Of a stretch of DNA of 64,000 bases, positions 1 to 64,000 are shown piece after piece. The translations under genes and the position numbers were made by a program. The first letter of the stretch is position 1. Each line of letters begins with the position of its first letter. The stretch lies in contig NZ_JAEKIW010000006.1 of assembly GCF_016757965.1 (NCBI RefSeq), positions 62,001-126,000 of the forward strand, written 5' to 3'. The notes below the pieces were generated by a model that had not been told where the DNA came from, ran no database searches, and saw nothing but the letters and a program-made list of their open reading frames with translations. This stretch comes from Archaeoglobus neptunius (GTDB lineage: Archaea > Halobacteriota > Archaeoglobi > Archaeoglobales > Archaeoglobaceae).

Positions 1-1105
1 CCACGCGGAAAATTTCCTCCATAAGATCTCCGGCAAGCTTCAGCCTCTTGTTGGCATAGTGATCCTTATCGTCCTCTCTTTTCAAGCCAAGATAAAGCTC
101 AAAGACTGCCTCAGCCATTCTTGCGAGGAAGAATGCTTTTGCTTTTCTGGAATCCCTGTCAGTTCCCAGATGTGGCAGGAAGTACTGGTCGATAACTTGC
201 TCGGCCCTCTGGTTTCTGTACTCCCTGCTCTGTCCGGGTGCAACTCTGCGGCCTATGTATTCAATGGCCTCCTCATAACTCCCAACGTCAGAATCTTCAA
301 CATTCTGAAGCATATACTTCATAATCTCCGGGTTCGTGCTTACCATCTCTACTATTTCCTGGTCTGTCTCCACACCAAGCGCCCTCATCAAAGTCACAAA
401 CTTTATGGGTTTTGGAAGCTGAGGGAACGTGACCTCAAGAATGTTGTTCCTGCCCCTTTCTACCACTATCAAAGCTCGATAACCAGCTCTCTGGGAGAAA
501 CACTTGGCCAGCTCGGTCATTTCACCATATTTCTCCTCTCTTTCAAGCAAAATCTTGTTCGGAGACAAATCCTCAAGTGTTACAAGTGCCCTTTCGGTTC
601 CGTTTATTATAAAATACCCTCCCGAATCATACGGGTCCTCCCCCGCTATGCAGAGTTTCTCTTCATAGTCCAGTGTATGGGGGTTGTCAACTTTTCTTGC
701 CTTTTCCAGTACCGAATCTATGAAAACAGGGTTCAGATTGCATATCTTCGACTTGACCATTACTGGAAGCATTCCTATCTGCACTATTTCGGTTTCAAGG
801 GCCTTGCCTTCGTCGTAAACTGTAGTTTCAAGGTATATTGGGGCTGCATAACTGAGATTCCTTAACCTGGCATCTGCTGGCAGAAGCGGCATTACCGTAC
901 CTTCGGCCTCCTTAATCATCGGAGTTCCGACCCTTATCCTGCCAAGCTCAACGTACGTATCGGGTATGTCGAGTTCGATGATTCCCTGTTCATCGATTAC
1001 TTTCTGCAAACCTTCATCCACGAATCTGTTAAACGAATCTATCTGATGTTTGACGAGTCTTTCATGAGTGAAGTACGCTCTCGCCAAAACACGAGTGTCG
1101 AGCAT
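1..1105 (-). CDS. rpoB2: DNA-directed RNA polymerase subunit B'' (N-terminal part, cut by window edge)
   Basis: This is the N-terminal half of the split archaeal second-largest RNA polymerase subunit. The frame stays open from the ATG at 1105 to the left edge, about 368 residues. The translation has the protrusion and lobe features of the family: the DxPDTYVELGRIRVG segment near residue 50, EDPYDSGGYFIINGTER near 155 and the ERGRNN segment near 215. A GGTGAG ribosome site lies just upstream (1111-1116 on the plus strand). In Archaeoglobus and many other euryarchaea subunit B is split into B'' and B', and B' should follow to the left. rpoH lies directly upstream in the same direction, the usual order in this operon. 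Identification is firm; the C-terminus is not visible. Confidence 0.93.
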   Translation of the reverse strand, partial: MLDTRVLARAYFTHERLVKHQIDSFNRFVDEGLQKVIDEQGIIELDIPDTYVELGRIRVGTPMIKEAEGTVMPLLPADARLRNLSYAAPIYLETTVYDEGKALETEIVQIGMLPVMVKSKICNLNPVFIDSVLEKARKVDNPHTLDYEEKLCIAGEDPYDSGGYFIINGTERALVTLEDLSPNKILLEREEKYGEMTELAKCFSQRAGYRALIVVERGRNNILEVTFPQLPKPIKFVTLMRALGVETDQEIVEMVSTNPEIMKYMLQNVEDSDVGSYEEAIEYIGRRVAPGQSREYRNQRAEQVIDQYFLPHLGTDRDSRKAKAFFLARMAEAVFELYLGLKREDDKDHYANKRLKLAGDLMEEIFRV

Positions 1106-1141
1106 GTATTCTCACCTTTTGTTTATTTTCACAAATTTTCT

Positions 1142-1372
1142 TCATACAACCAATCTGTAAAAAACACTCTCACCTGCAGTTAAACTTTTCCGTGTGATCT
1201 TTACTATGTCTCCTACCTTCGCACCAATCTCCTTGACTATCGGGTCATCTGCCTTTATCTTTGGAAGCTGCTCTTTACGGACTCCCAGTACCTTTAGCAA
1301 TTCCTCAGCCTCCTCCTCACTCAGAATTTCATGTTTTGGAACGAGCATGTGATCCTGCAATTTGAACTTCAT
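1142..1372 (-). CDS. rpoH: DNA-directed RNA polymerase subunit H (RPB5 C-terminal homologue)
   Basis: This 76-residue protein has the normal length of archaeal RpoH, which matches the C-terminal assembly domain of eukaryotic RPB5. Diagnostic features are HxxVPKHEILSEEEAEELL-type sequence at residues 8-26, the LPKIKADDP motif near 37 and the terminal segment GESVFYRLVV. It forms part of the jaw of RNA polymerase. It sits directly upstream of rpoB'' on the same strand with a 36-base gap, the conserved archaeal order. The start is ATG at 1372, and the tRNA-Lys gene lies immediately upstream on the same strand. Confidence 0.95.
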   Translation of the reverse strand: MKFKLQDHMLVPKHEILSEEEAEELLKVLGVRKEQLPKIKADDPIVKEIGAKVGDIVKITRKSLTAGESVFYRLVV

Positions 1373-1395
1373 AGCTATCCTCCTGAGTTTAGATA

Positions 1396-1469
1396 CGGGC
1401 TCGACGGGATTTGAACCCGCGACCGACGGGTTAAAAGCCCGTCGCTCTGCCTGGCTGAGCTACGAGCCC
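1396..1469 (-). tRNA. tRNA-Lys (anticodon TTT)
   Basis: On the minus strand a complete cloverleaf folds: a 7-bp acceptor stem GGGCTCG/CGAGCCC, a D arm beginning TAGCTCAG, an anticodon stem ACGGG/CCCGT enclosing loop CTTTTAA (anticodon TTT), and a T arm with GGTTCAAATC. The discriminator base is G. No intron is seen and CCA is not encoded. It lies 24 bases upstream of rpoH and on the same strand, so it could be transcribed with it. Confidence 0.95.
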
Positions 1470-1626
1470 TCACGTTATGAAAGGGTGGAGGATTTAAATC
1501 TTTTTCGTGGTTCGCAAATAAGTGGCAACCTCCTCCTTTACTCAACAAGCACCACTGTTTCGGAAATCAGATATATCATTTGGAAAACAGAAGAAGTCTG
1601 AAGCGTACAATAAGCATTGAGTCGGG

Positions 1627-2613
1627 GTGGTGCTCCTGTATGCGATCGAGGTGGAGAATCTTGTCAAAAAGTTTGGAGAGTTTGAAGCAGTCAGAGGTAT
1701 TTCATTCAGAGTAAAAAAGGGCGAAATATTCGCTTTTTTAGGCCCCAACGGAGCGGGCAAAACCACAACCGTGCACATCCTGACCACGCTTCTAAAGCCA
1801 ACAGATGGGATGGTCAGAGTTGCCGGTCTGGATGTAGTCAGGGATCCAAAAGAAGTTAGAAAAAGAATAGGTATTGTTTTTCAGGACCCTAGCATTGACA
1901 GAGATCTGACCGCCTACGAAAACATGATTGTGCATGGTGGTGTTTACGGGCTAAAAGGGAGAGCGCTGAAAGATAAAATTAAGATGCTCCTTGAGTTTGT
2001 CGAACTCTGGGATTTCAGGGACAAGCTTGTTAAGCACTTCAGCGGAGGAATGCAAAGAAGGCTGGAAATCGCACGCTCCCTGCTGCATGAACCGGAAATT
2101 CTCTTTCTAGATGAGCCCACACTTGGTCTTGATCCCCAAACAAGAGCCCATGTTTGGGAATACATTAAAGTGATGAGGAAGGAGAGCGGAATGACCATAT
2201 TTCTAACAACTCACTACATGGAAGAGGCAGAAATGCTTGCGGATCGGATTGCCATAATCGATCAGGGAAAGATAATAGCAGAAGGAAGTGTGGATGAACT
2301 CAAGAGACTTGTCGGGAGTGACGTGGTTTACCTGAAAGTCAGGGGCAGGGTGGACTGTATTGAGGAAGCTGAGTTTGTCAGATCGTGCAGGGTACTTCCT
2401 GACGGGAGGATCAGTATTGACGTGGATAATGCTGCTGAAGCCATACCCCGAATTTTTGAGATTGCCGGGGAAAGGAAGATTACGATTCTCGAAATCACCT
2501 ATCACAGACCCACCCTAAACGATGTTTTTCTCCATCTGACCGGTAGGGAGATAAGAGATGAGGGTGGAGAATTTTTCAAAAAGGCAATGGTCAGGGCGAG
2601 GATGAGAAGATGA
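1627..2613 (+). CDS. ABC-2 type exporter, ATP-binding subunit (DrrA/CcmA-like)
   Basis: This 328-residue nucleotide-binding subunit has Walker A GPNGAGKTTT (about residue 40), Q-loop VFQDP, signature FSGGMQRR, Walker B ILFLDEPT and the H-loop histidine in TTHYMEEAE. The C-terminal 90 residues match the extension typical of DrrA-like drug or lipid exporters. It overlaps the permease gene by 4 bases (ATGA), so the two are translationally coupled. The start is uncertain: GTG at 1627 or GTG at 1630; both follow a GGGG-rich stretch and no in-frame ATG lies nearby. Substrate cannot be told from sequence. Confidence 0.9.
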   Translation: MVLLYAIEVENLVKKFGEFEAVRGISFRVKKGEIFAFLGPNGAGKTTTVHILTTLLKPTDGMVRVAGLDVVRDPKEVRKRIGIVFQDPSIDRDLTAYENMIVHGGVYGLKGRALKDKIKMLLEFVELWDFRDKLVKHFSGGMQRRLEIARSLLHEPEILFLDEPTLGLDPQTRAHVWEYIKVMRKESGMTIFLTTHYMEEAEMLADRIAIIDQGKIIAEGSVDELKRLVGSDVVYLKVRGRVDCIEEAEFVRSCRVLPDGRISIDVDNAAEAIPRIFEIAGERKITILEITYHRPTLNDVFLHLTGREIRDEGGEFFKKAMVRARMRR

Positions 2614-3365
2614 GGGCCCTCTTTGTTATGATTTACCGACAGCTCAGGAGATTTACACGGGCAAAATCAAGAGTCGCAGGTATGATCATAAACCCGCTTG
2701 TTTGGTTCATTTTCTTTGGTGTTGGATGGAGTGGCGTTTTCAGAGATACGAGGATGTTTGGGGGGGTTGATTATCTCACATATCTTGCTCCAGGAATTTT
2801 CGCAATGACGGTATTCAACCAGAGCTTCATAAGCGGAATAAGTGTGATATGGGACAGGGAGTTCGGATTTCTGAAGGAAGTTCTTGTGGCTCCGGCATCC
2901 AGAAAGGAAACAATAGCCGGAAGAATTATCGGAGACTCCGTTGTTGCAACATTGCAGGGTTTCGTAATTCTGATTTTGACCATTTTTCTTGCAAAGATAA
3001 GGCTGGCGGGGGTTTTACCGGCACTGTTCATCGGATTTCTATTATCAATCGCATTTTCAAGTTTCGGAGTTAGTGTAGCAACAAGAATGAGAAGCATGGA
3101 GGGTTTTCAGATGATCATGGCCGTTCTGATGCTTCCACTGATATTTTTAAGCGGTGCGATATATCCGATAAGCGCAATGCCATGGTGGATGAAATTCATG
3201 GCATATATCAATCCCCTGACCTATGCAGTGGACGGTGCGAGAGTCTTTCTAACAGGAGTTAGAGGTATATTTCCCGTTATACACGACGTTATTCTTATTG
3301 CGCTCATATCCTCAGCTCTACTTGGTGTGGCCATGCTGCTTTTTGAAAGGAGCACCATAGAGTGA
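2610..3365 (+). CDS. ABC-2 type exporter, permease subunit
   Basis: This 251-residue integral membrane protein has about six hydrophobic segments. It carries the ABC-2 hallmark with an SGAIYPIS...MPWWM stretch and the NPLTYAVDGAR motif near residue 195-205. The N-terminus (YRQLRRFTRAKSRV) is the usual cytosolic amphipathic helix before the first span. It is coupled to the upstream ATPase by a 4-base overlap, forming a two-gene exporter of unknown substrate. The operon ends just before tRNA-Thr. Confidence 0.88.
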   Translation: MRALFVMIYRQLRRFTRAKSRVAGMIINPLVWFIFFGVGWSGVFRDTRMFGGVDYLTYLAPGIFAMTVFNQSFISGISVIWDREFGFLKEVLVAPASRKETIAGRIIGDSVVATLQGFVILILTIFLAKIRLAGVLPALFIGFLLSIAFSSFGVSVATRMRSMEGFQMIMAVLMLPLIFLSGAIYPISAMPWWMKFMAYINPLTYAVDGARVFLTGVRGIFPVIHDVILIALISSALLGVAMLLFERSTIE

Positions 3366-3407
3366 GCAAAAAATTAATTAACTCACTCAAATTAGAAGGA
3401 CCATAGC

Positions 3408-3480
3408 GCCGCCGTGGCTCAGCTGGCAGAGCGGGTGACTTGTAATCACCAGGTCGCGGGTTCAAATCCCGCCGGCGGCT
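3408..3480 (+). tRNA. tRNA-Thr (anticodon TGT)
   Basis: A complete cloverleaf is visible: acceptor stem GCCGCCG/CGGCGGC, D arm TGGCTCAGCTGGCAGAGC, anticodon stem GGTGA/TCACC with loop CTTGTAA (anticodon TGT), T arm CGCGGGTTCAAATCCCGC. The discriminator is T, as usual for archaeal tRNA-Thr. There is no intron and CCA is not encoded. The nearby sequence shows no duplicated 3' end, so it is not an obvious integration site. Confidence 0.95.
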
Positions 3481-3568
3481 TGGTTTGCTCAAAATTTCAC
3501 ACACCTTCCGACCGGAAATGTTGCTGAATGGCTGTCTTTAATTTTAACTGAGGATATCTCCGCCAGTG

Positions 3569-3949
3569 TCAGTGGACAAGGGCAAGTGAAACTATCTGAT
3601 CTTTTTCCAGCTCCTCGAGTTCATCTATCATTTTTTCGAACGATTTTAGCCATTCCTCGACAGACCTTCTTGCTATTCTCTTAAACTCTTCAAAATTCGT
3701 CGGAAAATAGAGATACTTGTATCCACCACCTTTCAAAATTCTGTATTCCCTCTTTACAAGTCCTTTATCCATCAGATTTCTCAAAGACTTATAAACCGTG
3801 CTCTCATCCTTGCCGAGCTCTTCGGCCAAGGTTTCCACATCGTAACCGGGATTTTTTAAAAGAAGCAGATAAATATCCATATCAAGACAGGAGATATCAA
3901 GAGCACATTTTAGAACACACTTCAAATCTGGACTGCATGTCATACTCAT
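3569..3949 (-). CDS. TrmB/HTH-type transcriptional regulator with N-terminal cysteine cluster
   Basis: This 126-residue protein has a winged helix-turn-helix (about residues 25-95) of the TrmB type: YDVETLAEELGKDESTV followed by YKSLRNLMDKGLV and a short wing. A charged helix near residues 98-120 may serve dimerisation. The N-terminus has four cysteines, C5, C11, C15 and C21, which suggests metal or Fe-S binding or a thiol switch. That is inference. It lacks the C-terminal sugar-binding domain of full TrmB. The gene stands alone between tRNA-Thr and another regulator, with its own AT-rich upstream region (3950-4040). Confidence 0.8.
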   Translation of the reverse strand: MSMTCSPDLKCVLKCALDISCLDMDIYLLLLKNPGYDVETLAEELGKDESTVYKSLRNLMDKGLVKREYRILKGGGYKYLYFPTNFEEFKRIARRSVEEWLKSFEKMIDELEELEKDQIVSLALVH

Positions 3950-4064
3950 TTTTTACCACCCTGTTAAAGAATGAGGATTTTTGATTTATTAATTCTTCCC
4001 CCAAAAAGTCGAAGAGACGTAAAAATAGTAATAATAGTGACAAAATGCGTTTCAAAAGGTGATC

Positions 4065-4670
4065 TCACTTTTCCTTAAAGTACTTTTCCAGCACCTTTTT
4101 TTGTCCTCTCCTTAAAATTTCTGAAAGGGTGGATGGCGCAATGCTGAAGTACTCTGCAAGCTCCTCCAGTTTTACTTTTTTGGGGAAGTCGAAATACCCC
4201 CTCTCCAGAGCCACCTTCAGAATTTCCTCTTCTCTGTATGTAATCTCGCTCTTGTCGTTAGGTTTGCCCTTGTAGATAATATCGAAGGTTACCTCCGCTT
4301 CTTCAAGCTTTGAAAGCAGGCTTAAAAATGACTCATCGTCGCACACGATGTTCCAGACAAGTGTGCTATCTTTGATCTCGACATTGGTGATAATGCACCC
4401 AGATTCAAGAATGGGGTAGGATACAAAGCATGTGTGTTCCCTTATGAGAACTTTTGCTTCCTTTGCAGAGAGTGAAACACCCTCACAGTATGAGGGAAGA
4501 TTGGAGAGAACATTTTGAACGTTTTCCGCCTTAACCCTGAGCAATCCCTTAACATTTGAATCGATTTTCGAAAGCCCCTCAACCCTCATCACCGCATTCT
4601 CCATGATTTCATTCAAAGCTCCAAGAGCACAGTTCTCTGGTAGAGTCGTTCTTATCTGTACTTCGAGCAT
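4065..4670 (-). CDS. Bat-like HTH_10 transcriptional regulator
   Basis: This protein of about 201 residues ends with a C-terminal helix-turn-helix of the bacterio-opsin-activator (HTH_10) type: ALERGYFDFPKKVKLEELAEYF followed by SIAPSTLSEILRRG. The N-terminal 140 residues resemble the sensor region of this archaeal family. The start is taken at ATG 4670 (MLEVQIRTT). The reading frame stays open far upstream, but that part is antisense to the CO dehydrogenase gene and not family-like. It is divergent from cooS with only 51 bases between the starts, so it is the leading candidate for local control of CO dehydrogenase. This is inferred from position. Confidence 0.82.
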   Translation of the reverse strand: MLEVQIRTTLPENCALGALNEIMENAVMRVEGLSKIDSNVKGLLRVKAENVQNVLSNLPSYCEGVSLSAKEAKVLIREHTCFVSYPILESGCIITNVEIKDSTLVWNIVCDDESFLSLLSKLEEAEVTFDIIYKGKPNDKSEITYREEEILKVALERGYFDFPKKVKLEELAEYFSIAPSTLSEILRRGQKKVLEKYFKEK

Positions 4671-4693
4671 ACCGAAACTTTTAGGGGTTAGAC

Positions 4694-4702
4694 ACATATA
4701 TC
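4694..4702 (+). promoter_or_regulatory. TATA box for cooS
   Basis: The sequence ACATATATC is centred about 24 bases before the cooS ATG at 4722. That is the spacing expected for a leaderless archaeal transcript. No ribosome site precedes the ATG, which agrees with leaderless translation. Confidence 0.55.
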
Positions 4703-4721
4703 TTCCGAAAAATCTGTACAT

Positions 4722-6590
4722 ATGAAAATCGAAGGAAATGTTAGCTACCACGAGAGTGTAAACAGAATGTACGAGAAAGTTAAGCAGGACGGAGTGACCA
4801 ACATAATTGACCGATTTAATGCACAGGAGAAGGGAAGATGCCCGTTTTGTGAGAAAGGTTTGAGCTGTCAGCTCTGCAGCATGGGTCCGTGCAGAATTGG
4901 GAAGGATAAGCCAACAGGGGCATGTGGAATTGATGCCGCAGGTATGGTTGTTAGAAACTTCACCCACAAGAACATGCTTGGAACCGAAGCTTACACGTAT
5001 CATGCTATTGAGGCTGCCAGGACTTTGAAGGCAACGGCTGAGGGAAAAACCCCCTTCGAGATAAAGGATGCAGAAAAGCTGAGGTGGTTTGCCCAGCAGC
5101 TCGGAATTGAGGGGGAAGACGTCAAAGAGCTTGCAATTAAGGTTGCGGACTTCGTAATTGCCGATCTGAGCTCGATAGGGAGAAGTAAACTTGTTGAGGT
5201 TTTCGCTCCAGAGAAGAGGAAGGAAGTGTGGGAGAAGCTCGGAATATTCCCGAATGGTGTGTTCCAGGAGTTGCTGATCATGGGCTCGTCTGCGATGACC
5301 AACGTCGATACCAACTACGTCTCCCTCGCCAAAAAGAGTATGGCGATGAGCATAGCAACATGCATGGCGGCCCAGCTTGCCCTGGAGACGATACAGGACA
5401 TCCTGTTCGGCACGCCCATGCCCCATGAGAGCTATGCGGATCTCGGAATTCTCGACCCGGAGTACGTCAACATTGCCGTTGACGGACACGAGCCCTTTGT
5501 TGGAATAGCTCTGATAAAACTGGCTGAAAAGGATGAGATTCAGGAGAGGGCGAGGGCCGCAGGGGCAAAGGGACTGAAGATAATAGGTTTCATCGAAACT
5601 GGGCAGGAGATCCTTCAGCGTGTTGACAGCCCTGTGTTTGCAGGAATCGTTGGAAACTGGATTGTGCAGGAGTATGCTCTGGCTACAGGCTGTGTGGATG
5701 TTTTTGCTGCAGACATGAACTGTGCCCTTCCATCACTGCCTGAATATCAGCGCTACGGTGTTAAGATCGTGCCCGTAAGCAGGCTCGTCAGAATGAGAGG
5801 CATAGACGAGGGGCTGGATTACGAACCGGAGAAGGTGGAAGAGATAGCGATGAGGCTTATCGACATGGCGATCGAGAACTTCAAGCAGAGGGACAGGAGC
5901 AAGGCGGTGAAGGTGGAGGAGAAAAAGAAAATAGTTGTCGGCTTCTCCACTGAGGCGATACTCAAAGCTCTTGGTGGAGATCTAAACGTCCTGCTCGATG
6001 CAATAAAGAAGGGAGATGTGAAGGGTGTTGTGGCCCTCGTGAGCTGCACAACTCTCAAGAACGGCCCGTACGACAGCAACACTGTAACGATAGCCAAAGA
6101 GCTGATCAAGAGAGACATACTGGTTCTTTCAATGGGCTGCGGTAATGCAGCACTGCAGGTAGCCGGCCTGACTTCGATGGAGGCTGTTGACATGGCGGGC
6201 GAGAAGCTCAGAGCTGTGTGCAAGGCACTGAACATCCCACCCGTGCTGAGCTTTGGAACGTGCACGGACACGGGAAGGGTGGCCTATCTGGTCAGGGTTA
6301 TAGCCGATGCACTGGGTGTTGACATCCCGCAACTGCCGGTGGCTGTGACAGCGCCCGAGTACATGGAACAGAAGGCCACAATAGATGCAGTGTTTGCGGT
6401 GGCGTATGGCCTCGTCACCCATGTATCCCCTGCACCTCCAATCACAGGGAGCGAAGATGCCGTGAAACTGTACACCGAGGACGTGGAGAAGCTAACGGGC
6501 GGAAAGGTCGTGGTTGAGGACGACCCCGTGAAAGCTGCAGACATCCTTGAGAAGGTAATTCTCGAAAAGAGGGCGGCTCTGGGCATTTAA
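4722..6590 (+). CDS. cooS: Ni-Fe carbon monoxide dehydrogenase catalytic subunit
   Basis: This 622-residue monofunctional anaerobic CO dehydrogenase oxidises CO to CO2 with ferredoxin-type acceptors. The N-terminus carries the D- and B-cluster cysteines in CPFCEKGLSC and CxLCSMGPCRI. C-cluster ligand motifs follow: VDGHEP, DMNCALPSL, VSCTT, MGCGNAAL and GTCTDTGRV. The length is near the usual 630. No cooF ferredoxin, cooC nickel chaperone or acetyl-CoA synthase subunits lie beside it, so it is not part of the large CODH/ACS operon. A Bat-like regulator is divergent. Expression seems leaderless from a TATA box at about 4698. Confidence 0.95.
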   Translation: MKIEGNVSYHESVNRMYEKVKQDGVTNIIDRFNAQEKGRCPFCEKGLSCQLCSMGPCRIGKDKPTGACGIDAAGMVVRNFTHKNMLGTEAYTYHAIEAARTLKATAEGKTPFEIKDAEKLRWFAQQLGIEGEDVKELAIKVADFVIADLSSIGRSKLVEVFAPEKRKEVWEKLGIFPNGVFQELLIMGSSAMTNVDTNYVSLAKKSMAMSIATCMAAQLALETIQDILFGTPMPHESYADLGILDPEYVNIAVDGHEPFVGIALIKLAEKDEIQERARAAGAKGLKIIGFIETGQEILQRVDSPVFAGIVGNWIVQEYALATGCVDVFAADMNCALPSLPEYQRYGVKIVPVSRLVRMRGIDEGLDYEPEKVEEIAMRLIDMAIENFKQRDRSKAVKVEEKKKIVVGFSTEAILKALGGDLNVLLDAIKKGDVKGVVALVSCTTLKNGPYDSNTVTIAKELIKRDILVLSMGCGNAALQVAGLTSMEAVDMAGEKLRAVCKALNIPPVLSFGTCTDTGRVAYLVRVIADALGVDIPQLPVAVTAPEYMEQKATIDAVFAVAYGLVTHVSPAPPITGSEDAVKLYTEDVEKLTGGKVVVEDDPVKAADILEKVILEKRAALGI

Positions 6591-6592
6591 TT

Positions 6593-6603
6593 CTTTATTT
6601 TTT
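6593..6603 (+). terminator. T-rich terminator after cooS
   Basis: Right after the cooS stop the non-template strand reads TTCTTTATTTTTT, an archaeal-type oligo-T terminator without a clear hairpin. Confidence 0.5.
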
Positions 6604-6790
6604 AAAAATTGTTAAAAAGTTGCGTTTTCACAACTTCCACGATCCCGATGTGTTCTGAAAGTCTCTTCAGGAATTCCCGTGCCGGAACGATACCTTCGGG
6701 GGCGTACACACCCGTCTTGTCGATCCTCTCGGCGATCATCAGCGCTCAAAGTGTGCTGCTGGCAGTGCTGTTGCTTTAACTGCCGAGGGT
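6602..6790 (-). pseudogene. Remnant of a saccharopine dehydrogenase-like gene (C-terminus)
   Basis: On the minus strand an open stretch from ATG 6739 to the stop at 6602 encodes 45 residues. Its sequence ALMIAERIDKTGVYAPEGI...REFLKRL looks like the C-terminal end of saccharopine dehydrogenase/reductase-type proteins. In the same frame just upstream is a TGA codon (plus positions about 6746-6748). Before it the reading continues as A-S-S-T-L, so the gene seems interrupted, and nothing of its N-terminal Rossmann domain is left. The family guess rests on memory of the C-terminal pattern and is tentative. The remnant character is better supported than the family name. Confidence 0.5.
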
Positions 6791-6890
6791 TCTGCGATAC
6801 ATAGAGGGGAGCTCTTTTCTCTCACCTGCGTTGAAATTGGAAAAAATATAAATTTGCTTGAATTTGTATCATTGAGGCTCGAACTCTAAG

Positions 6891-7267
6891 ATGTCTCAGG
6901 TAGAAAAGTGGACTGGTGAAATTCGAAACCATGATTCTCTGAAAAGAGACGGTAGGCTATTTCTTGATGATATCTTCGAGAGTATTGAAAAAATAGAAAG
7001 AATATGTACCGAACGTTGATGAAGAGAAATTCTATGAGGATACCTTTGTTCAGGATGCGGTGTTGGGAAGGCTGGAATTAATAGTTGAGGCTGCGAAAAA
7101 CGTTCCAACCGAATTCAGGATCAGACATTCAGACGTACCCTGGAGACAAATCGCCAGCATGAGAGACGTTCTGATTCGCTTATTTTGGCGTAAATCTCAG
7201 AAGAGTTTGGGAAGTCATTGAGGAAGATTTACCAGAACGCACAAGAATCCTACAACTAATCCAATAA
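6891..7267 (+). pseudogene. Frameshifted HEPN (DUF86/HepT-like) toxin gene
   Basis: From ATG 6891 the frame encodes a HEPN/DUF86-like start (KRDGRLFLDDIFESIEKIER) and stops at 7019. An inserted A near 7004 would restore the path to VPNVDEEKFYEDTFVQDAV...LGRLELIVEAAKNVP and MRDVLI. A second indel near 7175 then leads to YFGVNLRRVWEVIEEDLP and a stop at 7265-7267. This matches the whole DUF86 fold, in which the toxin RNase site is R-x4-H in RDVLIH. The second lesion falls exactly at that histidine. No MNT (nucleotidyltransferase antitoxin) gene is adjacent. Its 3' end overlaps the end of the convergent membrane-protein gene. Confidence 0.75.
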
Positions 7268-7586
7268 TTACAGACAAGCTCTTAAGTAATGCCACATTTT
7301 CAAGTTCCTGTGGTAATCCAAGTAGTGCAATAAAGGATGCTGCGAACACCAAAACAAAACCAACAAGTACCAGAATCCCTGCCTCCTTAAGAGAGAGTGT
7401 CGTCTTACCCTTATACCTCACACCTAGCATAAGTCCGTATCCAGCAGTTAAGATATAACTTAGACCCATTGTAGAAATAGTAGTTGCAGCGTTAATATTG
7501 TAACTCATCACCAAAAAAATTGAGTACAAATAGTTTAGGGTACCACCAGCCGCAACTATGAGTAAGGCCTTCTCAAGAGCTTTCAT
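7215..7586 (-). CDS. Small integral membrane protein, unknown function
   Basis: This 123-residue protein starts at ATG 7586 (MKALEKALLIVAAGG). It has about four hydrophobic spans, near residues 5-28, 35-55, 68-88 and 98-120. I do not recognise a family. It begins 9 bases after the stop of the upstream small membrane-protein gene, so the two form a unit. A longer N-terminus up to 7661 is open but would overlap the upstream gene and is hydrophilic and low in complexity. The 3' end overlaps the end of the broken HEPN gene. Confidence 0.55.
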   Translation of the reverse strand: MKALEKALLIVAAGGTLNYLYSIFLVMSYNINAATTISTMGLSYILTAGYGLMLGVRYKGKTTLSLKEAGILVLVGFVLVFAASFIALLGLPQELENVALLKSLSVIIGLVVGFLCVLVNLPQ

Positions 7587-7594
7587 TCGACCTA

Positions 7595-7878
7595 TCACTC
7601 CATTACTACTGGACTTCCCATTATTAGCACTGCTGCAACTATTGGGGCACCTATTCCGCATGTCGCTGCCGCAGCGGCTAAAGTTGCTGTGATTACTATA
7701 CCCTCGTAAGCTGCAGCAGTAGCCGTGATCGGTATGGACTCATGATGTTCGTAGTACAACTCAAAGGCCAAGTTTAGTTGTTGAAACGCTGGCATCACCG
7801 CCAAACCAACCATAGCCAGACAGAGCCCAACAGCAAGCCACTCATCACTTCCTCACTCCAGTCTTTAACCTCGTGCAT
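7595..7878 (-). pseudogene. Small membrane protein gene, probably frameshifted
   Basis: ATG 7878 has a good ribosome site (GGTGGTTAG just upstream) and opens MHEVKDWSEEVMSGLLLG, but that frame stops at 7795. A one-base shift near 7815-7825 joins it to the frame LCLAMVGLAVMPAFQQL...IVAAVLIMGSPVVME, which ends at 7595. Together they make a protein of about 94 residues with two or three hydrophobic stretches. The downstream part alone could start at ATG 7813, but no ribosome site precedes that ATG. No family is recognised. Either a real lesion or a sequencing error explains it. Confidence 0.5.
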
Positions 7879-8086
7879 CTCTAACCACCATGCTTACCAC
7901 TCACAATCTGCATGCTATGCCCATTTAAGTCTTACGATATACAATCTCTATCAAAAAATTATGGTTAAGTTGAACATTGAAACTGTTAAGTACAGGCACA
8001 TAATAATCATGACTCCGAGTTTCCTGACCATCAAAACACTGCACAGTAACCAAAAGAATTTAAAAAATAATAATTTTATTTCAGCT

Positions 8087-8977
8087 ATGGAGGAAGTTCT
8101 GCCAGGAGTCTATCTTGTAGATACCCTGAAATACGTTGAAAGTGGCGTCATCTCTGCATACGTGGTTAACTTCGAAAAGGCAGCCATAATTGACCCGGGC
8201 ACTGCCAAGGGTGCTCGGATAATACTGGATGAGATCAACCCGGAGTGGGCAGTGGAGTACATCTGTCCCACCCACATCCACATAGACCACGGTGGTGGTG
8301 CTGCAACTCTGGCAAAGGCCTTGGATGCGAAAGTGATCGTGCATCCAAAAGGTGCTAGACATATTATCAACCCGGAAAAATTGTGGAAAGCATCCAAAGC
8401 TGTTCTTGGTGAGGTTGCAGAGATCTACGGTAGACCGGAGCCCTTGGAGAGGGAAAAGGTGATTGCTGTTGAAGATGGCGAAGAGTTGGACCTTGGTGGA
8501 GAGGTCATTAAAATCCTCCACGCTCCGGGGCATGCTCCACACATGCTGGTTTACTACCTAAAGAAATTGAAGGCCCTCTTCCCGGCAGATGCTGTCGGAA
8601 TGTACTTCGACGGTGTTGTTTTCCCACTAAGTCCACCAATATTCGATGCAAATGCAGCGTTAAACACACTGGAAAGACTTAAAAAGCTGAAAATAGACTA
8701 TGTTGCCTTCACGCACTACGGTGTGGTTGAGGGAAAATGGCCTGTTGAAAAAGCATACGAAAAAATTACGCAGTGGATGGAACTTGCAAGAGAAACTATT
8801 TCTCAGGGAGGAGATGTTGAAGACTACGTAAGCAGGCTAAGAAAAGAAGACGAAGACGTGGAAAGACTCTTCCAGATTCTCTCGAAAAAACCAATAGCTA
8901 TAAGCTTCATCTATACCTCTGCCAATGGAATGCTGGATGCAGCAAAGAGGGAGGTGGAATCAGATGAACAAACTTAA
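8087..8977 (+). CDS. Metallo-beta-lactamase-fold hydrolase
   Basis: This 296-residue protein carries the zinc motif THIHIDHGGG (HxHxDH, about residues 61-68), the later histidines in APGHAPHML and the aspartate in FPADAVG, plus a terminal histidine in FTHYG. It belongs to the broad hydrolase/glyoxalase-II-like group; the substrate is unknown. The start is taken at ATG 8087 (MEEVLPGVYLVDT), where the family begins. The open frame upstream to 7778 is not conserved-looking. It overlaps the following Fe-S gene by 14 bases, so they probably act together. An AT-rich stretch at 8055-8080 contains a likely promoter. Confidence 0.85.
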   Translation: MEEVLPGVYLVDTLKYVESGVISAYVVNFEKAAIIDPGTAKGARIILDEINPEWAVEYICPTHIHIDHGGGAATLAKALDAKVIVHPKGARHIINPEKLWKASKAVLGEVAEIYGRPEPLEREKVIAVEDGEELDLGGEVIKILHAPGHAPHMLVYYLKKLKALFPADAVGMYFDGVVFPLSPPIFDANAALNTLERLKKLKIDYVAFTHYGVVEGKWPVEKAYEKITQWMELARETISQGGDVEDYVSRLRKEDEDVERLFQILSKKPIAISFIYTSANGMLDAAKREVESDEQT

Positions 8978-9965
8978 ATTTGATCCTGACCTCTGTTTGA
9001 ACTGCGACACATACAATTGCCTGACCAGATGCATAAACCTGAACTACGACTTCGATTCAGCAAAGGAGGAGAGGACTAAGATTGCTAAGGGAGAGCTCAG
9101 CAGGCTGCTGGAGGAGTGTTACACCTGCTACGGGTGTGAGGAGTACTGCCCCCACAACAACCATCCCTTCTACCGAATTGTCGAACTGCAGGAGCAGTAT
9201 GGCGTCAAAAAACTCGGCGATGCTACCCTGAAAGCCCTGATAGAGAGGTACGACGTTAGCGGGGAATTCATACCTAAGAAGGTCGGCGGAAAATTCGTGC
9301 ACATCTGTCTGTTTCCCGAAGCAAAGGAGATCGTTCAGAGCAAACTTTTTGACGGTTACGAGATCATCAGGGGGAGGCACGTTTTCTGCAATATGCTCTA
9401 CCTGCACTACGGGCTTGTGTCTGTGATACTGGAAAGAGCTGAAAGAACCATATCCAATCTGGAAAAACTGGGGGCTGAGGAGATAGTCATGTACCACGAT
9501 GAATGCTACGCCTTCTACGAGTCCTTTGCAAAGGCCTACGGTATCGACGTGCCTTTTAACTACATCCATTACTTTGACCATCTGTATCGAAGACTGGAAG
9601 AAATGAATGCCAGAGAGCTTGGAATAAAGGTGGCATATCAGCGCAACTGCTCCAACAGACTGATCCCGGAAACTGACAGGACACTGGACAAAATTTTTGA
9701 ACTTATCGGCGTTGAGAGGGTTGACAGAGAGTACGACAGAGAAGGGGCGATGTGCTGCGGTGCAGCCTTTATACTGGCAGGAAAATCTGAGCTTGCTGAA
9801 GAACTCCAGAGGAAGAACATTCAGGACATGGTGAATTCGGGGGCAACGCATGTTGTTTTCAACTGCCCGATGTGCTACACCACCCTTGCGGATAAGGTGA
9901 GGGCCAAAGGGCTTGAACCGCTGATGGTTGTGGACCTCTGCAGGATGGCAATTGGAGAGGTGTAG
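8964..9965 (+). CDS. Fe-S protein with two CCG domains (HdrD/GlcF-like)
   Basis: This 333-residue protein resembles heterodisulfide reductase D or glycolate oxidase iron-sulfur subunits. The N-terminus holds cysteine sets: CLNCDTYNCLTRC (residues 9-21) and CYTCYGCEEYCP near 52-61. The later part has two cysteine-rich segments ending in AMCCGAAF and FNCPMCYTTL, the CCG-domain pattern that binds a non-cubane [4Fe-4S] or other cofactor. The start is ATG 8964 with ribosome site GGAGGTGG. It overlaps the MBL-fold gene by 14 bases. The redox partner is unknown; electron transfer at the membrane or with a flavoprotein is inferred. Confidence 0.85.
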   Translation: MNKLKFDPDLCLNCDTYNCLTRCINLNYDFDSAKEERTKIAKGELSRLLEECYTCYGCEEYCPHNNHPFYRIVELQEQYGVKKLGDATLKALIERYDVSGEFIPKKVGGKFVHICLFPEAKEIVQSKLFDGYEIIRGRHVFCNMLYLHYGLVSVILERAERTISNLEKLGAEEIVMYHDECYAFYESFAKAYGIDVPFNYIHYFDHLYRRLEEMNARELGIKVAYQRNCSNRLIPETDRTLDKIFELIGVERVDREYDREGAMCCGAAFILAGKSELAEELQRKNIQDMVNSGATHVVFNCPMCYTTLADKVRAKGLEPLMVVDLCRMAIGEV

Positions 9966-10025
9966 ACATCTCTCACTTTTTAAGAGAATGACTCCATCTG
10001 TCCACCCAAGTTTCACAAGATCTCC

Positions 10026-10036
10026 AAAAAAAAAAA
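10026..10036 (-). terminator. Oligo-T terminator for the 4-hydroxybutyryl-CoA dehydratase gene
   Basis: Eleven consecutive A on the plus strand give an oligo-T on the minus strand 35 bases after the stop of the dehydratase gene. This is the simple archaeal terminator signal. Confidence 0.6.
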
Positions 10037-10070
10037 CACGGTAAAATCTCTTCCTGAATTGGTTCGGGAT

Positions 10071-11483
10071 TCAGAGGTTCAAACACTCTCTTACAGCCTC
10101 CTCTTTATCCTTTATGTCCATGATAAACCTTAGTGTGATGAGAGCTGCTGCCGGAGAGCCACCACCATGGATAGCCCCTACAAGATGTGATGATGTTGCC
10201 CAGAACTCGATGAACTTCACGAGCTTCATTCTCTGTTCGACCGTAAATTTTTCACTCGCGGAAAGGTATTTTCCAACTTTATCTCCGATCTCCCCTTTCA
10301 TGTCAAACTCTGATGGTGATGTCCCTATTATACCTCCAGATATGTCAATCAGGTTTACAAGCGATTTTGTAAACCCTTCAACACCTATTATCTTCCCGGC
10401 ATTGGCCATTAGCTGATTCGGATGCCAGATGTCATATGCATTGTAACCTTTGACTGCTGCTCCTGCTGCTATTCCAAAAGCTGCCTCGCTTACAGCCACC
10501 ATTTCGGCTATCCTCTGCTGTAAAACCGCAACCCCTTCAAGACCGTTCGCCTTAAGCATCAGACTGGCTGCCCCTGCCATCGAATCTATGAATCCTGCCT
10601 TGCATGCAGCACCGACACATCTGTGGGAGGATGCAAAGTAGTTAAGAACATCTCTTGTGGCCCTTAGATCTTCGAAAATGAATACCCTCTCCCACGGAAT
10701 GAATACATTGTCGAATATAACCATGCAGGTTGTCCTGTCACCGTACCTGATGTTTCCCGGTTCGAACTCCCCGCCTTCCCTCTGCTTTGCCTGCACTCCC
10801 GTGTTCTGTATCACATACTTTATTCCTTCATCCTCGGGTGTTGCCGCAAAAACAATTGCAAACTCCTCCTCACCCTGTTTGAATGTTTGAGTGGGGAGTA
10901 CAAAGTTAATGTCTGCCGCAAAGGCACCACTTTGTGCAATTTTAGCTCCACTGACAACAATCCCATCTTCTCTTTTCTCAACTACATGCATGAACTTTTC
11001 TCTTTGTTCGGCTGGTCTTTTACTCCTGTCTCCTTTGACATCAGTGAGAGCTGCAGTGCAGGCATAGTCCTTCTTCTGAATCTCCTTCAGCAACTTCAGG
11101 AATCTCTTGTGGTAATCTGTCCCCTCCCTTTCATCCAGCGCTTTCGTCGCAGGGTAGATTGCGTTAATGGCATCACAGCCCGTACAGCGATAGTTGCAGG
11201 TGGCGAGTTTTTTACTGAGCTCTCTCTGGTAATCATACCTCGCTATCAAATCCTCTGGAGTTTTATTAACGCAGTTCAGCCTGTTCACCTTCTCTCCAAC
11301 TAGTTCTGAATAAGGTGAGTACTCCTCTCTGAGTTTTGCAAGCTCGAAGGTGTAGGCAAAGGCATTAACGGTTGGCCTTATATTCGGATGGTCAACGAAG
11401 TTCTCAACCTTTTTCCCAAGAACGTATATCTCCCTCTCATACCCCCTCAAACGCTCAATGTAGTCTTCCCCCGATATCAGCAT
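10071..11483 (-). CDS. 4-hydroxybutyryl-CoA dehydratase/vinylacetyl-CoA isomerase family
   Basis: This 470-residue flavoprotein belongs to the HpaB/4-hydroxyphenylacetate-3-monooxygenase superfamily. It keeps the four [4Fe-4S] ligands of the dehydratase: C96 and C100 (TCNYRC) and H287 and C294 (SSHRCVGAAC). The spacing agrees with C99, C103, H292 and C299 of the clostridial enzyme. It should therefore dehydrate 4-hydroxybutyryl-CoA to crotonyl-CoA rather than hydroxylate phenols. In Archaeoglobus it could serve C4-acid degradation or fermentation. ATG 11483 has ribosome-like GAGGTGATT just upstream. It is transcribed alone. Confidence 0.85.
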   Translation of the reverse strand: MLISGEDYIERLRGYEREIYVLGKKVENFVDHPNIRPTVNAFAYTFELAKLREEYSPYSELVGEKVNRLNCVNKTPEDLIARYDYQRELSKKLATCNYRCTGCDAINAIYPATKALDEREGTDYHKRFLKLLKEIQKKDYACTAALTDVKGDRSKRPAEQREKFMHVVEKREDGIVVSGAKIAQSGAFAADINFVLPTQTFKQGEEEFAIVFAATPEDEGIKYVIQNTGVQAKQREGGEFEPGNIRYGDRTTCMVIFDNVFIPWERVFIFEDLRATRDVLNYFASSHRCVGAACKAGFIDSMAGAASLMLKANGLEGVAVLQQRIAEMVAVSEAAFGIAAGAAVKGYNAYDIWHPNQLMANAGKIIGVEGFTKSLVNLIDISGGIIGTSPSEFDMKGEIGDKVGKYLSASEKFTVEQRMKLVKFIEFWATSSHLVGAIHGGGSPAAALITLRFIMDIKDKEEAVRECLNL

Positions 11484-11613
11484 CCAATCACCTCGTTTAA
11501 TTCTGATAATCAGGGATCTTTAAAAGAATTGCTATTTTTAAATCATAAAAATAGGTATGTTTGAAATTTTGCGTTCATCCAGGCTTTTCATCTACCAGTT
11601 TTGTGGTGTGAAG

Positions 11614-12621
11614 TCAAACGCTTGTGAGCTCTCTCAGCACAGCCTCCTCAATATAGCCCGGTAGAGGTATAACCCCATTAAATTCCTCCCTTTTGAGGTG
11701 GTTGAGTGCCAGTATGGCCGCTGCAAATGTGCGATCCATCACCTCCATCGGCGTACCATTTCCGATTGCAAGATTCGCTGCATATCCGCTTGCTGCTATG
11801 TAGTACCTTTTACCTGCGAACTCATAGGCTGTGATGTCTCCATACTCTGCCACAACCTTTCCGGCCGGAGAAATCTCCCTCTCCGCCCCGAGATTCATGA
11901 GGATCGCACCATCTCTGATCGCCCTCAGCTCTTCTTCGCCGATACACTTGGGTGAACCGGTGCAGGTTACGATTATATCCGCATCCAGGTCTTCCGAAAC
12001 CTCATACCCCCCGTACAGTGCCTCAATCCTTCTTCTGGCAGAACTATCCCACACACTGACCTCACACCCAACAGACCTCAGCAGCTCAGCACATCCCTCC
12101 CCAACTCTCCCGTATCCTATTATCTTAACTTTTTTGCCCGGAAGAAATACATTCAACCTCATCAGGGCATCTAAGAGTCCGAAGGCCGTTCCGTATCGGT
12201 TCTCACCGATGCCCTTCAATGTTGACGAGTCGAGAGAAATTCCCTTTACCTCCACTTTCAGCCTTTTGAGATAATCTTCCCCGGTCTTTGTGAGTTCCAC
12301 GACATTCACTTTTGTTTTCCCGGCTTTTTCTGCAACTCTGGATAGAACGGCAGCACAATCCAGAAAGAACTTGGCCTTCACAGCCTCTCTCTTTCTTACG
12401 ATCTTAACACCTCTCTCCTCAAGCCACCTCACAGCATCGGGCTTGGTTGACTGCTCGTCGAGCTTTGCTGGGAGAACGTTCGTGTATGTTGAGAGCTCGT
12501 ATATTAAGCAGGCACTTTTGTATTCAAGAGGGATGCAGATGGCGACCTCTTCAACTTCAATTTCCCTTGCAAATTTTTTAATGAGCTTCATCCTATCGTA
12601 ATACCATCCAAGTCCTATCAC
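11614..12621 (-). CDS. S-adenosylhomocysteine hydrolase-like NAD-binding protein
   Basis: This 335-residue protein has an adenosylhomocysteinase-type architecture: an N-terminal region with ENRYGTAFGLLDALMR (residues about 142-157) and a Rossmann domain with KIIGYGRVGEGCAELLRSVG near 168-187. Then come VTCTGSPKCIG and a C-terminal ILALNHL. True archaeal enzymes are near 400 residues, and the N-terminal substrate domain here is shortened and diverged. It may therefore act on a related compound or be a pathway variant. The start is GTG 12621, preceded by AGGAGAAA. It stands alone between the dehydratase and the nucleoside importer operon. Confidence 0.7.
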   Translation of the reverse strand: MIGLGWYYDRMKLIKKFAREIEVEEVAICIPLEYKSACLIYELSTYTNVLPAKLDEQSTKPDAVRWLEERGVKIVRKREAVKAKFFLDCAAVLSRVAEKAGKTKVNVVELTKTGEDYLKRLKVEVKGISLDSSTLKGIGENRYGTAFGLLDALMRLNVFLPGKKVKIIGYGRVGEGCAELLRSVGCEVSVWDSSARRRIEALYGGYEVSEDLDADIIVTCTGSPKCIGEEELRAIRDGAILMNLGAEREISPAGKVVAEYGDITAYEFAGKRYYIAASGYAANLAIGNGTPMEVMDRTFAAAILALNHLKREEFNGVIPLPGYIEEAVLRELTSV

Positions 12622-12740
12622 GCAGATTTCTCCTGTTTGAAATTATATATTTATTTTTTGAGAGTTCATGCGGGATTGAAAGACTTTAAAAATTCAGAGG
12701 TCGGGCTGGGTTTAAGACTGTTCAACTGAGGTGGTAGCAG

Positions 12741-14249
12741 TTGGAAACACTGCTTGAAATGAAGAACATAGTAAAAAGATTCGGAGATGTCACAGCCAAT
12801 GATCATGTGAACCTCAGAGTGAAAAAAGGAGAGATACACGGTCTTTTGGGTGAAAATGGGGCGGGCAAGACCACGCTGATGAATATCCTTTTTGGACTTT
12901 ATCGGCCGGATGAAGGGGAGATGATTTTTGAAGGTCGCCGAGTGGAGTTCAGGAGTCCCAGAGACGCAATCTCTGCTGGAATTGGGATGGTGCACCAGCA
13001 TTTCATGCTCGTCCCCAGGATGACTGTCCTCCACAACCTGATTCTGGGCTATAAAACTCCTTCTGACCCTCTAATCGACGAGAAGTGGGTGGAGAGAAGG
13101 GTTGAAAGGTTGTCGGGAAAATACGGTATCAGCATTCCGCTCTATGAGAGGATAATGGACCTCAGTGTGGGGGAAGAGCAGAGGGTTGAGATTCTGAAAG
13201 CCCTGTTCAGAGACGTTAAACTCCTCATCCTCGACGAGCCCACAGCGGTTTTAACCCCGCCCGAAGTCCAGAGTCTGTTTTCGGCTTTGAGATCCATGAC
13301 TGAAGAAGGTTTAACTGTCATATTCATCACACACAAGCTTAAAGAGGCGTTAACCATAACCGATCGGATAACTGTACTCAGAAAAGGCAAAAACGTAGGA
13401 ACGGTTGAAACCGCAAAAACCAATGAAAGAGAGCTGGCAAAAATGATGGTTGGCAGAGAGGTCGTTATGAAAGTGGAAAAGCCATCTGTTGAGATTGGCG
13501 ATGTGGTTCTCAAAGTTCAGAATCTGTGGGTAAGGGACGATCGTGGACTTTTCGCCGTCAGAGGTGTGAGTTTCACAATCAGAGAGGGCGAAATTTTGGG
13601 CATTGCTGGTGTTTCTGGCAACGGTCAGAGGGAGCTTGAAGAGGCAATAGCGGGTATCAGGAAAGTGCACAGAGGAAGTATTTTTCTTTACAATAGAGAA
13701 ATAACCAGCTCGTCCGACAGATCTCAAATCGCATACATACCTGAGGACAGGATTGGTGTTGGCCTAGCCCCCTCACTCACGGTAATGGAAAATTTAATGC
13801 TGAAGGACTTCAAAAAGTACCGCCGAGGTTTCTCTCTGAATTTTGATGAAATGGAAAGGGTGGCTGAGAGGCTGATTGAAGAATTCTCCGTGAAAACCCC
13901 TTCGGTGCACGTGCCTGCAAGCACGCTTTCTGGTGGAAATATTCAGAGGCTAATCTTGGCCAGAGAGTTCTCCAGAAAACCGAAGGTAATAATTGCGTCT
14001 CAGCCCACAAGAGGTCTGGATATAGCCGGGATTGAGTACGTAAGAACCAGACTTATTGAAAGTGCCAGAAATGGCTGCGCAATCCTTTTAATTTCCGAGG
14101 ATCTTGACGAAATATTCCAGCTGAGCGATAGAATAGCCGTAATGTATGAGGGTGAGATAAAGAAGATATTTTCGAGAAATGAGGCAAGATATGAAACCGT
14201 GGGATATCTGATGGCTGGAGGAGCAGAGACCGGGGAGGTTGCTGCATGA
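12741..14249 (+). CDS. Nucleoside ABC importer, double ATPase subunit (YufO/NupA-like)
   Basis: This 502-residue protein contains two ABC cassettes. The first has Walker A GENGAGKTTL (about residue 38), signature LSVGEEQR and Walker B LLILDEPTAV. The second, from about residue 250, has a degenerate Walker A (GVSGNGQREL), signature LSGGNIQR and IIASQPTRGLD, as in the sugar and BMP-type importers. The start is TTG 12741 with GAGGTGG six bases before it. It heads a four-gene operon with two permeases and a substrate-binding lipoprotein; genes overlap by 4 bases. Nucleoside uptake is inferred from the family. Confidence 0.92.
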   Translation: METLLEMKNIVKRFGDVTANDHVNLRVKKGEIHGLLGENGAGKTTLMNILFGLYRPDEGEMIFEGRRVEFRSPRDAISAGIGMVHQHFMLVPRMTVLHNLILGYKTPSDPLIDEKWVERRVERLSGKYGISIPLYERIMDLSVGEEQRVEILKALFRDVKLLILDEPTAVLTPPEVQSLFSALRSMTEEGLTVIFITHKLKEALTITDRITVLRKGKNVGTVETAKTNERELAKMMVGREVVMKVEKPSVEIGDVVLKVQNLWVRDDRGLFAVRGVSFTIREGEILGIAGVSGNGQRELEEAIAGIRKVHRGSIFLYNREITSSSDRSQIAYIPEDRIGVGLAPSLTVMENLMLKDFKKYRRGFSLNFDEMERVAERLIEEFSVKTPSVHVPASTLSGGNIQRLILAREFSRKPKVIIASQPTRGLDIAGIEYVRTRLIESARNGCAILLISEDLDEIFQLSDRIAVMYEGEIKKIFSRNEARYETVGYLMAGGAETGEVAA

Positions 14250-15253
14250 AACTGAAGTACCTCAGCCCAGTGGTGTCGATAACAGCCTCGCTTGTTCTTG
14301 TAGGCATCATGCTGGCCCTAATCGGCATAAATCCCATCCAGGCCTACAGCGTAATGGTGATGAAATCATTCGGGTCAAAGTTTGGCCTGGCAGAACTCTG
14401 CGTGAAGACCACTCCCATAATTCTAACCGGCCTTGCAGTTGCAATACCACTCAGAGCCGGATTATGGAACATAGGAGCGGAGGGGCAGCTTTACATGGGA
14501 GCCTTTGCCGCCAGCATTGTGGCGCTTAAGCTTCAGGTCCCAGCTCCTTTAATGCTGCCAACCATGTTTCTGGCCTCCGCCATCATGGGTGCTGCTTGGG
14601 CTGCCATACCGGGCTTTCTCAAAGCGAGGTTTGACCTAAATGAGATCATATCCACACTCCTGCTCAACTACGTTGCAATTTACTGGGTTGAGTATTTAGT
14701 TTATGGACCGCTGAGAGGTAAGGAAGTATACAACTTCCCCTATTCGGACCTGTTTGTTGACTCTGCTCTCCTTCCAAGGTTTTTTGGAACCCGCTTTCAT
14801 CTGGGAGTGTTCATCGCCATCCTCATCGCGATTGTGATCTACTATATCATCACAAAAACGGATTTCGGTTTTGCCATCAAAGTAGTCGGAGCGAACCCAA
14901 AAGCTGCAGATTACGCTGGGATAAGCAGACAAAGAACAATACTCTACGCCATGATGCTTGGCGGAGCAATTGCCGGAATAGCCGGAATGATTGAGGTTAG
15001 CGGGATACATCTCAGGCTGAGACCCGGAATATCCACTGGATACGGATATGCAGGAATTCCCGTTGCCCTGCTTGCAGGAGGCAATCCTCTGCTTGTAATG
15101 CTATCTGCATCGCTGTTTGGATTTCTGTATGTCGGTGGCTCCGCCCTGCAGACGACCTACTCAATCCCGGTTTCGATAGTTTACGTCTTTCAGGCACTCA
15201 TAGTTCTCTTCATCATTGGTGGAGACTCACTGGCCAGAAGGAGGGATGTATGA
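14246..15253 (+). CDS. Nucleoside ABC importer, permease (YufP-like)
   Basis: This 335-residue membrane protein has about eight to ten spans and belongs to the BPD_transp_2 family. The family segment RAGLWNIGAEGQLYMG lies near residues 73-88 and an EAA-like loop (VVGANPKAADYAGIS) near 215-230. It overlaps the ATPase gene by 4 bases and the next permease by 4 bases, so the operon is tightly coupled. It pairs with the following gene product to form the translocation pore. Confidence 0.92.
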   Translation: MKLKYLSPVVSITASLVLVGIMLALIGINPIQAYSVMVMKSFGSKFGLAELCVKTTPIILTGLAVAIPLRAGLWNIGAEGQLYMGAFAASIVALKLQVPAPLMLPTMFLASAIMGAAWAAIPGFLKARFDLNEIISTLLLNYVAIYWVEYLVYGPLRGKEVYNFPYSDLFVDSALLPRFFGTRFHLGVFIAILIAIVIYYIITKTDFGFAIKVVGANPKAADYAGISRQRTILYAMMLGGAIAGIAGMIEVSGIHLRLRPGISTGYGYAGIPVALLAGGNPLLVMLSASLFGFLYVGGSALQTTYSIPVSIVYVFQALIVLFIIGGDSLARRRDV

Positions 15254-16197
15254 TGGAGCCTCTAATAGCTGGCAGCAGCTTTATTGCATCCCTGATTGCA
15301 TCTTCGATAAGAGCAGGAACACCATTGCTCTATGCAACGATAGGTGAAACTATAACAGAAAGAAGTGGTGTCCTCAATCTGGGTCTCGAGGGAGTCATGA
15401 TCGTTGGGGCCTTCACCGGTTTTGCTGTGAGCCTCATAACCGGAAATCCATGGCTGGGAGTTCTGTTTGCAGGTATTGCGGGTATGATGATGGCAGCCAT
15501 TCACGCCTTCTTTGCCGTAACGTTGAAAGCTGATCAGTCCGTTACGGGTTTGATGCTCGTTCTGCTTGGTCTGGGAATTACGGGGTTCTTTGGCAGAAAC
15601 TTCATAGGTCAGGTTGCCACCTACATTGAACCTGTCAGGATTCCCTATCTCTCCACCCTGCCCTTTGTCGGTGAGGCCTTTTTCAGCCACGACCCTCTCG
15701 CCTATCTCGCAATTCTCCTGACTTTTCTCTCCTGGTTCTTCCTCTTCAGAACCAGATACGGTCTCGAAATAATAGCATCGGGCGAGAATCCGGAGGCTGC
15801 AGACACACTTGGCATAAACGTAGACAGAGTCAGATTCTTCTCCACGCTTGCTGGTGGATTCCTTACAGGTATTGCAGGAGCGTACCTCAGTCTCGCCTAC
15901 GCCAAGCTCTGGACCGAAGGGATGACTGCCGGGAGAGGGTGGATCTGTCTGGCCCTTGTCATATTCAGCGGGTGGATGCCTCAGAGGGCAATATTCGGGG
16001 CTTATCTTTTCGGTGGACTGGATGTACTGTCCTTCAAGCTTCAGGCAGTGGGCTTTGGTCTGTCCTACCACCTGCTGAAGATGATCCCATACGTCGTAAC
16101 GATAGCAGTACTGCTCTTTAGCGTGGCAAGGAAAAGGGGGGCCTTTGGAGCGCCTGCATCTCTTGGAATACCGTACATAAGAGGAAGCAAACAGTAA
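15250..16197 (+). CDS. Nucleoside ABC importer, permease (YufQ-like)
   Basis: This 315-residue membrane protein carries the second permease signature: ERSGVLNLGLEGVM (residues about 37-50) and the EAA-like loop ASGENPEAADTLGIN near 178-192. ATG 15250 and ATG 15253 are adjacent candidate starts; the first overlaps the previous gene by 4 bases. Together with the preceding permease and ATPase it makes a complete inner-membrane complex. The substrate-binding lipoprotein follows after 31 bases. Confidence 0.92.
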   Translation: MMEPLIAGSSFIASLIASSIRAGTPLLYATIGETITERSGVLNLGLEGVMIVGAFTGFAVSLITGNPWLGVLFAGIAGMMMAAIHAFFAVTLKADQSVTGLMLVLLGLGITGFFGRNFIGQVATYIEPVRIPYLSTLPFVGEAFFSHDPLAYLAILLTFLSWFFLFRTRYGLEIIASGENPEAADTLGINVDRVRFFSTLAGGFLTGIAGAYLSLAYAKLWTEGMTAGRGWICLALVIFSGWMPQRAIFGAYLFGGLDVLSFKLQAVGFGLSYHLLKMIPYVVTIAVLLFSVARKRGAFGAPASLGIPYIRGSKQ

Positions 16198-16228
16198 AAT
16201 TTATCTCTAATTTCAGACCTCTGAAAGT

Positions 16229-17359
16229 ATGAAGTTGAAATGGGTACTGGTGATAATGGCTATTCTTGTAGCAGGATTTTTTGCTGGATGTGCACAACAG
16301 GCAGAAAAACCGCAGACAACGACTACGGCAGTACCAACTACCACAGCAGAGAAAAAGGAGATCAAGGCCGCCTTCGTTTACGTAAGTCCAATAGGAGATG
16401 CCGGGTGGACCTATGCACACGATCAGGGAAGGAAGTTTATAGAAAAGAAGTTCGGAATCAAAACTGCCTACGCCGAAAATGTTCCAGAGACCGATGCTGA
16501 GAGAGTGATCAGGGAGTTTGCAGATGAGGGATACAACGTCATCTTCACAACGTCATTCGGGTACATGGATGCGACGATTGCAGTGGCAAAGGACTACCCC
16601 AACGTAGTATTCATGCACTGCAGCGGATACAAGACAGCCAAAAACGTGGGTACATACTTCGGCAGAATGTATCAGGCCCGTTATCTCACTGGCATTGTTG
16701 CCGGAGCCATGACCAAGACCAACAAGATTGGTTATGTTGCAGCCCATCCCATACCGGAGGTAATCAGAGGAATCAACGCCTTTGCACTCGGTGTCAAGAA
16801 GGTTAACCCCAATGCCAAGGTATATGTTGTGTGGACCGGCACCTGGTACGACCCTGCGAAGGAAAAGGAGGCTGCACTGAGCCTTATAAGCGAGGGATGT
16901 GATGTCATCGCCCAGCATCAGGACTCCCCAGCACCGCAGGAGGCTGCGGAGGAGAACGGAGTTTACTCCATCGGTTACCACAGCGACATGTCCAAATTCG
17001 CCCCGCACGCTCACCTAACTGCTGCCGTATGGAACTGGAGCATAATATACTCATACGTGATTGAGCAGGTCATGCAGGGCAAGTGGAAAAGCGAACAGAT
17101 ATGGTGGGGAATAGACAAGGGCGTTGTGGGACTTGCCCCGTTTAACGATGCCGTTCCGGAAAACGTCAGAAAAATGGTGGAGGAAGAGAAGGCGAAGTAC
17201 CTGAACCACAAAGTTCCAGATCAGTACCCCTTTGTGGGCCCAATCTACGACCAGCAGGGCAAGCTCGTTAAAGCTGATGGAGAAGTCATGACTGACGATG
17301 AGCTGCTGTCCATGAACTTCTTTGTTGATAACGTTGTTGGGAATATCCCCTCCCAGTAA
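16229..17359 (+). CDS. BMP-family nucleoside-binding lipoprotein
   Basis: This 376-residue substrate-binding protein begins with a lipoprotein signal: a hydrophobic stretch and lipobox FFAGC, with the lipid-attached cysteine at about residue 20. A Thr/Pro-rich linker (residues about 28-44) then tethers the domain to the membrane surface. The folded part has the BMP/PnrA pattern FVYVSPIGDAGWTYAHDQGR and IGYVAAHPIPEVIRGINAFALG. The family binds purine or other nucleosides. It is last in the importer operon, a common position. A T-rich stretch follows the stop. Confidence 0.93.
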   Translation: MKLKWVLVIMAILVAGFFAGCAQQAEKPQTTTTAVPTTTAEKKEIKAAFVYVSPIGDAGWTYAHDQGRKFIEKKFGIKTAYAENVPETDAERVIREFADEGYNVIFTTSFGYMDATIAVAKDYPNVVFMHCSGYKTAKNVGTYFGRMYQARYLTGIVAGAMTKTNKIGYVAAHPIPEVIRGINAFALGVKKVNPNAKVYVVWTGTWYDPAKEKEAALSLISEGCDVIAQHQDSPAPQEAAEENGVYSIGYHSDMSKFAPHAHLTAAVWNWSIIYSYVIEQVMQGKWKSEQIWWGIDKGVVGLAPFNDAVPENVRKMVEEEKAKYLNHKVPDQYPFVGPIYDQQGKLVKADGEVMTDDELLSMNFFVDNVVGNIPSQ

Positions 17360-17430
17360 TTCCAATTTTTTGATTTCAGGCAAAAATTTGCTACAGTAAA
17401 ACAGATTAATCCAACTGAGATAACCGGAAC

Positions 17431-18264
17431 ATGATAAAATGGGCTGTCCTCTCATTAACAATTGTGTTCTGGGGACTTGCATTTACGGCGATAAAGTATG
17501 CGGTATATTTTATCAGCCCCGTAGACGTTGCGGTTTTGAGATTTGCAATCGCAGATGTTCTGTTCGCCATATCAATACTGAACGGAAGAAGAATAGAACT
17601 CAAAGATGTGCCTCTCGTTTTCGTTCTCGGACTTTTCGGTGTGACGATCTACCATGTCTGCCTGAATGTGGGTGAGGTGTACATTTCATCAGGAGTTGCG
17701 AGTTTGATCATAGCTCTCGCCCCCATCTTTGTCCTTTTCCTTTCGTGGAAGTTTCTTAATGAAAGAATCAACCTATGGAAAATCGGCGGGACAGTCCTGG
17801 CTTTTTCAGGTGTGGCGTTGATTTCCGAACCATCATACGCAAACATCATTGGGATACTTCTCGTTCTCATCAGTGCTGTTGCAGCGTCGATTTACACAAC
17901 CCTCGGAAAAAAGCTAATGGAAAAGTACGATGCAATAACCCTCACCAGCAATGCAATGGTTCTGGGCTCCATCCCACTCCTCCTTTTCGTCCCATCCTCC
18001 ATATTTGAGATAGCTAATTCATTTAAGTCGGAGTTGATCCTCTCAATAATTTTCCTCGGTCTCTTCCCCACATACTTCGGCTATCTGGGCTGGTACTACT
18101 TCCTTTCAAAAGAAGAGGCTTCTAAAGCTTCAATCTTCCTTCTTGCAATACCTCTGGTTTCTCTGATAGCGGGCTACATCCTTCTGGGCGAAGTTCTCAC
18201 GCTCAGAACACTTGCGGGATCATTCGCAGTAATAGCCGGAATATATCTGGTGCTGAGGGGTTGA
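17431..18264 (+). CDS. EamA/DMT-family transporter
   Basis: This 277-residue protein has about ten hydrophobic helices arranged as two EamA repeats. The first runs roughly from residue 5 to 130, with AFTAIKYAVYFISPVD and ASLIIALAPIFVLFLSW. The second, from 140 to the end, has EASKASIFLLAIPLVSLIAGYILLGE. Members export metabolites or import nucleotides and sugars; the substrate is not predictable. It is separated from the importer operon by 71 bases. ATG 17431 is chosen because it opens directly into the first span. Confidence 0.88.
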   Translation: MIKWAVLSLTIVFWGLAFTAIKYAVYFISPVDVAVLRFAIADVLFAISILNGRRIELKDVPLVFVLGLFGVTIYHVCLNVGEVYISSGVASLIIALAPIFVLFLSWKFLNERINLWKIGGTVLAFSGVALISEPSYANIIGILLVLISAVAASIYTTLGKKLMEKYDAITLTSNAMVLGSIPLLLFVPSSIFEIANSFKSELILSIIFLGLFPTYFGYLGWYYFLSKEEASKASIFLLAIPLVSLIAGYILLGEVLTLRTLAGSFAVIAGIYLVLRG

Positions 18265-18301
18265 TGGAAAAGGATAAATCACCTTGGAAAGAGCAAACTG
18301 C

Positions 18302-18472
18302 ATGACGAAACTGGAGAACATCTACTGTGCGAGATGTGGTTCGGAATTTGATTTGAATGTGAGGAGAACTACTGGATATTCGGGTCCGCTGCACATTCCG
18401 AATCTTTACTGCCCCTTCTGCGGGACAAGGAGACTGATGAAAAAGAAGGGCATTTTCTTCGAAAAGCCGTAG
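18302..18472 (+). CDS. Small zinc-ribbon protein
   Basis: This 56-residue protein has two CxxC knuckles: CARC near residues 9-12 and CPFC near 37-40. They are separated by about 24 residues, a zinc-ribbon pattern. A basic C-terminus follows (RRLMKKKG). The start at ATG 18302 is preferred; TTG 18284 is possible. It lies 38 bases after the transporter gene and converges on moaB. Function unknown; such proteins often bind nucleic acid or modify partner complexes. Confidence 0.6.
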   Translation: MTKLENIYCARCGSEFDLNVRRTTGYSGPLHIPNLYCPFCGTRRLMKKKGIFFEKP

Positions 18473-18477
18473 AGACG

Positions 18478-18987
18478 TTAGCTGAGACCCCTAGCATGGC
18501 TTAATATGTGATCCAGACTGTTCTTTATCATGTTCAGTCCCAGTCTGACAGCTTTTTTAGAGCCGGGAAGACAAAAAACAACTCTGTCCGCTATCAGACC
18601 CGCTGTGGCTCTTGAGAGTATTGCAGCCAGACCAACCTCGTTGAAGCTCAGCATCCTGAAAATCTCCCCAAATCCATCAATTTTTTTCGTGAAAAGAGGT
18701 TCAACAGCCTCAATTGTAACGTCCGACGGATTCAAACCAGTTCCACCTGTCAAAATGCAGACGTCTGCCCTGCTAATCGCACTCAGAACGGTTTTTCTTA
18801 TTTCCACAATATCATCAGGGATCAGGCAGTAATCCACAGCCTTATCGCCGAAGGTTTCATAGATCAGCTTTCCCGATCCGTCATCTTCGGGAATGTTTTC
18901 CAGTCCCTCCAGCCGACCGTACTTCCTGTATCTCGATGTCGAGACCGTAACTATCACAAGTGAATAGTCAATCTTTCTCTCATGCAT
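18478..18987 (-). CDS. moaB: Molybdenum cofactor biosynthesis protein MoaB (MPT adenylyltransferase type)
   Basis: This 169-residue protein has the MoCF-binding fold: ILTGGTGLNPSDVTIEAV near residues 79-96 (molybdopterin-binding GGTG) and an LPGSKKAVRLG segment near 140-150. Archaeal MoaB adenylylates molybdopterin before insertion of Mo or W. It directly follows the flap endonuclease gene with one base between them, so the two are probably cotranscribed. There is no functional link apparent. Confidence 0.9.
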   Translation of the reverse strand: MHERKIDYSLVIVTVSTSRYRKYGRLEGLENIPEDDGSGKLIYETFGDKAVDYCLIPDDIVEIRKTVLSAISRADVCILTGGTGLNPSDVTIEAVEPLFTKKIDGFGEIFRMLSFNEVGLAAILSRATAGLIADRVVFCLPGSKKAVRLGLNMIKNSLDHILSHARGLS

Positions 18988-18988
18988 C

Positions 18989-19999
18989 TCAGAACCACCT
19001 TTCCAATGTCTCCTGGGTAGATTTCAGACCTTTCATCTTTTCCAGAGCTTTTTCAACTCTTTCTCTGCTGAAGTCGTGTTCCTCGCATAGAAATTCCACT
19101 GCCTTTTCAAAATCTGGCTCGTGGAACTCAATCCTGTAGTCATCGGTAACTGGTGGATTCAGGAAAAAATCTCTGATATCTTCAACAAACTCTATTTCAA
19201 CTTTCAGAGCTTTCAAAGCCTTGAATACATCGCCGTAGGTTTTGATATAGTTAAGAGCCTTTTTAACCCCCACACCCCTGACCCCCTCATTGTAATCAGT
19301 GCCGACAAGGATGGCTATGTCAACGAGCTGTTCCCTTGTTATCCCCAGTCTTTTCAGATTCTCGGTTAGCGATATGATTTCTGGCTTTACGTCGATGTAA
19401 ACGTTCTTGCCCGGAAGCTTTCTTTTGCCAGTAATCGCCAGATTTCTCGCCAGCTTTGGACTTCCAAAAAGAAGTGAGTCGTAGTCCTGACTGCCAGTAA
19501 AATGAACATCGCCCTTTGCAGCCATGTACGCTGCCTGAGCCTCACCCTCAGAGGGTGCATCAACAAACGGTATGCCCATGTAACCGAGAAGCTCTTTGGA
19601 AGAACCTATGATGTACTCATCCACCCTGCCTGCCGCCTGAGCATATTTCCTTGCATCTTTCTCTCCTGCCTGAACGGCTGCCATCCACTTTTCCTCGGCT
19701 TCCTCTCTTCTTCTCTTTCTCTCCTCAATCTCTGCTTTTTTGAACTCAGGCGGCTCACCATCAAAAACGAAAACAGGTCTGATACCAACATCCACCATGT
19801 TTGATACCCTGTACAGTATTCCAGAAAGGTGGGATGTAATTCTACCCTGTGAATCCTTAAGGGGGGTTCCGTCCGGTTGTCTGATGATGGATATAAACTG
19901 GTAGAGTGTGTTGAACGCATCAATAGCAATTTTTCTGCCTGAAAAATGCTCGAGTTCAACTTCCTCCCTTTCGAAGAGGTCGCCAATATCAGCACCCAT
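18989..19999 (-). CDS. fen: Flap endonuclease-1
   Basis: This 336-residue structure-specific nuclease removes 5' flaps in Okazaki-fragment processing and repair. The N and I regions are intact: DAFNTLYQF near 27, [25 protein letters not shown] near 145 and [11 protein letters not shown], with the acidic metal ligands, then the helix-hairpin-helix [18 protein letters not shown]. The C-terminus QETLERWF is a canonical PCNA-interacting (PIP) box. Length and sequence match A. fulgidus FEN1 as I remember it, supporting the genus assignment. Confidence 0.97.
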
Positions 20000-20051
20000 A
20001 AAAAATCATGTGAAGGAATTCTTAAAAATCTTTGCAGTTAATGAACTGGCG

Positions 20052-21305
20052 ATGAAGGCGGTCATACTTGCCGCTGGATTGGGCACAAGGCTTGGTGGAG
20101 TTCCAAAGCCACTGGTCAAGGTTGGCGGGCAGGAAATACTACTGAGAACGATGAAACTCCTTTCACCATACGTTTCAGAGTTCGTAATCGTATCAAGCGT
20201 ATACGCAGAGAGAATTAATGAATTTCTCAGAGATAAGGGATTCAAATACACCATCGTAAAAAACGAGAGCCCGGAGAGGGGGAACGGCTATTCGCTTTTA
20301 ATTTCAAAGGATTTCGTGGATCGTGACTTCATTCTCGTGATGGGAGATCATATTTACAGCAGAGAGTTTATAGAGGAGGCAGTAAAAGGAAGGGGACTGA
20401 TCGCTGACAGAAGCCCGAGATTCGTTGAGATCAAAGAGGCAACAAAAGTTAAGGTTGATGGTGGCAGGATTGAGGACATAGGAAAAGAACTGGAGACGTT
20501 TGATTGCGTTGACACGGGGTTCTTCATCCTAGACACAAGCATATTCAACGTTGCGGATGAACTGAAGGAGTTGAATGAAATTCCGCTCAGTGAAGTTGTG
20601 AAGAGGGCAAGATTGCCCGTTTCGTACGTTGATGGAAGGCTGTGGATGGATGTGGATACCAAAGAGGACGTGAGAAAGGCAAACAGGCTGCTGATCAAAA
20701 CTGCCGTTAAGGGTGAAGGGGATGGTTTCATTTCCAGACACCTAAACCGGAAGATATCAACAGAGATATCCGCAATGGTCGTCAACAGGCTTAATCCCTC
20801 CCATATGACGGTGATATCCTTTCTGACAGGCATAATCTCCTCTCTATTCCTGTTCTTCAACGTCCCGTTAGCAGGATTCATGTACCAGTTCTCTTCAGTT
20901 CTCGATGGATGTGACGGTGAAATCGCCAGAGCCTCAATGAGGACGTCGAAAAAAGGTGGTTACGCCGACTCGATCCTCGACAGATTCGTCGACTTCCTGT
21001 TTCTGGCAATATTGGCAATCCTATATCCCGAAAATCTGCAGATAGGACTGTTTGCCATATTTGGAAGTATTATGGTAAGTTACTCCACCGAGAAGTACAA
21101 GGCAGAGTATGGGGAGAGTATATACAGAAAAATTAAAAAAATGAGGTACTTGCCAGGAAAAAGGGATGAAAGGATTTTTCTAATAATGATTTTCTGCCTT
21201 CTGGCATATTTCGGAAAATTCTGGATCCAACTGATGTTCTGGTCTATAGCAGTTCTGAGCATCTTGAGGGTTCTGGCCACACTTTTAATTGTTGTAAAAA
21301 GCTAA
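20052..21305 (+). CDS. Bifunctional CTP:inositol-1-phosphate cytidylyltransferase / di-myo-inositol-phosphate-phosphate synthase
   Basis: This 417-residue protein fuses two enzymes. Residues 1-230 are a nucleotidyltransferase (AAGLGTRLGG at the N-terminus, MGDHIYSREF, MDVDTKEDV). Residues about 235-417 are a CDP-alcohol phosphotransferase with DGCDGEIARA...GGYADSILDRFVDF and several spans. It makes the precursor of di-myo-inositol phosphate, the heat-stress solute of hyperthermophiles. The start is ATG 20052, where the family begins; the frame upstream is antisense to the fen start. It is divergent from fen, and convergent with the acyl-CoA ligase gene by 4 bases. Confidence 0.92.
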   Translation: MKAVILAAGLGTRLGGVPKPLVKVGGQEILLRTMKLLSPYVSEFVIVSSVYAERINEFLRDKGFKYTIVKNESPERGNGYSLLISKDFVDRDFILVMGDHIYSREFIEEAVKGRGLIADRSPRFVEIKEATKVKVDGGRIEDIGKELETFDCVDTGFFILDTSIFNVADELKELNEIPLSEVVKRARLPVSYVDGRLWMDVDTKEDVRKANRLLIKTAVKGEGDGFISRHLNRKISTEISAMVVNRLNPSHMTVISFLTGIISSLFLFFNVPLAGFMYQFSSVLDGCDGEIARASMRTSKKGGYADSILDRFVDFLFLAILAILYPENLQIGLFAIFGSIMVSYSTEKYKAEYGESIYRKIKKMRYLPGKRDERIFLIMIFCLLAYFGKFWIQLMFWSIAVLSILRVLATLLIVVKS

Positions 21306-22924
21306 CTCTTCATCTCCTTTTCCCTTAAAATCCTCCTTAACAGCTTTCCTGAGGCTGTTCTGGGCAGCTCATCAACAAACTCCACTTCTCTTACCCTTTT
21401 GTATCCCGATATTCTCTCCCTTACCCACTCTATGATGGACTGTTCGTCAATCTTTCCCCTGTACTCCGGTTTAAGAACGATAAAAGCCTTTGGTATCTCT
21501 CCCGCCTCTTCATCTGGCTTGCCTATCACAGCAACATCCATTACTGCCTCATGTTTCATCAGCAAAGCCTCAAGCTCGAATGGAGCGATTGTGTACCCCT
21601 TGTACTTTATAACTTCCTTCACCCTGTCCTGAAAGTGCAGAAAACCCTCATCATCGATAAAACCGATATCCCCTGTCCTGAAGAACTTTTTCCCATTAGC
21701 ATCGTACCACCAGCATTCTTCATTCTCCTTCTCCCTTTTCCAGTACCCTCTAAACACATTTGGTCCTCTTATCACTATTTCACCACTCTCCCCAACACCA
21801 AGTTCCCTTCCGTCCTCAAGAGATATTATTTTCAGCTCAACATCCGAAAGCGGGATGCCCTGAGTTGTGCTTTTGTCCAGCCTGAGAGCAGGATTTGTTG
21901 TCGTCATCGGACTGGCTTCTGTCATTCCCCATATTTGATTGTGTTTGAGCCTCGGATTGTTGCACTTCTCCGCAGCAACCTTTAGAAGCCTCTCCACCAG
22001 TGCCGGTGCTACAGGCCATGCTCCGGTTGCAAATGTCTTCAGATAGCTCCAGTCATATGTTCTGTTGCTGTTTTCGATAGTATTGACAAGCACGTTAAGA
22101 GCCGGTGGAACCGCCCAGGAAAACGTCCCCCTGTACTTTTCGATGTTCTCCGCCATGAGCTCAGGATTGAACATTCCCATTACGACGTATTCATTTCCTA
22201 CAGTCACCATCAGATTGACGAGTCCGAACTCAGCAGAATGGAACATGGGCATGCAGCCAACAATTGTGTCCATGTGCGATAAGCCTGCCGCAACTGCGAG
22301 CTGCAGAGCGTTGGCCGTCAGATTGAAGTGAGTTAGCATTACTCCCTTCGGAAATCCTGTGGTTCCCCCAGTGTATGGCAGGAGCGCTACATCCTCCTCA
22401 GGATTTACCTTTACATTCTCAAAATCATCGCTGCCCTCATCCATCAGCTCCGAAAGGTTGTTTTCCTCACCACCAACGACAAAAATCCTTTCAATTCTCG
22501 TCTTATCAATTACCTGCCTGAAGTTCTCGTAAAGCATTTTGTGCACAACAAGTGTCGTGGCCTCACTGTCGTTGAGTATGTGTTCAAGCTCGAAAGGCTT
22601 GTACATTGGATTTACCGGAACGGGTGTGGCTGCAGTTCTCCACAGGGCGTAAACGGTCATAATGTAATCAATGGAATTGGGTATGCAGACCGCCACATGT
22701 TCACCTTTTTTAACACCTCTCCTTGAGAATCCTCCTGCAAGCCTTTTCGTAGTCTCCGCAATTTCAACAAAGCTCATTTTCTCGGGGAACTCCGACGGAA
22801 ACTTCGGCTCTGCAGAAATTATGGCAATTTTCTCACCATACCTATTTGCTGCGCTGTCTATCCTGTCCGCAAGAGAAATTTTCGGGTAATAAAGGCTTGG
22901 AAAACCAATTTTGTATCTGAGCAT
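21302..22924 (-). CDS. Medium/long-chain acyl-CoA synthetase (AMP-forming)
   Basis: This 540-residue ligase activates carboxylic acids to acyl-CoA via acyl-AMP. Motif A3 is PYTGGTTGFPKGVML near residues 187-201. The A5 region GMTEASPMTT and the A7/A8 segment FRTGDIGFIDDEGF...VKEVIKYKGY follow, with the catalytic lysine in PRTASGKLLRR near the end. It fits fatty-acid degradation, for which an acyl-CoA dehydrogenase lies 1.4 kb away on the same strand. The chain length it prefers is unknown. Confidence 0.92.
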   Translation of the reverse strand: MLRYKIGFPSLYYPKISLADRIDSAANRYGEKIAIISAEPKFPSEFPEKMSFVEIAETTKRLAGGFSRRGVKKGEHVAVCIPNSIDYIMTVYALWRTAATPVPVNPMYKPFELEHILNDSEATTLVVHKMLYENFRQVIDKTRIERIFVVGGEENNLSELMDEGSDDFENVKVNPEEDVALLPYTGGTTGFPKGVMLTHFNLTANALQLAVAAGLSHMDTIVGCMPMFHSAEFGLVNLMVTVGNEYVVMGMFNPELMAENIEKYRGTFSWAVPPALNVLVNTIENSNRTYDWSYLKTFATGAWPVAPALVERLLKVAAEKCNNPRLKHNQIWGMTEASPMTTTNPALRLDKSTTQGIPLSDVELKIISLEDGRELGVGESGEIVIRGPNVFRGYWKREKENEECWWYDANGKKFFRTGDIGFIDDEGFLHFQDRVKEVIKYKGYTIAPFELEALLMKHEAVMDVAVIGKPDEEAGEIPKAFIVLKPEYRGKIDEQSIIEWVRERISGYKRVREVEFVDELPRTASGKLLRRILREKEMKS

Positions 22925-23038
22925 ATTAAAAAATAATTGTAAAAATTAATAAGGTTTTTGTAGAGATTGATTGACAACCCAGTACTGAGAGTCAAACAGG
23001 CTAAAAACTTATATTTTTCTTAATCCAAAAATAAAGCT

Positions 23039-23437
23039 GTGAAAGTCAAGGATGCGCCAAAATCTGCAACATCCATCATTGTAAGATCCGCCTCCAACGC
23101 AAGAATTTCCCAGTCAAAGATGCCGATGCTTGAGCTTATGCGGCGGATTTTCAGAAAGGAAGAGGTAGCTTTAAAGGCTGTTAAATTTCTCACGCTGGTT
23201 GAGGAAAGACAGAAAAGCGGAAAGCCCCTGAAAGTCGAGGAATGGGAGGAAGTTATGGAGGAGCTTGGAATGGTCCGCTCCTCTTTCTATTCAATGAGAA
23301 ACAAACTCATCGGTGCAGGAATGATATCGATACGCAATGGTGAGTACCATCTTTCAGGAGCATTCAGCAAGGATCTGGTTGATATGGCAAGATGGTGGTG
23401 GGTTGTGGTTCTCGGCTACGATCCGGAAAGTCTCTGA
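23039..23437 (+). CDS. Uncharacterised protein, probable winged helix
   Basis: This protein has up to 132 residues from GTG 23039; ATG 23120 would give 105. A helix-rich core (about residues 35-90) ends in [28 protein letters not shown], which looks like the recognition helix and wing of a winged-helix domain. A tryptophan cluster (RWWWVVV) is near the C-terminus. No family is recognised. The gene is divergent from the acyl-CoA ligase with an AT-rich region between, and its 3' end overlaps the next convergent gene by 22 bases. Confidence 0.6.
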
Positions 23438-24297
23438 CTTTCCATCTTCTTAATTCTCCGCTCTATCTCCTCCGCCAGCAGTCTGTCATTCATTGCAAGG
23501 TTGTATGCTTCCCTTAGTTTATCCACATCTCCTGTTTCCTCTCCCCACTCCATCAGCATTCTAGAAATTTTCCTCTCAATGCCAGGATACGAAGCGCTCA
23601 AAGTCGAATAGATGAAGTAGGCCTTTTCATAGTTGCCCATGGATTCATATATCTCAGCCATAGCAAGCCTTGCCTCAACGGTATCTTTCAACCTTAACGA
23701 TTCTTCAATTTTCTTTAAACCGGCCTCGGGATTGCTCATCGCCAGTGCTCTGCCCCATTCAAGAAGGACGCTGCTCTTTGCATCAACAACAGCATCTATT
23801 CCGGGTAACAGGTCTAGAATTCTAATCGCCCTTCTGTAATCCCCGTCTTCCGAAACTTCCAGGGCAAAGAAAAGCACCTTCCTGATGTATCCCCTGAATC
23901 CGAAGTCCTGAAACTCCATAACAAGCTTTGCCGCATCCTCATACTTTCCCTCGACCAGGCGCCTTTCAATTGCTTCCTTTAGCAATAAAAACATGTTCTG
24001 GAGAAGTTTTCTTTCATTACATCCCCTCAACTCTCTGAGGGCTGTCAGAAAGATTGCAAAGCATTTGGCCTCATCCTCACCATCAAGATATCTGGACAGT
24101 CTTTCGGCAACCTTCGCCACGATATACACGGCAGCAGGAGCGTCACGAAGTAGAATGAGGTACTTACCAACCTTATCAGGATTTTCAAAGATTCTTTTAA
24201 CGGAATGCATAACTATAGGATCGCTGCTAAGGGCCTTCAGTATCTTCACATCATCTTCATCGATAAAATTGGCAATACTCTCAATGAACTTTTCCAT
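23416..24297 (-). CDS. TPR-like helical-repeat protein, unknown function
   Basis: This 293-residue soluble protein is almost wholly helical. Residues about 130-285 look like tetratricopeptide-type repeats (for example [25 protein letters not shown] near 208-232 and [15 protein letters not shown] near 154-168). There are no signal or membrane segments. It is probably a protein-interaction scaffold. It lies downstream of the acyl-CoA dehydrogenase on the same strand with a 41-base gap. Confidence 0.65.
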
Positions 24298-24338
24298 GCG
24301 GTTTTTTGGTTAAATATAAATAAAAGCTTTTTTCTTCA

Positions 24339-25484
24339 TCAAAACCGAAGTTTTCCCGAAAGCATTCTTGCGATAATAAGCCTCTGAATCTCGCTTGTTC
24401 CTTCGTATATAGTCCCCACTCTGGCATCCCTGTAGTACCTTTCTATGTCGTACTCCTTGCTGTAGCCGTAGCCACCGAATATCTGCAAAGCTTCGTAGGT
24501 CACTCTTACAGCGGTCTCACTTGCAAAGAGCTTCGCTGCAGAACTAAAAGCAGGATCGGCCTTACCACTATCTATCATCCATGCAGCTCTGTATACGAGA
24601 AGTCTTGCAGCCTCTATGTCCTTCCACATGTCTGCAAGCTTGAACTGAATTGCCTGATGCTCGATCAGAGGTTTTCCGAACGCTTTTCGCTGTTTGGCAT
24701 ATTCCAGTGCCCTTTCGTACGCTCCAACAGCCATTCCGAGCTGTACCGCACCCACAAAAACTCTGCTCTCATTAAAGAACCTCATTAGCTGGTAGAAACC
24801 AAAATTCTCATTCCCTATAAGGTTGTTTTCAGGAACGAAAAGGTCTTTCAGGTATATCTCAGCAGTATCGTGGCAGTTCAGTCCCATTTTCTTTATTCTT
24901 CTGGCCTCATAACCGTCCCGGTCCGTTTCAACAAGAAACGCAGATATTCCTCTGTAGCCTGCGCTCATGTCTGTTTTGGCCAGAACAACAACCCAGTCCG
25001 AGATGCTTCCATTGGTGATGAACGTCTTTGTCCCATTTAGCTTCCAGCCGCCTTCCACTCTTTCCGCCCTCGTTTTTATGGCCTGAACATCGCTTCCAGC
25101 ATCAGGCTCCGTGATTGCAATCGCTGATGGAGTCTTGCCTTTAACAACGAGTGGCAGGTAATTCTCTTTCTGTTCTTCCGTTCCGAAGTACCTCACCATC
25201 GGACAGCCGAGAGAAGCGGTAAGAACTGCCGAACCTATGCTGCTGTCTGCCCTTGTGAATTCCTCAGCGATTATAGCGCAGCCCAAATAGTCCATCTCCG
25301 AACCACCGTACTCCTCAGGGATGTCCGCTCCAACGTAGCCCAGTTTGGCAGCTTTCCTGAAAATATCCCACGGATATTCCCCCTTCTCATCATATTCCTT
25401 TCCGTAAGGCCTGATTTCTTTTTCCGCAAACTCCCTTACGGCATCTCGAAGAATTCTGTGTTCCTCATCAAACTCAAAGTTCAT
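24339..25484 (-). CDS. Acyl-CoA dehydrogenase
   Basis: This 381-residue flavoenzyme introduces the alpha-beta double bond in acyl-CoA. It has ITEPDAGSDVQAIKTRAER and KTFITNGSISDWVVV (FAD and substrate loops near residues 125-165), FGKPLIEHQAIQFKLADM near 245-262, and the catalytic glutamate in YEGTSEIQRL near 360. The length is the usual 380. Together with the nearby AMP-forming acyl-CoA ligase it supports beta-oxidation, a known capability of Archaeoglobus. The electron acceptor would be ETF. Confidence 0.94.
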   Translation of the reverse strand: MNFEFDEEHRILRDAVREFAEKEIRPYGKEYDEKGEYPWDIFRKAAKLGYVGADIPEEYGGSEMDYLGCAIIAEEFTRADSSIGSAVLTASLGCPMVRYFGTEEQKENYLPLVVKGKTPSAIAITEPDAGSDVQAIKTRAERVEGGWKLNGTKTFITNGSISDWVVVLAKTDMSAGYRGISAFLVETDRDGYEARRIKKMGLNCHDTAEIYLKDLFVPENNLIGNENFGFYQLMRFFNESRVFVGAVQLGMAVGAYERALEYAKQRKAFGKPLIEHQAIQFKLADMWKDIEAARLLVYRAAWMIDSGKADPAFSSAAKLFASETAVRVTYEALQIFGGYGYSKEYDIERYYRDARVGTIYEGTSEIQRLIIARMLSGKLRF

Positions 25485-25555
25485 GATTTTCTTTTCTCTT
25501 AACTAAATTTAAAATTTACCACTTTGTGGAATGCAATATAAAATAGAATTACACT

Positions 25556-27052
25556 CTAACTCTCGTCAAGTCCTGCAATCTCTTCATCAATTTCCCTAAG
25601 AACCTCATCCACCACATCAGGCGATACGACGCCCCTTGAGCTGGCCTCCCTCAACGCACTCTTTTTCGCATTCAGAACGTATTTTCTCGCCCTTTTAACA
25701 ATATCTGAGCCGCTTTCCAGTTTTAGCGTCTCCTGAAGTTCCGCCCTTGCTCCTGCAATCTCTCTGTCAAGATCCCCCATAAGTCTCTCAGCCACAGGTT
25801 CAACAACCTTGCCCTCCTCAACCGCCCTTTTCAGCTCATATCTCGCACTTTTTGCAGCTATGTACCTCGCAATTGCCCTCTCAAGCTCTGTTTTCTTCAC
25901 ATCCCTGAATCTCTTTCTGACGAAAATTTCAAGAGTCAGACCCTGCACAGTAAGCGAAAAAATGACGACGCCAAAAGTTATGGTGGAAACCTGGACATTT
26001 CCAAAGCTGAGGGCCAGCGCAACCGGAATGACGCCTCTTAATCCACCCCAAAAAACGGTATGCTTCCACAGGCTGGGAAACCTGAGCCACGTCATCACCG
26101 GATAAACAACGGCCGCCCTTGCAAGCAGAACGGCAAGTATGGCAACCAGAATCGCTTTCCAGGAATAAAAAATGTTTAAGTGAGTGTTGATACCTATCAG
26201 AATGAATACAACCGAATTCACGAGAAAAACAACAACACTCCAAAAATCCATCAAAACTATCCTGGTGGAAGGAGACATGGAAAAAATCCTTCCGTAATTT
26301 CCAACAATAAGACCTGCAGAGACGGCAGCTATCACTCCAGAAACATGGAAATTTTCCGCCACAAGAAAACTCGAATAGGCAAGTACTATTGTGATAGCTA
26401 TCTCAACCATGTGGTCGTCTATTCCGGAAAGAATTCTGTATGCGAGATATCCGAGAACAGCACCAACAATCACACCCCCCGCACAAACCAGAATGAAGTC
26501 AACAACACCCGAAAAAAGGTTGAAGCTTCCGCTCTTAAGCATTTCATACATTATGGCAAAAACCACAACCGCTGCACCGTCATTCAGTACACTCTCACCC
26601 TCTATTATCGCAGACAGCCTTTTTGGAGCTGAAATCGACTTAAATGTGGCCAAAACCGAAACAGGATCTGTAGGAGACACTATCGCACCGAGAAGAAGAG
26701 CAAGTTCAAGAGGGAATCCGCAGAAGTAATGTAAGGCGTAACCGACTACCAGGGTTGATACCACAACTCCAAAAAAGGCCATGGTTGAAACTGGCTTAAG
26801 GTTCTCCCTCAACTCATGGAGGTCCATATTTAAGGCGGCCTCAAAAAGGAGGGGTGGAAGAATAACAGTAAAAACCAGTTCTCTTGTAAGTGGAATCTCC
26901 GGAAGTAATCCAGAAATGCCTACAAAGAAACCAGCAACTACAAGAGCAATTGTGTAGGGAAATTTTGTAAACTTTACAGCCACTGCAACGACAACAGCAA
27001 TCATTAAAAGCTCCACAAACTCCACAACAATTTCATTCAGATCCACAAACAT
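25556..27052 (-). CDS. Na+/H+ antiporter, CPA1 (NhaP-like) family
   Basis: This 498-residue protein has about twelve membrane spans in residues 1-385. It has the CPA1 signature SPTDPVSVLATF near 125 and the ion-binding EGESVLNDGAAVVVF (the ND pair) near 152. A charged cytosolic tail of about 110 residues follows and is predicted to be helical. It exchanges Na+ or K+ for protons. It is divergent from the CBS-domain genes, which may sense adenylate energy state, though no direct link can be seen. Confidence 0.92.
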   Translation of the reverse strand: MFVDLNEIVVEFVELLMIAVVVAVAVKFTKFPYTIALVVAGFFVGISGLLPEIPLTRELVFTVILPPLLFEAALNMDLHELRENLKPVSTMAFFGVVVSTLVVGYALHYFCGFPLELALLLGAIVSPTDPVSVLATFKSISAPKRLSAIIEGESVLNDGAAVVVFAIMYEMLKSGSFNLFSGVVDFILVCAGGVIVGAVLGYLAYRILSGIDDHMVEIAITIVLAYSSFLVAENFHVSGVIAAVSAGLIVGNYGRIFSMSPSTRIVLMDFWSVVVFLVNSVVFILIGINTHLNIFYSWKAILVAILAVLLARAAVVYPVMTWLRFPSLWKHTVFWGGLRGVIPVALALSFGNVQVSTITFGVVIFSLTVQGLTLEIFVRKRFRDVKKTELERAIARYIAAKSARYELKRAVEEGKVVEPVAERLMGDLDREIAGARAELQETLKLESGSDIVKRARKYVLNAKKSALREASSRGVVSPDVVDEVLREIDEEIAGLDES

Positions 27053-27164
27053 GTTTACTATCTCTGATTTAAAAAGTTAAGCCGTGACATTCAGTTCTGA
27101 AATTGCAGACAATATCAAAAAAGCTTTTAAAACACTCGAAGAAGTTGTGTTTGAGGTGGGCACA

Positions 27165-27737
27165 ATGCAGTCAGACATTCCAGTAAAAGAAGTGATGACA
27201 ACAGTTGTCTGTACCGTCAAAATGACGGATAGCGTTCATAATCTGGCCAAAAAACTCGTAGAATACGGTGTTGGCAGCGCTGTTGTTCTCGATAATGGAC
27301 TTCCTGTTGGAATTGTGACAGAAAAAGATCTCATTTCAAAAATAGTTGCGAGAAATAAAGTACCGAGCGAAGTTATTGTAGAGGAGGTTATGTCACAGCC
27401 GGTAATCACAATCAATCCGAATACAAGTCTTAGAGAAGCGGCCAGAATTATGATGAAAAGAGGTATAAGGAGACTGCCTGTTGTAAATAACTCCGGCGAA
27501 CTTATCGGGATAATAACAGACAACGACATACTCAGCGTCTCTCTGGATCTTGGTGAGTTCGCCTCCCTCATAACCCAGGACGCAATAGGCTACTCTTCCC
27601 AGGTCGTTGAAGGTCCTGTTATCGAAGAAGAAGAGGATACTGGTGGTATCTGCGATAAATGCGGGAAGTACACCGATAAACTCTACAGCTACAACGGGCT
27701 CAGGTTGTGTGAAGATTGTGCCGATGCCGAGAAATAG
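27165..27737 (+). CDS. Two-CBS-domain protein with C-terminal zinc ribbon
   Basis: This protein of 190 residues has paired CBS domains (residues about 8-130; GIVTEKDLISKI and GIITDNDILSV are the domain ends). A terminal zinc knuckle has CDKCGKY...RLCEDC (about residues 163-184). The pair should bind an adenine nucleotide. The start is ATG 27165, six bases after ribosome site GAGGTG; the frame open from 27084 is upstream leader. It begins a four-gene operon with a four-CBS protein, an RNA ligase and a DUF1464 protein. Confidence 0.85.
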   Translation: MQSDIPVKEVMTTVVCTVKMTDSVHNLAKKLVEYGVGSAVVLDNGLPVGIVTEKDLISKIVARNKVPSEVIVEEVMSQPVITINPNTSLREAARIMMKRGIRRLPVVNNSGELIGIITDNDILSVSLDLGEFASLITQDAIGYSSQVVEGPVIEEEEDTGGICDKCGKYTDKLYSYNGLRLCEDCADAEK

Positions 27738-27749
27738 GGGTGATCCGTT

Positions 27750-28628
27750 TTGAAAAACAAAAAACCTGGAAGTGTAATGGATATTGCCACAAAAGAAGTT
27801 TTCACTCTCCCTCCGACCTCAACCATAATGAATGCGCTGAAAACCATGATTAGGGAGAACTTCAGGAGGATTCCCATTGCAGATGCGGGCACGAAAAGAC
27901 TCGAGGGGATCATATCCGCAACAGACTTTGTGAACTTGTTTGGAGGGGGAAGTAAATTTGGAATTGTAAGCGGAAAGTATGGCGGTAATCTTGCCGCCGC
28001 TGTTAACAGCGAGGTTGAAAAGATTATGGAATCAAAGGTTGTTACAGTAGACTACACCGCATCATTTGAGGATGCGGTCGAAATTATGTTTGAGAAAAAG
28101 GTTGGTGGATGTCCCATCATAAATGAAGACGAAAAAGTCGTAGGGATTATTACGGAAAGAGACGTGCTGAACTATCTTGGTCGCAATGGAGATCTGGATG
28201 GAATTGCATCGGAATATATGACGAACAGCGTTGTAACTCTCAAACCCAGAGAGTCCATAGAGAAGGCGATGAGGACCATGATAGAAAAGAAGCTCAGAAG
28301 ACTGCCAATTATAGATGACGGCATTCTCGTTGGGCTGATAACTGTAAGGGAAATTCTCAGATACTTCGGTACTGGAGAGGCTTTCAGAATGCTCACGAGT
28401 GGAAATATAAAGGAGGCAATAGAAAAGCCAATTTCAACAATCCTCACCAATGACGATATACTCGTTTACAAGGATATTCTGACCTTTCCAAAGGATACAA
28501 GTATTTCACAGCTCGTTAGAGCGATGATTGATAAGGGATATGGCGCCGCTCTCATAGTCGAGTCAGGAAAGCTGGAAGGAATCATAACAGAGAGAGATTT
28601 AATCAAGTTCCTATATACAAAATCATGA
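27750..28628 (+). CDS. Four-CBS-domain protein
   Basis: This 292-residue protein consists of four CBS domains in tandem, with repeats ending in GIISATDFVNL, GIITERDVLNY, GLITVREILRY and GIITERDLIKF. It is a cytosolic adenylate-sensing module without an attached enzyme. The start is TTG 27750, with ribosome site GGGGTGAT. It overlaps the RNA ligase gene by 4 bases (ATGA). A role as regulator of the RNA ligase, of the DUF1464 protein or of the nearby antiporter is possible but unproven. Confidence 0.88.
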   Translation: MKNKKPGSVMDIATKEVFTLPPTSTIMNALKTMIRENFRRIPIADAGTKRLEGIISATDFVNLFGGGSKFGIVSGKYGGNLAAAVNSEVEKIMESKVVTVDYTASFEDAVEIMFEKKVGGCPIINEDEKVVGIITERDVLNYLGRNGDLDGIASEYMTNSVVTLKPRESIEKAMRTMIEKKLRRLPIIDDGILVGLITVREILRYFGTGEAFRMLTSGNIKEAIEKPISTILTNDDILVYKDILTFPKDTSISQLVRAMIDKGYGAALIVESGKLEGIITERDLIKFLYTKS

Positions 28629-29770
28629 ATTTTATCGCAAAGGCTCTCAACCTATCCTCTTCTGCAGCCGCAAGACTCGAAGAAAGGAACATCCTCAGAA
28701 AAGCTTTCATAAAGCATCCCTTTTTTTCGGACATTGTCGAAGCTTTCAGGCTTGATAAAAAATTCGGACACTATGAAGACGGCACAGTTATTGTAAAGGC
28801 ACAGGATGGGTTGAGAGTTTTCAGGGGATTTCCGAAAATAAAGCGCATTCTGACGATCAATCCTGCCCTCAAAAGGCACTTTGGCAGCAGAAAAATTGCG
28901 CTGGAAGAGAAAATGAACGGATACAACGTCAGAATTGTTAGAATTGGCGAGAACATCTACGCTATTACCAGACGTGGGTTGTTCTGTCCATATACAACCG
29001 AGAAGGCAAGAGAAGCTTTCACCCATGATTTTTTTGACGACTATCCGGATCACATGCTCTGCTGCGAGGCTGTTGGGATCGCTTCTCCCTACGTTCCAAA
29101 CGAGGTTTACGGCATTGAGGGACTCGATTTTTTCCTTTTTGACGTGAGACACTCCAGTACAAATGAACCCGTTGAAATTTCAGAAAAGATTGAAATCGCA
29201 AAAAGATACAAACTAAAATTGGCCAAGATACTCAAGTTTTCGACCCCGGATGACTTTGAAAGTATAAAAAAGGTCGTTGGCCAGCTCGATAAAAATGGAA
29301 GAGAGGGAATCGTTTTCAAGGATGTGAAAATGGAGCTTCAGCCGCTAAAGTATACGACAAGTTACGCAAATGCCTCCGATCTCAGATATGCTTTCAGATT
29401 CTTTGGTGAATACTCAAGAGATTTTATGCTTGCGAGGATAGTTAGAGAGGCTTTTCAGAGCTTTGAGTTCGGAGATGACAAGGAAGAGTTCGATGCCCGA
29501 TGCCTGAAAATAGGAAAAGCGATTTTAGAGCCCATGGTTGAAAGCATAAAGAGATGCAGTCAGGGTGAATCGATATATGAAGAGAGCGATCTGATATTCT
29601 CCAGCCAGGAGGTTATCGAGCTTTTCAAAATGCACCTGAGATTCCTTGGCATTGACTTTAAGGCTGATGTGAGCAGAGAGGATGGCGGGTACAGGGTAAA
29701 GTTAAAAAGGGTTATGAGGAGTACAACTGATAAGATAAATGGAATACTGGAAGGCCGAACCTGGAAGTAG
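28625..29770 (+). CDS. ATP-dependent RNA ligase, Rnl3 family
   Basis: This 381-residue member of the archaeal RNA ligase group (Pab1020/MTH1221 type) joins or circularises RNA ends. The nucleotidyl-attachment lysine is K96 in EEKMNGYNVR (motif I). Motif III is near FFLFDVR, motif IV is REGIVFKDV near 228 and motif V is LKYTTSYAN near 242. The C-terminal 120 residues are the helical dimerisation domain of the family. It is translationally coupled to the upstream four-CBS gene, an arrangement that hints at nucleotide-dependent control. Confidence 0.9.
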   Translation: MNFIAKALNLSSSAAARLEERNILRKAFIKHPFFSDIVEAFRLDKKFGHYEDGTVIVKAQDGLRVFRGFPKIKRILTINPALKRHFGSRKIALEEKMNGYNVRIVRIGENIYAITRRGLFCPYTTEKAREAFTHDFFDDYPDHMLCCEAVGIASPYVPNEVYGIEGLDFFLFDVRHSSTNEPVEISEKIEIAKRYKLKLAKILKFSTPDDFESIKKVVGQLDKNGREGIVFKDVKMELQPLKYTTSYANASDLRYAFRFFGEYSRDFMLARIVREAFQSFEFGDDKEEFDARCLKIGKAILEPMVESIKRCSQGESIYEESDLIFSSQEVIELFKMHLRFLGIDFKADVSREDGGYRVKLKRVMRSTTDKINGILEGRTWK

Positions 29771-29775
29771 ATAGA

Positions 29776-30786
29776 ATGATAACCGCAGGAATTGATCCCG
29801 GAACCGGGTCGTATGATGTGGTAGCTCTGGAAGATAGAAGGGTAACCTACAGGGCCACAATACCAACCAGGGTTGTTAGAGAAAGACCGGATGAGCTGAT
29901 AGCAGCACTTGAGGATTCGGGGGCTGAAGTTATTGCAGGACTCTCAGGCTACGGTTTACCGGTAAAGAAGTTCTCTGAGCTGGACGAGGTTGATGTTTTC
30001 CTTATGACACTGAATTTTGACAGAAAAAAGGCAATAGGTCTGAGAAGTCTTGTTGAAATGGTCAGAAAAAAAGATGTACCATTGTACACCGTGCCTGCTG
30101 TGATACATCTACCAACTGTCCCATCGTGGAGAAAGATGAACAAGATAGACCTTGGCACTGCAGACAAGCTGTGTTCAGCCGTTTTAGCCGTTGCCAAGAT
30201 CTCAGAGGATGAAGAAATCACAAGGTTGAATTTCGTACTCGCTGAGGTGGGTGAGGGGTTCAATGCATTTATAGCCATTAAGAACGGCAGAATAGTGGAT
30301 GGAATGGGGGGGACAACATCCTTTCCCGGATACACATCCATTGGTGCCCTTGACGCTGAGCTTGCCTACCTCATCGGAGAGTTCCCCAAGTCCATGATCT
30401 TCAGCGGTGGTGTGAAGAGCTACGCAAAGGAATGGGGTCTCAACGATTCAGAAACACTGGACGTTCTGGCAGAGTACGTGATGAAGGGCTTGAGATCAAT
30501 GGAAGTATCGGTAAATCCGGATTTCTACGTTCTTTCAGGAAAGCTGGCAGGTGATTTGCTCAGAAGAATACGGGACAGAAGCGGAAAGGATGTAATGCTG
30601 CTGAGAGGGTTTGGGAGAGGAAAACAATCCGCTCAGGGGGCAGCGGTCATTGCAAATGCCATTGCGGGTGGGGAGTTCAGGGAGATTGTGGACTACATGC
30701 GAATTTTAGAGGCGAAAGGAACGGTGCTGGACTACATAACCTCCGACATCATGGAGTATCTCAGAAGGGGGATGGAGAGGTTTTGA
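29776..30786 (+). CDS. DUF1464 family ASKHA-fold protein
   Basis: This 336-residue protein matches archaeal DUF1464, which resembles butyrate-kinase/ASKHA ATPases. It has an N-terminal phosphate loop AGIDPGTGSYDVVAL, the middle MGGTTSFPGYTS segment near 177 and the phosphate-2-like SGGVKSYAKEWG near 213, then GRGKQSAQGAAVIANA near the C-terminus. The substrate is unknown. It follows the RNA ligase after a 5-base gap and ends the operon; an oligo-T run lies at about 30893. Confidence 0.8.
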   Translation: MITAGIDPGTGSYDVVALEDRRVTYRATIPTRVVRERPDELIAALEDSGAEVIAGLSGYGLPVKKFSELDEVDVFLMTLNFDRKKAIGLRSLVEMVRKKDVPLYTVPAVIHLPTVPSWRKMNKIDLGTADKLCSAVLAVAKISEDEEITRLNFVLAEVGEGFNAFIAIKNGRIVDGMGGTTSFPGYTSIGALDAELAYLIGEFPKSMIFSGGVKSYAKEWGLNDSETLDVLAEYVMKGLRSMEVSVNPDFYVLSGKLAGDLLRRIRDRSGKDVMLLRGFGRGKQSAQGAAVIANAIAGGEFREIVDYMRILEAKGTVLDYITSDIMEYLRRGMERF

Positions 30787-30892
30787 TTAAACCTTTTACC
30801 AATATACCATGGAGGTGCGTAAGCCCAGACTGTGGTTGTCACAAAACAGGAGCAAACAACTTCGGTATTGGTGATTTTCAAACCATTACGAG

Positions 30893-30901
30893 TTTTTTTT
30901 T
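30893..30901 (+). terminator. Oligo-T terminator
   Basis: Nine consecutive T lie 106 bases after the DUF1464 stop, within the 208-base gap to the next gene (30787-30994). I see no gene in the rest of that gap. Confidence 0.4.
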
Positions 30902-30994
30902 GGCTAATCTGTTCCCCCAAACTAATCATCTGGTGTAATGTCCATCATGATTGCATCGTCACTAGTATCACAACACTCCTCAGCATCACCGGCA

Positions 30995-31777
30995 CTACTC
31001 CACTTTCTGCATGCACCACTCACCGAATCCTTCCCTGACGTTCTTCTCCCCAACAAAGACCGTGGTGTTCAGTTCATTGATGGAAACGATGGTGGGGACG
31101 AACACGACGCCGTACCTCTGCATAACTTCCACGCAGTCGGCAGTCATATTGCTGACGTTGCAGTAAGTGATGTTGCACATCTCAACCAGTGATTTTACTT
31201 TGCTACAGTGCGGACAATGCGGAGAGAAGAAGTAGTAAACGCCTTGTAGCATGCTTTCGTTTTCGTGCAGGAGGTCGTAGATAGCGGACCTGTTTATCTC
31301 CGCATCGTTGATGCTGATGCTGACGTATCTGGCAACCACAATCGTCGAGTTCCGCTGCACCACCGCAATTTTCTCAGGAAGGGTGTGGTTGAGTTGTATC
31401 ACAAAGCTGAGGTCTCCGGAATTTGCTATCAGCTTTCCGTCATCAGCTTTGAGGCTCATGGAGTCAAGGTTGTTGAGCACAGCAACAAAGGGGTCGATCG
31501 TATCGAAGTCGTCTTTGCTTGCGGCAAGCTTGAACATCCTACCTTCACTCACGATGGTCTTGGTCCCGTTGTCTATTAGAACTGCAGTCCCGTTCTCGAT
31601 CTTCAGAACCCTGTCCGGCTTCACGTAGGTTACTTCGGCTCTGTAACTCTTATTACCCACAATGTAGATCACGTCAGCTTTGAAGGAGTTTATTTTGTTC
31701 CAGTAGTCGTCCACTTGGGGCTGCGCTACACACCCCGCCACGGCTGCGATGAGAAAGAGTATCACAACGCGCCTCAT
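30995..31777 (-). CDS. Lipoprotein with LolA-like domain fused to DsbA-type thioredoxin domain
   Basis: This 260-residue protein begins MRRVVILFLIAAVAGC, a lipoprotein signal with lipid cysteine C16. Residues about 25-150 look like the LolA-like beta sheet of archaeal surface lipoproteins (KADVIYIVGNKSYRAEV, VKPDRVLKI). Residues about 178-255 are a thioredoxin fold with FFSPHCPHC, active site C188-P-H-C191, and cis-proline in VPTI (P228). CPHC is the DsbA-type oxidising motif. ATG 31777 has GGTGG upstream and overlaps the preceding gene stop by 4 bases. Anchored outside the cell, it could form disulfides in the cysteine-rich peptide encoded upstream. That role is inferred. Confidence 0.8.
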   Translation of the reverse strand: MRRVVILFLIAAVAGCVAQPQVDDYWNKINSFKADVIYIVGNKSYRAEVTYVKPDRVLKIENGTAVLIDNGTKTIVSEGRMFKLAASKDDFDTIDPFVAVLNNLDSMSLKADDGKLIANSGDLSFVIQLNHTLPEKIAVVQRNSTIVVARYVSISINDAEINRSAIYDLLHENESMLQGVYYFFSPHCPHCSKVKSLVEMCNITYCNVSNMTADCVEVMQRYGVVFVPTIVSINELNTTVFVGEKNVREGFGEWCMQKVE

Positions 31778-31986
31778 CTTGCCACCACACTGAGGGCAGC
31801 CGTGTAGATTATGAAGCCTGCAATGTATATAGCCGCAAGGTCGCGTTTCTCCAGTCTGCCCTCCGCCAGAACAACATCTAAGGACAACAGAGCAGAAGCT
31901 ATGGTCGTTTTCCAGACTGTTCGGTAGGAAATGAAGATGCAGAACGCCGCAATCGTCGTTAAAAGGTGTGCTACGAACCTCTTCAC
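31774..31986 (-). CDS. Small two-span membrane protein
   Basis: This 70-residue protein starts at GTG 31986 (MKRFVAHLLTTIAAF). It has two hydrophobic segments, near residues 7-20 and 48-68, with a charged loop (AEGRLEKRDL) between. Its start overlaps the stop of the upstream membrane-protein gene by 3 bases, and its stop overlaps the lipoprotein start, so three genes are translationally linked. No family is recognised. Immunity or export functions are possible given the neighbouring archaeocin-like gene, but unproven. Confidence 0.6.
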   Translation of the reverse strand: MKRFVAHLLTTIAAFCIFISYRTVWKTTIASALLSLDVVLAEGRLEKRDLAAIYIAGFIIYTAALSVVAR

Positions 31987-32384
31987 ACTTCCACACCCCT
32001 GTAGATTCTGAAGACGTCGTAGAGGACGAGGAGCAGGGAGATGGCTATTCCGGCGTAGAAGATCCGCGAAGACCAGGTTTCGATGAAGGCACTCGCAATC
32101 ATTGCCACCATCAGGACTATCGCACCAATTCCGGTGTAGAACAGGGTGCTTGCAGGTCTCGACTTCCTCTCGATTACAGTTTTGGTCAGAATTGTGGCAA
32201 ACGCTGTTATCCACCACATGACAAAAGATCTCAGTCCGATAGTTGTCAGAGCGTCTTTCGTGTTCTGTTTTAGTGGAAAATTGTTAATCGAGATAAAGCA
32301 CATTGCTGAAATTACCAGGGAAATGAATGCTACTATTCCAAGCGTTTTTGTGACGGGATGTATATCCTTTCTGAAAATTGCCAT
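31983..32384 (-). CDS. Four-span membrane protein, unknown function
   Basis: This 133-residue protein starts at ATG 32384 after ribosome site GGTGAG. Four hydrophobic stretches are visible at about residues 13-33, 50-67, 80-102 and 108-127. The N-terminus is cytosolic and basic (FRKDIHPVTK). It lies 22 bases downstream of the halocin-C8-like precursor gene and is coupled to the next two genes. Small multi-span proteins beside bacteriocin genes often give immunity. That is a positional inference only. Confidence 0.6.
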   Translation of the reverse strand: MAIFRKDIHPVTKTLGIVAFISLVISAMCFISINNFPLKQNTKDALTTIGLRSFVMWWITAFATILTKTVIERKSRPASTLFYTGIGAIVLMVAMIASAFIETWSSRIFYAGIAISLLLVLYDVFRIYRGVEV

Positions 32385-32406
32385 GTTCTCACCAGATGGG
32401 GAAAAT

Positions 32407-33102
32407 TCAACATAGGTGTGCAGCTTTGCATGCAGCATTAGCGCCTTGATCGCAAGCCCGATCTATGCCATACTCACATATGATCGTGCAGGTGATTTCG
32501 CAGATTCCTGCTGCGATGGGATTCTCTATTAGAGCTACGCATATCTCTCCACAAGTTTCTGCACATGCTATGATGCCTCCTGCCGCTGTAGAGCATAATT
32601 TTGAGACTACTGCCTTGCAGATCGAACACTTGTCTGGCAACCAACCAGAGGTATGGACAAATTTCTTTGTCGAATATATCTCCCCACCAGTAGCGTAATA
32701 TATTCTGACGACCTGTCCGTCCAAAATGCCAATCACCGTTGCTTCCCCATATCTGTTCTTGATGTACACCAGCAGACCATTTTTCTTACCTTTCAGTGGA
32801 ACTTTGACGATTTCAGTCGTCACACCCCTGTGACTGACAACCTGCACGATGGCCTTGCTGTAAACCGGTTTCAGGTTCAGATCGCTGAGATGCTCTCTCA
32901 GCATTAAAGAATCCTTGCCGTTGAACACCTGTACGGCTTTAAGGTAGGCGATGGAACCTCGCACGATCGAACTCTTCACGTCGTTCGGAATTGTAACCAC
33001 ACCCGAACAGCTCGGGCAGGAGTTGTTTTCTTCAGCCGCCACCGGCATCACAGCACTCCCGACTAAGACCAGAACTAACATTAAGCTCACCAGTCTTTTC
33101 AT
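32407..33102 (-). CDS. Secreted precursor with C-terminal halocin C8-like cysteine-rich domain
   Basis: This 231-residue precursor has a Sec-type signal peptide (residues 1-23, likely cut after VAA), a CPSC pair at 29-32 and a mostly beta-rich middle region (about 35-155). The C-terminal domain of 73 residues (159-231) has 12 cysteines: 159, 162, 170, 180, 184, 188, 201, 205, 209, 217, 225 and 231. The order of features (CSxCK..., AAGG, I/VC, CEYG, ACKAAHLC end) resembles the archaeal antimicrobial peptide halocin C8, which ends CNRAGLC and is also released from the C-terminus of a larger precursor. Unlike halocin C8 it has no twin-arginine signal. The middle region could be a pro or immunity domain. 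Confidence 0.72.
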   Translation of the reverse strand: MKRLVSLMLVLVLVGSAVMPVAAEENNSCPSCSGVVTIPNDVKSSIVRGSIAYLKAVQVFNGKDSLMLREHLSDLNLKPVYSKAIVQVVSHRGVTTEIVKVPLKGKKNGLLVYIKNRYGEATVIGILDGQVVRIYYATGGEIYSTKKFVHTSGWLPDKCSICKAVVSKLCSTAAGGIIACAETCGEICVALIENPIAAGICEITCTIICEYGIDRACDQGANAACKAAHLC

Positions 33103-33125
33103 ACCATCACCTCATCAACACTGTG
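33055..33125. repeat. 71-bp direct repeat, copy 1
   Basis: This copy covers the ribosome site region and the first 16 codons (signal peptide) of the halocin-C8-like gene. It matches 34808-34878 at 70 of 71 positions. The single difference changes codon 5 (Val here, Met in copy 2). Outside it the two genes are unrelated. Confidence 0.95.
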
Positions 33126-33235
33126 GCTATTTAGCACCATACCACAATGCGCAACATTAAGAGTGGTTGGACTGTAGACGACATCCGTCGATATGCAAAC
33201 TTTCCTGCCCTTCATCTACCAAAGGCTGGACAATC

Positions 33236-33802
33236 TTAAACGACCATGCACGCAACGGTGTAGTTGTTCCACCCCTCCTTCAAGGTAACCTTGTCCAGAT
33301 GACCGTTGAGCCAGAAACCCCAGACGTAGCCCGTATGCATCGGCAAAGTCAGGCCAGACCACTTCGCCCAGATCTCGAACTTTAGGCTGACTCTGTCTGC
33401 ATCTCCGGACATGTAAGCGTACACTTCAGTAGGCTCGTAGTACGATTTGACCTCTGCCGTACTCGGTTTGACGACATCGAGCTTGCTGAAGATCGGAACT
33501 CTGTGCGAATAGTAACCCATCACCGTTGTTCGATTTTTTGTTACGATCTTGAGCATCTTTCCGTGCTCGGTCTCCACAATCTCCATAACTTTCGTCCCAT
33601 TCACCGCAAGGTTTTCCATAACATCGTGGATGGTTCCATCTTCCTTAAGCACTACCGGGACGTAAACCGTCACAGCTTTACTGCAGTTCACAGGCTCGAC
33701 TGTAACGCGATACTCGACGATGTTGACCTGAGCTTGGCTGAGAACGATGATGGCGGCAAAGATAACAGCGGCAATAGCAACAATCCGGAAATTGGGCAGC
33801 AT
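33236..33802 (-). CDS. Exported protein of unknown function
   Basis: This 188-residue protein starts at ATG 33802 with ribosome site GGTGGTGA. It opens with a signal or anchor (residues about 6-27, FRIVAIAAVIFAAIIVLSQA) followed by a beta-rich ectodomain. It has two ectodomain cysteines, in VNCSKA near 40 and at the end in YTVACMVV, able to form one disulfide, and several N-x-T/S sites. No family is recognised. It lies 39 bases after the phospholipase gene on the same strand, so they probably share a transcript, and it is followed by the halocin-C8-like gene. Confidence 0.65.
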   Translation of the reverse strand: MLPNFRIVAIAAVIFAAIIVLSQAQVNIVEYRVTVEPVNCSKAVTVYVPVVLKEDGTIHDVMENLAVNGTKVMEIVETEHGKMLKIVTKNRTTVMGYYSHRVPIFSKLDVVKPSTAEVKSYYEPTEVYAYMSGDADRVSLKFEIWAKWSGLTLPMHTGYVWGFWLNGHLDKVTLKEGWNNYTVACMVV

Positions 33803-33841
33803 CCGATTCACCACCTATTAATAAAAATTTTAAGAAGCTTA

Positions 33842-34855
33842 TCATTTTTCCATTTTCCCCCCTACCTTCTCAGCCAGTGCGTTCGCATACAATTTACTGA
33901 GTTCATCACCGCTTATCTTTACTTCGAACCAGACTGTGTATACTCCCGTCTTTTTGTCGAACTTGCCATGCGGAACCAGAACACCATCTTTTATCAACTC
34001 ACGTCCTACCTCCTTCTTTATTTCCACGATTTGGCGATCGATCTTGGCGATTTTTTCCATTTTTTCCATCGAAGATTTTGCCATTCGCAGATTCGTGAGA
34101 TAATTGTACGACGCATCTATCGACGCTTGCCACCATTTTTCGTAATCCCCAAAAGTGGCCTTAGCTGCAAGATATTTATCCCAGCTAAAAGACATCTGCT
34201 CTGCTACAATTTCTGCCATCAACTCTGTAAACTCCCGGTTTATCTGGTCCTCCGTCGGAATCGGGAAATCACCACCGTATCGCTTTTTGTATTCCTGTAC
34301 AACCGATTTTATGAAGGACGAGTACACTTTAAACTCCCACGGCCAAGGTGCAGCTCCATTTTTCTCGTAGTAAGTAATGCAATCTATGTTGTACTCCACA
34401 AACAGGTGCTGAGGAAGGTTGCTCGGTTCAACACCCTTGTATTCAAGATAGGACTTCCCGTGAGGATATGCCGGAGTTACCCATGATGGCTTCCATCCGT
34501 GGATGTAGTAATCAGACACGTGATGTGTCAACCACCCTGCCGTATAGGCTATTTCTTGATCCGTCGAAGCCCTTTGCCACACGAAACGGTTGAATCTCTC
34601 GTCATAGTGGAAGAGTTGAGCCAGTTTGCTCCATCCCTGCGGTACTGTTACCCCGTCTTTGCCTACGAATATGTCCGGCACAACAGCACCGTTTATGGAG
34701 TCGATTTTGTAAAGATATACCTGCCGTGGAAGTCCGCTTCTATCAGCCAGTTTCTTTACGATGCTGTAATGCGTCGGTCCACCCCAAGCGATTACCGGAC
34801 CAAACATACTCCCGACTAAGACCAGAACTAACATTAAGCTCATCAGTCTTTTCAT
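33842..34855 (-). CDS. Secreted zinc-dependent phospholipase C-like protein
   Basis: This 337-residue protein has a signal peptide nearly identical to the halocin-like precursor (first 23 residues). Cleavage would expose W24 (WGGPTHYSIV), which matches the mature N-terminal tryptophan that binds zinc in bacterial zinc-dependent phospholipase C. Further family features are the PDIF aspartate near residue 61, FHYDE near 85 and GWLTHHVSDYYIHG near 108-121 (HxxxDxxxH). The remaining 200 residues are helical and less conserved. It may act on lipids or another phosphodiester; archaeal lipids differ, so the substrate is open. It heads the secreted-protein gene set. Confidence 0.78.
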   Translation of the reverse strand: MKRLMSLMLVLVLVGSMFGPVIAWGGPTHYSIVKKLADRSGLPRQVYLYKIDSINGAVVPDIFVGKDGVTVPQGWSKLAQLFHYDERFNRFVWQRASTDQEIAYTAGWLTHHVSDYYIHGWKPSWVTPAYPHGKSYLEYKGVEPSNLPQHLFVEYNIDCITYYEKNGAAPWPWEFKVYSSFIKSVVQEYKKRYGGDFPIPTEDQINREFTELMAEIVAEQMSFSWDKYLAAKATFGDYEKWWQASIDASYNYLTNLRMAKSSMEKMEKIAKIDRQIVEIKKEVGRELIKDGVLVPHGKFDKKTGVYTVWFEVKISGDELSKLYANALAEKVGGKMEK

Positions 34856-34878
34856 ACCATCACCTCATCAACACTGTG
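34808..34878. repeat. 71-bp direct repeat, copy 2
   Basis: This copy covers the ribosome site GAGGTGATGGT and the first 16 codons of the phospholipase C-like gene, and matches 33055-33125 except at one base. Both genes therefore share a leader cassette. Confidence 0.95.
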
Positions 34879-34896
34879 ACACGCTTAAACACGTGA

Positions 34897-34904
34897 TATT
34901 TAAA
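34897..34904 (-). promoter_or_regulatory. TATA box for the phospholipase C-like gene
   Basis: On the minus strand TTTAAATA lies about 45 bases upstream of ATG 34855. It would place a transcript start near 34874, leaving a short leader that includes GAGGTGATGG. It lies next to several TTAAG/CTTAA repeats. Confidence 0.55.
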
Positions 34905-34994
34905 CTTTTCTACAATTAAATAAAAACTTAAACTTAATTTATTTTTTAAGTAAGTAGCTTAAAAATTCTTGAAAAGTTAAATAGCAAGCTTAAA

Positions 34995-35003
34995 TTTATA
35001 TAA
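34995..35003 (+). promoter_or_regulatory. TATA box for the divergent HTH regulator
   Basis: TTTATATAA is centred about 26 bases before a probable transcript start near 35025. GTTGGTG at 35023-35029 then serves as ribosome site for the regulator. Confidence 0.5.
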
Positions 35004-35037
35004 CAGAGCAAAAAAGCTTTAAGTTGGTGCATGCTAC

Positions 35038-35775
35038 TTGCACTCAATGTTGCCGCCAAGGAAGCGTGAGATCCTGCATATTTTATCAAAAGCTCCACTG
35101 ACGAACTCTGAAATTTCGAAAGTGGTTGGTATAACCCCAGCAGCGGTTTCGGATCACATGAGAAAGCTTGTTGGTGATGGACTGGTTGAGAAAACCGGTA
35201 AAAAGTTCACCCTGACCCCCAAGGGTCTGATCACTCTCCACACTTCAGAAATTATTGAAAGTACGCTATCTGCGATCGAAAAAGATAGAGAATTCTGGGA
35301 GGAGCACGATCTGACGGCAATTCCATCGCACCTTCTCTTGAGGCTCGGAGAACTCGGGAACTATGAGGTGATAAAAAGTGGAGAAAACGAAATTCTGAAA
35401 CACAAGGAAAGGTTTACCGAAGTCGTGAGAAAATCGAAGTGGATCAGGGCAGTTTTCGGCTTTTTTCTCCCCGACTACCCGCCCCTCCTCACCAGAGTAT
35501 CTCAACATACGGACATATCGGTCGTTGTCAGCAGAGACGTTGCAGTGAAGCTGGAAGACCATCAGGATATTTTGAAAAGTTTCAAAGGAAGGCTGTTCGT
35601 TTGCGATAACATTAAGCTCGTCTGCATAGCGGGCAGCGAGGGACTGTGTCTGGGCTTGTTTCTGAAAAATGGCCAGTACGATGTTCGAAGGGGAATAATC
35701 AGCCACGATAGCAGTGCTGCGTGGTGGGGAAGAGACCTCCACGCTCATTTCATTCGATACTCATACACCTTTTGA
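35038..35775 (+). CDS. HTH regulator with FilR1-type (DUF1724) C-terminal domain
   Basis: This protein of about 245 residues has an N-terminal ArsR/MarR-like winged helix (residues about 5-70; LTNSEISKVVGITPAAVSDH and MRKLVGDGLVEKTG). The rest resembles the archaeal FilR1 middle domain, with VFGFFLPDYPPLL and ISHDSSAAWWGRDLHAHF near the end. TTG 35038 fits the GGTG ribosome site at 8 bases; ATG 35047 is the alternative. It is divergent from the phospholipase/archaeocin set, with a promoter region of 182 bases rich in TTAAG repeats between. It is the likely local regulator. The 3' end overlaps nnr by 26 bases. Confidence 0.8.
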   Translation: MHSMLPPRKREILHILSKAPLTNSEISKVVGITPAAVSDHMRKLVGDGLVEKTGKKFTLTPKGLITLHTSEIIESTLSAIEKDREFWEEHDLTAIPSHLLLRLGELGNYEVIKSGENEILKHKERFTEVVRKSKWIRAVFGFFLPDYPPLLTRVSQHTDISVVVSRDVAVKLEDHQDILKSFKGRLFVCDNIKLVCIAGSEGLCLGLFLKNGQYDVRRGIISHDSSAAWWGRDLHAHFIRYSYTF

Positions 35776-37159
35776 AAGCCTGTGGTAAGGCCGTAATCAC
35801 ATCCGTTGCTGTAAAGTTGTACGCCTTTTCATCGAAACAGATGTCCCCTGCCAAACCTGTGACGAAAGCTGCCGAGCATGCAGCGTGAAAGGCATCGTCA
35901 TTACAGAGTGTTGCCCCGCAAACTCCCGCTAGGACGTCCCCACTGCCACCAACCGTCATCCCCGCATTCCCGCTTCTGTTTATCTTGATCCTCTTCCCAT
36001 CAGTAATGTAATCCTCCCGACCTTTAAGAAGAATCACACATCCAGTTTGCCTTGCCCTCCTCATCAATGACTCTTCGTCCATTTCTTCACCAAAGACCTT
36101 TCGAAATTCGCCCCTGTGTGGTGTCAAAATACAATCACAGTCCTCTGGAATCTCCCTGACTATCCCCTGAGCATCGAGAACGGCTTTTTTACAGGTCTTC
36201 AACAGCTCTTCGACAAAATCCGGGAATTCATCATTCTCACCTATGCCCATCCCCATTACCACCACATCATGCTTTAAAGCCAGTTTTTCAACTTCTTCAA
36301 GGTTTTTCATGGTTATAGCATCTCCTTTCAACCCCCTAACTATCAGATTCGGGCTGTATGATGCTACTATTGACTTTATGGATTCCGGTACAGCAGTTGT
36401 AACTATATCCGCTCCTGAATTGTAAGCTGCCAGACTTGCAAGTACAGGAGCACCCGTGTATTCACCTCCGCCGATAACCAGAACCCTGCCATGTTCCCCC
36501 TTATGAGCATCATCCTTCCTGAAATAGGAGTGCGCAACATCACCGGGACCGCACAGCCTTTCGAACGATGCCGGAATACCAATATCTTTAACAACAATTT
36601 CCCCACATACTTCTTTCGCTTTGAGCAAACCGGGTTTAGCCTTATGAAACGTTACTGTTAGATCGGCCCTGACAACTTCCCTGTACTCTCCAGTGTCCGG
36701 GTTTAACCCTGTGGGGACATCAACCGCAACTACGAATGACTCTCCTTTATTTATCATGTCTACTGCAGTAGCGTAGGGTTCCCTCAGCTTCCCACGTACA
36801 CCCGTACCAAGCATCGCATCAATAACAATATCTGCATCTATCTTATCTGGACAGCCCTGAAAAATTTGCATCCCTGCTTTCTGACATATTTCAAAGTTTT
36901 TTTTGGCTATCTCAGTCTTCGGTTCAGTCATCAGATAAATTTCAACATCAAAACCCTTCAAATGCCTTGCAGCGACGAAACCATCGCCTCCATTGTTTCC
37001 TCCACCTGTAAAAATAAAAACCTTCCCGTATTCAAATCGACGAACGATCTCCTCAGCAAGACCTTTTCCAGCATTTTCCATCAGAACGAGTCTGCTTAAG
37101 CCGTAATACTCGCAGTTTGTATCAAGAATCTGCATATCTCTCGAAGAGATAGTCTCCAT
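35750..37159 (-). CDS. nnr: Bifunctional NAD(P)H-hydrate epimerase / ADP-dependent dehydratase
   Basis: This 469-residue protein repairs damaged NAD(P)H hydrates. Residues about 1-205 are the YjeF_N epimerase (MENAGKGLAEEI, FTGGGNNGGDGFVAARHL, DAMLGTGVRG). Residues about 215-465 are the ribokinase-like dehydratase (VIGGGEYTGAPVLASLAAY, LTPHRGEFRKVFG, GNAGMTVGGSGDVLAGVCGA). The length suits the fused enzyme. ATG 37159 is divergent from glyA with 49 bases between. The C-terminus overlaps the regulator gene on the other strand. Confidence 0.93.
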   Translation of the reverse strand: METISSRDMQILDTNCEYYGLSRLVLMENAGKGLAEEIVRRFEYGKVFIFTGGGNNGGDGFVAARHLKGFDVEIYLMTEPKTEIAKKNFEICQKAGMQIFQGCPDKIDADIVIDAMLGTGVRGKLREPYATAVDMINKGESFVVAVDVPTGLNPDTGEYREVVRADLTVTFHKAKPGLLKAKEVCGEIVVKDIGIPASFERLCGPGDVAHSYFRKDDAHKGEHGRVLVIGGGEYTGAPVLASLAAYNSGADIVTTAVPESIKSIVASYSPNLIVRGLKGDAITMKNLEEVEKLALKHDVVVMGMGIGENDEFPDFVEELLKTCKKAVLDAQGIVREIPEDCDCILTPHRGEFRKVFGEEMDEESLMRRARQTGCVILLKGREDYITDGKRIKINRSGNAGMTVGGSGDVLAGVCGATLCNDDAFHAACSAAFVTGLAGDICFDEKAYNFTATDVITALPQAFKRCMSIE

Positions 37160-37180
37160 GAGTCTACCTTCGCGGAAGCC

Positions 37181-37188
37181 TTAAATAT
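37181..37188 (+). promoter_or_regulatory. TATA box for glyA
   Basis: TTAAATAT is centred about 25 bases before ATG 37209, which supports a leaderless transcript starting at that ATG rather than at TTG 37191. Confidence 0.6.
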
Positions 37189-37208
37189 TTTTGTCGATAG
37201 CTGAGGTC

Positions 37209-38474
37209 ATGAACCCCTCAAGAGTTTTCGATATCATTGAGAAACACACGAAAATGATGGAGGACTCTATCCCGCTGATAGCAAGTGAGAACATCACCTC
37301 ACCGCTCGTAAGGAGGTGTTATGTTTCCGATCTGGGCCACAGGTATGCTGAGGGGAAGGTTGGAGAAAGATTCTACGAGGGTTGCAGCTACATAGACGAA
37401 ATAGAGCAGATGGCCATTGACCTGACCAGAAAAATTTTTGAAGTCGAACACGCAAACGTTCAGCCGATTTCCGGTGTTGTTGCCAACATCGCAGCGTTTT
37501 TTGCGCTCACGAGTGCCGGAGATACTATCATGAGTCTTTCTGTTCCCTGTGGTGGACATATCAGCCATGATACCGTTTCTGCCGCTGGGCTCAGGGGGTT
37601 GAGAGTGGTACACTATCCCTTTAACAACGAGGAAATGACCATCGATCTGGACAGAACCGCCGTGATAGCAAGAGAGATCGAGCCAAAACTATTTATCCTT
37701 GGTTCAAGTCTCATTCTCTTCAGGCAGCCGGTCAGTGAAATACGGAAAATTGCTGATGAAATCGGGGCGTACGTTATGTATGATGCGAGCCATGTTCTGG
37801 GACTGATTGCGGGAAAGTCGTTCCAGAATCCAATCAAGGAGGGTGCAGATGTTATGACCGGTTCAACCCACAAAACGTTTTTTGGACCGCAGAGGGCCAT
37901 AATAGCGAGCAAAGAGGGTTTGGCAGAAGACATAGACAGAGCAGTTTTTCCAGGTGTTGTCAGCAATCACCATCTCAACACCCTTGCGGGTTACGTCATT
38001 GCGGCCATGGAGATGCTTGAGTTTGGGGAAAGATACGCAAAGCAGGTTGTTAAAAACGCCAAAACGCTGGCAGAAGAGCTGTACAATCTTGGATACAGAG
38101 TTTTAGGTGAGAACAAAGGATTTACCGAAACACATCAGGTTGCTGTCGACGTGAAAGAACACGGTGGTGGGGAGAGAGTGGCCAAAAAGCTCGAAGCTGT
38201 TGGGATAATCCTGAACAAAAATCTGCTGCCATGGGACTCGATTGAAGACACCGAAGATCCTTCAGGAATCAGAATAGGTGTTCAGGAAGTGACAAGGCTT
38301 GGAATGAAGGAAGAAGATATGAGAATTCTTGCCAATTTCATCGATGCGGCAATTAGAGAGAAGAAAAGCGCTGCGACAATCAGAGAGGAGATAAAAGAGT
38401 TTAAAAAGAATTTCAGGACTGTTAAATACTCCTTCGATGAATTTGATGCATACAGGTTTCCAGAACTGAAATGA
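37209..38474 (+). CDS. glyA: Serine hydroxymethyltransferase
   Basis: This protein of 421 residues interconverts serine and glycine, passing the one-carbon unit to a pterin carrier (tetrahydromethanopterin in this lineage, from general knowledge). It has PLIASENITSPLVRR near residues 24-38, RYAEGKVGERFYEGC near 45-60, the aspartate in YDASHVLGL and the pyridoxal-phosphate lysine in GSTHKTFFGPQ near 222-232. The ATG at 37209 is chosen from the TATA spacing; TTG 37191 would add six residues. It overlaps the next gene by 4 bases. Confidence 0.94.
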   Translation: MNPSRVFDIIEKHTKMMEDSIPLIASENITSPLVRRCYVSDLGHRYAEGKVGERFYEGCSYIDEIEQMAIDLTRKIFEVEHANVQPISGVVANIAAFFALTSAGDTIMSLSVPCGGHISHDTVSAAGLRGLRVVHYPFNNEEMTIDLDRTAVIAREIEPKLFILGSSLILFRQPVSEIRKIADEIGAYVMYDASHVLGLIAGKSFQNPIKEGADVMTGSTHKTFFGPQRAIIASKEGLAEDIDRAVFPGVVSNHHLNTLAGYVIAAMEMLEFGERYAKQVVKNAKTLAEELYNLGYRVLGENKGFTETHQVAVDVKEHGGGERVAKKLEAVGIILNKNLLPWDSIEDTEDPSGIRIGVQEVTRLGMKEEDMRILANFIDAAIREKKSAATIREEIKEFKKNFRTVKYSFDEFDAYRFPELK

Positions 38475-39424
38475 GAGTGTGGATAGACCCTGGATCCGGT
38501 CCTGAAAAGCTGAGAGAGCAATTAAGAGCGCTGAACAGCGAGCTATATGAGAGATTGATGATGATCGACCCCAGCGACGAATTCATACAGTACATGCTGA
38601 AACCACTGAGGAGCAGTGTGAGAGTAAACACACTTAAGGCAGATGCTGAAGTTGTGAAAGAGAACATGAAAGAGGTAATCACTGGGGATGTGCCGTGGTG
38701 CCGGGAGGGATTTTTTGTCAGTATAGACGACTTTTCTGCCGTTCCAGAACATCAACTCGGGATAATCTTCTCACAGGAAGCCTCTTCAATGATTCCGCCC
38801 GTTGTCATGAGTCCCGAGCCGGGTATGGACGTTCTGGACATCGCAGCATCCCCGGGAGCAAAAACTACGCAAATAGCCCAGTACATGGAAAACAAGGGAT
38901 GCATTGTTGCCAACGACGTTAAGTACCAGAGAATAAACATTCTGATATCAAATCTGCAGAAATGCGGGGTCTTGATAGCCAAGGTTACGGAAAAGGACGG
39001 AAGATACTTCGGGAGGTTCAGAAACAGGTTCGATGCCGTACTTGTCGACGCACCATGCAGCAACATGGGGATGATAAGAAAAAACTACAAAAACATCAGA
39101 TTGTGGAGGTTAAAGGACTGCTATAGCCTCTCAAAACTTCAGAAAGAACTTCTTCTCGCTGCTTATCGATCAGTTAAACCTGGAGGTGTTGTGGTCTACT
39201 CAACCTGTACACTTGAGCCGATAGAGAATGAGGAGGTTGTACACTACCTTTTGAAAAACACCGACGCCGAGATAGAGAACATAAAAATACCCGCACAGAG
39301 AACCAGACCTTTTCTGAGGTTTGATGGTAAGGAGTATCTGGAGGAGGTGAGAAGGTGTCTGAGAATTCATCCGCAGGACAACGACACGGAGGGGTTTTTT
39401 GTAGCGAAATTGAGGAAACCGTAA
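38471..39424 (+). CDS. RsmB/NOP2-family RNA m5C methyltransferase
   Basis: This 317-residue SAM-dependent enzyme methylates cytosine-5 in rRNA or tRNA. The SAM site is VLDIAASPGAKTTQIA near residues 119-134. Motif IV is VDAPCSNMG near 194 and motif VI is YSTCTLEPIENE near 240; both catalytic cysteines are present. It starts by a 4-base overlap with glyA and is followed by a separate PUA-like protein whose gene overlaps by 70 bases. The target RNA is unknown. Confidence 0.92.
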   Translation: MRVWIDPGSGPEKLREQLRALNSELYERLMMIDPSDEFIQYMLKPLRSSVRVNTLKADAEVVKENMKEVITGDVPWCREGFFVSIDDFSAVPEHQLGIIFSQEASSMIPPVVMSPEPGMDVLDIAASPGAKTTQIAQYMENKGCIVANDVKYQRINILISNLQKCGVLIAKVTEKDGRYFGRFRNRFDAVLVDAPCSNMGMIRKNYKNIRLWRLKDCYSLSKLQKELLLAAYRSVKPGGVVVYSTCTLEPIENEEVVHYLLKNTDAEIENIKIPAQRTRPFLRFDGKEYLEEVRRCLRIHPQDNDTEGFFVAKLRKP

Positions 39425-39810
39425 GGTCTCTTCTTAAAAAACAGTTTGACGCTGAAATTAACGGCTTGAGATTTAGAATTGGAGGCAAAAACAGAATTTA
39501 CGCCTACAGAGAGTGCGAATTTGATGAAATTGCGGTACACAGCGGCATGTATTTCGGTACGCTTGAAAGAGATGGTTTGAGACTGTCACTGGACGGGAGC
39601 TTCATCGTGGGCAGCAGCGCTAAAAAGAATGTGGTTGAGCTGGATGATACCAGCGCATTTAAATGGCTCACAGGAAGAGATGTCGAGGCAGAAGTTACCG
39701 GTTACTGCATTCTGAAGTGGAAAGAACGGGGATACATCCTCGGATGCGGAAAAGGGAACGGAAAACTCATCAGAAACTTCGTCCCCAAGGACAGAAGGAT
39801 AAAGAAGTGA
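39355..39810 (+). CDS. PUA-like RNA-binding protein linked to the m5C methyltransferase
   Basis: This protein has 151 residues from GTG 39355, which has an excellent ribosome site (GGAGGTGA) four bases upstream, inside the methyltransferase gene. The core (about residues 20-145) resembles the C-terminal PUA-like extension of NOL1/NOP2/RsmF methyltransferases: RIYAYRECEFDEIAVHSGMYFGTLERDGLRLS and YILKWKERGYILGCGKGNGKL-type patterns, the latter as C-I-L-K-W...G-Y-I-L. Here the domain is encoded as a separate polypeptide in an overlapping frame. It probably works with the upstream enzyme. Confidence 0.75.
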   Translation: MSENSSAGQRHGGVFCSEIEETVRSLLKKQFDAEINGLRFRIGGKNRIYAYRECEFDEIAVHSGMYFGTLERDGLRLSLDGSFIVGSSAKKNVVELDDTSAFKWLTGRDVEAEVTGYCILKWKERGYILGCGKGNGKLIRNFVPKDRRIKK

Positions 39811-39815
39811 AACCT

Positions 39816-39823
39816 TTTAAATA
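39816..39823 (+). promoter_or_regulatory. TATA box for mdh
   Basis: TTTAAATA is centred about 22 bases before ATG 39842, which suggests a leaderless mdh transcript. Confidence 0.6.
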
Positions 39824-39841
39824 CGACAACGATTTTTGTTT

Positions 39842-40726
39842 ATGAAACTTGGATTTGTTGGAGCAGGTAGAGTTGGCAGCACATCAGCGTTCACCTGTCT
39901 TCTGAACATGGATGTTGAGGAGATTGCTCTTGTCGATATAGCCGAAGACCTTGCAGTTGGAGAAGCAATGGATCTGTCACATGCCGCAGCGGGAATAGAC
40001 AAGTATCCCAAAATTGTTGGCGGTAGCGACTACGCTCTGCTGAAGGGCAGTGAAATAATCGTCGTAACTGCTGGACTTGCAAGAAAGCCCGGGATGACAA
40101 GGCTGGACCTCGCAACCAAGAACGCTGCAATTATTAAAGACATCGCAAATAAGATCGTTCAGACATCACCCGAGAGCAAGATTCTCGTTGTGACGAACCC
40201 CATGGACATTATGACCTACATCATGTGGAAGGAGAGTGGGAAGCCAAGAAATGAAGTTTTTGGTATGGGCAACCAGCTCGATTCTCAGAGGCTCAAGGAC
40301 AGACTCCACGCAGCGGGCGTCAGGAACATAAAAAGGGCCTGGATAATCGGAGAGCACGGAGACAGCATGTTCGTGGCCAAAAGTCTCGCCGATTTTGACG
40401 GAGATGTCAACTGGGAGGAGGTTGAGAAAGATACAAGGTTTGTAGCAGCGGAAGTAATAAAGAGGAAAGGGGCAACGATCTTCGGGCCTGCAGTAGCGAT
40501 ATACAGAATGGTGAGAGCGGTTGTGGAGGATACCGGTGAGATTCTGCCGACCAGCTTCGTGCTCCAGGGAGAATACGGACTGGAGAATGTTGCTGTTGGT
40601 GTGCCTGTGAAACTCGGAAAACATGGTGCAGAGTTTGTTGACATGGGTTTAACAGATGAAGAAATTGAAAACCTGAAAAAGTCAGCATCGATTCTCAGAG
40701 AAAGGCTCACCGAGCTCGGTTATTAA
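39842..40726 (+). CDS. mdh: Malate dehydrogenase
   Basis: This 294-residue enzyme, the same length as the A. fulgidus one as I recall, converts malate and oxaloacetate with NAD(P). The Rossmann loop is GFVGAGRVGSTSAF at the N-terminus. The nucleotide-specificity aspartate is in ALVDIAED near 34. The substrate-binding ARKPGMTRLDL loop lies near 79-90 and the catalytic histidine is in IIGEHGDSMF near 174. The start is ATG 39842 because of the promoter spacing and because homologues begin MKLGFVGAGR; an in-frame start six bases upstream is unlikely. Confidence 0.97.
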   Translation: MKLGFVGAGRVGSTSAFTCLLNMDVEEIALVDIAEDLAVGEAMDLSHAAAGIDKYPKIVGGSDYALLKGSEIIVVTAGLARKPGMTRLDLATKNAAIIKDIANKIVQTSPESKILVVTNPMDIMTYIMWKESGKPRNEVFGMGNQLDSQRLKDRLHAAGVRNIKRAWIIGEHGDSMFVAKSLADFDGDVNWEEVEKDTRFVAAEVIKRKGATIFGPAVAIYRMVRAVVEDTGEILPTSFVLQGEYGLENVAVGVPVKLGKHGAEFVDMGLTDEEIENLKKSASILRERLTELGY

Positions 40727-40732
40727 CTATTT

Positions 40733-41074
40733 TTAAAACAAAAAGTTGCCCAGCATCTTCCAGATGAACTTTTCCATACCTGTCCCGGAAACAATTTTAC
40801 CTGCAACAAGTACCAATTTCTGAATCAAACCCCCATCTACAAGCATTCTTTGAGATTCTACCATCTCAGCCTTTAAAGATGGATTGGCGTTTATTTCTTC
40901 AAAAATTTTGATCGTCAGTTTTAGGGCCCAGCTCAGGAGCACGTTAAAACCTTCTGATATTTTTGCTGTATCCACGTTGGCCACAGCGATAACGTTGTCT
41001 GCCGCTTTACCGGCCATTGCACTACTCTGAAGGAACATGTTCAGCGCAGCCGAAAACTTGGCCTCCGGAATCAT
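40733..41074 (-). CDS. Small helical protein, unknown function
   Basis: This protein of 113 residues (ATG 41074, after GAGGTGAT) is rich in alanine, valine and methionine and is probably all-helical. A possible amphipathic or weakly hydrophobic segment is near residues 85-95. No motif or family is recognised. It is convergent with mdh with 6 bases between the stops, and upstream lies an AT-rich region with AACAACAA repeats (41147-41180). It could be an Archaeoglobales-specific protein. Confidence 0.5.
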   Translation of the reverse strand: MIPEAKFSAALNMFLQSSAMAGKAADNVIAVANVDTAKISEGFNVLLSWALKLTIKIFEEINANPSLKAEMVESQRMLVDGGLIQKLVLVAGKIVSGTGMEKFIWKMLGNFLF

Positions 41075-41218
41075 GGGCATCACCTCATTATTACTATTCT
41101 CATCTATTACATAATGTATCGCTCATCGTATATAACTGTTCCCCATTACAACAACAATTATTATAATTAACAACAACAATGTAAGCTCTAAGCAGTGAGT
41201 CCACAGTAAGTCCCGAAA

Positions 41219-41920
41219 CTAACCTTTGGTGATGAGGTCTTCACTGCTTCTGGCGGTTACGATCTCCGGCAAATCCCCGGCAAGGGCCATAATTTCATCT
41301 TTAATAACTATTATACCCTCTACATGATCCGAATGCTTTGAATAAAACCTGGAAACCACATTCTCAAGTTCTTCCCTGCCAAAATCTCCTATTTCATTGC
41401 CCAGTGCCGTGGCAAGAGCGTCTGCCACACTCGGATTCTCTGCTATAACTGTTGCAGCATCGGCATATCCAAAACTGACAGAATGCCCGATCTTCCCGCT
41501 GGATGTGCAAACTGCAAGATACTCAACCGGTGGTATTTTTAGAGCAAATTCAGATGGATAGATTCCCACAACAAGTTCCCTGTCTGAATGAATTACTATA
41601 TCTCCTCCATTATCAACAACTGCAATCTTGGCTCCTGCTTCGATCATTTTTTCAACCGCATATCCTGCAATTGTCCCTGCAACTGCAGCCATCGGTCCAA
41701 CACCCGCAATCTTCGCAGCAGTGCACATTCTTGATACTATCTCCCCACCATGGCAGTCTATCGGTTCGTAGCTTGTAAGGAACTCCGGATTGAGAGCTAT
41801 ATACTCCTCAATCTCACTTCTGGCCTCAAGAATTGCCTTTACCGCTATCTTATAGCAGTCTTCACTATCCGTAAGAATTGTCACGATCGTTTCCTTGTAG
41901 CGAAAACTGAATCTCTTCAT
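41219..41920 (-). CDS. UPF0280 family protein (ApbE-like)
   Basis: This 233-residue protein matches the archaeal UPF0280 family, related to ApbE flavin transferases. It has GPMAAVAGTIAGYAVEKMIEAGAK near residues 75-98, VDNGGDIVIHSD near 101-112 and YADAATVIAENPSVADALATALGNEIG near 150-175. The family role is unclear; a link to FMN attachment or thiamine-type chemistry has been suggested for relatives. It lies one base downstream of an FAD-dependent oxidoreductase gene, and the two are probably in one operon with icd. Confidence 0.85.
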   Translation of the reverse strand: MKRFSFRYKETIVTILTDSEDCYKIAVKAILEARSEIEEYIALNPEFLTSYEPIDCHGGEIVSRMCTAAKIAGVGPMAAVAGTIAGYAVEKMIEAGAKIAVVDNGGDIVIHSDRELVVGIYPSEFALKIPPVEYLAVCTSSGKIGHSVSFGYADAATVIAENPSVADALATALGNEIGDFGREELENVVSRFYSKHSDHVEGIIVIKDEIMALAGDLPEIVTARSSEDLITKG

Positions 41921-41921
41921 A

Positions 41922-42860
41922 TTACAAACCTATCAGCTTTATAAAGTCGGCTACCGTGTGATGGACAGTTCTCCTGTTTTCTCTCGCTATTATCCTGGGG
42001 AGAAGTCTGATTGCTGTAAGATAACTTCCCCTGAGCAGTGCATCAACGAAACTCTGCTCCATCTCAACCCAGTCGAGATCCCTGAGGATTCTCTCCTCGT
42101 ACTCTGAAAGACTTTCTTCGTTCAAGCAGTCGTAGAGAATCTTTGCCGATGCCAGAGCGGGGACATTCCCCTCCCCGGCACCGCTGACGCAACCTATCGC
42201 CTCGCCAACTCCAACGACGTTAGCGCTTATGAAAGGCCTGCATTTTGACGGTTGAAGCATTCTGATTTTTGCTGAACACTGGCAAATACTGTCTTCTTTT
42301 GCAAAACCAAATTTCTCCCTGAGTCTTCCTATAAATTCAGGTATCCTTTCTTTTTCGACATTTCCAGCACCGATATGCCATCTGCCGTCCCCAAGTGGAA
42401 ACGCCCACGCATAACCAGTTTTTTCCATCCAGATGTAGATGTTCTCCTCCGCATCATGCTTTTCAATGCACTGAAACGTGGGGAGTACCCTGTCGTTCTC
42501 CACCGGAGGCAGGAAGGCCCTTGAAACACCCGTCGCATCAACAATCACTTCCGGTTTGCCCTCAACACTCATCTCCACCCACAGGTCAGACAGAAGTTTT
42601 TTCTTGTCGAAGATAACGATATCTCTGTTTTTCATCCACAGCCCATTGGCCACAACGTAATCCGGCTTTAACAGAACATATTCATCTAAATCCAGATCAA
42701 TTTCAGAGTAAAACCTTTTTGCCTCGCTGTAAACTGTTCCCCAGGCACATCTGCAGTCAGGCTCCCTTCTTCTGTCGTAAATTTTCACATCAAATCCGTT
42801 TTTTGATAAAAGATGGTAAAGATAACTTCCGGCGATCCCGGCACCGAAAATCTGAATCAT
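41922..42860 (-). CDS. FAD-dependent oxidoreductase (geranylgeranyl reductase-like)
   Basis: This 312-residue flavoprotein has an N-terminal FAD loop [19 protein letters not shown] and a [19 protein letters not shown] segment near 31-49. The middle [15 protein letters not shown] is near 155-170, and the [24 protein letters not shown] motif near 217-240 binds FAD pyrophosphate. It looks like the geranylgeranyl/digeranylgeranyl lipid reductase group but is shorter. It overlaps icd by 4 bases and is followed by UPF0280. The substrate is unknown. Confidence 0.8.
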
Positions 42861-44095
42861 AGCGAGTGGAGGTTTTCAACCACCGCTTCTGCAAACTCTC
42901 TCGTTCCAACCTTCGTGCCCCCCATGTGGCGGTGTATGTCATAAGTAACAATTCCGCTGCTTATGGTCATCTCAACTGCCTTCTTTATCATCTCGCTTGC
43001 ATCCTTCCAGCCTATGTACTCAAACATCAGTGCTCCCGTGAGAATTTCGGCGGTGGGATTCACCTTGTTCTGTCCGGCATATTTAGGTGCCGAGCCATGA
43101 ACAGGTTCGAAAACACCGATGCCATCTCCGATATTGGATCCGGGAGCAATTCCAAGCCCACCTATGAGCGCTGCGGCTGCATCGCTGAGGTAGTCACCGT
43201 TCAGGTTCGGCAGGGCAATAACGTCGTATTCGTCCGTTCTCGTGAGAATTTGCTGGAACATGTTGTCTGCAATTCTATCCTTCACAACAATCTTTCCTTC
43301 AGGCTGCTCTCCACCATATTCATCCCACAGCTCGCTTTCGGTTATGCAGTACTCGCCAAATTCCTCCCTGGCAACCTCATACCCCCAGTCTCTGAACGCT
43401 CCCTCCGTGTACTTCATTATGTTTCCCTTATGCACAAGGGTAACACTCTTTCGATTGTTTTCAATCGCATATCTTATTGCCATTCTTACCAGCCTTTTTG
43501 TGGCGAATTCACTTATCGGTTTTATCCCAATGCCGGAATCCTCGCGAATATTAACTCCGAACTCTGAATTAATGAACCTGATTATCTTCAGCGCCTCCTC
43601 ACTCCCTTTTGGCCACTCTATTCCTGCATAAACATCCTCAGTGTTTTCCCTGAATATAATGAAGTTGACCTTTTCCGGATGCTTGATCGGACTCGGGACT
43701 CCTTTGAGATAGTACACCGGCCTTACGTTTGCATAGAGGTCAAGAATCTGTCTGATCGTAACGTTCAGACTTCTGTAACCACCTCCAACAGGAGTCGTGA
43801 GCGGGCCTTTGAGAGCAACCCTGTATTCTCTGATGGCATTAAGAGTATCTTCCGGCAGATGGTTACCGTAAATCTTGTAAGCATCTTCTCCAGCGTAAAT
43901 CTGAAACCAGACAACCTCCTTTCCAATTTTATCTGCCGCCGCATCAAGAACCTTTAACGCCGCAGGAACAACGTCTTTCCCTGTACCATCACCCTCAAAG
44001 TACGGAATAATGGGATTGTCCGGCACAATGAGCCTTCCGTTTTCGTATCTGATTTTCTCCCCGTTCTCTGGAGGTTTGACCTTTTCATACTGCAT
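42857..44095 (-). CDS. icd: Isocitrate dehydrogenase (NADP-type)
   Basis: This 412-residue decarboxylating dehydrogenase makes 2-oxoglutarate. Its length equals the A. fulgidus enzyme as I recall. It has [22 protein letters not shown] near the N-terminus, [15 protein letters not shown] near 96-110 (substrate serine region), the metal aspartates in [15 protein letters not shown] near 300-315 and the NADP region [23 protein letters not shown] 44095 opens the gene, with a 62-base gap to the nucleoside-recognition protein gene upstream on the same strand. Confidence 0.95.
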
Positions 44096-44157
44096 GATCG
44101 CAAGGTATCGTGAGTTTATAAAATTCTTCCGCTACGCCTCATCATACAATCTACCAC

Positions 44158-45036
44158 TTACATCCGCAGCAGAAGCAGTATAAAAAGCACGTCCAGTATC
44201 AGGGTCGCAGCAGAGTTAAACAGCACGATTTTAACGCCGAATCTGCCGAATAGTGAAACATGCATTGGCAGTGAGTGTTTAACGGCCCTAGCCGAGAAGC
44301 TGATGACATTACCAAGTATCAGACCAATAACCGCCCATCTCCAGTTCAACCCCGCATCCATGAACCCTGCAGCAAGTACAACAGCGGATCTTACGTTGAA
44401 AAACTCCACCCCTGCTATGGCAAGAACTCTGGGGCTTATGGGCAAAAATGATAGTAAACTGACAATTTTATCGAAGACCCCTCCCTGACTCGCCAGAACA
44501 ACAGCAAAGTACGTTACAGCCATTATCAGGGCAATTCTGAAGATGTTCTGGTGCGGTGAGATCGGCTTGAAATCAACTTCAGCATCCATTCTGCCATTTT
44601 TCCACTTTCTGGATAGCAACAAACCCACCATCGACTTGATAAACGCCACACCAAATCTCGTGAGGGTGTACACAACACCTGCAAAACCCAGGACGGGTAT
44701 AACAAACGGAACGAAGAAGGTATACAGATGGCTGAACACACTGGGGAAAGAATTCAAGAAGGATATCGCAATAATCTCCTTCTCATCCAACTTTTTTTCC
44801 CTCCAGGCCTGAGAGAGGACAGAGTAACTGGCAGTTGGACTTACGAAGCAGACGGCAAAGCTTACTGCAGCAATCTCACTTAAACCCAGCCGTCCCAGAC
44901 GCGGTCTTATCAACTGCGAGAGCCTTTCAAGATATCCCCTTTTTATTGAATACGAAACCGCATAAATCGCAACCGCAACAACAGGCAGAGTTCTGGCAAG
45001 AAAAAACGTGGTTGAGCGTAACGCTTCTTCTATCAT
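44158..45036 (-). CDS. Nucleoside-recognition (GATE) domain membrane protein
   Basis: This 292-residue protein has about eight membrane spans and belongs to the GATE/nucleoside-recognition domain group found in nucleoside transporters and spore-maturation proteins. Evidence is the repeated LSEIAAVSFAVCFVSPTASYSVLSQAW and VEFFNVRSAVVLAAGFMDAGL-like segments in two halves. It overlaps the UDG gene by 4 bases. With the BMP importer it suggests nucleoside handling in this organism, but the substrate is not shown. Confidence 0.75.
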   Translation of the reverse strand: MIEEALRSTTFFLARTLPVVAVAIYAVSYSIKRGYLERLSQLIRPRLGRLGLSEIAAVSFAVCFVSPTASYSVLSQAWREKKLDEKEIIAISFLNSFPSVFSHLYTFFVPFVIPVLGFAGVVYTLTRFGVAFIKSMVGLLLSRKWKNGRMDAEVDFKPISPHQNIFRIALIMAVTYFAVVLASQGGVFDKIVSLLSFLPISPRVLAIAGVEFFNVRSAVVLAAGFMDAGLNWRWAVIGLILGNVISFSARAVKHSLPMHVSLFGRFGVKIVLFNSAATLILDVLFILLLLRM

Positions 45037-45632
45037 AGATAGTCAAAAAGAGTTGGCTGCTTTTTTTCCAGCAACTTACCCACCACTCTGAAATTTTCCT
45101 CATACTCCTTTTTTAGCTGTGGCCTGTAGAGAACCGCTGCAGGGTGATATATCGGAACTATCTTGACCTTGCCTCCCCATGCTTCTGCCTCAAAAACCTT
45201 CCCCTTTACCTTGGAGATTGAAGTAAATTCAAGCCCAAAGAGATTGAAAATGTAGTTTGCTGCGAATCTGCCCAGACAGACTATTATTTTTGGCCTTATC
45301 ACTTCAAGCTGTCTTTCAAGATATCTGCCACAGGCTTCAACCTCTTCTGGTGCCGGATCCCTGTTGTTCGGAGGTCTGCATTTCAGGACGTTGCAGATGA
45401 AGACGTCGTTCCTTGTAAGACCAATTTTAGAGAGCATTTCGTTCAGGAGTTTTCCGGCATTTCCAACAAATGGCTCCCCCTTCAGGTCTTCTTCCCTTCC
45501 CGGCGCTTCTCCAACAAACACGACTTCCGCCTTCTCACTTCCGGAACCGGGAACGTAGTTTGTCTTCACCCTGTAAAGATCGCACCTCCTGCAGGTTCTG
45601 ATTTCCTCAGCAATCTGCTCCAGGTTTTCCAT
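45033..45632 (-). CDS. udg: Uracil-DNA glycosylase, family 4
   Basis: This 199-residue enzyme removes uracil from DNA, an important repair in heat. It has Fe-S ligands C14 and C17 (CRRCDLY) and C85 and C101 (NVLKCRPPNNRDP and EACGRY). The water-activating region is VFVGEAPGREEDLKGEPFVGNAG near 38-60 and the minor-groove loop is YHPAAVLYRP near 160. The C-terminus KQPTLFDYL is a PCNA-interacting box. It is close in sequence and equal in length to the A. fulgidus enzyme as I recall it. Confidence 0.96.
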   Translation of the reverse strand: MENLEQIAEEIRTCRRCDLYRVKTNYVPGSGSEKAEVVFVGEAPGREEDLKGEPFVGNAGKLLNEMLSKIGLTRNDVFICNVLKCRPPNNRDPAPEEVEACGRYLERQLEVIRPKIIVCLGRFAANYIFNLFGLEFTSISKVKGKVFEAEAWGGKVKIVPIYHPAAVLYRPQLKKEYEENFRVVGKLLEKKQPTLFDYL

Positions 45633-45767
45633 CGAATCTTAGTGCGGAGTCAAATTAAAATAATTTGCTGCTGAATGTAAATGTCGTTGAACACTGCATG
45701 AAGTCAGGTGGGAGAAAAATTTACCGTTCCGGTAATCTTTATCTTCAATAGCGGTTCAGTTGTAACC

Positions 45768-45980
45768 ATGAATCCATTCAAAATATTTGCGGGACTGACG
45801 ATTGTCATGCTCGGAGTTTCTTTGCTGGCCCTGAGCTCGGCAGATCACAATGCAGAATATGGGGGGGTTGTTATAATCGGCCCATTTCCGATTGTTTTCT
45901 CGTCCAGCCCTGATATCGCAACGTTCATGATTTTGCTTGCAATTTTTCTGGTAATCCTGCCGTTAATCTGGAGGTGGTAG
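45768..45980 (+). CDS. DUF131 (TIGR00304) small membrane protein
   Basis: This 70-residue protein has two hydrophobic spans (about 5-25 and 45-68) flanking the family motif GGVVIIGPFPIVFSSS. The start is ATG 45768. The frame stays open to GTG 45708, but the added part is not family-like. The next gene encodes a paralogue with the same GPIPIVFG motif, so this is a tandem pair. Function unknown; the family is common in archaea. Confidence 0.75.
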   Translation: MNPFKIFAGLTIVMLGVSLLALSSADHNAEYGGVVIIGPFPIVFSSSPDIATFMILLAIFLVILPLIWRW

Positions 45981-45981
45981 C

Positions 45982-46266
45982 ATGATTAAGCTGCTCGCCG
46001 TAACCATTATACTGCTGGGTCTTTACCTTATCGTATCCGGGTTAAAAGAAAGAATTGAATTTGAAGATGTTAAAGAAGAATACGAAGCGGAGGAATTCGA
46101 CGATAAAGAACGGAGAACCAAAAGAGAGGTTAAAGGTGGCGGAGTTATACTGATCGGCCCAATTCCGATAGTTTTTGGTGACAGCAAATACGCCACCCTT
46201 TCTTTAATTCTCGCCATTATCCTGATGGTGATATCAATCCTATTCATTCTTTTAATTGGCACCTGA
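45982..46266 (+). CDS. DUF131 (TIGR00304) small membrane protein, paralogue
   Basis: This 94-residue protein has spans near residues 3-21 and 72-93, an acidic loop (residues about 24-50) and the family motif GGGVILIGPIPIVFGDS near 52-68. It follows the first paralogue with one base between. It has a longer charged loop than its neighbour. Function unknown. Confidence 0.75.
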   Translation: MIKLLAVTIILLGLYLIVSGLKERIEFEDVKEEYEAEEFDDKERRTKREVKGGGVILIGPIPIVFGDSKYATLSLILAIILMVISILFILLIGT

Positions 46267-46337
46267 TTCGAATTTTCATTCAAAATCGGTGAAAGGTTTT
46301 AATCTTTAAGTGGAAAACTCTATCTTAGGTGTAAAAT

Positions 46338-48308
46338 ATGCCAGATCTTGAGGCTTTACTCAAAGAGGAGAGAGTTTTCCATCCTCCCAAGGAGCTTGTA
46401 GAGAACTCGAACATCAAGCGATTCATGGACAGACTCGGGATCAAGGATGAGGATGAGCTCAGAAAGAGAGCTCTTGAGGATCCCGAGTGGTTCTGGAGTG
46501 AGATGGCGAAGGAAGTGGGTATAGAGTGGTTCGAAGAACCGAAAAAGGTTCTCGAATGGGATCCACCCTATGCAAAGTGGTTTGTTGGTGCGAAGTACAA
46601 CATCGTTCACGATGCTCTGGACAAGCAGGCGAGGTTGAGAAAGAACAAGGTTGCATACATATGGGAAGGTGAGGATGGAAGTGTCAGGAAGATTACATAC
46701 GGTGAGCTGTACTGGGAGGTAAACAGACTTGCCAACGCCCTGAAAGAGCTCGGAGTAAAGAAGGGGGACCGGGTTGCAATATATATGCCAATGATCCCCG
46801 AGCTGCCCATCGCAATGCTCGCTAGTGCCAAGATAGGTGCGATCCACACAGATGTCTTCTCCGGATTCAGCCCGATGGCGCTGCAGGACAGGGTTAACGA
46901 TGCAGAAGCAAAAGTTCTGATAACGGCTGACGGTTTTTACAGACGGGGCAGTATCATTCATCTTAAAGAGGATGCAGATGAGGCCATAGAAGCGGCAAAA
47001 AGTGTGGAAAGCGTGATTGTGGTCAGGAGAATTGGACTCGACGTTCCTATGCAGGATGGCAGAGACCACTGGTATGACGACATCGTAAGAGGTCAGCCAA
47101 GAGAATGCAAGACAGAGCAGATGGACGCAAATGATGCACTTTTCATCCTGTACACATCGGGAACAACGGGGAGGCCAAAGGGTGTCATCCACGCCCATGC
47201 GGGCTACGCCGTGGGTGTTTCTGCTACACTGAAGTTCGTGTTTGATATAAAGGAGGATGACGTCTACTGGTGTACCGCAGACATAGGGTGGATTACGGGG
47301 CACAGCTACATAGTTTATGCACCGCTCATTCTTGGTGCCACATCGGTAATATACTGCGGAGCTCCTGACTACCCCAAACCGGACAGATGGTGGGAGATGA
47401 TCGAAAAATATGGTGTAACCGTGTTCTACACTGCCCCAACAGCTATAAGGACGTTCATGCGCCTCGGCGAGGAGTGGGTGGAGAGACACGACCTTAGCAG
47501 TTTACGCCTGCTTGGCAGCGTTGGTGAACCAATAAATCCAGAGGCATGGTTCTGGTACTACAAGTACATCGGAAAGGAAAGATGTCCGATCATGGACACA
47601 TGGTGGCAGACGGAGACAGGGCATTTCATAATTACTCCACTGCCAACAACACCGCTCAAGCCCGGATCGGCCACAAAGCCATTTCCGGGGATAGATGTGG
47701 ATGTGTTCGACGAAGAGGGCAATTCCCTCAGCAAAAAGAACATTGGTGGTTATCTTGTCATAAAAAGGCCCTGGCCGGGAATTCTGATAGGTCTGTGGAA
47801 AAATCCTGATAGATACATTAAAACATACTGGGAGAAGTTCAGGGATGTGTACCTTGCCGGGGATGCAGCGAGAGTTGATGAGGACGGCTATTTCTGGATT
47901 CAGGGCAGGCTTGATGACGTGCTCAACGTTTCGGGACACAGAATAGGTAACAGCGAGGTTGAATCCGCTTTAGTCAGTCATCCGGCTGTGAGTGAGGCTG
48001 CTGTTGTGGGGAGGCCGCATGAGGTTAAGGGTGAGGCGATAGTTGCCTTTGTCGTGCTCAGAAAAGGTTACAGGCCTTCTGAAGAACTGAAAGAAGGACT
48101 CAGAGAGCACGTTGCCAGGGAGATAGGAAAAATCGCCAGGCCGGATGAGATCTACTTTGTCCCGGATCTGCCGAAAACCAGAAGTGGAAAGATAATGAGG
48201 AGACTCGTCAGAGCGAAAATTACAAAAGACCGTATCGGCGATACCTCCACCCTAATGAATCCTGAAGCGCTTGTGCTTGTTGAGAAGGCTCTGGAGGGTG
48301 AAGGTTAA
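46338..48308 (+). CDS. acs: Acetyl-CoA synthetase (AMP-forming)
   Basis: This 656-residue ligase makes acetyl-CoA from acetate. It has [11 protein letters not shown] near residues 272-282, WWQTETGH near 418-425, the [33 protein letters not shown] block near 508-540 and the acetylation-site lysine in [11 protein letters not shown] near 617. The start is ATG 46338 with AGGTG before it. An AT-rich TATA-like stretch (TCTTTAAGTG) lies about 35 bases upstream. It is monocistronic, followed by tatA. Confidence 0.95.
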
Positions 48309-48350
48309 TTTTTTAAATTTTTCATGCTCCGGGAGGGAAATTAAGAAATC

Positions 48351-48359
48351 TTTAAATTT
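48351..48359 (+). promoter_or_regulatory. TATA box for tatA
   Basis: TTTAAATTT is centred about 25 bases before ATG 48380. This fits a leaderless transcript and supports that ATG over the later ATG 48395. Confidence 0.5.
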
Positions 48360-48379
48360 TGCCCTCCACAGTATATCTG

Positions 48380-48718
48380 ATGAACGTCGTGTATATGCAA
48401 CTATTGCCCGGAGGGCAAGAGTGGCTTCTCATACTACTGCTGATATTTGTGCTATTCGGGGCAAGTAAACTGCCAGAAGTCGCCAGAAGTCTTGGTAAAA
48501 GTATGGGAGAATTCAAGAAAGCACAGAGAGAGGCAGAACTTGAACTCAGGCAGTTTGAAAGAGAACTTATAGAGGGCAGATACACCCAGAGTGAAAAAAG
48601 AAGGAAACTTGAAAAGATCGCAAGAGATCTCGGTATAGACCCTGAAGGAAAAAGCGATGAAGAACTCCTGGACGAGATAAACAAGGCGTTACCAAAAACC
48701 GAGAAAGCAGAACCATAA
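48380..48718 (+). CDS. tatA: Twin-arginine translocase subunit TatA
   Basis: This 112-residue protein has a single N-terminal span (EWLLILLLIFVLFGASKLPEVARSLG). It is followed by the conserved amphipathic helix (KSMGEFKKAQREAELE) and a charged tail, the TatA/E layout. The start is set at ATG 48380 by the TATA spacing; an upstream TTG at 48359 and ATG 48395 are alternatives. No tatC is nearby. It would pair with a TatC encoded elsewhere to export folded proteins such as cofactor enzymes. Confidence 0.88.
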   Translation: MNVVYMQLLPGGQEWLLILLLIFVLFGASKLPEVARSLGKSMGEFKKAQREAELELRQFERELIEGRYTQSEKRRKLEKIARDLGIDPEGKSDEELLDEINKALPKTEKAEP

Positions 48719-48749
48719 TTTTTATATTCGGCCATATTTTTCTCCCATC

Positions 48750-49265
48750 ATGCTAAAAGAGGTCACAATATTTAGCAGAGGGGGACAGGGAGGTGTTACG
48801 GCTGCGAGGATTCTAGCAACTGCTGCAATGCTTGAAGGGTACTACAGCCAAGCTATGCCGCAGTTCGGTCCTGAGAGAAGGGGAGCTGTCGTCAAGGCGT
48901 ATCTGCGAATTTCGGACTTTCCCATAAGACGGAGGTCTCCTGTTGAGAGTCCGGACACCATCGCTATCTTCGACAGAAAAATTGATGTCCCAGACGAGGC
49001 CAAAATTTTTGTAATAAACTCCCCCGATCCTCCCGAAGTCTCTGGAAAAGTCTACTATCTTAATGCCTCCCGGATAGCTGAAAAGTACGGGTTGATTAAC
49101 GCAGGCTGGACGATCGTCAGCCCTGTCATGTGCGGTGCAATGGCAAAAGCTCTGGAGATCGGCATTCATGCCCTAAAAGAAGCGATAATAATGGAGATAG
49201 GTGATAAAGCTGAAAAAAGCACTGAAGCTGCCGAAGAAGCATACAGGGTGGTTCGATGGACCTGA
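48750..49265 (+). CDS. porC: Pyruvate:ferredoxin oxidoreductase, gamma subunit
   Basis: This 171-residue subunit has GRGGQGGVTAARILA-type sequence at residues 9-24 (FSRGGQGGVTAARI) and FGPERRGAVVKAYLRISD near 39-56. It is the first of a four-gene set gamma-delta-alpha-beta, the archaeal order for POR/VOR enzymes. It overlaps the delta gene by 10 bases. Whether the enzyme prefers pyruvate or another 2-oxoacid cannot be read directly; pyruvate is the default. Confidence 0.88.
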   Translation: MLKEVTIFSRGGQGGVTAARILATAAMLEGYYSQAMPQFGPERRGAVVKAYLRISDFPIRRRSPVESPDTIAIFDRKIDVPDEAKIFVINSPDPPEVSGKVYYLNASRIAEKYGLINAGWTIVSPVMCGAMAKALEIGIHALKEAIIMEIGDKAEKSTEAAEEAYRVVRWT

Positions 49266-49495
49266 GCCCGTTGATAGCCAAACCCACCTACGGCTCTGCG
49301 GGAGAAACAGGCAGATGGAGAAATTACAGACCGGTCATCAACACTGAACTCTGCATAAAATGCGGTGAGTGTATGATGTACTGTCCAGAGGGTGTCATTT
49401 CGAAAAATTTGATTATAAATTACACCTACTGCAAGGGGTGTGGAGTTTGCAGGGAAGTTTGCATTCAGAAGGCAATAGTAATGATGCCGGAGTGA
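49256..49495 (+). CDS. porD: Pyruvate:ferredoxin oxidoreductase, delta subunit (2[4Fe-4S] ferredoxin)
   Basis: This 79-residue protein has two CxxCxxCxxxCP-type clusters: CIKCGECMMYCPEG near residues 35-48 and CKGCGVCREVC near 58-68. It passes electrons from the thiamine-pyrophosphate subunits to ferredoxin. It begins inside the gamma gene and ends overlapping the alpha gene start (GTGA). The start is ATG 49256. Confidence 0.92.
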   Translation: MDLSPLIAKPTYGSAGETGRWRNYRPVINTELCIKCGECMMYCPEGVISKNLIINYTYCKGCGVCREVCIQKAIVMMPE

Positions 49496-50574
49496 AAAAA
49501 CTGCTCACAAGTAACGAAGCGATTGCCGAAGCGGTGAGAATAGCCAGCCCTGATATCATAGCTGCCTATCCGATAACGCCTCAATCACCCATTGTCGAGA
49601 AGCTGGCCGAAATGGTGGATAGCGGTGTCCTGGATTCCACCTTTGTAAGAGTGGAGTCAGAGCACTCAGCAATGGCAGTTATACACGGTGCCGCCACCGC
49701 CGGAGCCAGAGTCTTCACCGCCACCTCAAGCCACGGTCTTGCGTACATGTTCGAGATGTGCTGGTGGATTGCAGGCTCCCGTTTGCCAGCGGTGATGGCA
49801 ATAGCAACAAGATCCATCGGTGCCCCATGGAACATCCACGGCGATCACACAGACATAATGTCCCTCAGGGATGCTGGCTGGATACTTGCCATGGCTGAAA
49901 GTGCGCAGGAGGCATTTGACATGACTCTCCAGGCGTTCGTAGTGAGTGAGAAGGTCTGCATTCCGGTTGCCATCGGAATTGACGCTTTTACGATGAGCCA
50001 TACGGCGGAAGTGGTGGTGGTGAGAGAGACAAAACTTCCGGACAGAAAACAGAATTACAGAATACATCCCGAAACGGAGGTTGCAGTAAATGCAGTTACA
50101 ATGGGTGATGCCAGAATGAAGGCCCGATATGACCTGGCCAGAGATCTTGAAAGCTCAGCAAAGGTTATAGACAGGACTGACACAGAATTTGGCGGATACG
50201 GTGGCATGGTTGAAAGATACAGACTTGATGATGCGGACTACGCAGTGGTTATGGCAGGAGGATGGAGCGGTGATGCAAAGGAAGCAGTAGACATGCTGCG
50301 AGAAGAGAACATTAGAATTGGCCTGCTGAGGCTCAGATTCATAAGACCTTTCCCGGAAAAAGAGCTGAAAAACCTTCCACCCAGAGTTCTCGTGGTCGAT
50401 AGGGCAAATACAGGGATCAGGGGTATACTGGGCGTTGAGGTTTCTGCATGCGGGGTTGATTGCAAAAACGTTATCGCTGGAATTGGAGGAAAAAATGTCG
50501 GAGTTACCGGCTTTTACAGCCTCTTCAAAAAATTTGTTGATGGTAGAATAGGTGATGTGGAGTGGTTGCTGTGA
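49492..50574 (+). CDS. porA: Pyruvate:ferredoxin oxidoreductase, alpha subunit
   Basis: This 360-residue catalytic subunit starts at GTG 49492, which overlaps the delta stop by 4 bases; the open frame upstream is antisense-like in composition and not family sequence. It has AAYPITPQSPIVEKLAE near residues 22-38, VESEHSAMAVIHGAATAGARVFTATSSHGLAYMFE near 53-88 and RGILGVEVSACG near 320. The beta gene starts inside its last codons. Confidence 0.92.
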   Translation: MKKLLTSNEAIAEAVRIASPDIIAAYPITPQSPIVEKLAEMVDSGVLDSTFVRVESEHSAMAVIHGAATAGARVFTATSSHGLAYMFEMCWWIAGSRLPAVMAIATRSIGAPWNIHGDHTDIMSLRDAGWILAMAESAQEAFDMTLQAFVVSEKVCIPVAIGIDAFTMSHTAEVVVVRETKLPDRKQNYRIHPETEVAVNAVTMGDARMKARYDLARDLESSAKVIDRTDTEFGGYGGMVERYRLDDADYAVVMAGGWSGDAKEAVDMLREENIRIGLLRLRFIRPFPEKELKNLPPRVLVVDRANTGIRGILGVEVSACGVDCKNVIAGIGGKNVGVTGFYSLFKKFVDGRIGDVEWLL

Positions 50575-51407
50575 TTCTACCCGGAAACGCAAGCTGTCAG
50601 GGCTGTCCGATATCCATGGCAATGCGATGCCTTGATGAGATTGAGAACCCTGTTCTTGTCATACCGGCAGGCTGCTCAACGGTAATAGCAGGAATTCACC
50701 CAAACTCTGCCATGAAGTGTCCTGTGGTGCATTCGCCATTTACCGCTGCACCATCTGTGGCGTGTGGATTGAGTGAGGCGTACAAAAGGATGGGTGTCAG
50801 AGCAAACGTCATCGCCTGGATGGGTGATGGAGCAGTGGACATAAGCTTCTCCGCTCTGAGTGCATCGGCTGCAAGAAAAGATGACTACATCACAATTGTT
50901 GTGGATAATGAGGCCTACATGAACACGGGAACTCAGGCGAGTCTGAGCACATTCTGGAAGGCGAGGACAACAACAAGTCCGGCCGGAAAAACAGAGGAAA
51001 GGAGAAATATCGCTCTCCTGATGCTTGCACACAGGATTGAGTACGCAGCGACCGCCAGCGTTGGATATCTGAGAGATCTTAAGAGAAAATTCAGAAAGGC
51101 TGGGGAGATGAGGGGGTTTAGGTTCATTCACGTTCACGCACCTTGCCCCCCTGGATGGAGATTTCCAAGCGAAAAGACTGTTGAGGTTGCCAGAAAAGCC
51201 GTTATGAGCGGTGCTTGGATTCTATGGGAGTATGATGGAGAGTTCAGACTTTCCAAGGAAGGGGAAAGATACGCTCTGAAGGAGAACAGAATCCCGCTAA
51301 GGGAGTATCTGAAGCAGGGGAGGTTTTCCCATCTTGACGACAAAGAAATAGAGGAGCTGGAAAAAAAGATTGACGAGGAGTGGAAAACGATACTTAAACT
51401 CTTCTGA
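50562..51407 (+). CDS. porB: Pyruvate:ferredoxin oxidoreductase, beta subunit
   Basis: This protein of 281 residues binds thiamine diphosphate. It has ASCQGCPISMAMRC near the N-terminus (Fe-S cysteines), then the TPP motif GDGAVDISFSALSASAARKDD near 89-109 and NEAYMNTGTQASLSTFWKARTTTSPAGK near 117-144. GTG 50562 is favoured by GGTGAT upstream; GTG 50571 would overlap the alpha stop by 4 bases. It ends convergent with rlmE by 14 bases. Confidence 0.92.
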   Translation: MVAVILPGNASCQGCPISMAMRCLDEIENPVLVIPAGCSTVIAGIHPNSAMKCPVVHSPFTAAPSVACGLSEAYKRMGVRANVIAWMGDGAVDISFSALSASAARKDDYITIVVDNEAYMNTGTQASLSTFWKARTTTSPAGKTEERRNIALLMLAHRIEYAATASVGYLRDLKRKFRKAGEMRGFRFIHVHAPCPPGWRFPSEKTVEVARKAVMSGAWILWEYDGEFRLSKEGERYALKENRIPLREYLKQGRFSHLDDKEIEELEKKIDEEWKTILKLF

Positions 51408-51969
51408 ACCTTTTTCCTATGAAGTAAATCTCCGCACTTCTTTTTCTTGATGCTTTCGGACTGTGAAACTTTTTAAAACGGAAGTACGGTTTCACCTCGT
51501 TAAAGTAACCCTGTATTTCCTCACCCTGAAATATCTTGACAACGAAATTCCCACCGGATTTCAGGACTTCTCTGGCAATTCTAAAGCTTGCTCTGGCAAG
51601 ATCTACCGATCTCAGGTGATCCAACGTCCACTTCCCGGTTATTTTTGGAGATGCATCGCTTATAACAACATCGTATGTTTCAGAAACCTCCCTGATTTTC
51701 TGGAGTGTCTGCTGAGAGGTGATGTCTCCCTTTATAAAGACCACATGCTCGAGAGGCGGCATTGGATTCAGGTCTACCGCCACAACCTCCGCCCCCAGCT
51801 CAACCGCAACCTGACTCCAGCCACCAGGCGTAGCACCGAGATCAAGAACGATATCCCCCTCTTTGATAAGTTTAAATGTTCTGTTCATCTGCAAAAGTTT
51901 GTAAGCCGCTCTGCTTCTGTAACCTTCCTTCTTTGCTTTCCAGTAGTAATAATCCTGCTTGTCCCTCAT
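51394..51969 (-). CDS. rlmE: Ribosomal RNA 2'-O-methyltransferase RlmE (FtsJ)
   Basis: This 191-residue enzyme methylates the universally conserved uridine 2552 of 23S rRNA in bacteria and an equivalent site in archaea. It has RSRAAYKLLQMNRTFKLIKEGDIVLDLGATPGGWSQVA (SAM site), with the K-D-K-E catalytic set including K near 26, D near 105 (ISDASPKITG) and K near 147 (NFVVKIFQGEE). It overlaps yjbQ by 4 bases. Confidence 0.93.
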   Translation of the reverse strand: MRDKQDYYYWKAKKEGYRSRAAYKLLQMNRTFKLIKEGDIVLDLGATPGGWSQVAVELGAEVVAVDLNPMPPLEHVVFIKGDITSQQTLQKIREVSETYDVVISDASPKITGKWTLDHLRSVDLARASFRIAREVLKSGGNFVVKIFQGEEIQGYFNEVKPYFRFKKFHSPKASRKRSAEIYFIGKRFRRV

Positions 51970-52349
51970 ATTACCTTCACGAATACTTTCCTGTTTCTGG
52001 GACCGTCAAACTCGACAAAGAGTATCCTCTGCCAGGTTCCAAGAACCAGTCTTCCATTTTTCACGGGAACCACAGCGGAATTTCCGAAAATACTGGCTTT
52101 GATATGTGCATCAGCATTGCTGTCTATTCTGTCATGCCGGTATCCTGCCCTGTATGGTACGAGCTTTCCAATCTGGCTGATAATGTCCTCGAGCAAACCT
52201 GATTCAGCCTCATTTATGATAATCGAGGTCGTGGTGTGGGGTGAGTATATTAACGCAAGACCTTCCTCCACATTCAGACTGTTTTCAACCATGCTGGTTA
52301 TATCCACAATCTCTTCCCTCCTGCCAGTCTTCACCTCAATTACTTCCAT
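51966..52349 (-). CDS. YjbQ family protein (UPF0047)
   Basis: This 127-residue protein has the conserved YjbQ end: HIKASIFGNSAVVPVKNGRLVLGTWQRILFVEFDGPRNRKVFVKVI-like sequence, and ALIYSPHTTTSIIINEAESGLLEDI near 32-56. The family has thiamine-phosphate-synthase activity in some members, but its role in vivo is unclear. It overlaps rlmE by 4 bases and follows the Clp1-like gene by 6 bases, forming an RNA-modification operon. Confidence 0.85.
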   Translation of the reverse strand: MEVIEVKTGRREEIVDITSMVENSLNVEEGLALIYSPHTTTSIIINEAESGLLEDIISQIGKLVPYRAGYRHDRIDSNADAHIKASIFGNSAVVPVKNGRLVLGTWQRILFVEFDGPRNRKVFVKVI

Positions 52350-52355
52350 AGAGAA

Positions 52356-53498
52356 TCATGGAACCCTGACTATATATTCCTTCCCTCGAGAAATTCTAAA
52401 TTCTCCAAGCTCGATTCTATCGAATTCTGTGTGCCTTGTTTCGATCAGAACTTCCCCGTCCTCCAGTCCCCTCAACAGCCCCATACCCAGGTATCTGTCT
52501 CGCCAGTATAACCCGGCCACGATTCCATCGAGTTCATTCTCGGAGAGGAGAAAGACATCCTCGACATCGTAAAGTTCTTTAAATGCCTTCAACACACCGG
52601 AATCCACATCCACCCTTTCAGATGTGACTATAACGAGAAAATCGTTTCCCTTTCTCACCCAGCAAACTTTTGCTTCAAGAATGTCCTCAATGAAATCCGC
52701 AGGCATCTCCTTTCCCGCAAACAGATTGGATCTGACGTATTCGGACTTCGCCCTGATAAGCCTTGCCCCTCTTAGCTCCTTTTCATACCTGTCCGTCCTG
52801 AGCCTTACCCTCTCATCTCTGTTTCTCTCCAAAACAAAGCCTTTTTCAACCTCAAAAGCCTTCCAACCATCAAGAAAAGGCGGTTTTGGTGGAAAATATG
52901 CGACGATATCAGGCTGTATTATCTCCATCTTTGCCAGCTTGTAATCTCTTGCCCTCACACCCCTAACCCACCCGGTGGTGTCCACAACTTTTCTGCCATC
53001 TCTGCTTTCAAGTTCTCTCCACAACCTTGCCACACCCCTCAAACATCTTGCTTCCCTGCCCATCGGCGAGATCGTTCCCACAAAATAGCCATTTATCATC
53101 TCCGCATGTGAGAGAGTCGGGCAGTTTTTAACAAAACCGTAACCCATCGCACCAGGATGGGCTATATCTGACTGACCGATGTCCAGATCCAGAACGTAAC
53201 ATCCCCCAACCTTGTTTGCAAGAAATGCGGCAAGAGTGCTCTTTCCGCTGTCAGTACCTCCCAGAATAAAGAGTGTATCCCACTCCTTCTCCGCAAGCCT
53301 TTTCCAGCTTTCCGGAATCGTCTCTCCATCGACAATCCTGTATTCTCCATCGACCTGAATCTCACAATCACCTCTACAGTACACCGGAACGTACTTGTGA
53401 CTGGAAAACTCCCTGAGCTGAGCTCCGAGAACCTCCGCTTCACCCTCAATCTTCACCCTGCCCCTGACCAGGATTGTGTTACCCTTTTTGAGTCTCAT
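52356..53498 (-). CDS. Clp1/Grc3-like polynucleotide 5'-hydroxyl kinase
   Basis: This 380-residue protein resembles the archaeal GTP/ATP-dependent polynucleotide kinase group. A P-loop is at LGGTDSGKSTLAAFLANKVGG near residues 79-99, and DLDIGQSDIAHPGAMGYG is near 103-120. The KVVDTTGWVRGVRARDYK motif is near 171-188. It would phosphorylate 5'-OH RNA ends during tRNA processing or repair. It overlaps the next upstream gene by 20 bases and precedes yjbQ and rlmE. Confidence 0.85.
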   Translation of the reverse strand: MRLKKGNTILVRGRVKIEGEAEVLGAQLREFSSHKYVPVYCRGDCEIQVDGEYRIVDGETIPESWKRLAEKEWDTLFILGGTDSGKSTLAAFLANKVGGCYVLDLDIGQSDIAHPGAMGYGFVKNCPTLSHAEMINGYFVGTISPMGREARCLRGVARLWRELESRDGRKVVDTTGWVRGVRARDYKLAKMEIIQPDIVAYFPPKPPFLDGWKAFEVEKGFVLERNRDERVRLRTDRYEKELRGARLIRAKSEYVRSNLFAGKEMPADFIEDILEAKVCWVRKGNDFLVIVTSERVDVDSGVLKAFKELYDVEDVFLLSENELDGIVAGLYWRDRYLGMGLLRGLEDGEVLIETRHTEFDRIELGEFRISRGKEYIVRVP

Positions 53499-54411
53499 TT
53501 TCGGGAGTCTGGAAAGATATCTTCCATGTCAGAATGTTGGGCTTTGCCGAGATGGCCCTTGTGAAGTTCTTATCCTCCATCACGGCTATGCTCAGACCGT
53601 CCTGAAAGTTCTTTACCTTGTAATACTCAAAGTTCTTTTCACTCTCATTTAACTTGCCAAAGAAGTAATTTCCTATGAAGTGCATTGCCACGACCTTCTC
53701 ATAGCTCCTGTTCACGAAATTGTACCGGTATCCCTCAAAATAGAAGTCTGCAACACTTTCATTGCCAGACCTTATGGAGGCTTTTACGGGCTCACCGTAC
53801 ATTATAAAGGCGTAGGCAAAGCTCCCATTTATTCTGGAAAGGTACCTGTATGTTTCATTGCTGGAAGAGGCGGCTTTGCCTTCAAGCGCATCAATTGCCT
53901 TTTCGACAAGTGGTTTGTAACCGACAATAATGGGCGAGGTCTGATCGACAAGGGCTATTCCGCCTTTCCTGACCTGAAGCGTGAAGTTTCCGTAGGTTAC
54001 CTTATCATCCTTCGCAAAGTAAACCCTGCCCATATTGGCATCAACCAGATAGAGCGGTACGGCAGTTCTGTAATCGGCAACGAATACTTTATAGATTCCC
54101 GACGTGGTTTCAAACACAGAACGGCTGAATATTGCGGGTATTAATACACTTTCAAGATTTTTATGGACAAAACTGGCGAGCGGATCATTTTTCTCAAGAC
54201 GGGTGAGGTATGAGAGATTGTAGTACTGCATGTAATAAACTCCATAAGGAGTCCAGTTAACATAGCTCCTGAAATCGCCCAGTCTTGCAACAACCTCTCT
54301 TTGCTCCGTAGAGCTTCCTCGCATCATGTAAGCGAAGACCGAGCCCAGCATGATGAGAGCAAGCAGAAAAGCCAGTGCTCTCGCTGACTTCTTTTCCATC
54401 CGTCGAGCCAT
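53479..54411 (-). CDS. Exported or membrane-anchored protein, unknown function
   Basis: This 310-residue protein has a basic N-terminus and a single hydrophobic stretch (residues about 12-30, ALAFLLALIMLGSVFAYMM). A large soluble ectodomain follows with many N-x-S/T sites, which could be glycosylated. No catalytic motif is seen. ATG 54411 is chosen; the second ATG at 54399 would drop four residues. The open frame further upstream overlaps the divergent thymidylate-synthase-like gene and is not used. It overlaps the Clp1-like gene by 20 bases. Confidence 0.65.
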   Translation of the reverse strand: MARRMEKKSARALAFLLALIMLGSVFAYMMRGSSTEQREVVARLGDFRSYVNWTPYGVYYMQYYNLSYLTRLEKNDPLASFVHKNLESVLIPAIFSRSVFETTSGIYKVFVADYRTAVPLYLVDANMGRVYFAKDDKVTYGNFTLQVRKGGIALVDQTSPIIVGYKPLVEKAIDALEGKAASSSNETYRYLSRINGSFAYAFIMYGEPVKASIRSGNESVADFYFEGYRYNFVNRSYEKVVAMHFIGNYFFGKLNESEKNFEYYKVKNFQDGLSIAVMEDKNFTRAISAKPNILTWKISFQTPENETQKG

Positions 54412-54487
54412 GCTACAAAGTTTTACGATGGCAGATAAAATTTTTGTTTCGATGACTCTATATAGTTCTGCCTCAGGTTGAACAGTA

Positions 54488-55759
54488 ATGATACTGACGA
54501 GATCTCCAGATGAAGCAAAGGAAACGCTCATCAGAAAGGTTCTGAGCGAGGGTGAGCTCTGCAAATCGAGATTTGGAAACTATTACTCAGCAAAACCGTC
54601 GCTTGTTGTGGTTGAAAAGCCGGAGTATTTCGGGTACGAGTTTGACTATGATGTGTGCGGAGAGAGTTACAGCGAAAGATTTTTGAGGTGCGTCGAGGCC
54701 GCAGTGGAGAAGCTGATAAAATCACCCCATTCTCGCAGGGTGTCCATACCAATATGGTATCCCAAAGATCACAATTGCAGAAACCCTGCAGCAATAACCG
54801 AGATTTCTTTTCTGGTCGTCGAAAAACTTCACCTGACAGCCTTTGTAAGATCGCTCGATTCCCTGAACTACTTTGAACACAACTTTGACTTTCTGATTGG
54901 TGCTCTTGAAGATGTGTCCAGAAAGACGGGTATTGAAGCGGGAAGTGTTGCATTACTTGTTGGCATTCCCCACATCTACGAGAGAGATATTGAGAGAGCA
55001 AAAAGCTTCGATGGAAACTACGAAGAAGTTTACGGATACAACAGGCTGGCAACACACCTTGTAGAGGACTACATATCCTCAGCCTGGCACTCAGCCCTTG
55101 AGGTAATTTACAACAACGGGAACAGAAAAAGGACCGAATGGGGAGACATATTCGAGGGACAGGGAGAGAGCCTGTCCGTTCACAGACTTTTTATCGAAAT
55201 AAGAAAGCCTGAGGAGAACAAAATCCACGACAAAGCACCATTTACGGAAAAATACGGAGTGGATTACGCCCACAATTACATAATGCACGCAGCAAAGCTT
55301 GACGAAGAAGTGAGGGAGAATATACTCAAAGAGGGTGAAGAGTACACATACGCAGAGAGGGCCAGGTACTGCGAAAGAGACTACGTGAAGGTTGACCAGC
55401 TTCACAGCGTTATTAACAAGCTGAGAGACGATAAATGCAGGCGAGATTGTTACGTGGGCATATCCAGACCGTGGGACTTATACAGCGACGACCCACCGTG
55501 TCTCAGAGGTTATCAGTTTTCAAAATACGGTGAGAAACTCGTAGGCACCTTCTACATGAGATCCAACGACGCCTACGGGGCCATGCACGCAAATATGTTT
55601 GCCTTTGCCCTGCTCACCAGATACATTGCAGAGCTGACGGGTTTTGACAGCTATGCCTACAATCACTTTGCTCTAGATGCCCACATATACAACGAGTTTC
55701 TGGAAGCGGTTAGGGACATTCTCTACCCCGAGTCCCCGTCATACTCAGACTTCATCTAA
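54488..55759 (+). CDS. Tandem-fused thymidylate synthase-like protein
   Basis: This 423-residue protein carries two thymidylate-synthase-like halves in one chain. The second half has the active-site PPC (C338) in WDLYSDDPPCLRGYQF, the RR pair at 318-319, RSNDAYGAMHANMFAFALL at 358-375 and the terminal HIY at 399-401. The first half has RR at 83-84, RSLDSLNYFEHNFDFLIGALE at 121-141 and PHIY at 161-164. It has NPA (99-101) where the PPC would be, so it lacks the catalytic cysteine. Standard synthases are homodimers of about 220-260 residues in which the RR pair comes from the other subunit. The enzyme may make dTMP or a related pyrimidine. Confidence 0.7.
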   Translation: MILTRSPDEAKETLIRKVLSEGELCKSRFGNYYSAKPSLVVVEKPEYFGYEFDYDVCGESYSERFLRCVEAAVEKLIKSPHSRRVSIPIWYPKDHNCRNPAAITEISFLVVEKLHLTAFVRSLDSLNYFEHNFDFLIGALEDVSRKTGIEAGSVALLVGIPHIYERDIERAKSFDGNYEEVYGYNRLATHLVEDYISSAWHSALEVIYNNGNRKRTEWGDIFEGQGESLSVHRLFIEIRKPEENKIHDKAPFTEKYGVDYAHNYIMHAAKLDEEVRENILKEGEEYTYAERARYCERDYVKVDQLHSVINKLRDDKCRRDCYVGISRPWDLYSDDPPCLRGYQFSKYGEKLVGTFYMRSNDAYGAMHANMFAFALLTRYIAELTGFDSYAYNHFALDAHIYNEFLEAVRDILYPESPSYSDFI

Positions 55760-55803
55760 GTTTTCTCAGAAAACGTTAAAAACTTCCGGATGTTGTTGAA
55801 ACA

Positions 55804-56553
55804 ATGCTGGCTGAAACCATTGCTGCCATCTCTCTGATTCCGATGCTTGTCTACGTGAAGACGCGAACGCGAATTTCAGGGTTTATCGCATGGACTCTCT
55901 TTGCACTTGCCTGTCTGACAAAAGTACCGGTTTACCTCGGCTCTGAGGACTACTACAACACCGCAGTTTTCATACTTGCGGTTGTATTTTTCTCAGTAAT
56001 GGCATTCAGAATCTTGACGAAAAATTCAGAGGTATTTATTGAAGTTACTGCATTTTCTGCCCTTGCATTTGCTGTATACTTCCCGTTTGCCTTCGTGAAC
56101 TTTCTGAATACATGGATAATCGACACCACTGCGATCCTGACCACGATGGTGGGTCACGTGCTGGGTTTTGAACTCGTTAGCCATGGAAACGTGATCACGG
56201 TAAACGGAAAAAGCGTGACAATAATTCTCGCCTGTACAGCAATAGAGAGCATTGCCCTTTTTACAGGCGCAACGCTGGGAATTAAAGCCGATACAGGCAG
56301 AAAGATCAAAGCATTCCTGGTATCATCACCGGTGATATATATCCTAAACCTTTTCAGGAACGTGTTTGTAAGCGTTGCCTACGGATACTCCTGGTTTGGA
56401 GAAAACAGCTTTTACATTGCCCACCATGTCATAGCAAAAATCCTTTCAACAATTGCTCTTGTCGCCATAGCATATGCGGTCTTCAAAGTGCTTCCGGAAC
56501 TTGCGGAACTCATTTATTCCCTTAAAGACGAGATCGTGGGGGAGGGTCAATGA
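55804..56553 (+). CDS. artA: Archaeosortase A
   Basis: This 249-residue multi-span membrane protein has the catalytic cysteine C144 (LACTAIES), arginine R185 (NLFRN) and histidine at 207-208 (HHVIAK) of the archaeosortase family. It cleaves PGF-CTERM-type proteins at the outer surface and attaches them to lipids. In haloarchaea it works with archaetidylserine enzymes, and here those two genes follow with 4-base and 23-base overlaps. No PGF-CTERM substrate is encoded in this window. The start is ATG 55804. Confidence 0.85.
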   Translation: MLAETIAAISLIPMLVYVKTRTRISGFIAWTLFALACLTKVPVYLGSEDYYNTAVFILAVVFFSVMAFRILTKNSEVFIEVTAFSALAFAVYFPFAFVNFLNTWIIDTTAILTTMVGHVLGFELVSHGNVITVNGKSVTIILACTAIESIALFTGATLGIKADTGRKIKAFLVSSPVIYILNLFRNVFVSVAYGYSWFGENSFYIAHHVIAKILSTIALVAIAYAVFKVLPELAELIYSLKDEIVGEGQ

Positions 56554-57137
56554 TAGAGAGGAGCGGGTATCCACCAATCATAATTTTCACAGTTCTTGCC
56601 GGGATATCCTACATTATTTCACCCGCAATAACCATCCTGTTCCTCGCCGCAGCCCTGTTTACAGCGTATTTTTTCCGCGACCCTGACAGGAGGATTGGAG
56701 AGGGCATAGTCTCTCCAGCAGACGGCAAGATTGACTACATTGAAGGGAGCAGGATTGAAATTTTCATGTCCCCCTTCGACTGCCATGTCAACAGATCACC
56801 CGTCAGCGGGAAGGTTATTTCGGTGAGGTTCATAGAGGGGAGTACTCCACCTGCATTCATCAGAAGAGCAGGAGTCAGAACGAATGAGATTCTGATAGAG
56901 GGGGAAGACGGAATATTCAGGGTTCTGCAGATGGCCGGGATCTTTGCACGAAGGATCGTGAGCTACGTTAGAGAGGGCGATTATGTGAGGAAGGGAGACA
57001 GGATAGGTATGATCCGATTCGGTTCGAGGGTTGTTCTTGAGGTGCCTGAAGGTTACACCTTCATCAGGAAAGTCGGCGAAAAGATTAAAGCCGGGGAAAC
57101 AGTTGCAGTAAAGGATGAGAGTATTCAGAGAAGTTAG
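56550..57137 (+). CDS. asd: Archaetidylserine decarboxylase
   Basis: This 195-residue enzyme is related to phosphatidylserine decarboxylase. It has ITYFFRDPDRR near residues 39-48, EGIVSPADGKIDYI near 51-64 and SPFDCHVNRSPVSGKV near 74-89. The self-cleaving site is FGS (G158-S159), which would give the pyruvoyl group. Two short hydrophobic segments near the N-terminus anchor it. It lies between artA and pssA, overlapping both, and makes archaetidylethanolamine. Confidence 0.9.
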   Translation: MIERSGYPPIIIFTVLAGISYIISPAITILFLAAALFTAYFFRDPDRRIGEGIVSPADGKIDYIEGSRIEIFMSPFDCHVNRSPVSGKVISVRFIEGSTPPAFIRRAGVRTNEILIEGEDGIFRVLQMAGIFARRIVSYVREGDYVRKGDRIGMIRFGSRVVLEVPEGYTFIRKVGEKIKAGETVAVKDESIQRS

Positions 57138-57780
57138 CCTGGCCGATTCATTTACAGTTCTCAATGCCCTTTTCGGTTTCTCGGCCATTGTATACGTCCT
57201 TCTGTACGGTATTGAGGCGCACGCCTTTGCCCTGTTCTACCTCTCAACATTTGCAGACGGAATTGACGGTTTTGTTGCACGAAAAACGGAAAAAAGCCCG
57301 TTTGGTAAGGAAATGGACTCTCTGGCTGATTCAATATCCTTCGGTGTTTTCCCTGCAGTTCTGATGGTCAGATACTCTGCCAGTTTATTCCCGTTCGCAG
57401 CCCTTCTTCTTGCCTTCTCAATACTGAGGCTCGCAAGATTCAATACCCTTAAATTTTCTGATTTCTACGGTGTTCCAACTCTCGTTACCGCACTGATCAT
57501 AACATCTCTAATACGAATATCGGGGGATTACTACACAATCGCACTCTCAGCCTTTGCCCTTTCTTTCCTGATGATCTCCGACATCATCTATCCACGAATA
57601 CGTGATCCAATAATTTTTGCTGTGCTTGGTGTGGTACTGATTTCGGCAATTTTCTTTGCCGAGATGTGCATTGCAATCCTGATTCTCACAGGTATTTACG
57701 TCATCTATCCGGTTATTAAGGAGGTGATGGGGAGATGGAAGCAAAGGAAAGTGAAGAAGCTGCTTTCGAAGCAGGAATAA
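57115..57780 (+). CDS. pssA: Archaetidylserine synthase
   Basis: This 221-residue membrane protein has the CDP-alcohol phosphotransferase motif FADGIDGFVARKTEKSPFGKEMDSLADSISFG near residues 46-77, with the essential DG..AR...G...D...D acids. About six spans follow. It makes archaetidylserine from CDP-archaeol and serine. The gene overlaps asd by 23 bases and mptD by 46 bases, so the four genes from artA form one transcript. Confidence 0.9.
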   Translation: MRVFREVSLADSFTVLNALFGFSAIVYVLLYGIEAHAFALFYLSTFADGIDGFVARKTEKSPFGKEMDSLADSISFGVFPAVLMVRYSASLFPFAALLLAFSILRLARFNTLKFSDFYGVPTLVTALIITSLIRISGDYYTIALSAFALSFLMISDIIYPRIRDPIIFAVLGVVLISAIFFAEMCIAILILTGIYVIYPVIKEVMGRWKQRKVKKLLSKQE

Positions 57781-58070
57781 AACTGGGTGCCTTGTTCCAC
57801 CAGTTCATCGGTGTTCCCGTTTCTGAGAAAAATGCAGAAATCCTTGAGAGGGCAATGGAAAGCTGCATGCTACTGCAACCCTATGTCGTCGAGGCCGAGG
57901 TTAGAATAAATAGAGAGAAGCTGAGGGCCGTGTCCGATTTCGGATACACCTCACTGATGCCCGACATGCTTTACGCCAGAGTTAAGGTGAAGCTGGGAGA
58001 TGTGGAGGCTTCAGCGGTACTCGAGTGGAGGGAGGATATGAAGTACCCGTTGATGAGGCTCATTCGATGA
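57735..58070 (+). CDS. mptD: Archaeal dihydroneopterin aldolase (MptD family)
   Basis: This 111-residue protein matches the archaeal MptD family, which acts in methanopterin synthesis: AAFEAGIKLGALFHQFIGVPVS near residues 9-30 and PYVVEAEVRINR near 48-59. It is unrelated to bacterial FolB. Its start lies within the pssA end, so expression is linked to the lipid genes. It converges on pyrH by 11 bases. Confidence 0.82.
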   Translation: MEAKESEEAAFEAGIKLGALFHQFIGVPVSEKNAEILERAMESCMLLQPYVVEAEVRINREKLRAVSDFGYTSLMPDMLYARVKVKLGDVEASAVLEWREDMKYPLMRLIR

Positions 58071-58719
58071 TTGTTCCAACAACATCCCCATCCACAGCTT
58101 TCAGCAGATTTTCAGGCTCTCCGAGAATTACATATGTCCTTACACCGCTCCTCTCGATTATCTTTGCAGCAAGAAGGTCAACTACGACGTTCGCTCCAGC
58201 CTTCATCGACCCCTTTCCCACGATCTCAACGAGTTCTGAGGGTCTGAGCCTTTCATATCTGACTGCATCCCTCACCTTCCTGGGATCACCGGAATAGACC
58301 CCGTCAACATTTGTGGCATTGATGAACAGATCAGCACCAACAAATTCGGCCAGAAGCGCTGCCGTAGCATCAGTTGTGTGCCCGGGGAATGTTCCCCCCA
58401 TCACCACAGCTCTGCTGTTTTTGGAGAGCTCTTCCGCCTCCATAAAGTCTGCTGGAACTTTTCTGGCAGCACTTTTCATCGCAGATATTAGCAGCATTGC
58501 ATTCATTCTTGTTGCGGCAATACCAATGTAATCGCAGAACGTTTCACTCGCCCCAAGCTCTCTCGCCTTTGCAATATACTCTCTGGCAAGCTTTCCGCCA
58601 CCTACAACAATAAAGGTTTGATGATTTTCAGCGATGATGTCCAGAACCCTGCTGAATTCCCTTATTCTCGCAACGTCATTTCCAAATACCGACCCTCCAA
58701 GAGAGATCACGATCTTCAT
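58060..58719 (-). CDS. pyrH: Uridylate kinase
   Basis: This 219-residue archaeal UMP kinase of the amino-acid-kinase fold has IVISLGGSVFGNDVARI at the N-terminus, VGGGKLAREYIAKARELG near 39-56 and GGTFPGHTTDATAALLAEF near 112-130. TNVDGVYSGDPRKV is near 137-150. It phosphorylates UMP to UDP. ATG 58719 is divergent from minD with 108 bases between. Confidence 0.94.
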   Translation of the reverse strand: MKIVISLGGSVFGNDVARIREFSRVLDIIAENHQTFIVVGGGKLAREYIAKARELGASETFCDYIGIAATRMNAMLLISAMKSAARKVPADFMEAEELSKNSRAVVMGGTFPGHTTDATAALLAEFVGADLFINATNVDGVYSGDPRKVRDAVRYERLRPSELVEIVGKGSMKAGANVVVDLLAAKIIERSGVRTYVILGEPENLLKAVDGDVVGTIIE

Positions 58720-58769
58720 CAGCAGTCTTCTTCGGCCTCTGCTTTTATATTCTTGGTAGCTTGAAAATG

Positions 58770-58777
58770 TTTAAATA
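58770..58777 (+). promoter_or_regulatory. TATA box for minD
   Basis: TTTAAATA is centred about 54 bases before the minD ATG. The predicted transcript start is near 58800, leaving a short leader with GGGGGAGG as ribosome site. Confidence 0.55.
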
Positions 58778-58803
58778 TGGTAAGGTGTCATTATGAGTAT
58801 TAG

Positions 58804-59616
<813 letters not shown>

Positions 59617-59620
59617 TGAT

Positions 59621-59809
59621 ATGGAGAGCGTGTTGGAGTACATACTGGTAATACTGCTTTTGATAAGTATAGTACTGAATCTCATGCTGCTAAAAAAAGT
59701 GAGACAATTAAACAAAGAATTAAGAGAAGTGGGAGCAAGAGTGAGCGTAACGAAAGACGAGCTTTCACAGATAAGAGCAAGACTGGAGAGAATGAAGGGG
59801 GAAATTTAA
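59621..59809 (+). CDS. Small membrane-anchored coiled-coil protein
   Basis: This 62-residue protein has one N-terminal span (residues about 5-24) and then a heptad-like charged helix ([34 protein letters not shown]). It follows minD closely with its own GGTGATGAT ribosome site. I do not recognise a family. It could recruit MinD to the membrane. Its end overlaps the pcc1 end by 4 bases on the other strand. Confidence 0.55.
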
Positions 59810-60018
59810 AGTATATTTAATATTTTTTCGCACATCTTTATGTTCATGAGGTAGTCATCCAGGGCCGACAGGAGTGTCCCTACCTTTTCCACGCTTACAA
59901 CTATGATTATTTTTTCATTTGCAAAACACGAGCACCACTCCGGATCATCCGGCTTCAGCGACCGAACAACGCTTTCGGCATCCTTTGACTCCACCTCTAA
60001 GCGAGCATGGCACAGCAC
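59806..60018 (-). CDS. pcc1: KEOPS complex subunit Pcc1
   Basis: This 70-residue protein matches Pcc1: [25 protein letters not shown] and a C-terminal [22 protein letters not shown]-like dimer helix. KEOPS makes the t6A modification of tRNA. The start is GTG 60018, inside the end of the RecJ-like gene (22-base overlap); no in-frame ATG is nearby, so the exact start is uncertain. Confidence 0.75.
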
Positions 60019-61316
60019 AGTCTGTCAACCTCCTTCAAAAACTCGTCAACCTTATCTGCTGAAAGATTTGCCCCTGCTGCCACTCTGTGGCCCCCTCCTC
60101 TTCCACCCACCTTTTCTGCAGCAAGTTTCATCACCTCTGCAAGATCCACCCGCTCAGCGAGACTTTCGTTTGTCCTTGCAGACACCTTTGCGTATTCATC
60201 CTTTATATTCACGACTATCAGGGGCTTATCGGCCATCAGATATCTCGAAAGAACTGTGGCTATTGGGCTGGCAGACAGACCATTTTCCATGACAATATAC
60301 CGGATACAGAATCCGTTTCTGACCTCTTCCTTTCTTCTCCTGATTTCCTCCAGCACCTGCATGGTGTAGTCGTAGTTGATTTTTATCGCCCTGTCGAGAC
60401 ATCCAACATCGCCGAGCAGAAGAGACAGGGCCACGCTCATATCTCCAGCCCTTCCGCAAGAGTTCACCACATCTACAAGAGTAGAGGAGTTCTTCAACAA
60501 CATATTTTTGAGTACCAGCCTTTTCCCAATGATCTGCTCGAAAACACCGGTATAGGCACCCTGCTTCAAAAGTCTCAGAACAACGGCATCTGCAAGCCTT
60601 CTCAGCTCATCATCTTCCAGTTCATCGATTTCCCTTTCTCCATCAAGCCGGGCCTTGCTGAGAAATTCCTCGATCTCATCATCGTTTCCGTAAAAGTCCA
60701 GGAAGGGTTCGAGACTTCTTACCAGAGAATCTCTGAGTTTTCCTGACGGCAGGGATATACCCTTTCTTTCCTCAATGACCCCCGCCTCAATACCCTCTCT
60801 AACAACTTCTGCATTACCACCAGTAATTTTCTGCTTGTCGCCTAGCATTCCGACCACTGCCACAGAAGCAAGGTCTTTATTTTTACCCAGCTCATTTGCA
60901 AAGAAGTACGAAACACCACTGGCTGAAAGTTCATACGTACCGTCCATGCCAACCAAATGCGGATTCACGTGGGCCAGGTTCCTCTTCGGGTTTATCCCCC
61001 CGCTGGGAATGTGGTGATCAAGAACCACAACATCGGCATCAACCTCAGAAATCAGGTCTGCATAACCGCTTCCCATGTCCGCAAAAAGCAGAAGTTCCCC
61101 CTTCTCGTACTCAAAACTCTCATTCAAACCCTTTAAAAATGAGATCTGAAAGCTTTTTCCGGCTTTTAGAAGAGATCTTGCTATTATGGCCCCCGCCGAT
61201 ATGCCGTCAGCATCGTGATGCGTGTAAACTCTGACAAAGTCGTGCTTTTCAACAAGGTCCGCTGCTTTCCTTGCCCTTTCCCTTAAAAGACTAATTGCCG
61301 AGCTCGAACTCGTCAT
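59997..61316 (-). CDS. DHH-family RecJ-like exonuclease (GAN type)
   Basis: This protein of 439 residues starts at ATG 61316 with GGTGAGAG before it. It has the DHH set: THHDADGISAGAII near residues 33-46, LFADMGSGY near 77, VVLDHHIPSGG near 97-107 and the C-terminal DHHA1 GGRGGGHRVAAGA near 403-415. Archaeal RecJ-like proteins act on single-stranded DNA with the CMG replisome. It overlaps lysC at its start (26 bases) and pcc1 at its end. Confidence 0.88.
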   Translation of the reverse strand: MTSSSSAISLLRERARKAADLVEKHDFVRVYTHHDADGISAGAIIARSLLKAGKSFQISFLKGLNESFEYEKGELLLFADMGSGYADLISEVDADVVVLDHHIPSGGINPKRNLAHVNPHLVGMDGTYELSASGVSYFFANELGKNKDLASVAVVGMLGDKQKITGGNAEVVREGIEAGVIEERKGISLPSGKLRDSLVRSLEPFLDFYGNDDEIEEFLSKARLDGEREIDELEDDELRRLADAVVLRLLKQGAYTGVFEQIIGKRLVLKNMLLKNSSTLVDVVNSCGRAGDMSVALSLLLGDVGCLDRAIKINYDYTMQVLEEIRRRKEEVRNGFCIRYIVMENGLSASPIATVLSRYLMADKPLIVVNIKDEYAKVSARTNESLAERVDLAEVMKLAAEKVGGRGGGHRVAAGANLSADKVDEFLKEVDRLCCAMLA

Positions 61317-62679
61317 GAACAACTCTCACCGCATTAACACCTTCACTACTGTCAACTGCAAACGAAACATTATACTCAGAACAACTCTGGCTGATCATTA
61401 TTACGTTTATCCTGTTCCTTCCAAGTGCAGAGAATATCTTTCCTGCAACACCGGGTGTACCAGCCATTCCCGAACCAACGGCACTCACAACTGCAACATC
61501 TGTTATCCTGTCCACCTTAATCACTCCATTTTCCAGGTTCTTCAGGGTACTGTAGGCCTTATCCAGATCCCTGATGTCAACCACTATGGAAAGATTGAGC
61601 TCCGAAGAGCTCTGTGCAACCATAATGACATTTACCCTCTCATCTGAAAGTCTTCTGAAAACCTCAGACATTATCTCTGCAAAATCAAAGCCCGCTCCAC
61701 TGATGTTCACTATTCCGGCCTTTGGTATAAGGCTCAGAGCCTTAACGATGTCCGTAACGTCCTCCGTTCTTGAACCTATCACGGTTCCCGGTGAGTCTGG
61801 ATTGAAGGTATTCTTGATTCTTACAGGTATCCTCTTCCTCATCACCGGTTCTAGCGCTCTGGGATGAAGGATTTTCGCTCCGAAATGAGAGAGTTCCATG
61901 GCCTCCTGATACGAGATCTCCGGTATAACCTTGGCATTCGGAACATATTTGGGATCGCACGTCATTATACCATCAACCTCTTTCCACAGCCAGACCTCAT
62001 CCACCTCAAGTGCTGCTGCCAGAATAGTTGCTGTGAAATCGCTACCGCCCCTTCCGAGGGTTGTAATACTGCCGTCATCCGTTACACCGATGAATCCTGT
62101 GACGACGGGTATCGTCTTTTTTATGGTAAGCAGAGGTTCAATTCTGCTCTTTATTGTCGTATAAACTGTGGGCAACGGTTTGGCTCTGCCGTAATTCCTG
62201 TCAGTGATTATACCAGCATCTCCTCCCGTTAAAGCTACGGAATCAACTCCAATAGAGAGCAGAGCGGCCGAAAATATGGGGGCAAGAAGCCTCTCACCGA
62301 AAGATATGATGTAATCCTCGCTCCTTCTTGTAAGCTCACCTAGATAGCTTATACCGAGCAGAACCTTCTCCAGCTCATCGAGAAGTCGTTCTGTTGTCGC
62401 CACAACCTTGTTCTTTATTTCCTCGTTCCTTACTGCATACTCAATTGCCTCATAGTGCTTCTGCATCATCTCTGCTATGAACATTTTGATGTATCCCGCA
62501 GATGGTTCCGAACAGCACTTGCTTGCTGCCCTAATCAATGCGTCTGTTACACCGGCCATTGCCGAAACCACAACCACAATTTCATTCCCTTCTGAAAACT
62601 TCTTTACAAGATTAGCACAATGAAGAATGTTTTTTCCATCCTTTACACTTACTCCTCCAAATTTCATGACGATTCTCAT
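61291..62679 (-). CDS. lysC: Aspartate kinase
   Basis: This 462-residue enzyme starts the aspartate amino-acid pathway. It has MKFGGVSVKDGKNI at the N-terminus, VTGFIGVTDDGSITTLGRGGSDFTATILA near 194-222, then two ACT domains (residues about 310-460, for example NISGAGFDFAEIMSEVFRRLSDERVNVIMVAQSSSE) for feedback control. ATG 62679 is probably the start. It overlaps the RecJ-like gene. Confidence 0.94.
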   Translation of the reverse strand: MRIVMKFGGVSVKDGKNILHCANLVKKFSEGNEIVVVVSAMAGVTDALIRAASKCCSEPSAGYIKMFIAEMMQKHYEAIEYAVRNEEIKNKVVATTERLLDELEKVLLGISYLGELTRRSEDYIISFGERLLAPIFSAALLSIGVDSVALTGGDAGIITDRNYGRAKPLPTVYTTIKSRIEPLLTIKKTIPVVTGFIGVTDDGSITTLGRGGSDFTATILAAALEVDEVWLWKEVDGIMTCDPKYVPNAKVIPEISYQEAMELSHFGAKILHPRALEPVMRKRIPVRIKNTFNPDSPGTVIGSRTEDVTDIVKALSLIPKAGIVNISGAGFDFAEIMSEVFRRLSDERVNVIMVAQSSSELNLSIVVDIRDLDKAYSTLKNLENGVIKVDRITDVAVVSAVGSGMAGTPGVAGKIFSALGRNRINVIMISQSCSEYNVSFAVDSSEGVNAVRVVHDEFELGN

Positions 62680-62721
62680 CTTTTAGCCTGAGTTTACCAG
62701 GAAATATAAAGTTTGCTGCGC

Positions 62722-63531
62722 TCATTTGTGACTCCAGAACCTCTTGAAGAATTTTTTACATCTTTCATAATCAAGTTTACTGACGAACCTCGCAAGCTTC
62801 TGCTCATGGACAAAATGGGGATAATCACCCTCAAAGTCCGGAACCATCTCTCTCTTTTCAACGAGTGTTATAAAAATAAGACTTCTTGCAGCAAGCAGAC
62901 TGTAATCACAATCTTCTTCACATATTAAAGCTCTCATGAGCGCATCCACCGGAGTTTCCCTGTACTCCATACCAAGCTCCCCGGCTATGTAACCAGGAAT
63001 AAAGACTGCCTCGGCATCGAGAAGCTCGGCAAGTTTTATGTGCCTTATCCCTGCTTCCACCACCAGATCGTCCGCTGGTTTGATGGCTTCAGCCCTCATT
63101 CTGTCGCGCATCAGAATCCTCTCAGCGTCTGCACGAGCAAAGTTCAGATATTTCTCCACAATTTCATCAAAATCAATCATGAATGATTCAGTGTATTCGG
63201 CATGCGCCTTGTTCACCTTTCTCTCCATTTCCCTAACCCCTTCATCACCGGTACTGAAATTCCTGATTTTTTCAACCTCTTCAAGGTAAGGTTCAATCTG
63301 AAGAATTTCTTTCCCCCTCATATTCCTCAGCATCTCGATTTTTCTTGCGGTGTACACTGGAAACTGTGTGCCTATCTTTCTAACATAAAAATCAACGTCA
63401 ATTTTACCCTCAACAACCTCATGGAAAAGGTCGTTTCTCGGTTCCTCGAGAATTATGACGTTAGCTTTTTCAAATTCTTTCTTAATAAAAATAAGATTTT
63501 CAACTCTCGACGTTGTGAGAATCACCTTCAT
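62722..63531 (-). CDS. Uncharacterised archaeal protein beside thi4
   Basis: This 269-residue soluble protein has no family that I recognise. It has a TIG-like start ([14 protein letters not shown]), a conserved-looking [26 protein letters not shown] segment near 50-75 and [38 protein letters not shown] near 150-187. It overlaps thi4 by 4 bases, so it is likely translated with it and may be connected with thiamine metabolism. That is a positional inference. A histidine-rich end (RFWSHK) is present. Confidence 0.55.
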
Positions 63532-64000
63532 GAGAGGTCTTCAGCAACCACATCCGCTATTTTCTTACCGCTTATCAGCATTCCGCCAAATATCGGACCC
63601 ATTCTTGGCAAATTGTGCAGGGCCGCAACAGCCATACCTGCAGCATAGAGGCCTTTCACAACCTTACCGGTCTTTTCAACAATTTCCTTCTCAGCAACCT
63701 CGGAATGGGCGGACCTTTCTCCCGGAACGTGAACTTCAAGCGGTATTTTTCTCGCTGCCACAGAAATTACCTCAGCATCATGACCGGTAGCATCCACAAC
63801 AGCTCTGCTTCTCAGGAAAATGGGGTCAACATGAAGGCCGGATATTTCGACTGCACTCCACTGCACGCACACTCCTTTAACAGCCAGTGGATCCTCTCTG
63901 AAAATCACGTCCTCCACTGAAACACCGTGAAGTATCTTAGCCCCACTATCTATTGCCTTAACAGCAAGCTTCGCCATCATCTCGGCGGCATCGATTACCA
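63528..64000 (-). CDS. thi4: Thi4-family thiazole synthase (C-terminal part, cut by window edge)
   Basis: The frame is open to the right edge; about 157 residues are visible. It matches the second half of archaeal Thi4: [52 protein letters not shown] and the terminal region. The residue that aligns with the sacrificial cysteine of yeast Thi4 (the C in GHDGPFGAFC) appears to be alanine here, so it should use free sulfide catalytically, as known for archaeal homologues. It lies upstream of the unknown gene and overlaps it by 4 bases. Confidence 0.85.

What the first reader, a model, noticed from the sequence alone, without database searches (positions are those of the whole stretch)
32407..33102. 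Precursor combines a Sec signal, a CPSC motif and a non-haloarchaeal pro-region with the toxin-like domain
Halocin C8 is made from a Tat-exported precursor with an N-terminal immunity part. Here the signal is Sec-type, so the peptide would be oxidised outside the cell, and the middle region (about 35-155) is beta-rich with a separate C29/C32 pair. It could be a different immunity module or a chaperone-like pro-region. Fourteen cysteines in total allow seven disulfides, and extracellular oxidation makes a dedicated catalyst sensible.
Basis: partly seen in the sequence, partly recalled or inferred. Interest (0 to 1): 0.75.

Follow-up and report, generated by a model that had tools for sequence, protein, structure and literature searches.

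The report
Halocin C8-like precursor with reusable pro-domain
This gene of a heat-loving archaeon makes a secreted precursor of a cysteine-rich, halocin C8-like (antimicrobial-type) peptide; its middle part is a distant cousin of the halocin C8 immunity domain and is reused in front of quite different secreted proteins, while a linked thioredoxin-type gene suggests that the peptide gets its disulfide bonds outside the cell.

Summary
In detail: 231 aa, Sec-type signal, CPSC after it, separate mid-domain, 12-Cys C-terminal domain matching halocin C8 (TIGR04449). The mid-region folds alone (pLDDT 87.7, pTM 0.81), keeps that fold in the full precursor and is joined by a low-confidence linker, so the domains are separable. 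It is not 'non-haloarchaeal': through Methanosarcina-type precursors it joins the haloarchaeal halocin pro-regions (83%, E 9e-6; reversed control 0.1%), and it begins with a helix-loop-helix, as HalI immunity requires. It is a module: the same pro-domain precedes halocin-like, several other Cys-rich, or zinc-phospholipase-C-like C-termini. Sec-exported precursors with Cys-rich cargo carry two or more cysteines after the signal (22/23; CxxC in 12/23); Tat-exported ones carry none (0/14); the two phospholipase siblings lack the pair. A thioredoxin-fold gene (fused to a LolA-like lipoprotein here, to a DsbD membrane domain in Methanosarcina) sits within about 2.5 kb in 9 of 14 Sec-type genomes and 0 of 12 haloarchaeal ones. 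A dedicated external oxidation route is thus supported by context but unproven. No common cleavage motif was found. New variant of a known kind.

The parts
32407..33102 (-). Precursor gene, 231 aa, halocin C8-like
33034..33102 (-). Sec-type signal peptide, residues 1-23 (by inspection)
   Evidence: sequence
33007..33018 (-). C29-P-S-C32 pair in the post-signal tail (residues 24-41)
   Evidence: CLSC in the ortholog; pattern across family
32656..32979 (-). Pro-domain, residues 42-149: helix-loop-helix plus six-strand meander; HalI-related
   Evidence: fold; homology
32629..32655 (-). Linker/junction, residues 150-158 (HTSGWLPDK), presumed processing region
   Evidence: residues 150-156 pLDDT < 50; cleavage itself inferred
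32410..32628 (-). Halocin C8-like cargo domain, residues 159-231, 12 Cys, helical
31983..32384 (-). Small membrane protein, 133 aa, candidate immunity protein
   Evidence: family follows a halocin precursor or its signal-peptide remnant in 4 loci; function inferred
31774..31986 (-). Second small membrane protein, 70 aa, overlaps the next gene by 4 bp
   Evidence: no family match
30995..31777 (-). Lipoprotein with C-terminal thioredoxin-fold domain (CPHC) and a LolA-like N-terminal part; candidate oxidase/isomerase
   Evidence: Glutaredoxin/Thioredoxin Pfam hits; LolA-thioredoxin architecture of homologue L088; the LolA label for the window protein itself rests on analogy with L088 and on gene order, not on a direct family hit
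33055..33125 (-). 71-bp leader (ribosome-binding region and first half of the signal), 99% identical to 34808-34878
34808..34878 (-). Same 71-bp leader in front of the phospholipase gene
33842..34855 (-). Zinc-dependent phospholipase C-like secreted protein, neighbour; the same enzyme family carries this pro-domain in other genomes
   Evidence: PF00882 E 1.6e-7; L036, L037
33236..33814 (-). Secreted/membrane-anchored partner that follows the phospholipase gene in relatives too
35038..35775 (+). FilR1-type regulator; relatives sit next to halocin genes in Archaeoglobi and haloarchaea

Best explanation
The gene encodes a prepropeptide of the halocin C8 family. Steps: (1) Sec exports it unfolded with reduced cysteines. 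(2) Outside the membrane the linked lipoprotein, with LolA-like and thioredoxin-fold parts, helps oxidise the 12 cysteines of the C-terminal domain to six disulfides; the CPSC tail of the pro-region is a hand-off or shuffling site in this step. (3) The HalI-related pro-domain folds by itself, keeps the peptide soluble and inactive and protects the producer. (4) A protease cuts in the 150-158 linker and frees a peptide of about 73 residues that acts on competitors. (5) The 133-aa membrane protein adds self-immunity. Shown by sequence and predicted structure: domain order, separability, homology of cargo and pro-domain, operon order, linked oxidoreductase. Inferred: oxidation route, cleavage, killing, both immunity roles.
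For: Cargo. Pro-domain fold and separability. Pro-domain homology: the Archaeoglobi model without bridge L088 finds a Methanosarcina-type halocin precursor at E 1.8e-4; the Methanosarcina model finds L088 at 2.9e-7; the haloarchaeal model finds a Methanosarcina-type precursor at 0.0024; profile-profile 83%, E 8.9e-6 against L088 + Methanosarcina + haloarchaea, reversed control 0.1%. The Cys tail follows Sec export of Cys-rich cargo: 22/23 against 0/14 Tat, and neither phospholipase sibling has the pair. Thioredoxin linkage 9/14 against 0/12 genomes, with LolA-like, DsbD or VKOR partners. The candidate immunity gene stays open where the toxin has decayed. HalC8 precedent: PMC11509114.
Against: The ortholog locus G044 has no linked thioredoxin, so the catalyst is not obligatory. 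Only half of the Sec-type Cys-rich precursors have an exact CxxC (12/23). Clade and export route are confounded (all Tat cases are haloarchaea). The pro-domain on phospholipases shows that it is not a halocin-specific immunity protein. No shared cleavage motif. AlphaFold2 used four sequences, and the cargo model is weak (pLDDT about 46-80).
Confidence: 0.62

Rival explanations
1. The pro-domain is a general export chaperone or zymogen propeptide for secreted effectors, not an immunity module; immunity lies wholly in the small membrane protein.
For: Same pro-domain before zinc-phospholipase-like and several unrelated Cys-rich cargos. Zinc phospholipases of this family use the free N-terminal Trp as a zinc ligand (established knowledge); the two pro-domain phospholipases have a Trp at the junction (PLW[VI]S), so removal of the pro-domain would activate them. 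The membrane gene outlives the toxin gene in two decayed loci.
Against: The haloarchaeal relative, HalI, is reported to confer immunity, with an essential N-terminal helix-loop-helix (cited in PMC11509114), and the window domain starts with such a pair of helices.
Confidence: 0.4
2. CPSC is a structural disulfide or a metal site, unrelated to oxidation of the cargo.
For: Only 12 of 23 Sec-type precursors have an exact CxxC; two relatives (L129, L131) have CxxCH motifs in the same place, which could bind haem.
Against: The tail is predicted disordered; the Cys pair is absent with phospholipase cargo and in Tat-exported forms; a thioredoxin-fold gene is linked in most loci.
Confidence: 0.25
3. 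The peptide is not an antimicrobial but has another secreted function, such as a signal or surface protein, and merely shares the halocin fold.
For: No activity data outside haloarchaea were found here; the cargo here is net acidic (-3).
Against: Patchy distribution (6 Archaeoglobaceae genomes with the domain), cargo less conserved than pro-domain (48% against 56% identity), decayed copies, cargo swapping, linked membrane gene, neighbouring phospholipase.
Confidence: 0.2

Closest known systems
Halocin C8 precursor ProC8 (HalI + HalC8), haloarchaea
   Same: N-terminal HalI-type domain followed by a Cys-rich helical peptide; nine cysteine columns shared by most members; FilR1-type regulator nearby in many loci
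   Different: Sec not Tat signal; Cys tail after the signal; 12 not 10 cysteines; linked thioredoxin-fold lipoprotein; extra membrane genes
Methanosarcina-type halocin-like precursors (L042, L044, L045, L101)
   Same: Sec signal, Cys tail with CxxC, related pro-domain, halocin-like cargo, LolA-like lipoprotein and/or thioredoxin in the locus
   Different: Thioredoxin is fused to a DsbD membrane domain, not to the lipoprotein; different small membrane proteins
Archaeoglobaceae precursors with the same pro-domain and other cargo (L088, L130, L036, L037)
   Same: Signal family, pro-domain, gene neighbourhood; L088 has CLSC, a LolA-thioredoxin fusion and a VKOR-like protein
   Different: Cargo is another Cys-rich domain or a zinc phospholipase
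Polymorphic toxin systems (concept)
   Same: Conserved N-terminal part with interchangeable C-terminal cargo
   Different: No large delivery protein; small Sec/Tat-exported precursors; immunity genes not proven

Membership tests
Halocin C8 family (TIGR04449 domain) | Cys-rich C-terminal domain matching the family model | tested here: met
   E 2.5e-4, 22.0 bits, 2 bits under cut-off; 24.4 bits in the six-frame search; 1.1e-6 with a model that excludes it and its ortholog
Halocin C8 family (TIGR04449 domain) | Conserved cysteine framework | tested here: met
   Core cysteine columns shared with halocin C8 and others; two cysteines more than halocin C8
Haloarchaeal ProC8 (the characterised precursor) | Tat signal | tested here: not met
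   No twin arginine (sequence). It is therefore not filed as a ProC8 orthologue, only as a member of the wider family
Haloarchaeal ProC8 (the characterised precursor) | N-terminal HalI-type domain | tested here: met
   Only through intermediates: direct comparison 1.2%, with the Methanosarcina bridge 83%, E 8.9e-6
HalI immunity domain | N-terminal helix-loop-helix | tested here: met
   Predicted helices 50-60 and 63-71 open the domain; the match to HalI's motif is by position, the HalI paper is not held
HalI immunity domain | Binds and neutralises the peptide | not testable with these tools
   needs experiment
Halocin C8 family (TIGR04449 domain) | Proteolytic release of the C-terminal peptide | tested here: inconclusive
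   Low-confidence linker 150-156, but no shared cleavage motif across homologues
Halocin C8 family (TIGR04449 domain) | Antimicrobial activity | not testable with these tools
   needs experiment
Polymorphic toxin-like systems | One N-terminal module with interchangeable C-terminal cargo | tested here: met
   Halocin-like, several other Cys-rich types, and zinc phospholipase cargo
Polymorphic toxin-like systems | Cargo-specific immunity gene next to the toxin | tested here: inconclusive
   Linked membrane protein family, retained in two decayed loci; function untested

The most novel reading that the evidence does not exclude
Archaea outside the haloarchaea have a dedicated extracytoplasmic disulfide-loading line for secreted antimicrobial peptides: a reusable HalI-type pro-domain with a cysteine tail hands the cargo to a LolA-thioredoxin lipoprotein (or thioredoxin-DsbD/VKOR), and the same pro-domain without the tail serves as a zymogen propeptide for secreted phospholipases. 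The difference between Tat (folded) and Sec (unfolded) export would then explain both the cysteine tail and the catalyst.
Probability: 0.35. Interest if true: 0.75.

Novelty: new variant of a known kind. Interest (0 to 1): 0.58.

Why it matters
It turns one odd precursor into a testable rule: export route (Sec or Tat), cysteines in the pro-region and a linked oxidoreductase change together across archaeal antimicrobial-type precursors, and the halocin immunity domain appears as a portable pro-domain. It gives a sequence handle (the pro-domain profile) for finding unannotated archaeal peptides, since most of the cargo domains seen here hit no Pfam or NCBIfam model. It also offers a thermophilic system for studying disulfide formation outside the archaeal cell, which is poorly known.

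Tried and rejected
First genome-contig scan with the single protein found nothing; the alignment scan found only the three Archaeoglobaceae MAGs already known. Fold search of the whole model and of the pro-domain against the PDB: no match at E <= 0.001, so the fold gives no function. PDB sequence search of the precursor: only a chance-level hit. Weak Pfam hits GLMA_C and RUBY_RBDX lie far below cut-off and were dropped. Pro-domain versus a second, different Archaeoglobus pro-region (L038, L039, L040) and versus the partner protein: no similarity, so there are two unrelated pro-regions for halocin-like cargo. dN/dS between the two orthologs is saturated. Cleavage motif search by eye across junctions: none common. 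The Makarova et al. 2019 survey of archaeal toxins and halocins (doi 10.1128/mBio.00715-19) and the HalI helix-loop-helix paper (PMC2566001) are not held, so I could not check how much of the family spread is already described; from memory, the survey extends the halocin C8 family to diverse archaea and some bacteria.

Full report
What is there. The gene at 32407-33102 (minus strand) encodes 231 residues. Residues 1-23 look like a Sec signal: KR, a hydrophobic core, V-A-A before the expected cut, and no twin arginine. C29-P-S-C32 follows in an 18-residue tail. There are 14 cysteines, 12 of them in residues 159-231. The C-terminal 73 residues match the halocin C8 domain TIGR04449 at E 2.5e-4, 22.0 bits against a cut-off of 24, or 24.4 bits in the six-frame search. 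A model built without the window protein and its ortholog still finds it at E 1.1e-6; with two further Archaeoglobi members left out at 3.5e-6; with the ortholog, L038 and the nearest Methanosarcina-type members removed, only 0.0087. The window lies in an Archaeoglobaceae genome; a same-genus genome, G001, has the length I remember for Archaeoglobus fulgidus DSM 4304.

Are the two parts separable? Yes, by prediction. In the full precursor residues 42-149 are modelled with pLDDT of about 74-95 per ten-residue block as a short strand, two helices and six strands; residues 150-156 fall below 50; 158-227 is helical with pLDDT of about 46-80. Folded alone, residues 37-157 give the same elements with mean pLDDT 87.7 and pTM 0.81. 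The alignment had only four sequences, so this is good evidence for the pro-domain and weak evidence for the cargo. Neither model resembles a solved structure.

The pro-domain is reused. A search of 57 genomes of the order found a full-length 55% ortholog (G044) and two proteins, in G037 and G042, that share only the first 150 or so residues. Those two continue into a different domain, which in G037 is recognisably a zinc-dependent phospholipase C by its PDB relatives (best E 0.002; seven of eight listed hits are of that family). A profile of the pro-domain family run over 393 genomes found 23 genomes with members. Their cargo includes halocin-like domains and several other Cys-rich domains, in Archaeoglobaceae (L088, L130), Methanosarcina-type genomes (L128, L135, L042, L044), small genomes of another family (L129, L131) and haloarchaea (L137, L140). 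Conversely, halocin-like cargo in other Archaeoglobi (L038, L039, L040) has an unrelated pro-region.

It is related to the haloarchaeal pro-region. The Archaeoglobi model without the bridging protein L088 finds a Methanosarcina-type halocin precursor at E 1.8e-4 among 6106 reading frames; the Methanosarcina model finds L088 at 2.9e-7; the haloarchaeal model finds a Methanosarcina-type precursor at 0.0024. Profile against profile, the Archaeoglobi set alone against the haloarchaeal set gives only 1.2%, but against L088 plus Methanosarcina plus haloarchaea it gives 83%, E 8.9e-6 over 104 columns; reversed sequences give 0.1%. Halocin C8 is made from a 283-residue precursor, exported by Tat, that matures into the immunity peptide HalI and the 76-residue halocin (PMC11509114); the title of a paper cited there states that an N-terminal helix-loop-helix of HalI is essential for immunity. 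The pro-domain here starts with such a helix pair. So the 'different immunity module' is better described as a distant member of the same one.

Oxidation outside the cell. I compared the stretch between signal and pro-domain. Of 23 Sec-exported precursors with Cys-rich cargo, 22 have two or more cysteines there and 12 have an exact CxxC. Of 14 Tat-exported haloarchaeal ones (12, plus L137 and L140 read) none has any. The two phospholipase precursors with the same kind of signal and pro-domain lack the pair. A thioredoxin-fold gene lies within about 2.5 kb of the precursor in 9 of 14 Sec-type genomes and in 0 of 12 haloarchaeal ones, although every one of these genomes has thioredoxin-like genes elsewhere (Fisher p 7e-4). 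In the window it is the C-terminal part of a lipoprotein. In L088 it is fused to a LolA-like domain and followed by a VKOR-like protein. In Methanosarcina types it is fused to a DsbD membrane domain, with a LolA-like lipoprotein as a separate gene in most loci. The species are not independent and export route is confounded with clade, so the p-values are only descriptive. The ortholog locus in G044 lacks the linked gene.

Neighbourhood. Downstream genes form a tight operon: the 133-aa membrane protein, a 70-aa membrane protein and the lipoprotein, the last two overlapping by 4 bp. The 133-aa family follows the ortholog in G044; in two other places (own genome contig 8, and G040) it remains open while the precursor upstream has shrunk to a signal-peptide remnant. 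That is the pattern of a retained immunity gene, although the contig 8 copy is itself altered at its end. Contig 7 of the own genome holds another decayed copy with the last part of a halocin-like domain. The first 71 bp of the precursor's leader are 99% identical to those of the phospholipase gene about 1.75 kb upstream, and these are the only two copies found in the genome, which points to recent recombination of the leader.

Processing. No cleavage motif is shared. A Trp followed by [LVI][PS][DT] recurs at the junction in the two halocin-like orthologs and in the two phospholipases. For the phospholipases this makes sense, because the family uses a free N-terminal Trp as a zinc ligand (established knowledge of zinc phospholipases); the window's own phospholipase has Trp directly after its signal. 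For the halocin form it may be chance.

Judgement. The finding is real. What is new here, as far as I could check, is the joint pattern: portable HalI-type pro-domain, cysteine tail tied to Sec export of Cys-rich cargo, and linked extracytoplasmic oxidoreductase. The 2019 survey of archaeal toxins could not be read, so part of the family spread is probably already known.

Noticed in passing
window 35038-35775; L040, L088, L046, L048, L104, L106, L108, L116: A FilR1/HVO_A0261-type HTH regulator stands next to halocin-like genes in Archaeoglobi and in many haloarchaea; a possible conserved regulator of these loci.
   Followed up: partly
L129 62-907, L131 1261-2004: Pro-domain precursors from small genomes of another family carry CxxC and CxxCH motifs (CSSCH, CTSCH) after the signal, which look like haem-binding sites.
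   Followed up: no
L039 6465-7517: In the A. fulgidus-sized genome G001 a second pro-region type carries a different Cys-rich cargo with 18 cysteines, beside a halocin-like gene with the same pro-region type.
   Followed up: partly
L085 4334-5496, L087 4934-6236 (own genome contigs 8 and 7): Decayed copies of the same cassette: lipoprotein-thioredoxin remnant with eight stops, phospholipase and partner remnants.
   Followed up: partly
window 33236-33814; L036 8999-9643, L037 1221-1877, L088 6285-6881: An unnamed single-pass secreted protein follows the phospholipase gene in several genomes; it could be its inhibitor or partner.
   Followed up: no
L106, L112, L104, L137, L140 N-termini: Several haloarchaeal precursors have a conserved GGC-x-E-x-W-type motif upstream of the twin-arginine signal.
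   Followed up: no

What the first reader, a model, noticed from the sequence alone, without database searches (positions are those of the whole stretch)
33055..34878. Near-identical 71-bp leader cassette shared by two unrelated secreted proteins
Positions 33055-33125 and 34808-34878 match at 70 of 71 bases, covering the ribosome site and first 16 codons. The proteins behind them (halocin C8-like precursor and phospholipase C-like protein) are otherwise unrelated. This points to recent copying or gene conversion of a secretion leader, so both products may share timing of translation and export. A repeat this close also allows recombination that deletes or swaps the genes between.
Basis: seen in the sequence. 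Interest (0 to 1): 0.7.

Follow-up and report, generated by a model that had tools for sequence, protein, structure and literature searches.

The report
Copied export leader on unrelated proteins
Two unrelated secreted proteins of an archaeon carry the same start because a small export-signal segment is copied from gene to gene, and its relatives show the same pattern, each lineage with its own version of the segment.

Summary
The repeat is real: 70 of 71 bases, from 23 nt upstream through codon 16, the only direct repeat of 30 or more bases in the window. The genome has no other close copy. It is one case of a larger pattern in this archaeal family (Archaeoglobaceae). A leader family, found in 31 of 55 family genomes at E<=0.001, heads many unrelated exported proteins: halocin-like, phospholipase-C-like, C39-peptidase-like and unknown. 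Leaders group by genome and genus, not by cargo. Orthologous cargos in different genomes carry each genome's own leader: in one pair the cargo is 753/819 identical and the leader 41/54, while residents match at 48/54 and 50/54. In 14 genomes non-homologous genes share cassettes of typically about 160 bp, mostly from about -120 to the end of the signal peptide. Best reading: ectopic copying (gene conversion) of an export-leader cassette among modular exported proteins. Homogenisation is partial: this genome keeps two unlike leader types.

The parts
33055..33125 (-). leader copy 1: -23 to +48 of the halocin-like gene (ribosome site, start codon, 16 codons)
   Evidence: 70/71 identity with copy 2
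34808..34878 (-). leader copy 2: -23 to +48 of the PLC-like gene
   Evidence: 70/71 identity with copy 1
32407..33102 (-). halocin-C8-like exported protein, 231 aa; middle domain plus Cys-rich C-terminal part (12 Cys in the last 73 residues)
   Evidence: TIGR04449 22.0 bits, under the cut-off of 24; relative in G071 25.4 bits; Cys count; residues 1-151 match a PLC-type protein of G049
33842..34855 (-). Zn-dependent phospholipase-C-like exported protein, 337 aa
   Evidence: PF00882 31.9 bits, over the cut-off of 26.8; orthologues in G023, G018, G012, G042
33236..33814 (-). 192-aa membrane-anchored or exported partner gene, always next to the PLC gene where found
   Evidence: matches beside the PLC in G023, G018, G012, G042 and own contig C7; function unknown, no Pfam family
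30995..31768 (-). exported thioredoxin-like protein with CPHC motif, candidate disulfide helper of the Cys-rich product (inference)
   Evidence: PF00462 25.1 bits, over the cut-off of 22.9
31983..32384 (-). small membrane protein of unknown function
   Evidence: only sub-threshold Pfam matches
34879..35037 (.). intergenic region upstream of the PLC gene, not shared with the halocin-like gene, with six TTTAAG/CTTAAA words (shuffle mean 0.31, maximum 3)
35038..35775 (+). FilR1-type winged-helix regulator, divergent from the PLC gene; possible regulator (inference)
   Evidence: PF08350 61.7 bits; relatives in 9 other fetched loci that hold leader genes

Best explanation
The 71-bp repeat is a copied (conversion) tract: the ribosome site plus the start of the signal peptide of one exported-protein gene was copied, without promoter and without cargo, onto another. 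It is one instance of a process running through this archaeal family. A leader cassette (often promoter + ribosome site + signal peptide) heads a modular set of exported proteins with unrelated mature parts, and ectopic recombination keeps copies within a genome or cluster alike while the cargos behind them differ and turn over. Because the cargos are not homologous, conversion can only act on the leader, so tracts end in the signal peptide. Shown: the tract and its edges, the leader family, grouping by genome rather than cargo, mosaic genes. Inferred: that the agent is homologous recombination (gene conversion) rather than another copying process, which gene was donor, and that the cargos serve antagonism.
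For: Tract edges and identity. Leader family in 31 of 55 family genomes at E<=0.001, 4 of 163 genomes outside the family, all weaker than 3e-4. On the leader tree genome labels need 29 changes (300 shuffles: mean 47.8, minimum 44), genus labels 18 (43.0), cargo labels 35 (37.8, sd 1.5). Best resident leader 0.763 against 0.653 for equally many foreign ones, n=59, Wilcoxon 1e-9; against same-genus foreigners 0.754 to 0.685, n=49, p=4e-4. Mosaic genes: G018/G023 cargo 753/819, leader 41/54, residents 48/54 and 50/54; G003/G045 cargo 662/756, leader 30/51, p=9e-7. 44 of 117 same-genome non-homologous pairs share a stretch scoring 45 or more, against 17 of 400 foreign pairs; 36 of the 44 end between +36 and +81. 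Ordinary signal-peptide genes reach at most 0.662 in 123 pairs; 44 of 88 leader pairs exceed that.
Against: Homogenisation is partial: the own genome has two unlike leader types, C6 and C7/C3; 73 of 117 same-genome pairs score under 45; one leader at a time, only 27 of 59, and 14 of 49 against the same genus, reach p<0.05; in 8 of 45 cases the cargo orthologue's leader is as close or closer, 3 of these being the twin genomes G042/G076. Signal peptides evolve fast, so low leader identity between orthologues alone proves little. The leader set was found with a profile of leaders, which selects for likeness. The window pair lacks the shared promoter seen in most other pairs.
Confidence: 0.75

Rival explanations
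1. Cargo capture: a leader cassette is duplicated in front of a new reading frame, so each new gene is born with the resident leader; later conversion of existing genes is not needed.
For: The proteins are mosaics: residues 1-151 of the window halocin-like protein match residues 4-162 of a G049 protein whose C-terminal part is PLC-like in other genomes. The shared cassette often includes the promoter.
Against: The PLC and its downstream gene are conserved together in G023, G018, G012 and G042, yet the leader differs; G018/G023 share a 92% identical cargo with switched leaders. Capture alone would leave orthologous cargos with orthologous leaders.
Confidence: 0.15
2. Selection or convergence: the leader sequence is dictated by translation and export needs of the cell, so unrelated genes arrive at it without copying.
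For: All are hydrophobic signal peptides with a shared consensus, and genome-specific constraints could make them alike.
Against: 70/71 with no synonymous difference, plus noncoding bases; ordinary signal-peptide genes of the same loci reach at most 0.662; in other genomes the likeness runs to about -120 in noncoding DNA.
Confidence: 0.04
3. Shared RNA-level or promoter-level regulatory element conserved for co-regulation, with the coding likeness as a by-product.
For: A conserved inverted-repeat motif lies upstream of many leader genes in relatives.
Against: The motif is absent from the own genome; the window pair shares no promoter; the 71-nt RNA folds no better than shuffles (z 0.44 and 0.61); no Rfam family.
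Confidence: 0.04
4. Assembly artefact duplicating 71 bases.
For: Only one assembly of this genome was available; the exact 33-mer was not found in genome contigs or viral contigs (records of the own genome may be left out there).
Against: The copies differ by one base, have unique flanks and open frames, and lie inside a 141,555-base contig; the same phenomenon appears in independent assemblies, single-contig ones among them (G008, G017, G045).
Confidence: 0.02

Closest known systems
Hessian fly SSSGP secreted salivary genes (PMC2955719; abstract and section list seen)
   Same: Promoter, UTRs and signal-peptide region highly alike while the mature part diverges; the authors invoke concerted homogenisation.
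   Different: One insect gene family with tandem copies; here archaeal genes, dispersed over contigs, with cargos that show no homology.
Amphibian defence-peptide genes (PMC3731216; abstract and section list seen)
   Same: An arsenal of secreted peptides grown from a duplicated precursor gene.
   Different: Duplication and mutation of whole genes, no copying of the leader alone onto unrelated genes.
Intermolecular gene conversion in Haloferax volcanii (PMC8223754, PMC11276520; search listing only)
   Same: Efficient gene conversion exists in archaea.
   Different: Between chromosome copies, not between short tracts in non-homologous genes.
Halocin C8 precursor (recalled; TIGR04449; processing of HalC8 mentioned in passages of PMC12893001)
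   Same: Exported precursor with a Cys-rich C-terminal part.
   Different: The window protein is just below the family cut-off; its middle domain also occurs in front of PLC-like domains.
Polymorphic toxin systems (recalled)
   Same: Shared N-terminal parts with exchangeable C-terminal parts.
   Different: No immunity function or toxicity tested; the shared part is a plain signal peptide with its promoter.

Membership tests
Zn-dependent phospholipase C (PF00882) | Pfam gathering score 26.8 | tested here: met
   31.9 bits, E 1.6e-7, residues 28-182
Zn-dependent phospholipase C (PF00882) | zinc site, including N-terminal Trp of the mature protein (recalled) | tested here: inconclusive
   Trp24 follows the predicted signal peptide and is invariant in three orthologues, as are several His and Asp; the model is too poor to check geometry (pLDDT 45.3)
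Halocin C8-like domain (TIGR04449) | curated cut-off 24 bits | tested here: not met
   22.0 bits over the whole model; relative in G071 with 54% identity reaches 25.4
Halocin C8-like domain (TIGR04449) | antimicrobial activity after release of the C-terminal part | not testable with these tools
   needs expression and an inhibition assay
Concerted evolution by gene conversion | copies within a genome more alike than orthologues between genomes | tested here: met
Concerted evolution by gene conversion | sharp tract edges with unlike flanks | tested here: met
   window pair 14/34, then 70/72, then 9/24; 36 of 44 pairs end between +36 and +81
Concerted evolution by gene conversion | non-reciprocal transfer seen between closely related strains | not testable with these tools
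   no second strain of this species was available
Polymorphic toxin system | shared N-terminal part with exchangeable C-terminal parts | tested here: met
   N-half-only and C-half-only blastp matches
Polymorphic toxin system | toxic effector with cognate immunity gene | not tested
   a 192-aa-type gene follows the PLC gene in several genomes; its function is unknown

The most novel reading that the evidence does not exclude
Archaeoglobaceae keep a lineage-specific 'address label' (promoter + ribosome site + signal peptide) that recombination keeps uniform over an arsenal of modular, antagonistic exported proteins. The label is read by lineage-specific partners (a regulator and an export or processing factor), so any cargo recombined behind it is at once co-regulated and exported, which makes the leader a device for weapon swapping.
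Probability: 0.2. Interest if true: 0.82.

Novelty: new variant of a known kind. Interest (0 to 1): 0.62.

Why it matters
Concerted evolution is known for whole paralogous genes; here the homogenised unit is a signal-peptide cassette in front of non-homologous proteins, in an archaeal family, repeated in many genomes. It gives a simple handle on the exported effector repertoire of these archaea, which is mostly unannotated, and a natural record of short-tract recombination. It also warns that likeness of leaders cannot be used to infer homology or transfer of the cargo.

Tried and rejected
RNA element in the leader: folds no better than shuffles, no Rfam family. Spread by viruses: no relative of the PLC and no copy of the 33-mer in viral contigs. 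Assembly artefact and convergence: see rivals. Structure: the PLC model was too poor to use (mean pLDDT 45.3). The halocin-like model is good only over residues about 40-150; it gave no Foldseek match at E<=0.001 (best 0.11) and best Z 4.8, not informative. A sequence search of solved structures with the PLC profile gave only a chance-level hit (E 0.6). A first identity measure with free end gaps under-scored unrelated pairs; I replaced it, with the same direction of result. The top pair of the first control set was two leader genes missed by the start rule; the second control set leaves out genes scoring 8 or more with the leader profile. Common operator: the inverted-repeat motif is absent from the window's genome, so it does not explain the window pair. 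Rows dropped: G076 (near twin of G042); G067_C165_13983 in part; that row, G012_C4_66 and G023_C57_21576; those three and G005_C1_1946219.

Literature searches on shared leaders, signal-peptide homogenisation, Archaeoglobus and halocins listed no report of this pattern in archaea; the library holds open-access papers only, and the mBio 2019 paper I looked for is not held. I read passages of PMC4158269 and PMC12893001; none of the passages shown describes it.

Full report
Observation. The two 71-base stretches are as described: 70 of 71 identical, the only direct repeat of 30 bases or more in the window. On the minus strand they span -23 to +48 of two genes in the same direction, PLC-like (34855-33842) and halocin-like (33102-32407), with a 192-aa gene between (33814-33236). 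The single difference changes codon 5. Beyond the tract, identity drops to 14/34 upstream and 9/24 downstream. The own genome holds no other close copy.

What the genes are. The PLC-like protein passes PF00882 (31.9 against 26.8). The halocin-like protein matches the whole TIGR04449 model at 22.0 bits, just under the cut-off of 24; a relative with 54% identity in G071 passes at 25.4. It has 12 Cys in its last 73 residues and a thioredoxin-like gene nearby, as would suit a disulfide-rich product (inference). I therefore say that it looks like, but is not shown to be, a halocin C8 relative.

A leader family. Relatives of the PLC and of the 192-aa gene lie together in G023, G018, G012 and G042, and as a decayed pair on own contig C7. 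One search names three matching records as Archaeoglobaceae metagenome assemblies (contig lengths equal those of G023, G012, G018). Reading the gene starts showed that unrelated genes of one genome share a leader, and that this leader differs from genome to genome. A profile of 17 leaders hits 31 of 55 genomes of the family at E<=0.001 (49 of 55 at E<=5, which includes chance). In 196 genomes of the phylum it hits 28: 24 of the 33 family genomes listed and 4 of the other 163, those 4 all weaker than 3e-4. From the loci fetched I extracted 89 leader frames; the 77 of 60 aa or more fall into 27 cargo clusters (single linkage, so modular proteins are lumped). Pfam matches among 65 members include Zn_dep_PLPC (9), Peptidase_C39_2 (4) and Reprolysin_5 (3), the remainder mostly weak.

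Leaders follow genome, not cargo. On a tree of leaders (G076 left out), genome labels need 29 changes against a mean of 47.8 in 300 shuffles (minimum 44), genus labels 18 against 43.0; cargo labels need 35 against 37.8 (sd 1.5), little better than chance. A leader's best resident match with non-homologous cargo averages 0.763 against 0.653 for equally many foreign leaders (n=59, Wilcoxon 1e-9), and 0.754 against 0.685 for foreigners of the same genus (n=49, p=4e-4). Singly, 27 of 59 and 14 of 49 reach p<0.05, so the signal is strong overall but not universal. In 37 of 45 cases the resident leader is closer than the leader of the best cargo orthologue (at least two of the 37 are flawed rows, G012_C37 with a contig-end copy and G067_C165_19002 with a same-cargo fragment, and the comparison favours residents because the best of several is taken).

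Mosaic genes. G018 and G023 share a cargo of 753/819 identical bases with leaders 41/54 alike; each leader matches a resident, non-homologous gene better (48/54 and 50/54). G003 and G045 share a cargo at 662/756 with leaders 30/51 alike (p=9e-7). The window PLC is 594/822 to G023 in the cargo, 28/54 in the leader (p=0.003), and 48/54 over 18 codons to its halocin-like neighbour.

Size of the unit. Among 117 same-genome pairs with non-homologous cargo, 44 reach a local score of 45, in 14 genomes; of 400 foreign pairs 17 do. The 44 alignments have median length 164 and median identity 0.852; 38 begin at or before -60, most near -120, and 36 end between +36 and +81, near the end of the signal peptide. 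On own contig C7 two genes share 155 of 164 bases (-117 to +48). Ordinary signal-peptide genes from the same loci reach at most 0.662 identity in 123 pairs, while 44 of 88 leader pairs exceed that.

Against. The own genome has two leader types that do not resemble each other closely. Most same-genome pairs (73 of 117) are not clearly homogenised. The window pair shares no promoter, unlike most other pairs. The leader set was gathered with a profile of leaders, so absolute likeness is biased; the comparison of resident with foreign leaders within the same set is not biased in that way.

Mechanism. The simplest account is ectopic gene conversion, limited to the leader because only the leaders are homologous. 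Archaeal gene conversion is documented (PMC8223754 and PMC11276520, seen in a search listing). Capture of new cargos behind duplicated cassettes probably also happens, since the proteins are mosaics, but it does not explain conserved cargos with switched leaders. Leader copies on own contigs C3, C8 and C7 (114509) end in short broken frames with cargo remains behind them, which fits birth and death of such genes.

Novelty. Homogenised signal and promoter regions with diversifying mature parts are reported for gall-midge secreted proteins (PMC2955719, abstract). I found no report for archaea or for non-homologous cargos in the searches listed under Tried and rejected. I rate it a new variant of a known kind.

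Noticed in passing
L104, L105, L126, L135, L136, L137, L181 and others; motif TTCTCANNATATGGTCAGAA: Upstream of many leader genes in relatives lies an inverted repeat (arms 38-39 or 53-54 bp apart), each arm followed by a TATA-like stretch, so it could be a two-way promoter or operator. With up to 2 mismatches: 115 hits in 29 of 55 family genomes against 6 for the reversed control pattern; none in the window's genome. Of 84 distinct sites in held loci, 48 had a start within 190 nt by my rule and 23 of these scored as leader genes (the loci were chosen for leaders).
   Followed up: partly
window 35038-35775 and L063, L069, L121, L128, L130, L143: A FilR1-type regulator lies close to leader genes in several genomes, divergent from the PLC gene in the window; the tandem CTAAA/TTTAG-like words upstream of some of these genes could be its operator.
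   Followed up: partly
L063:3432-5055: In G018 the halocin-like gene is followed by a thioredoxin-like lipoprotein and a small VKOR/DsbB-like membrane protein (named by eye), suggesting dedicated disulfide formation.
   Followed up: no
window 34784-34855: The PLC tract ends just before the part encoding the cleavage site and WGGPTH; if the enzyme needs its mature N-terminal Trp as a zinc ligand, as in related PLC and P1 enzymes (recalled), this would explain why codons 17-24 stay cargo-specific.
   Followed up: no
L061:5568-6240: Own contig C7 carries a decayed second copy of the PLC plus 192-aa gene pair: the PLC frame is cut down to its two ends and the partner gene is frameshifted, behind a leader shared with the gene at L061:2756.
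   Followed up: partly
L066:2659-3837, L067:33-1199: The middle domain of the window halocin-like protein occurs in front of PLC-like C-terminal domains, so leader, middle domain and effector are separate exchangeable modules.
   Followed up: partly
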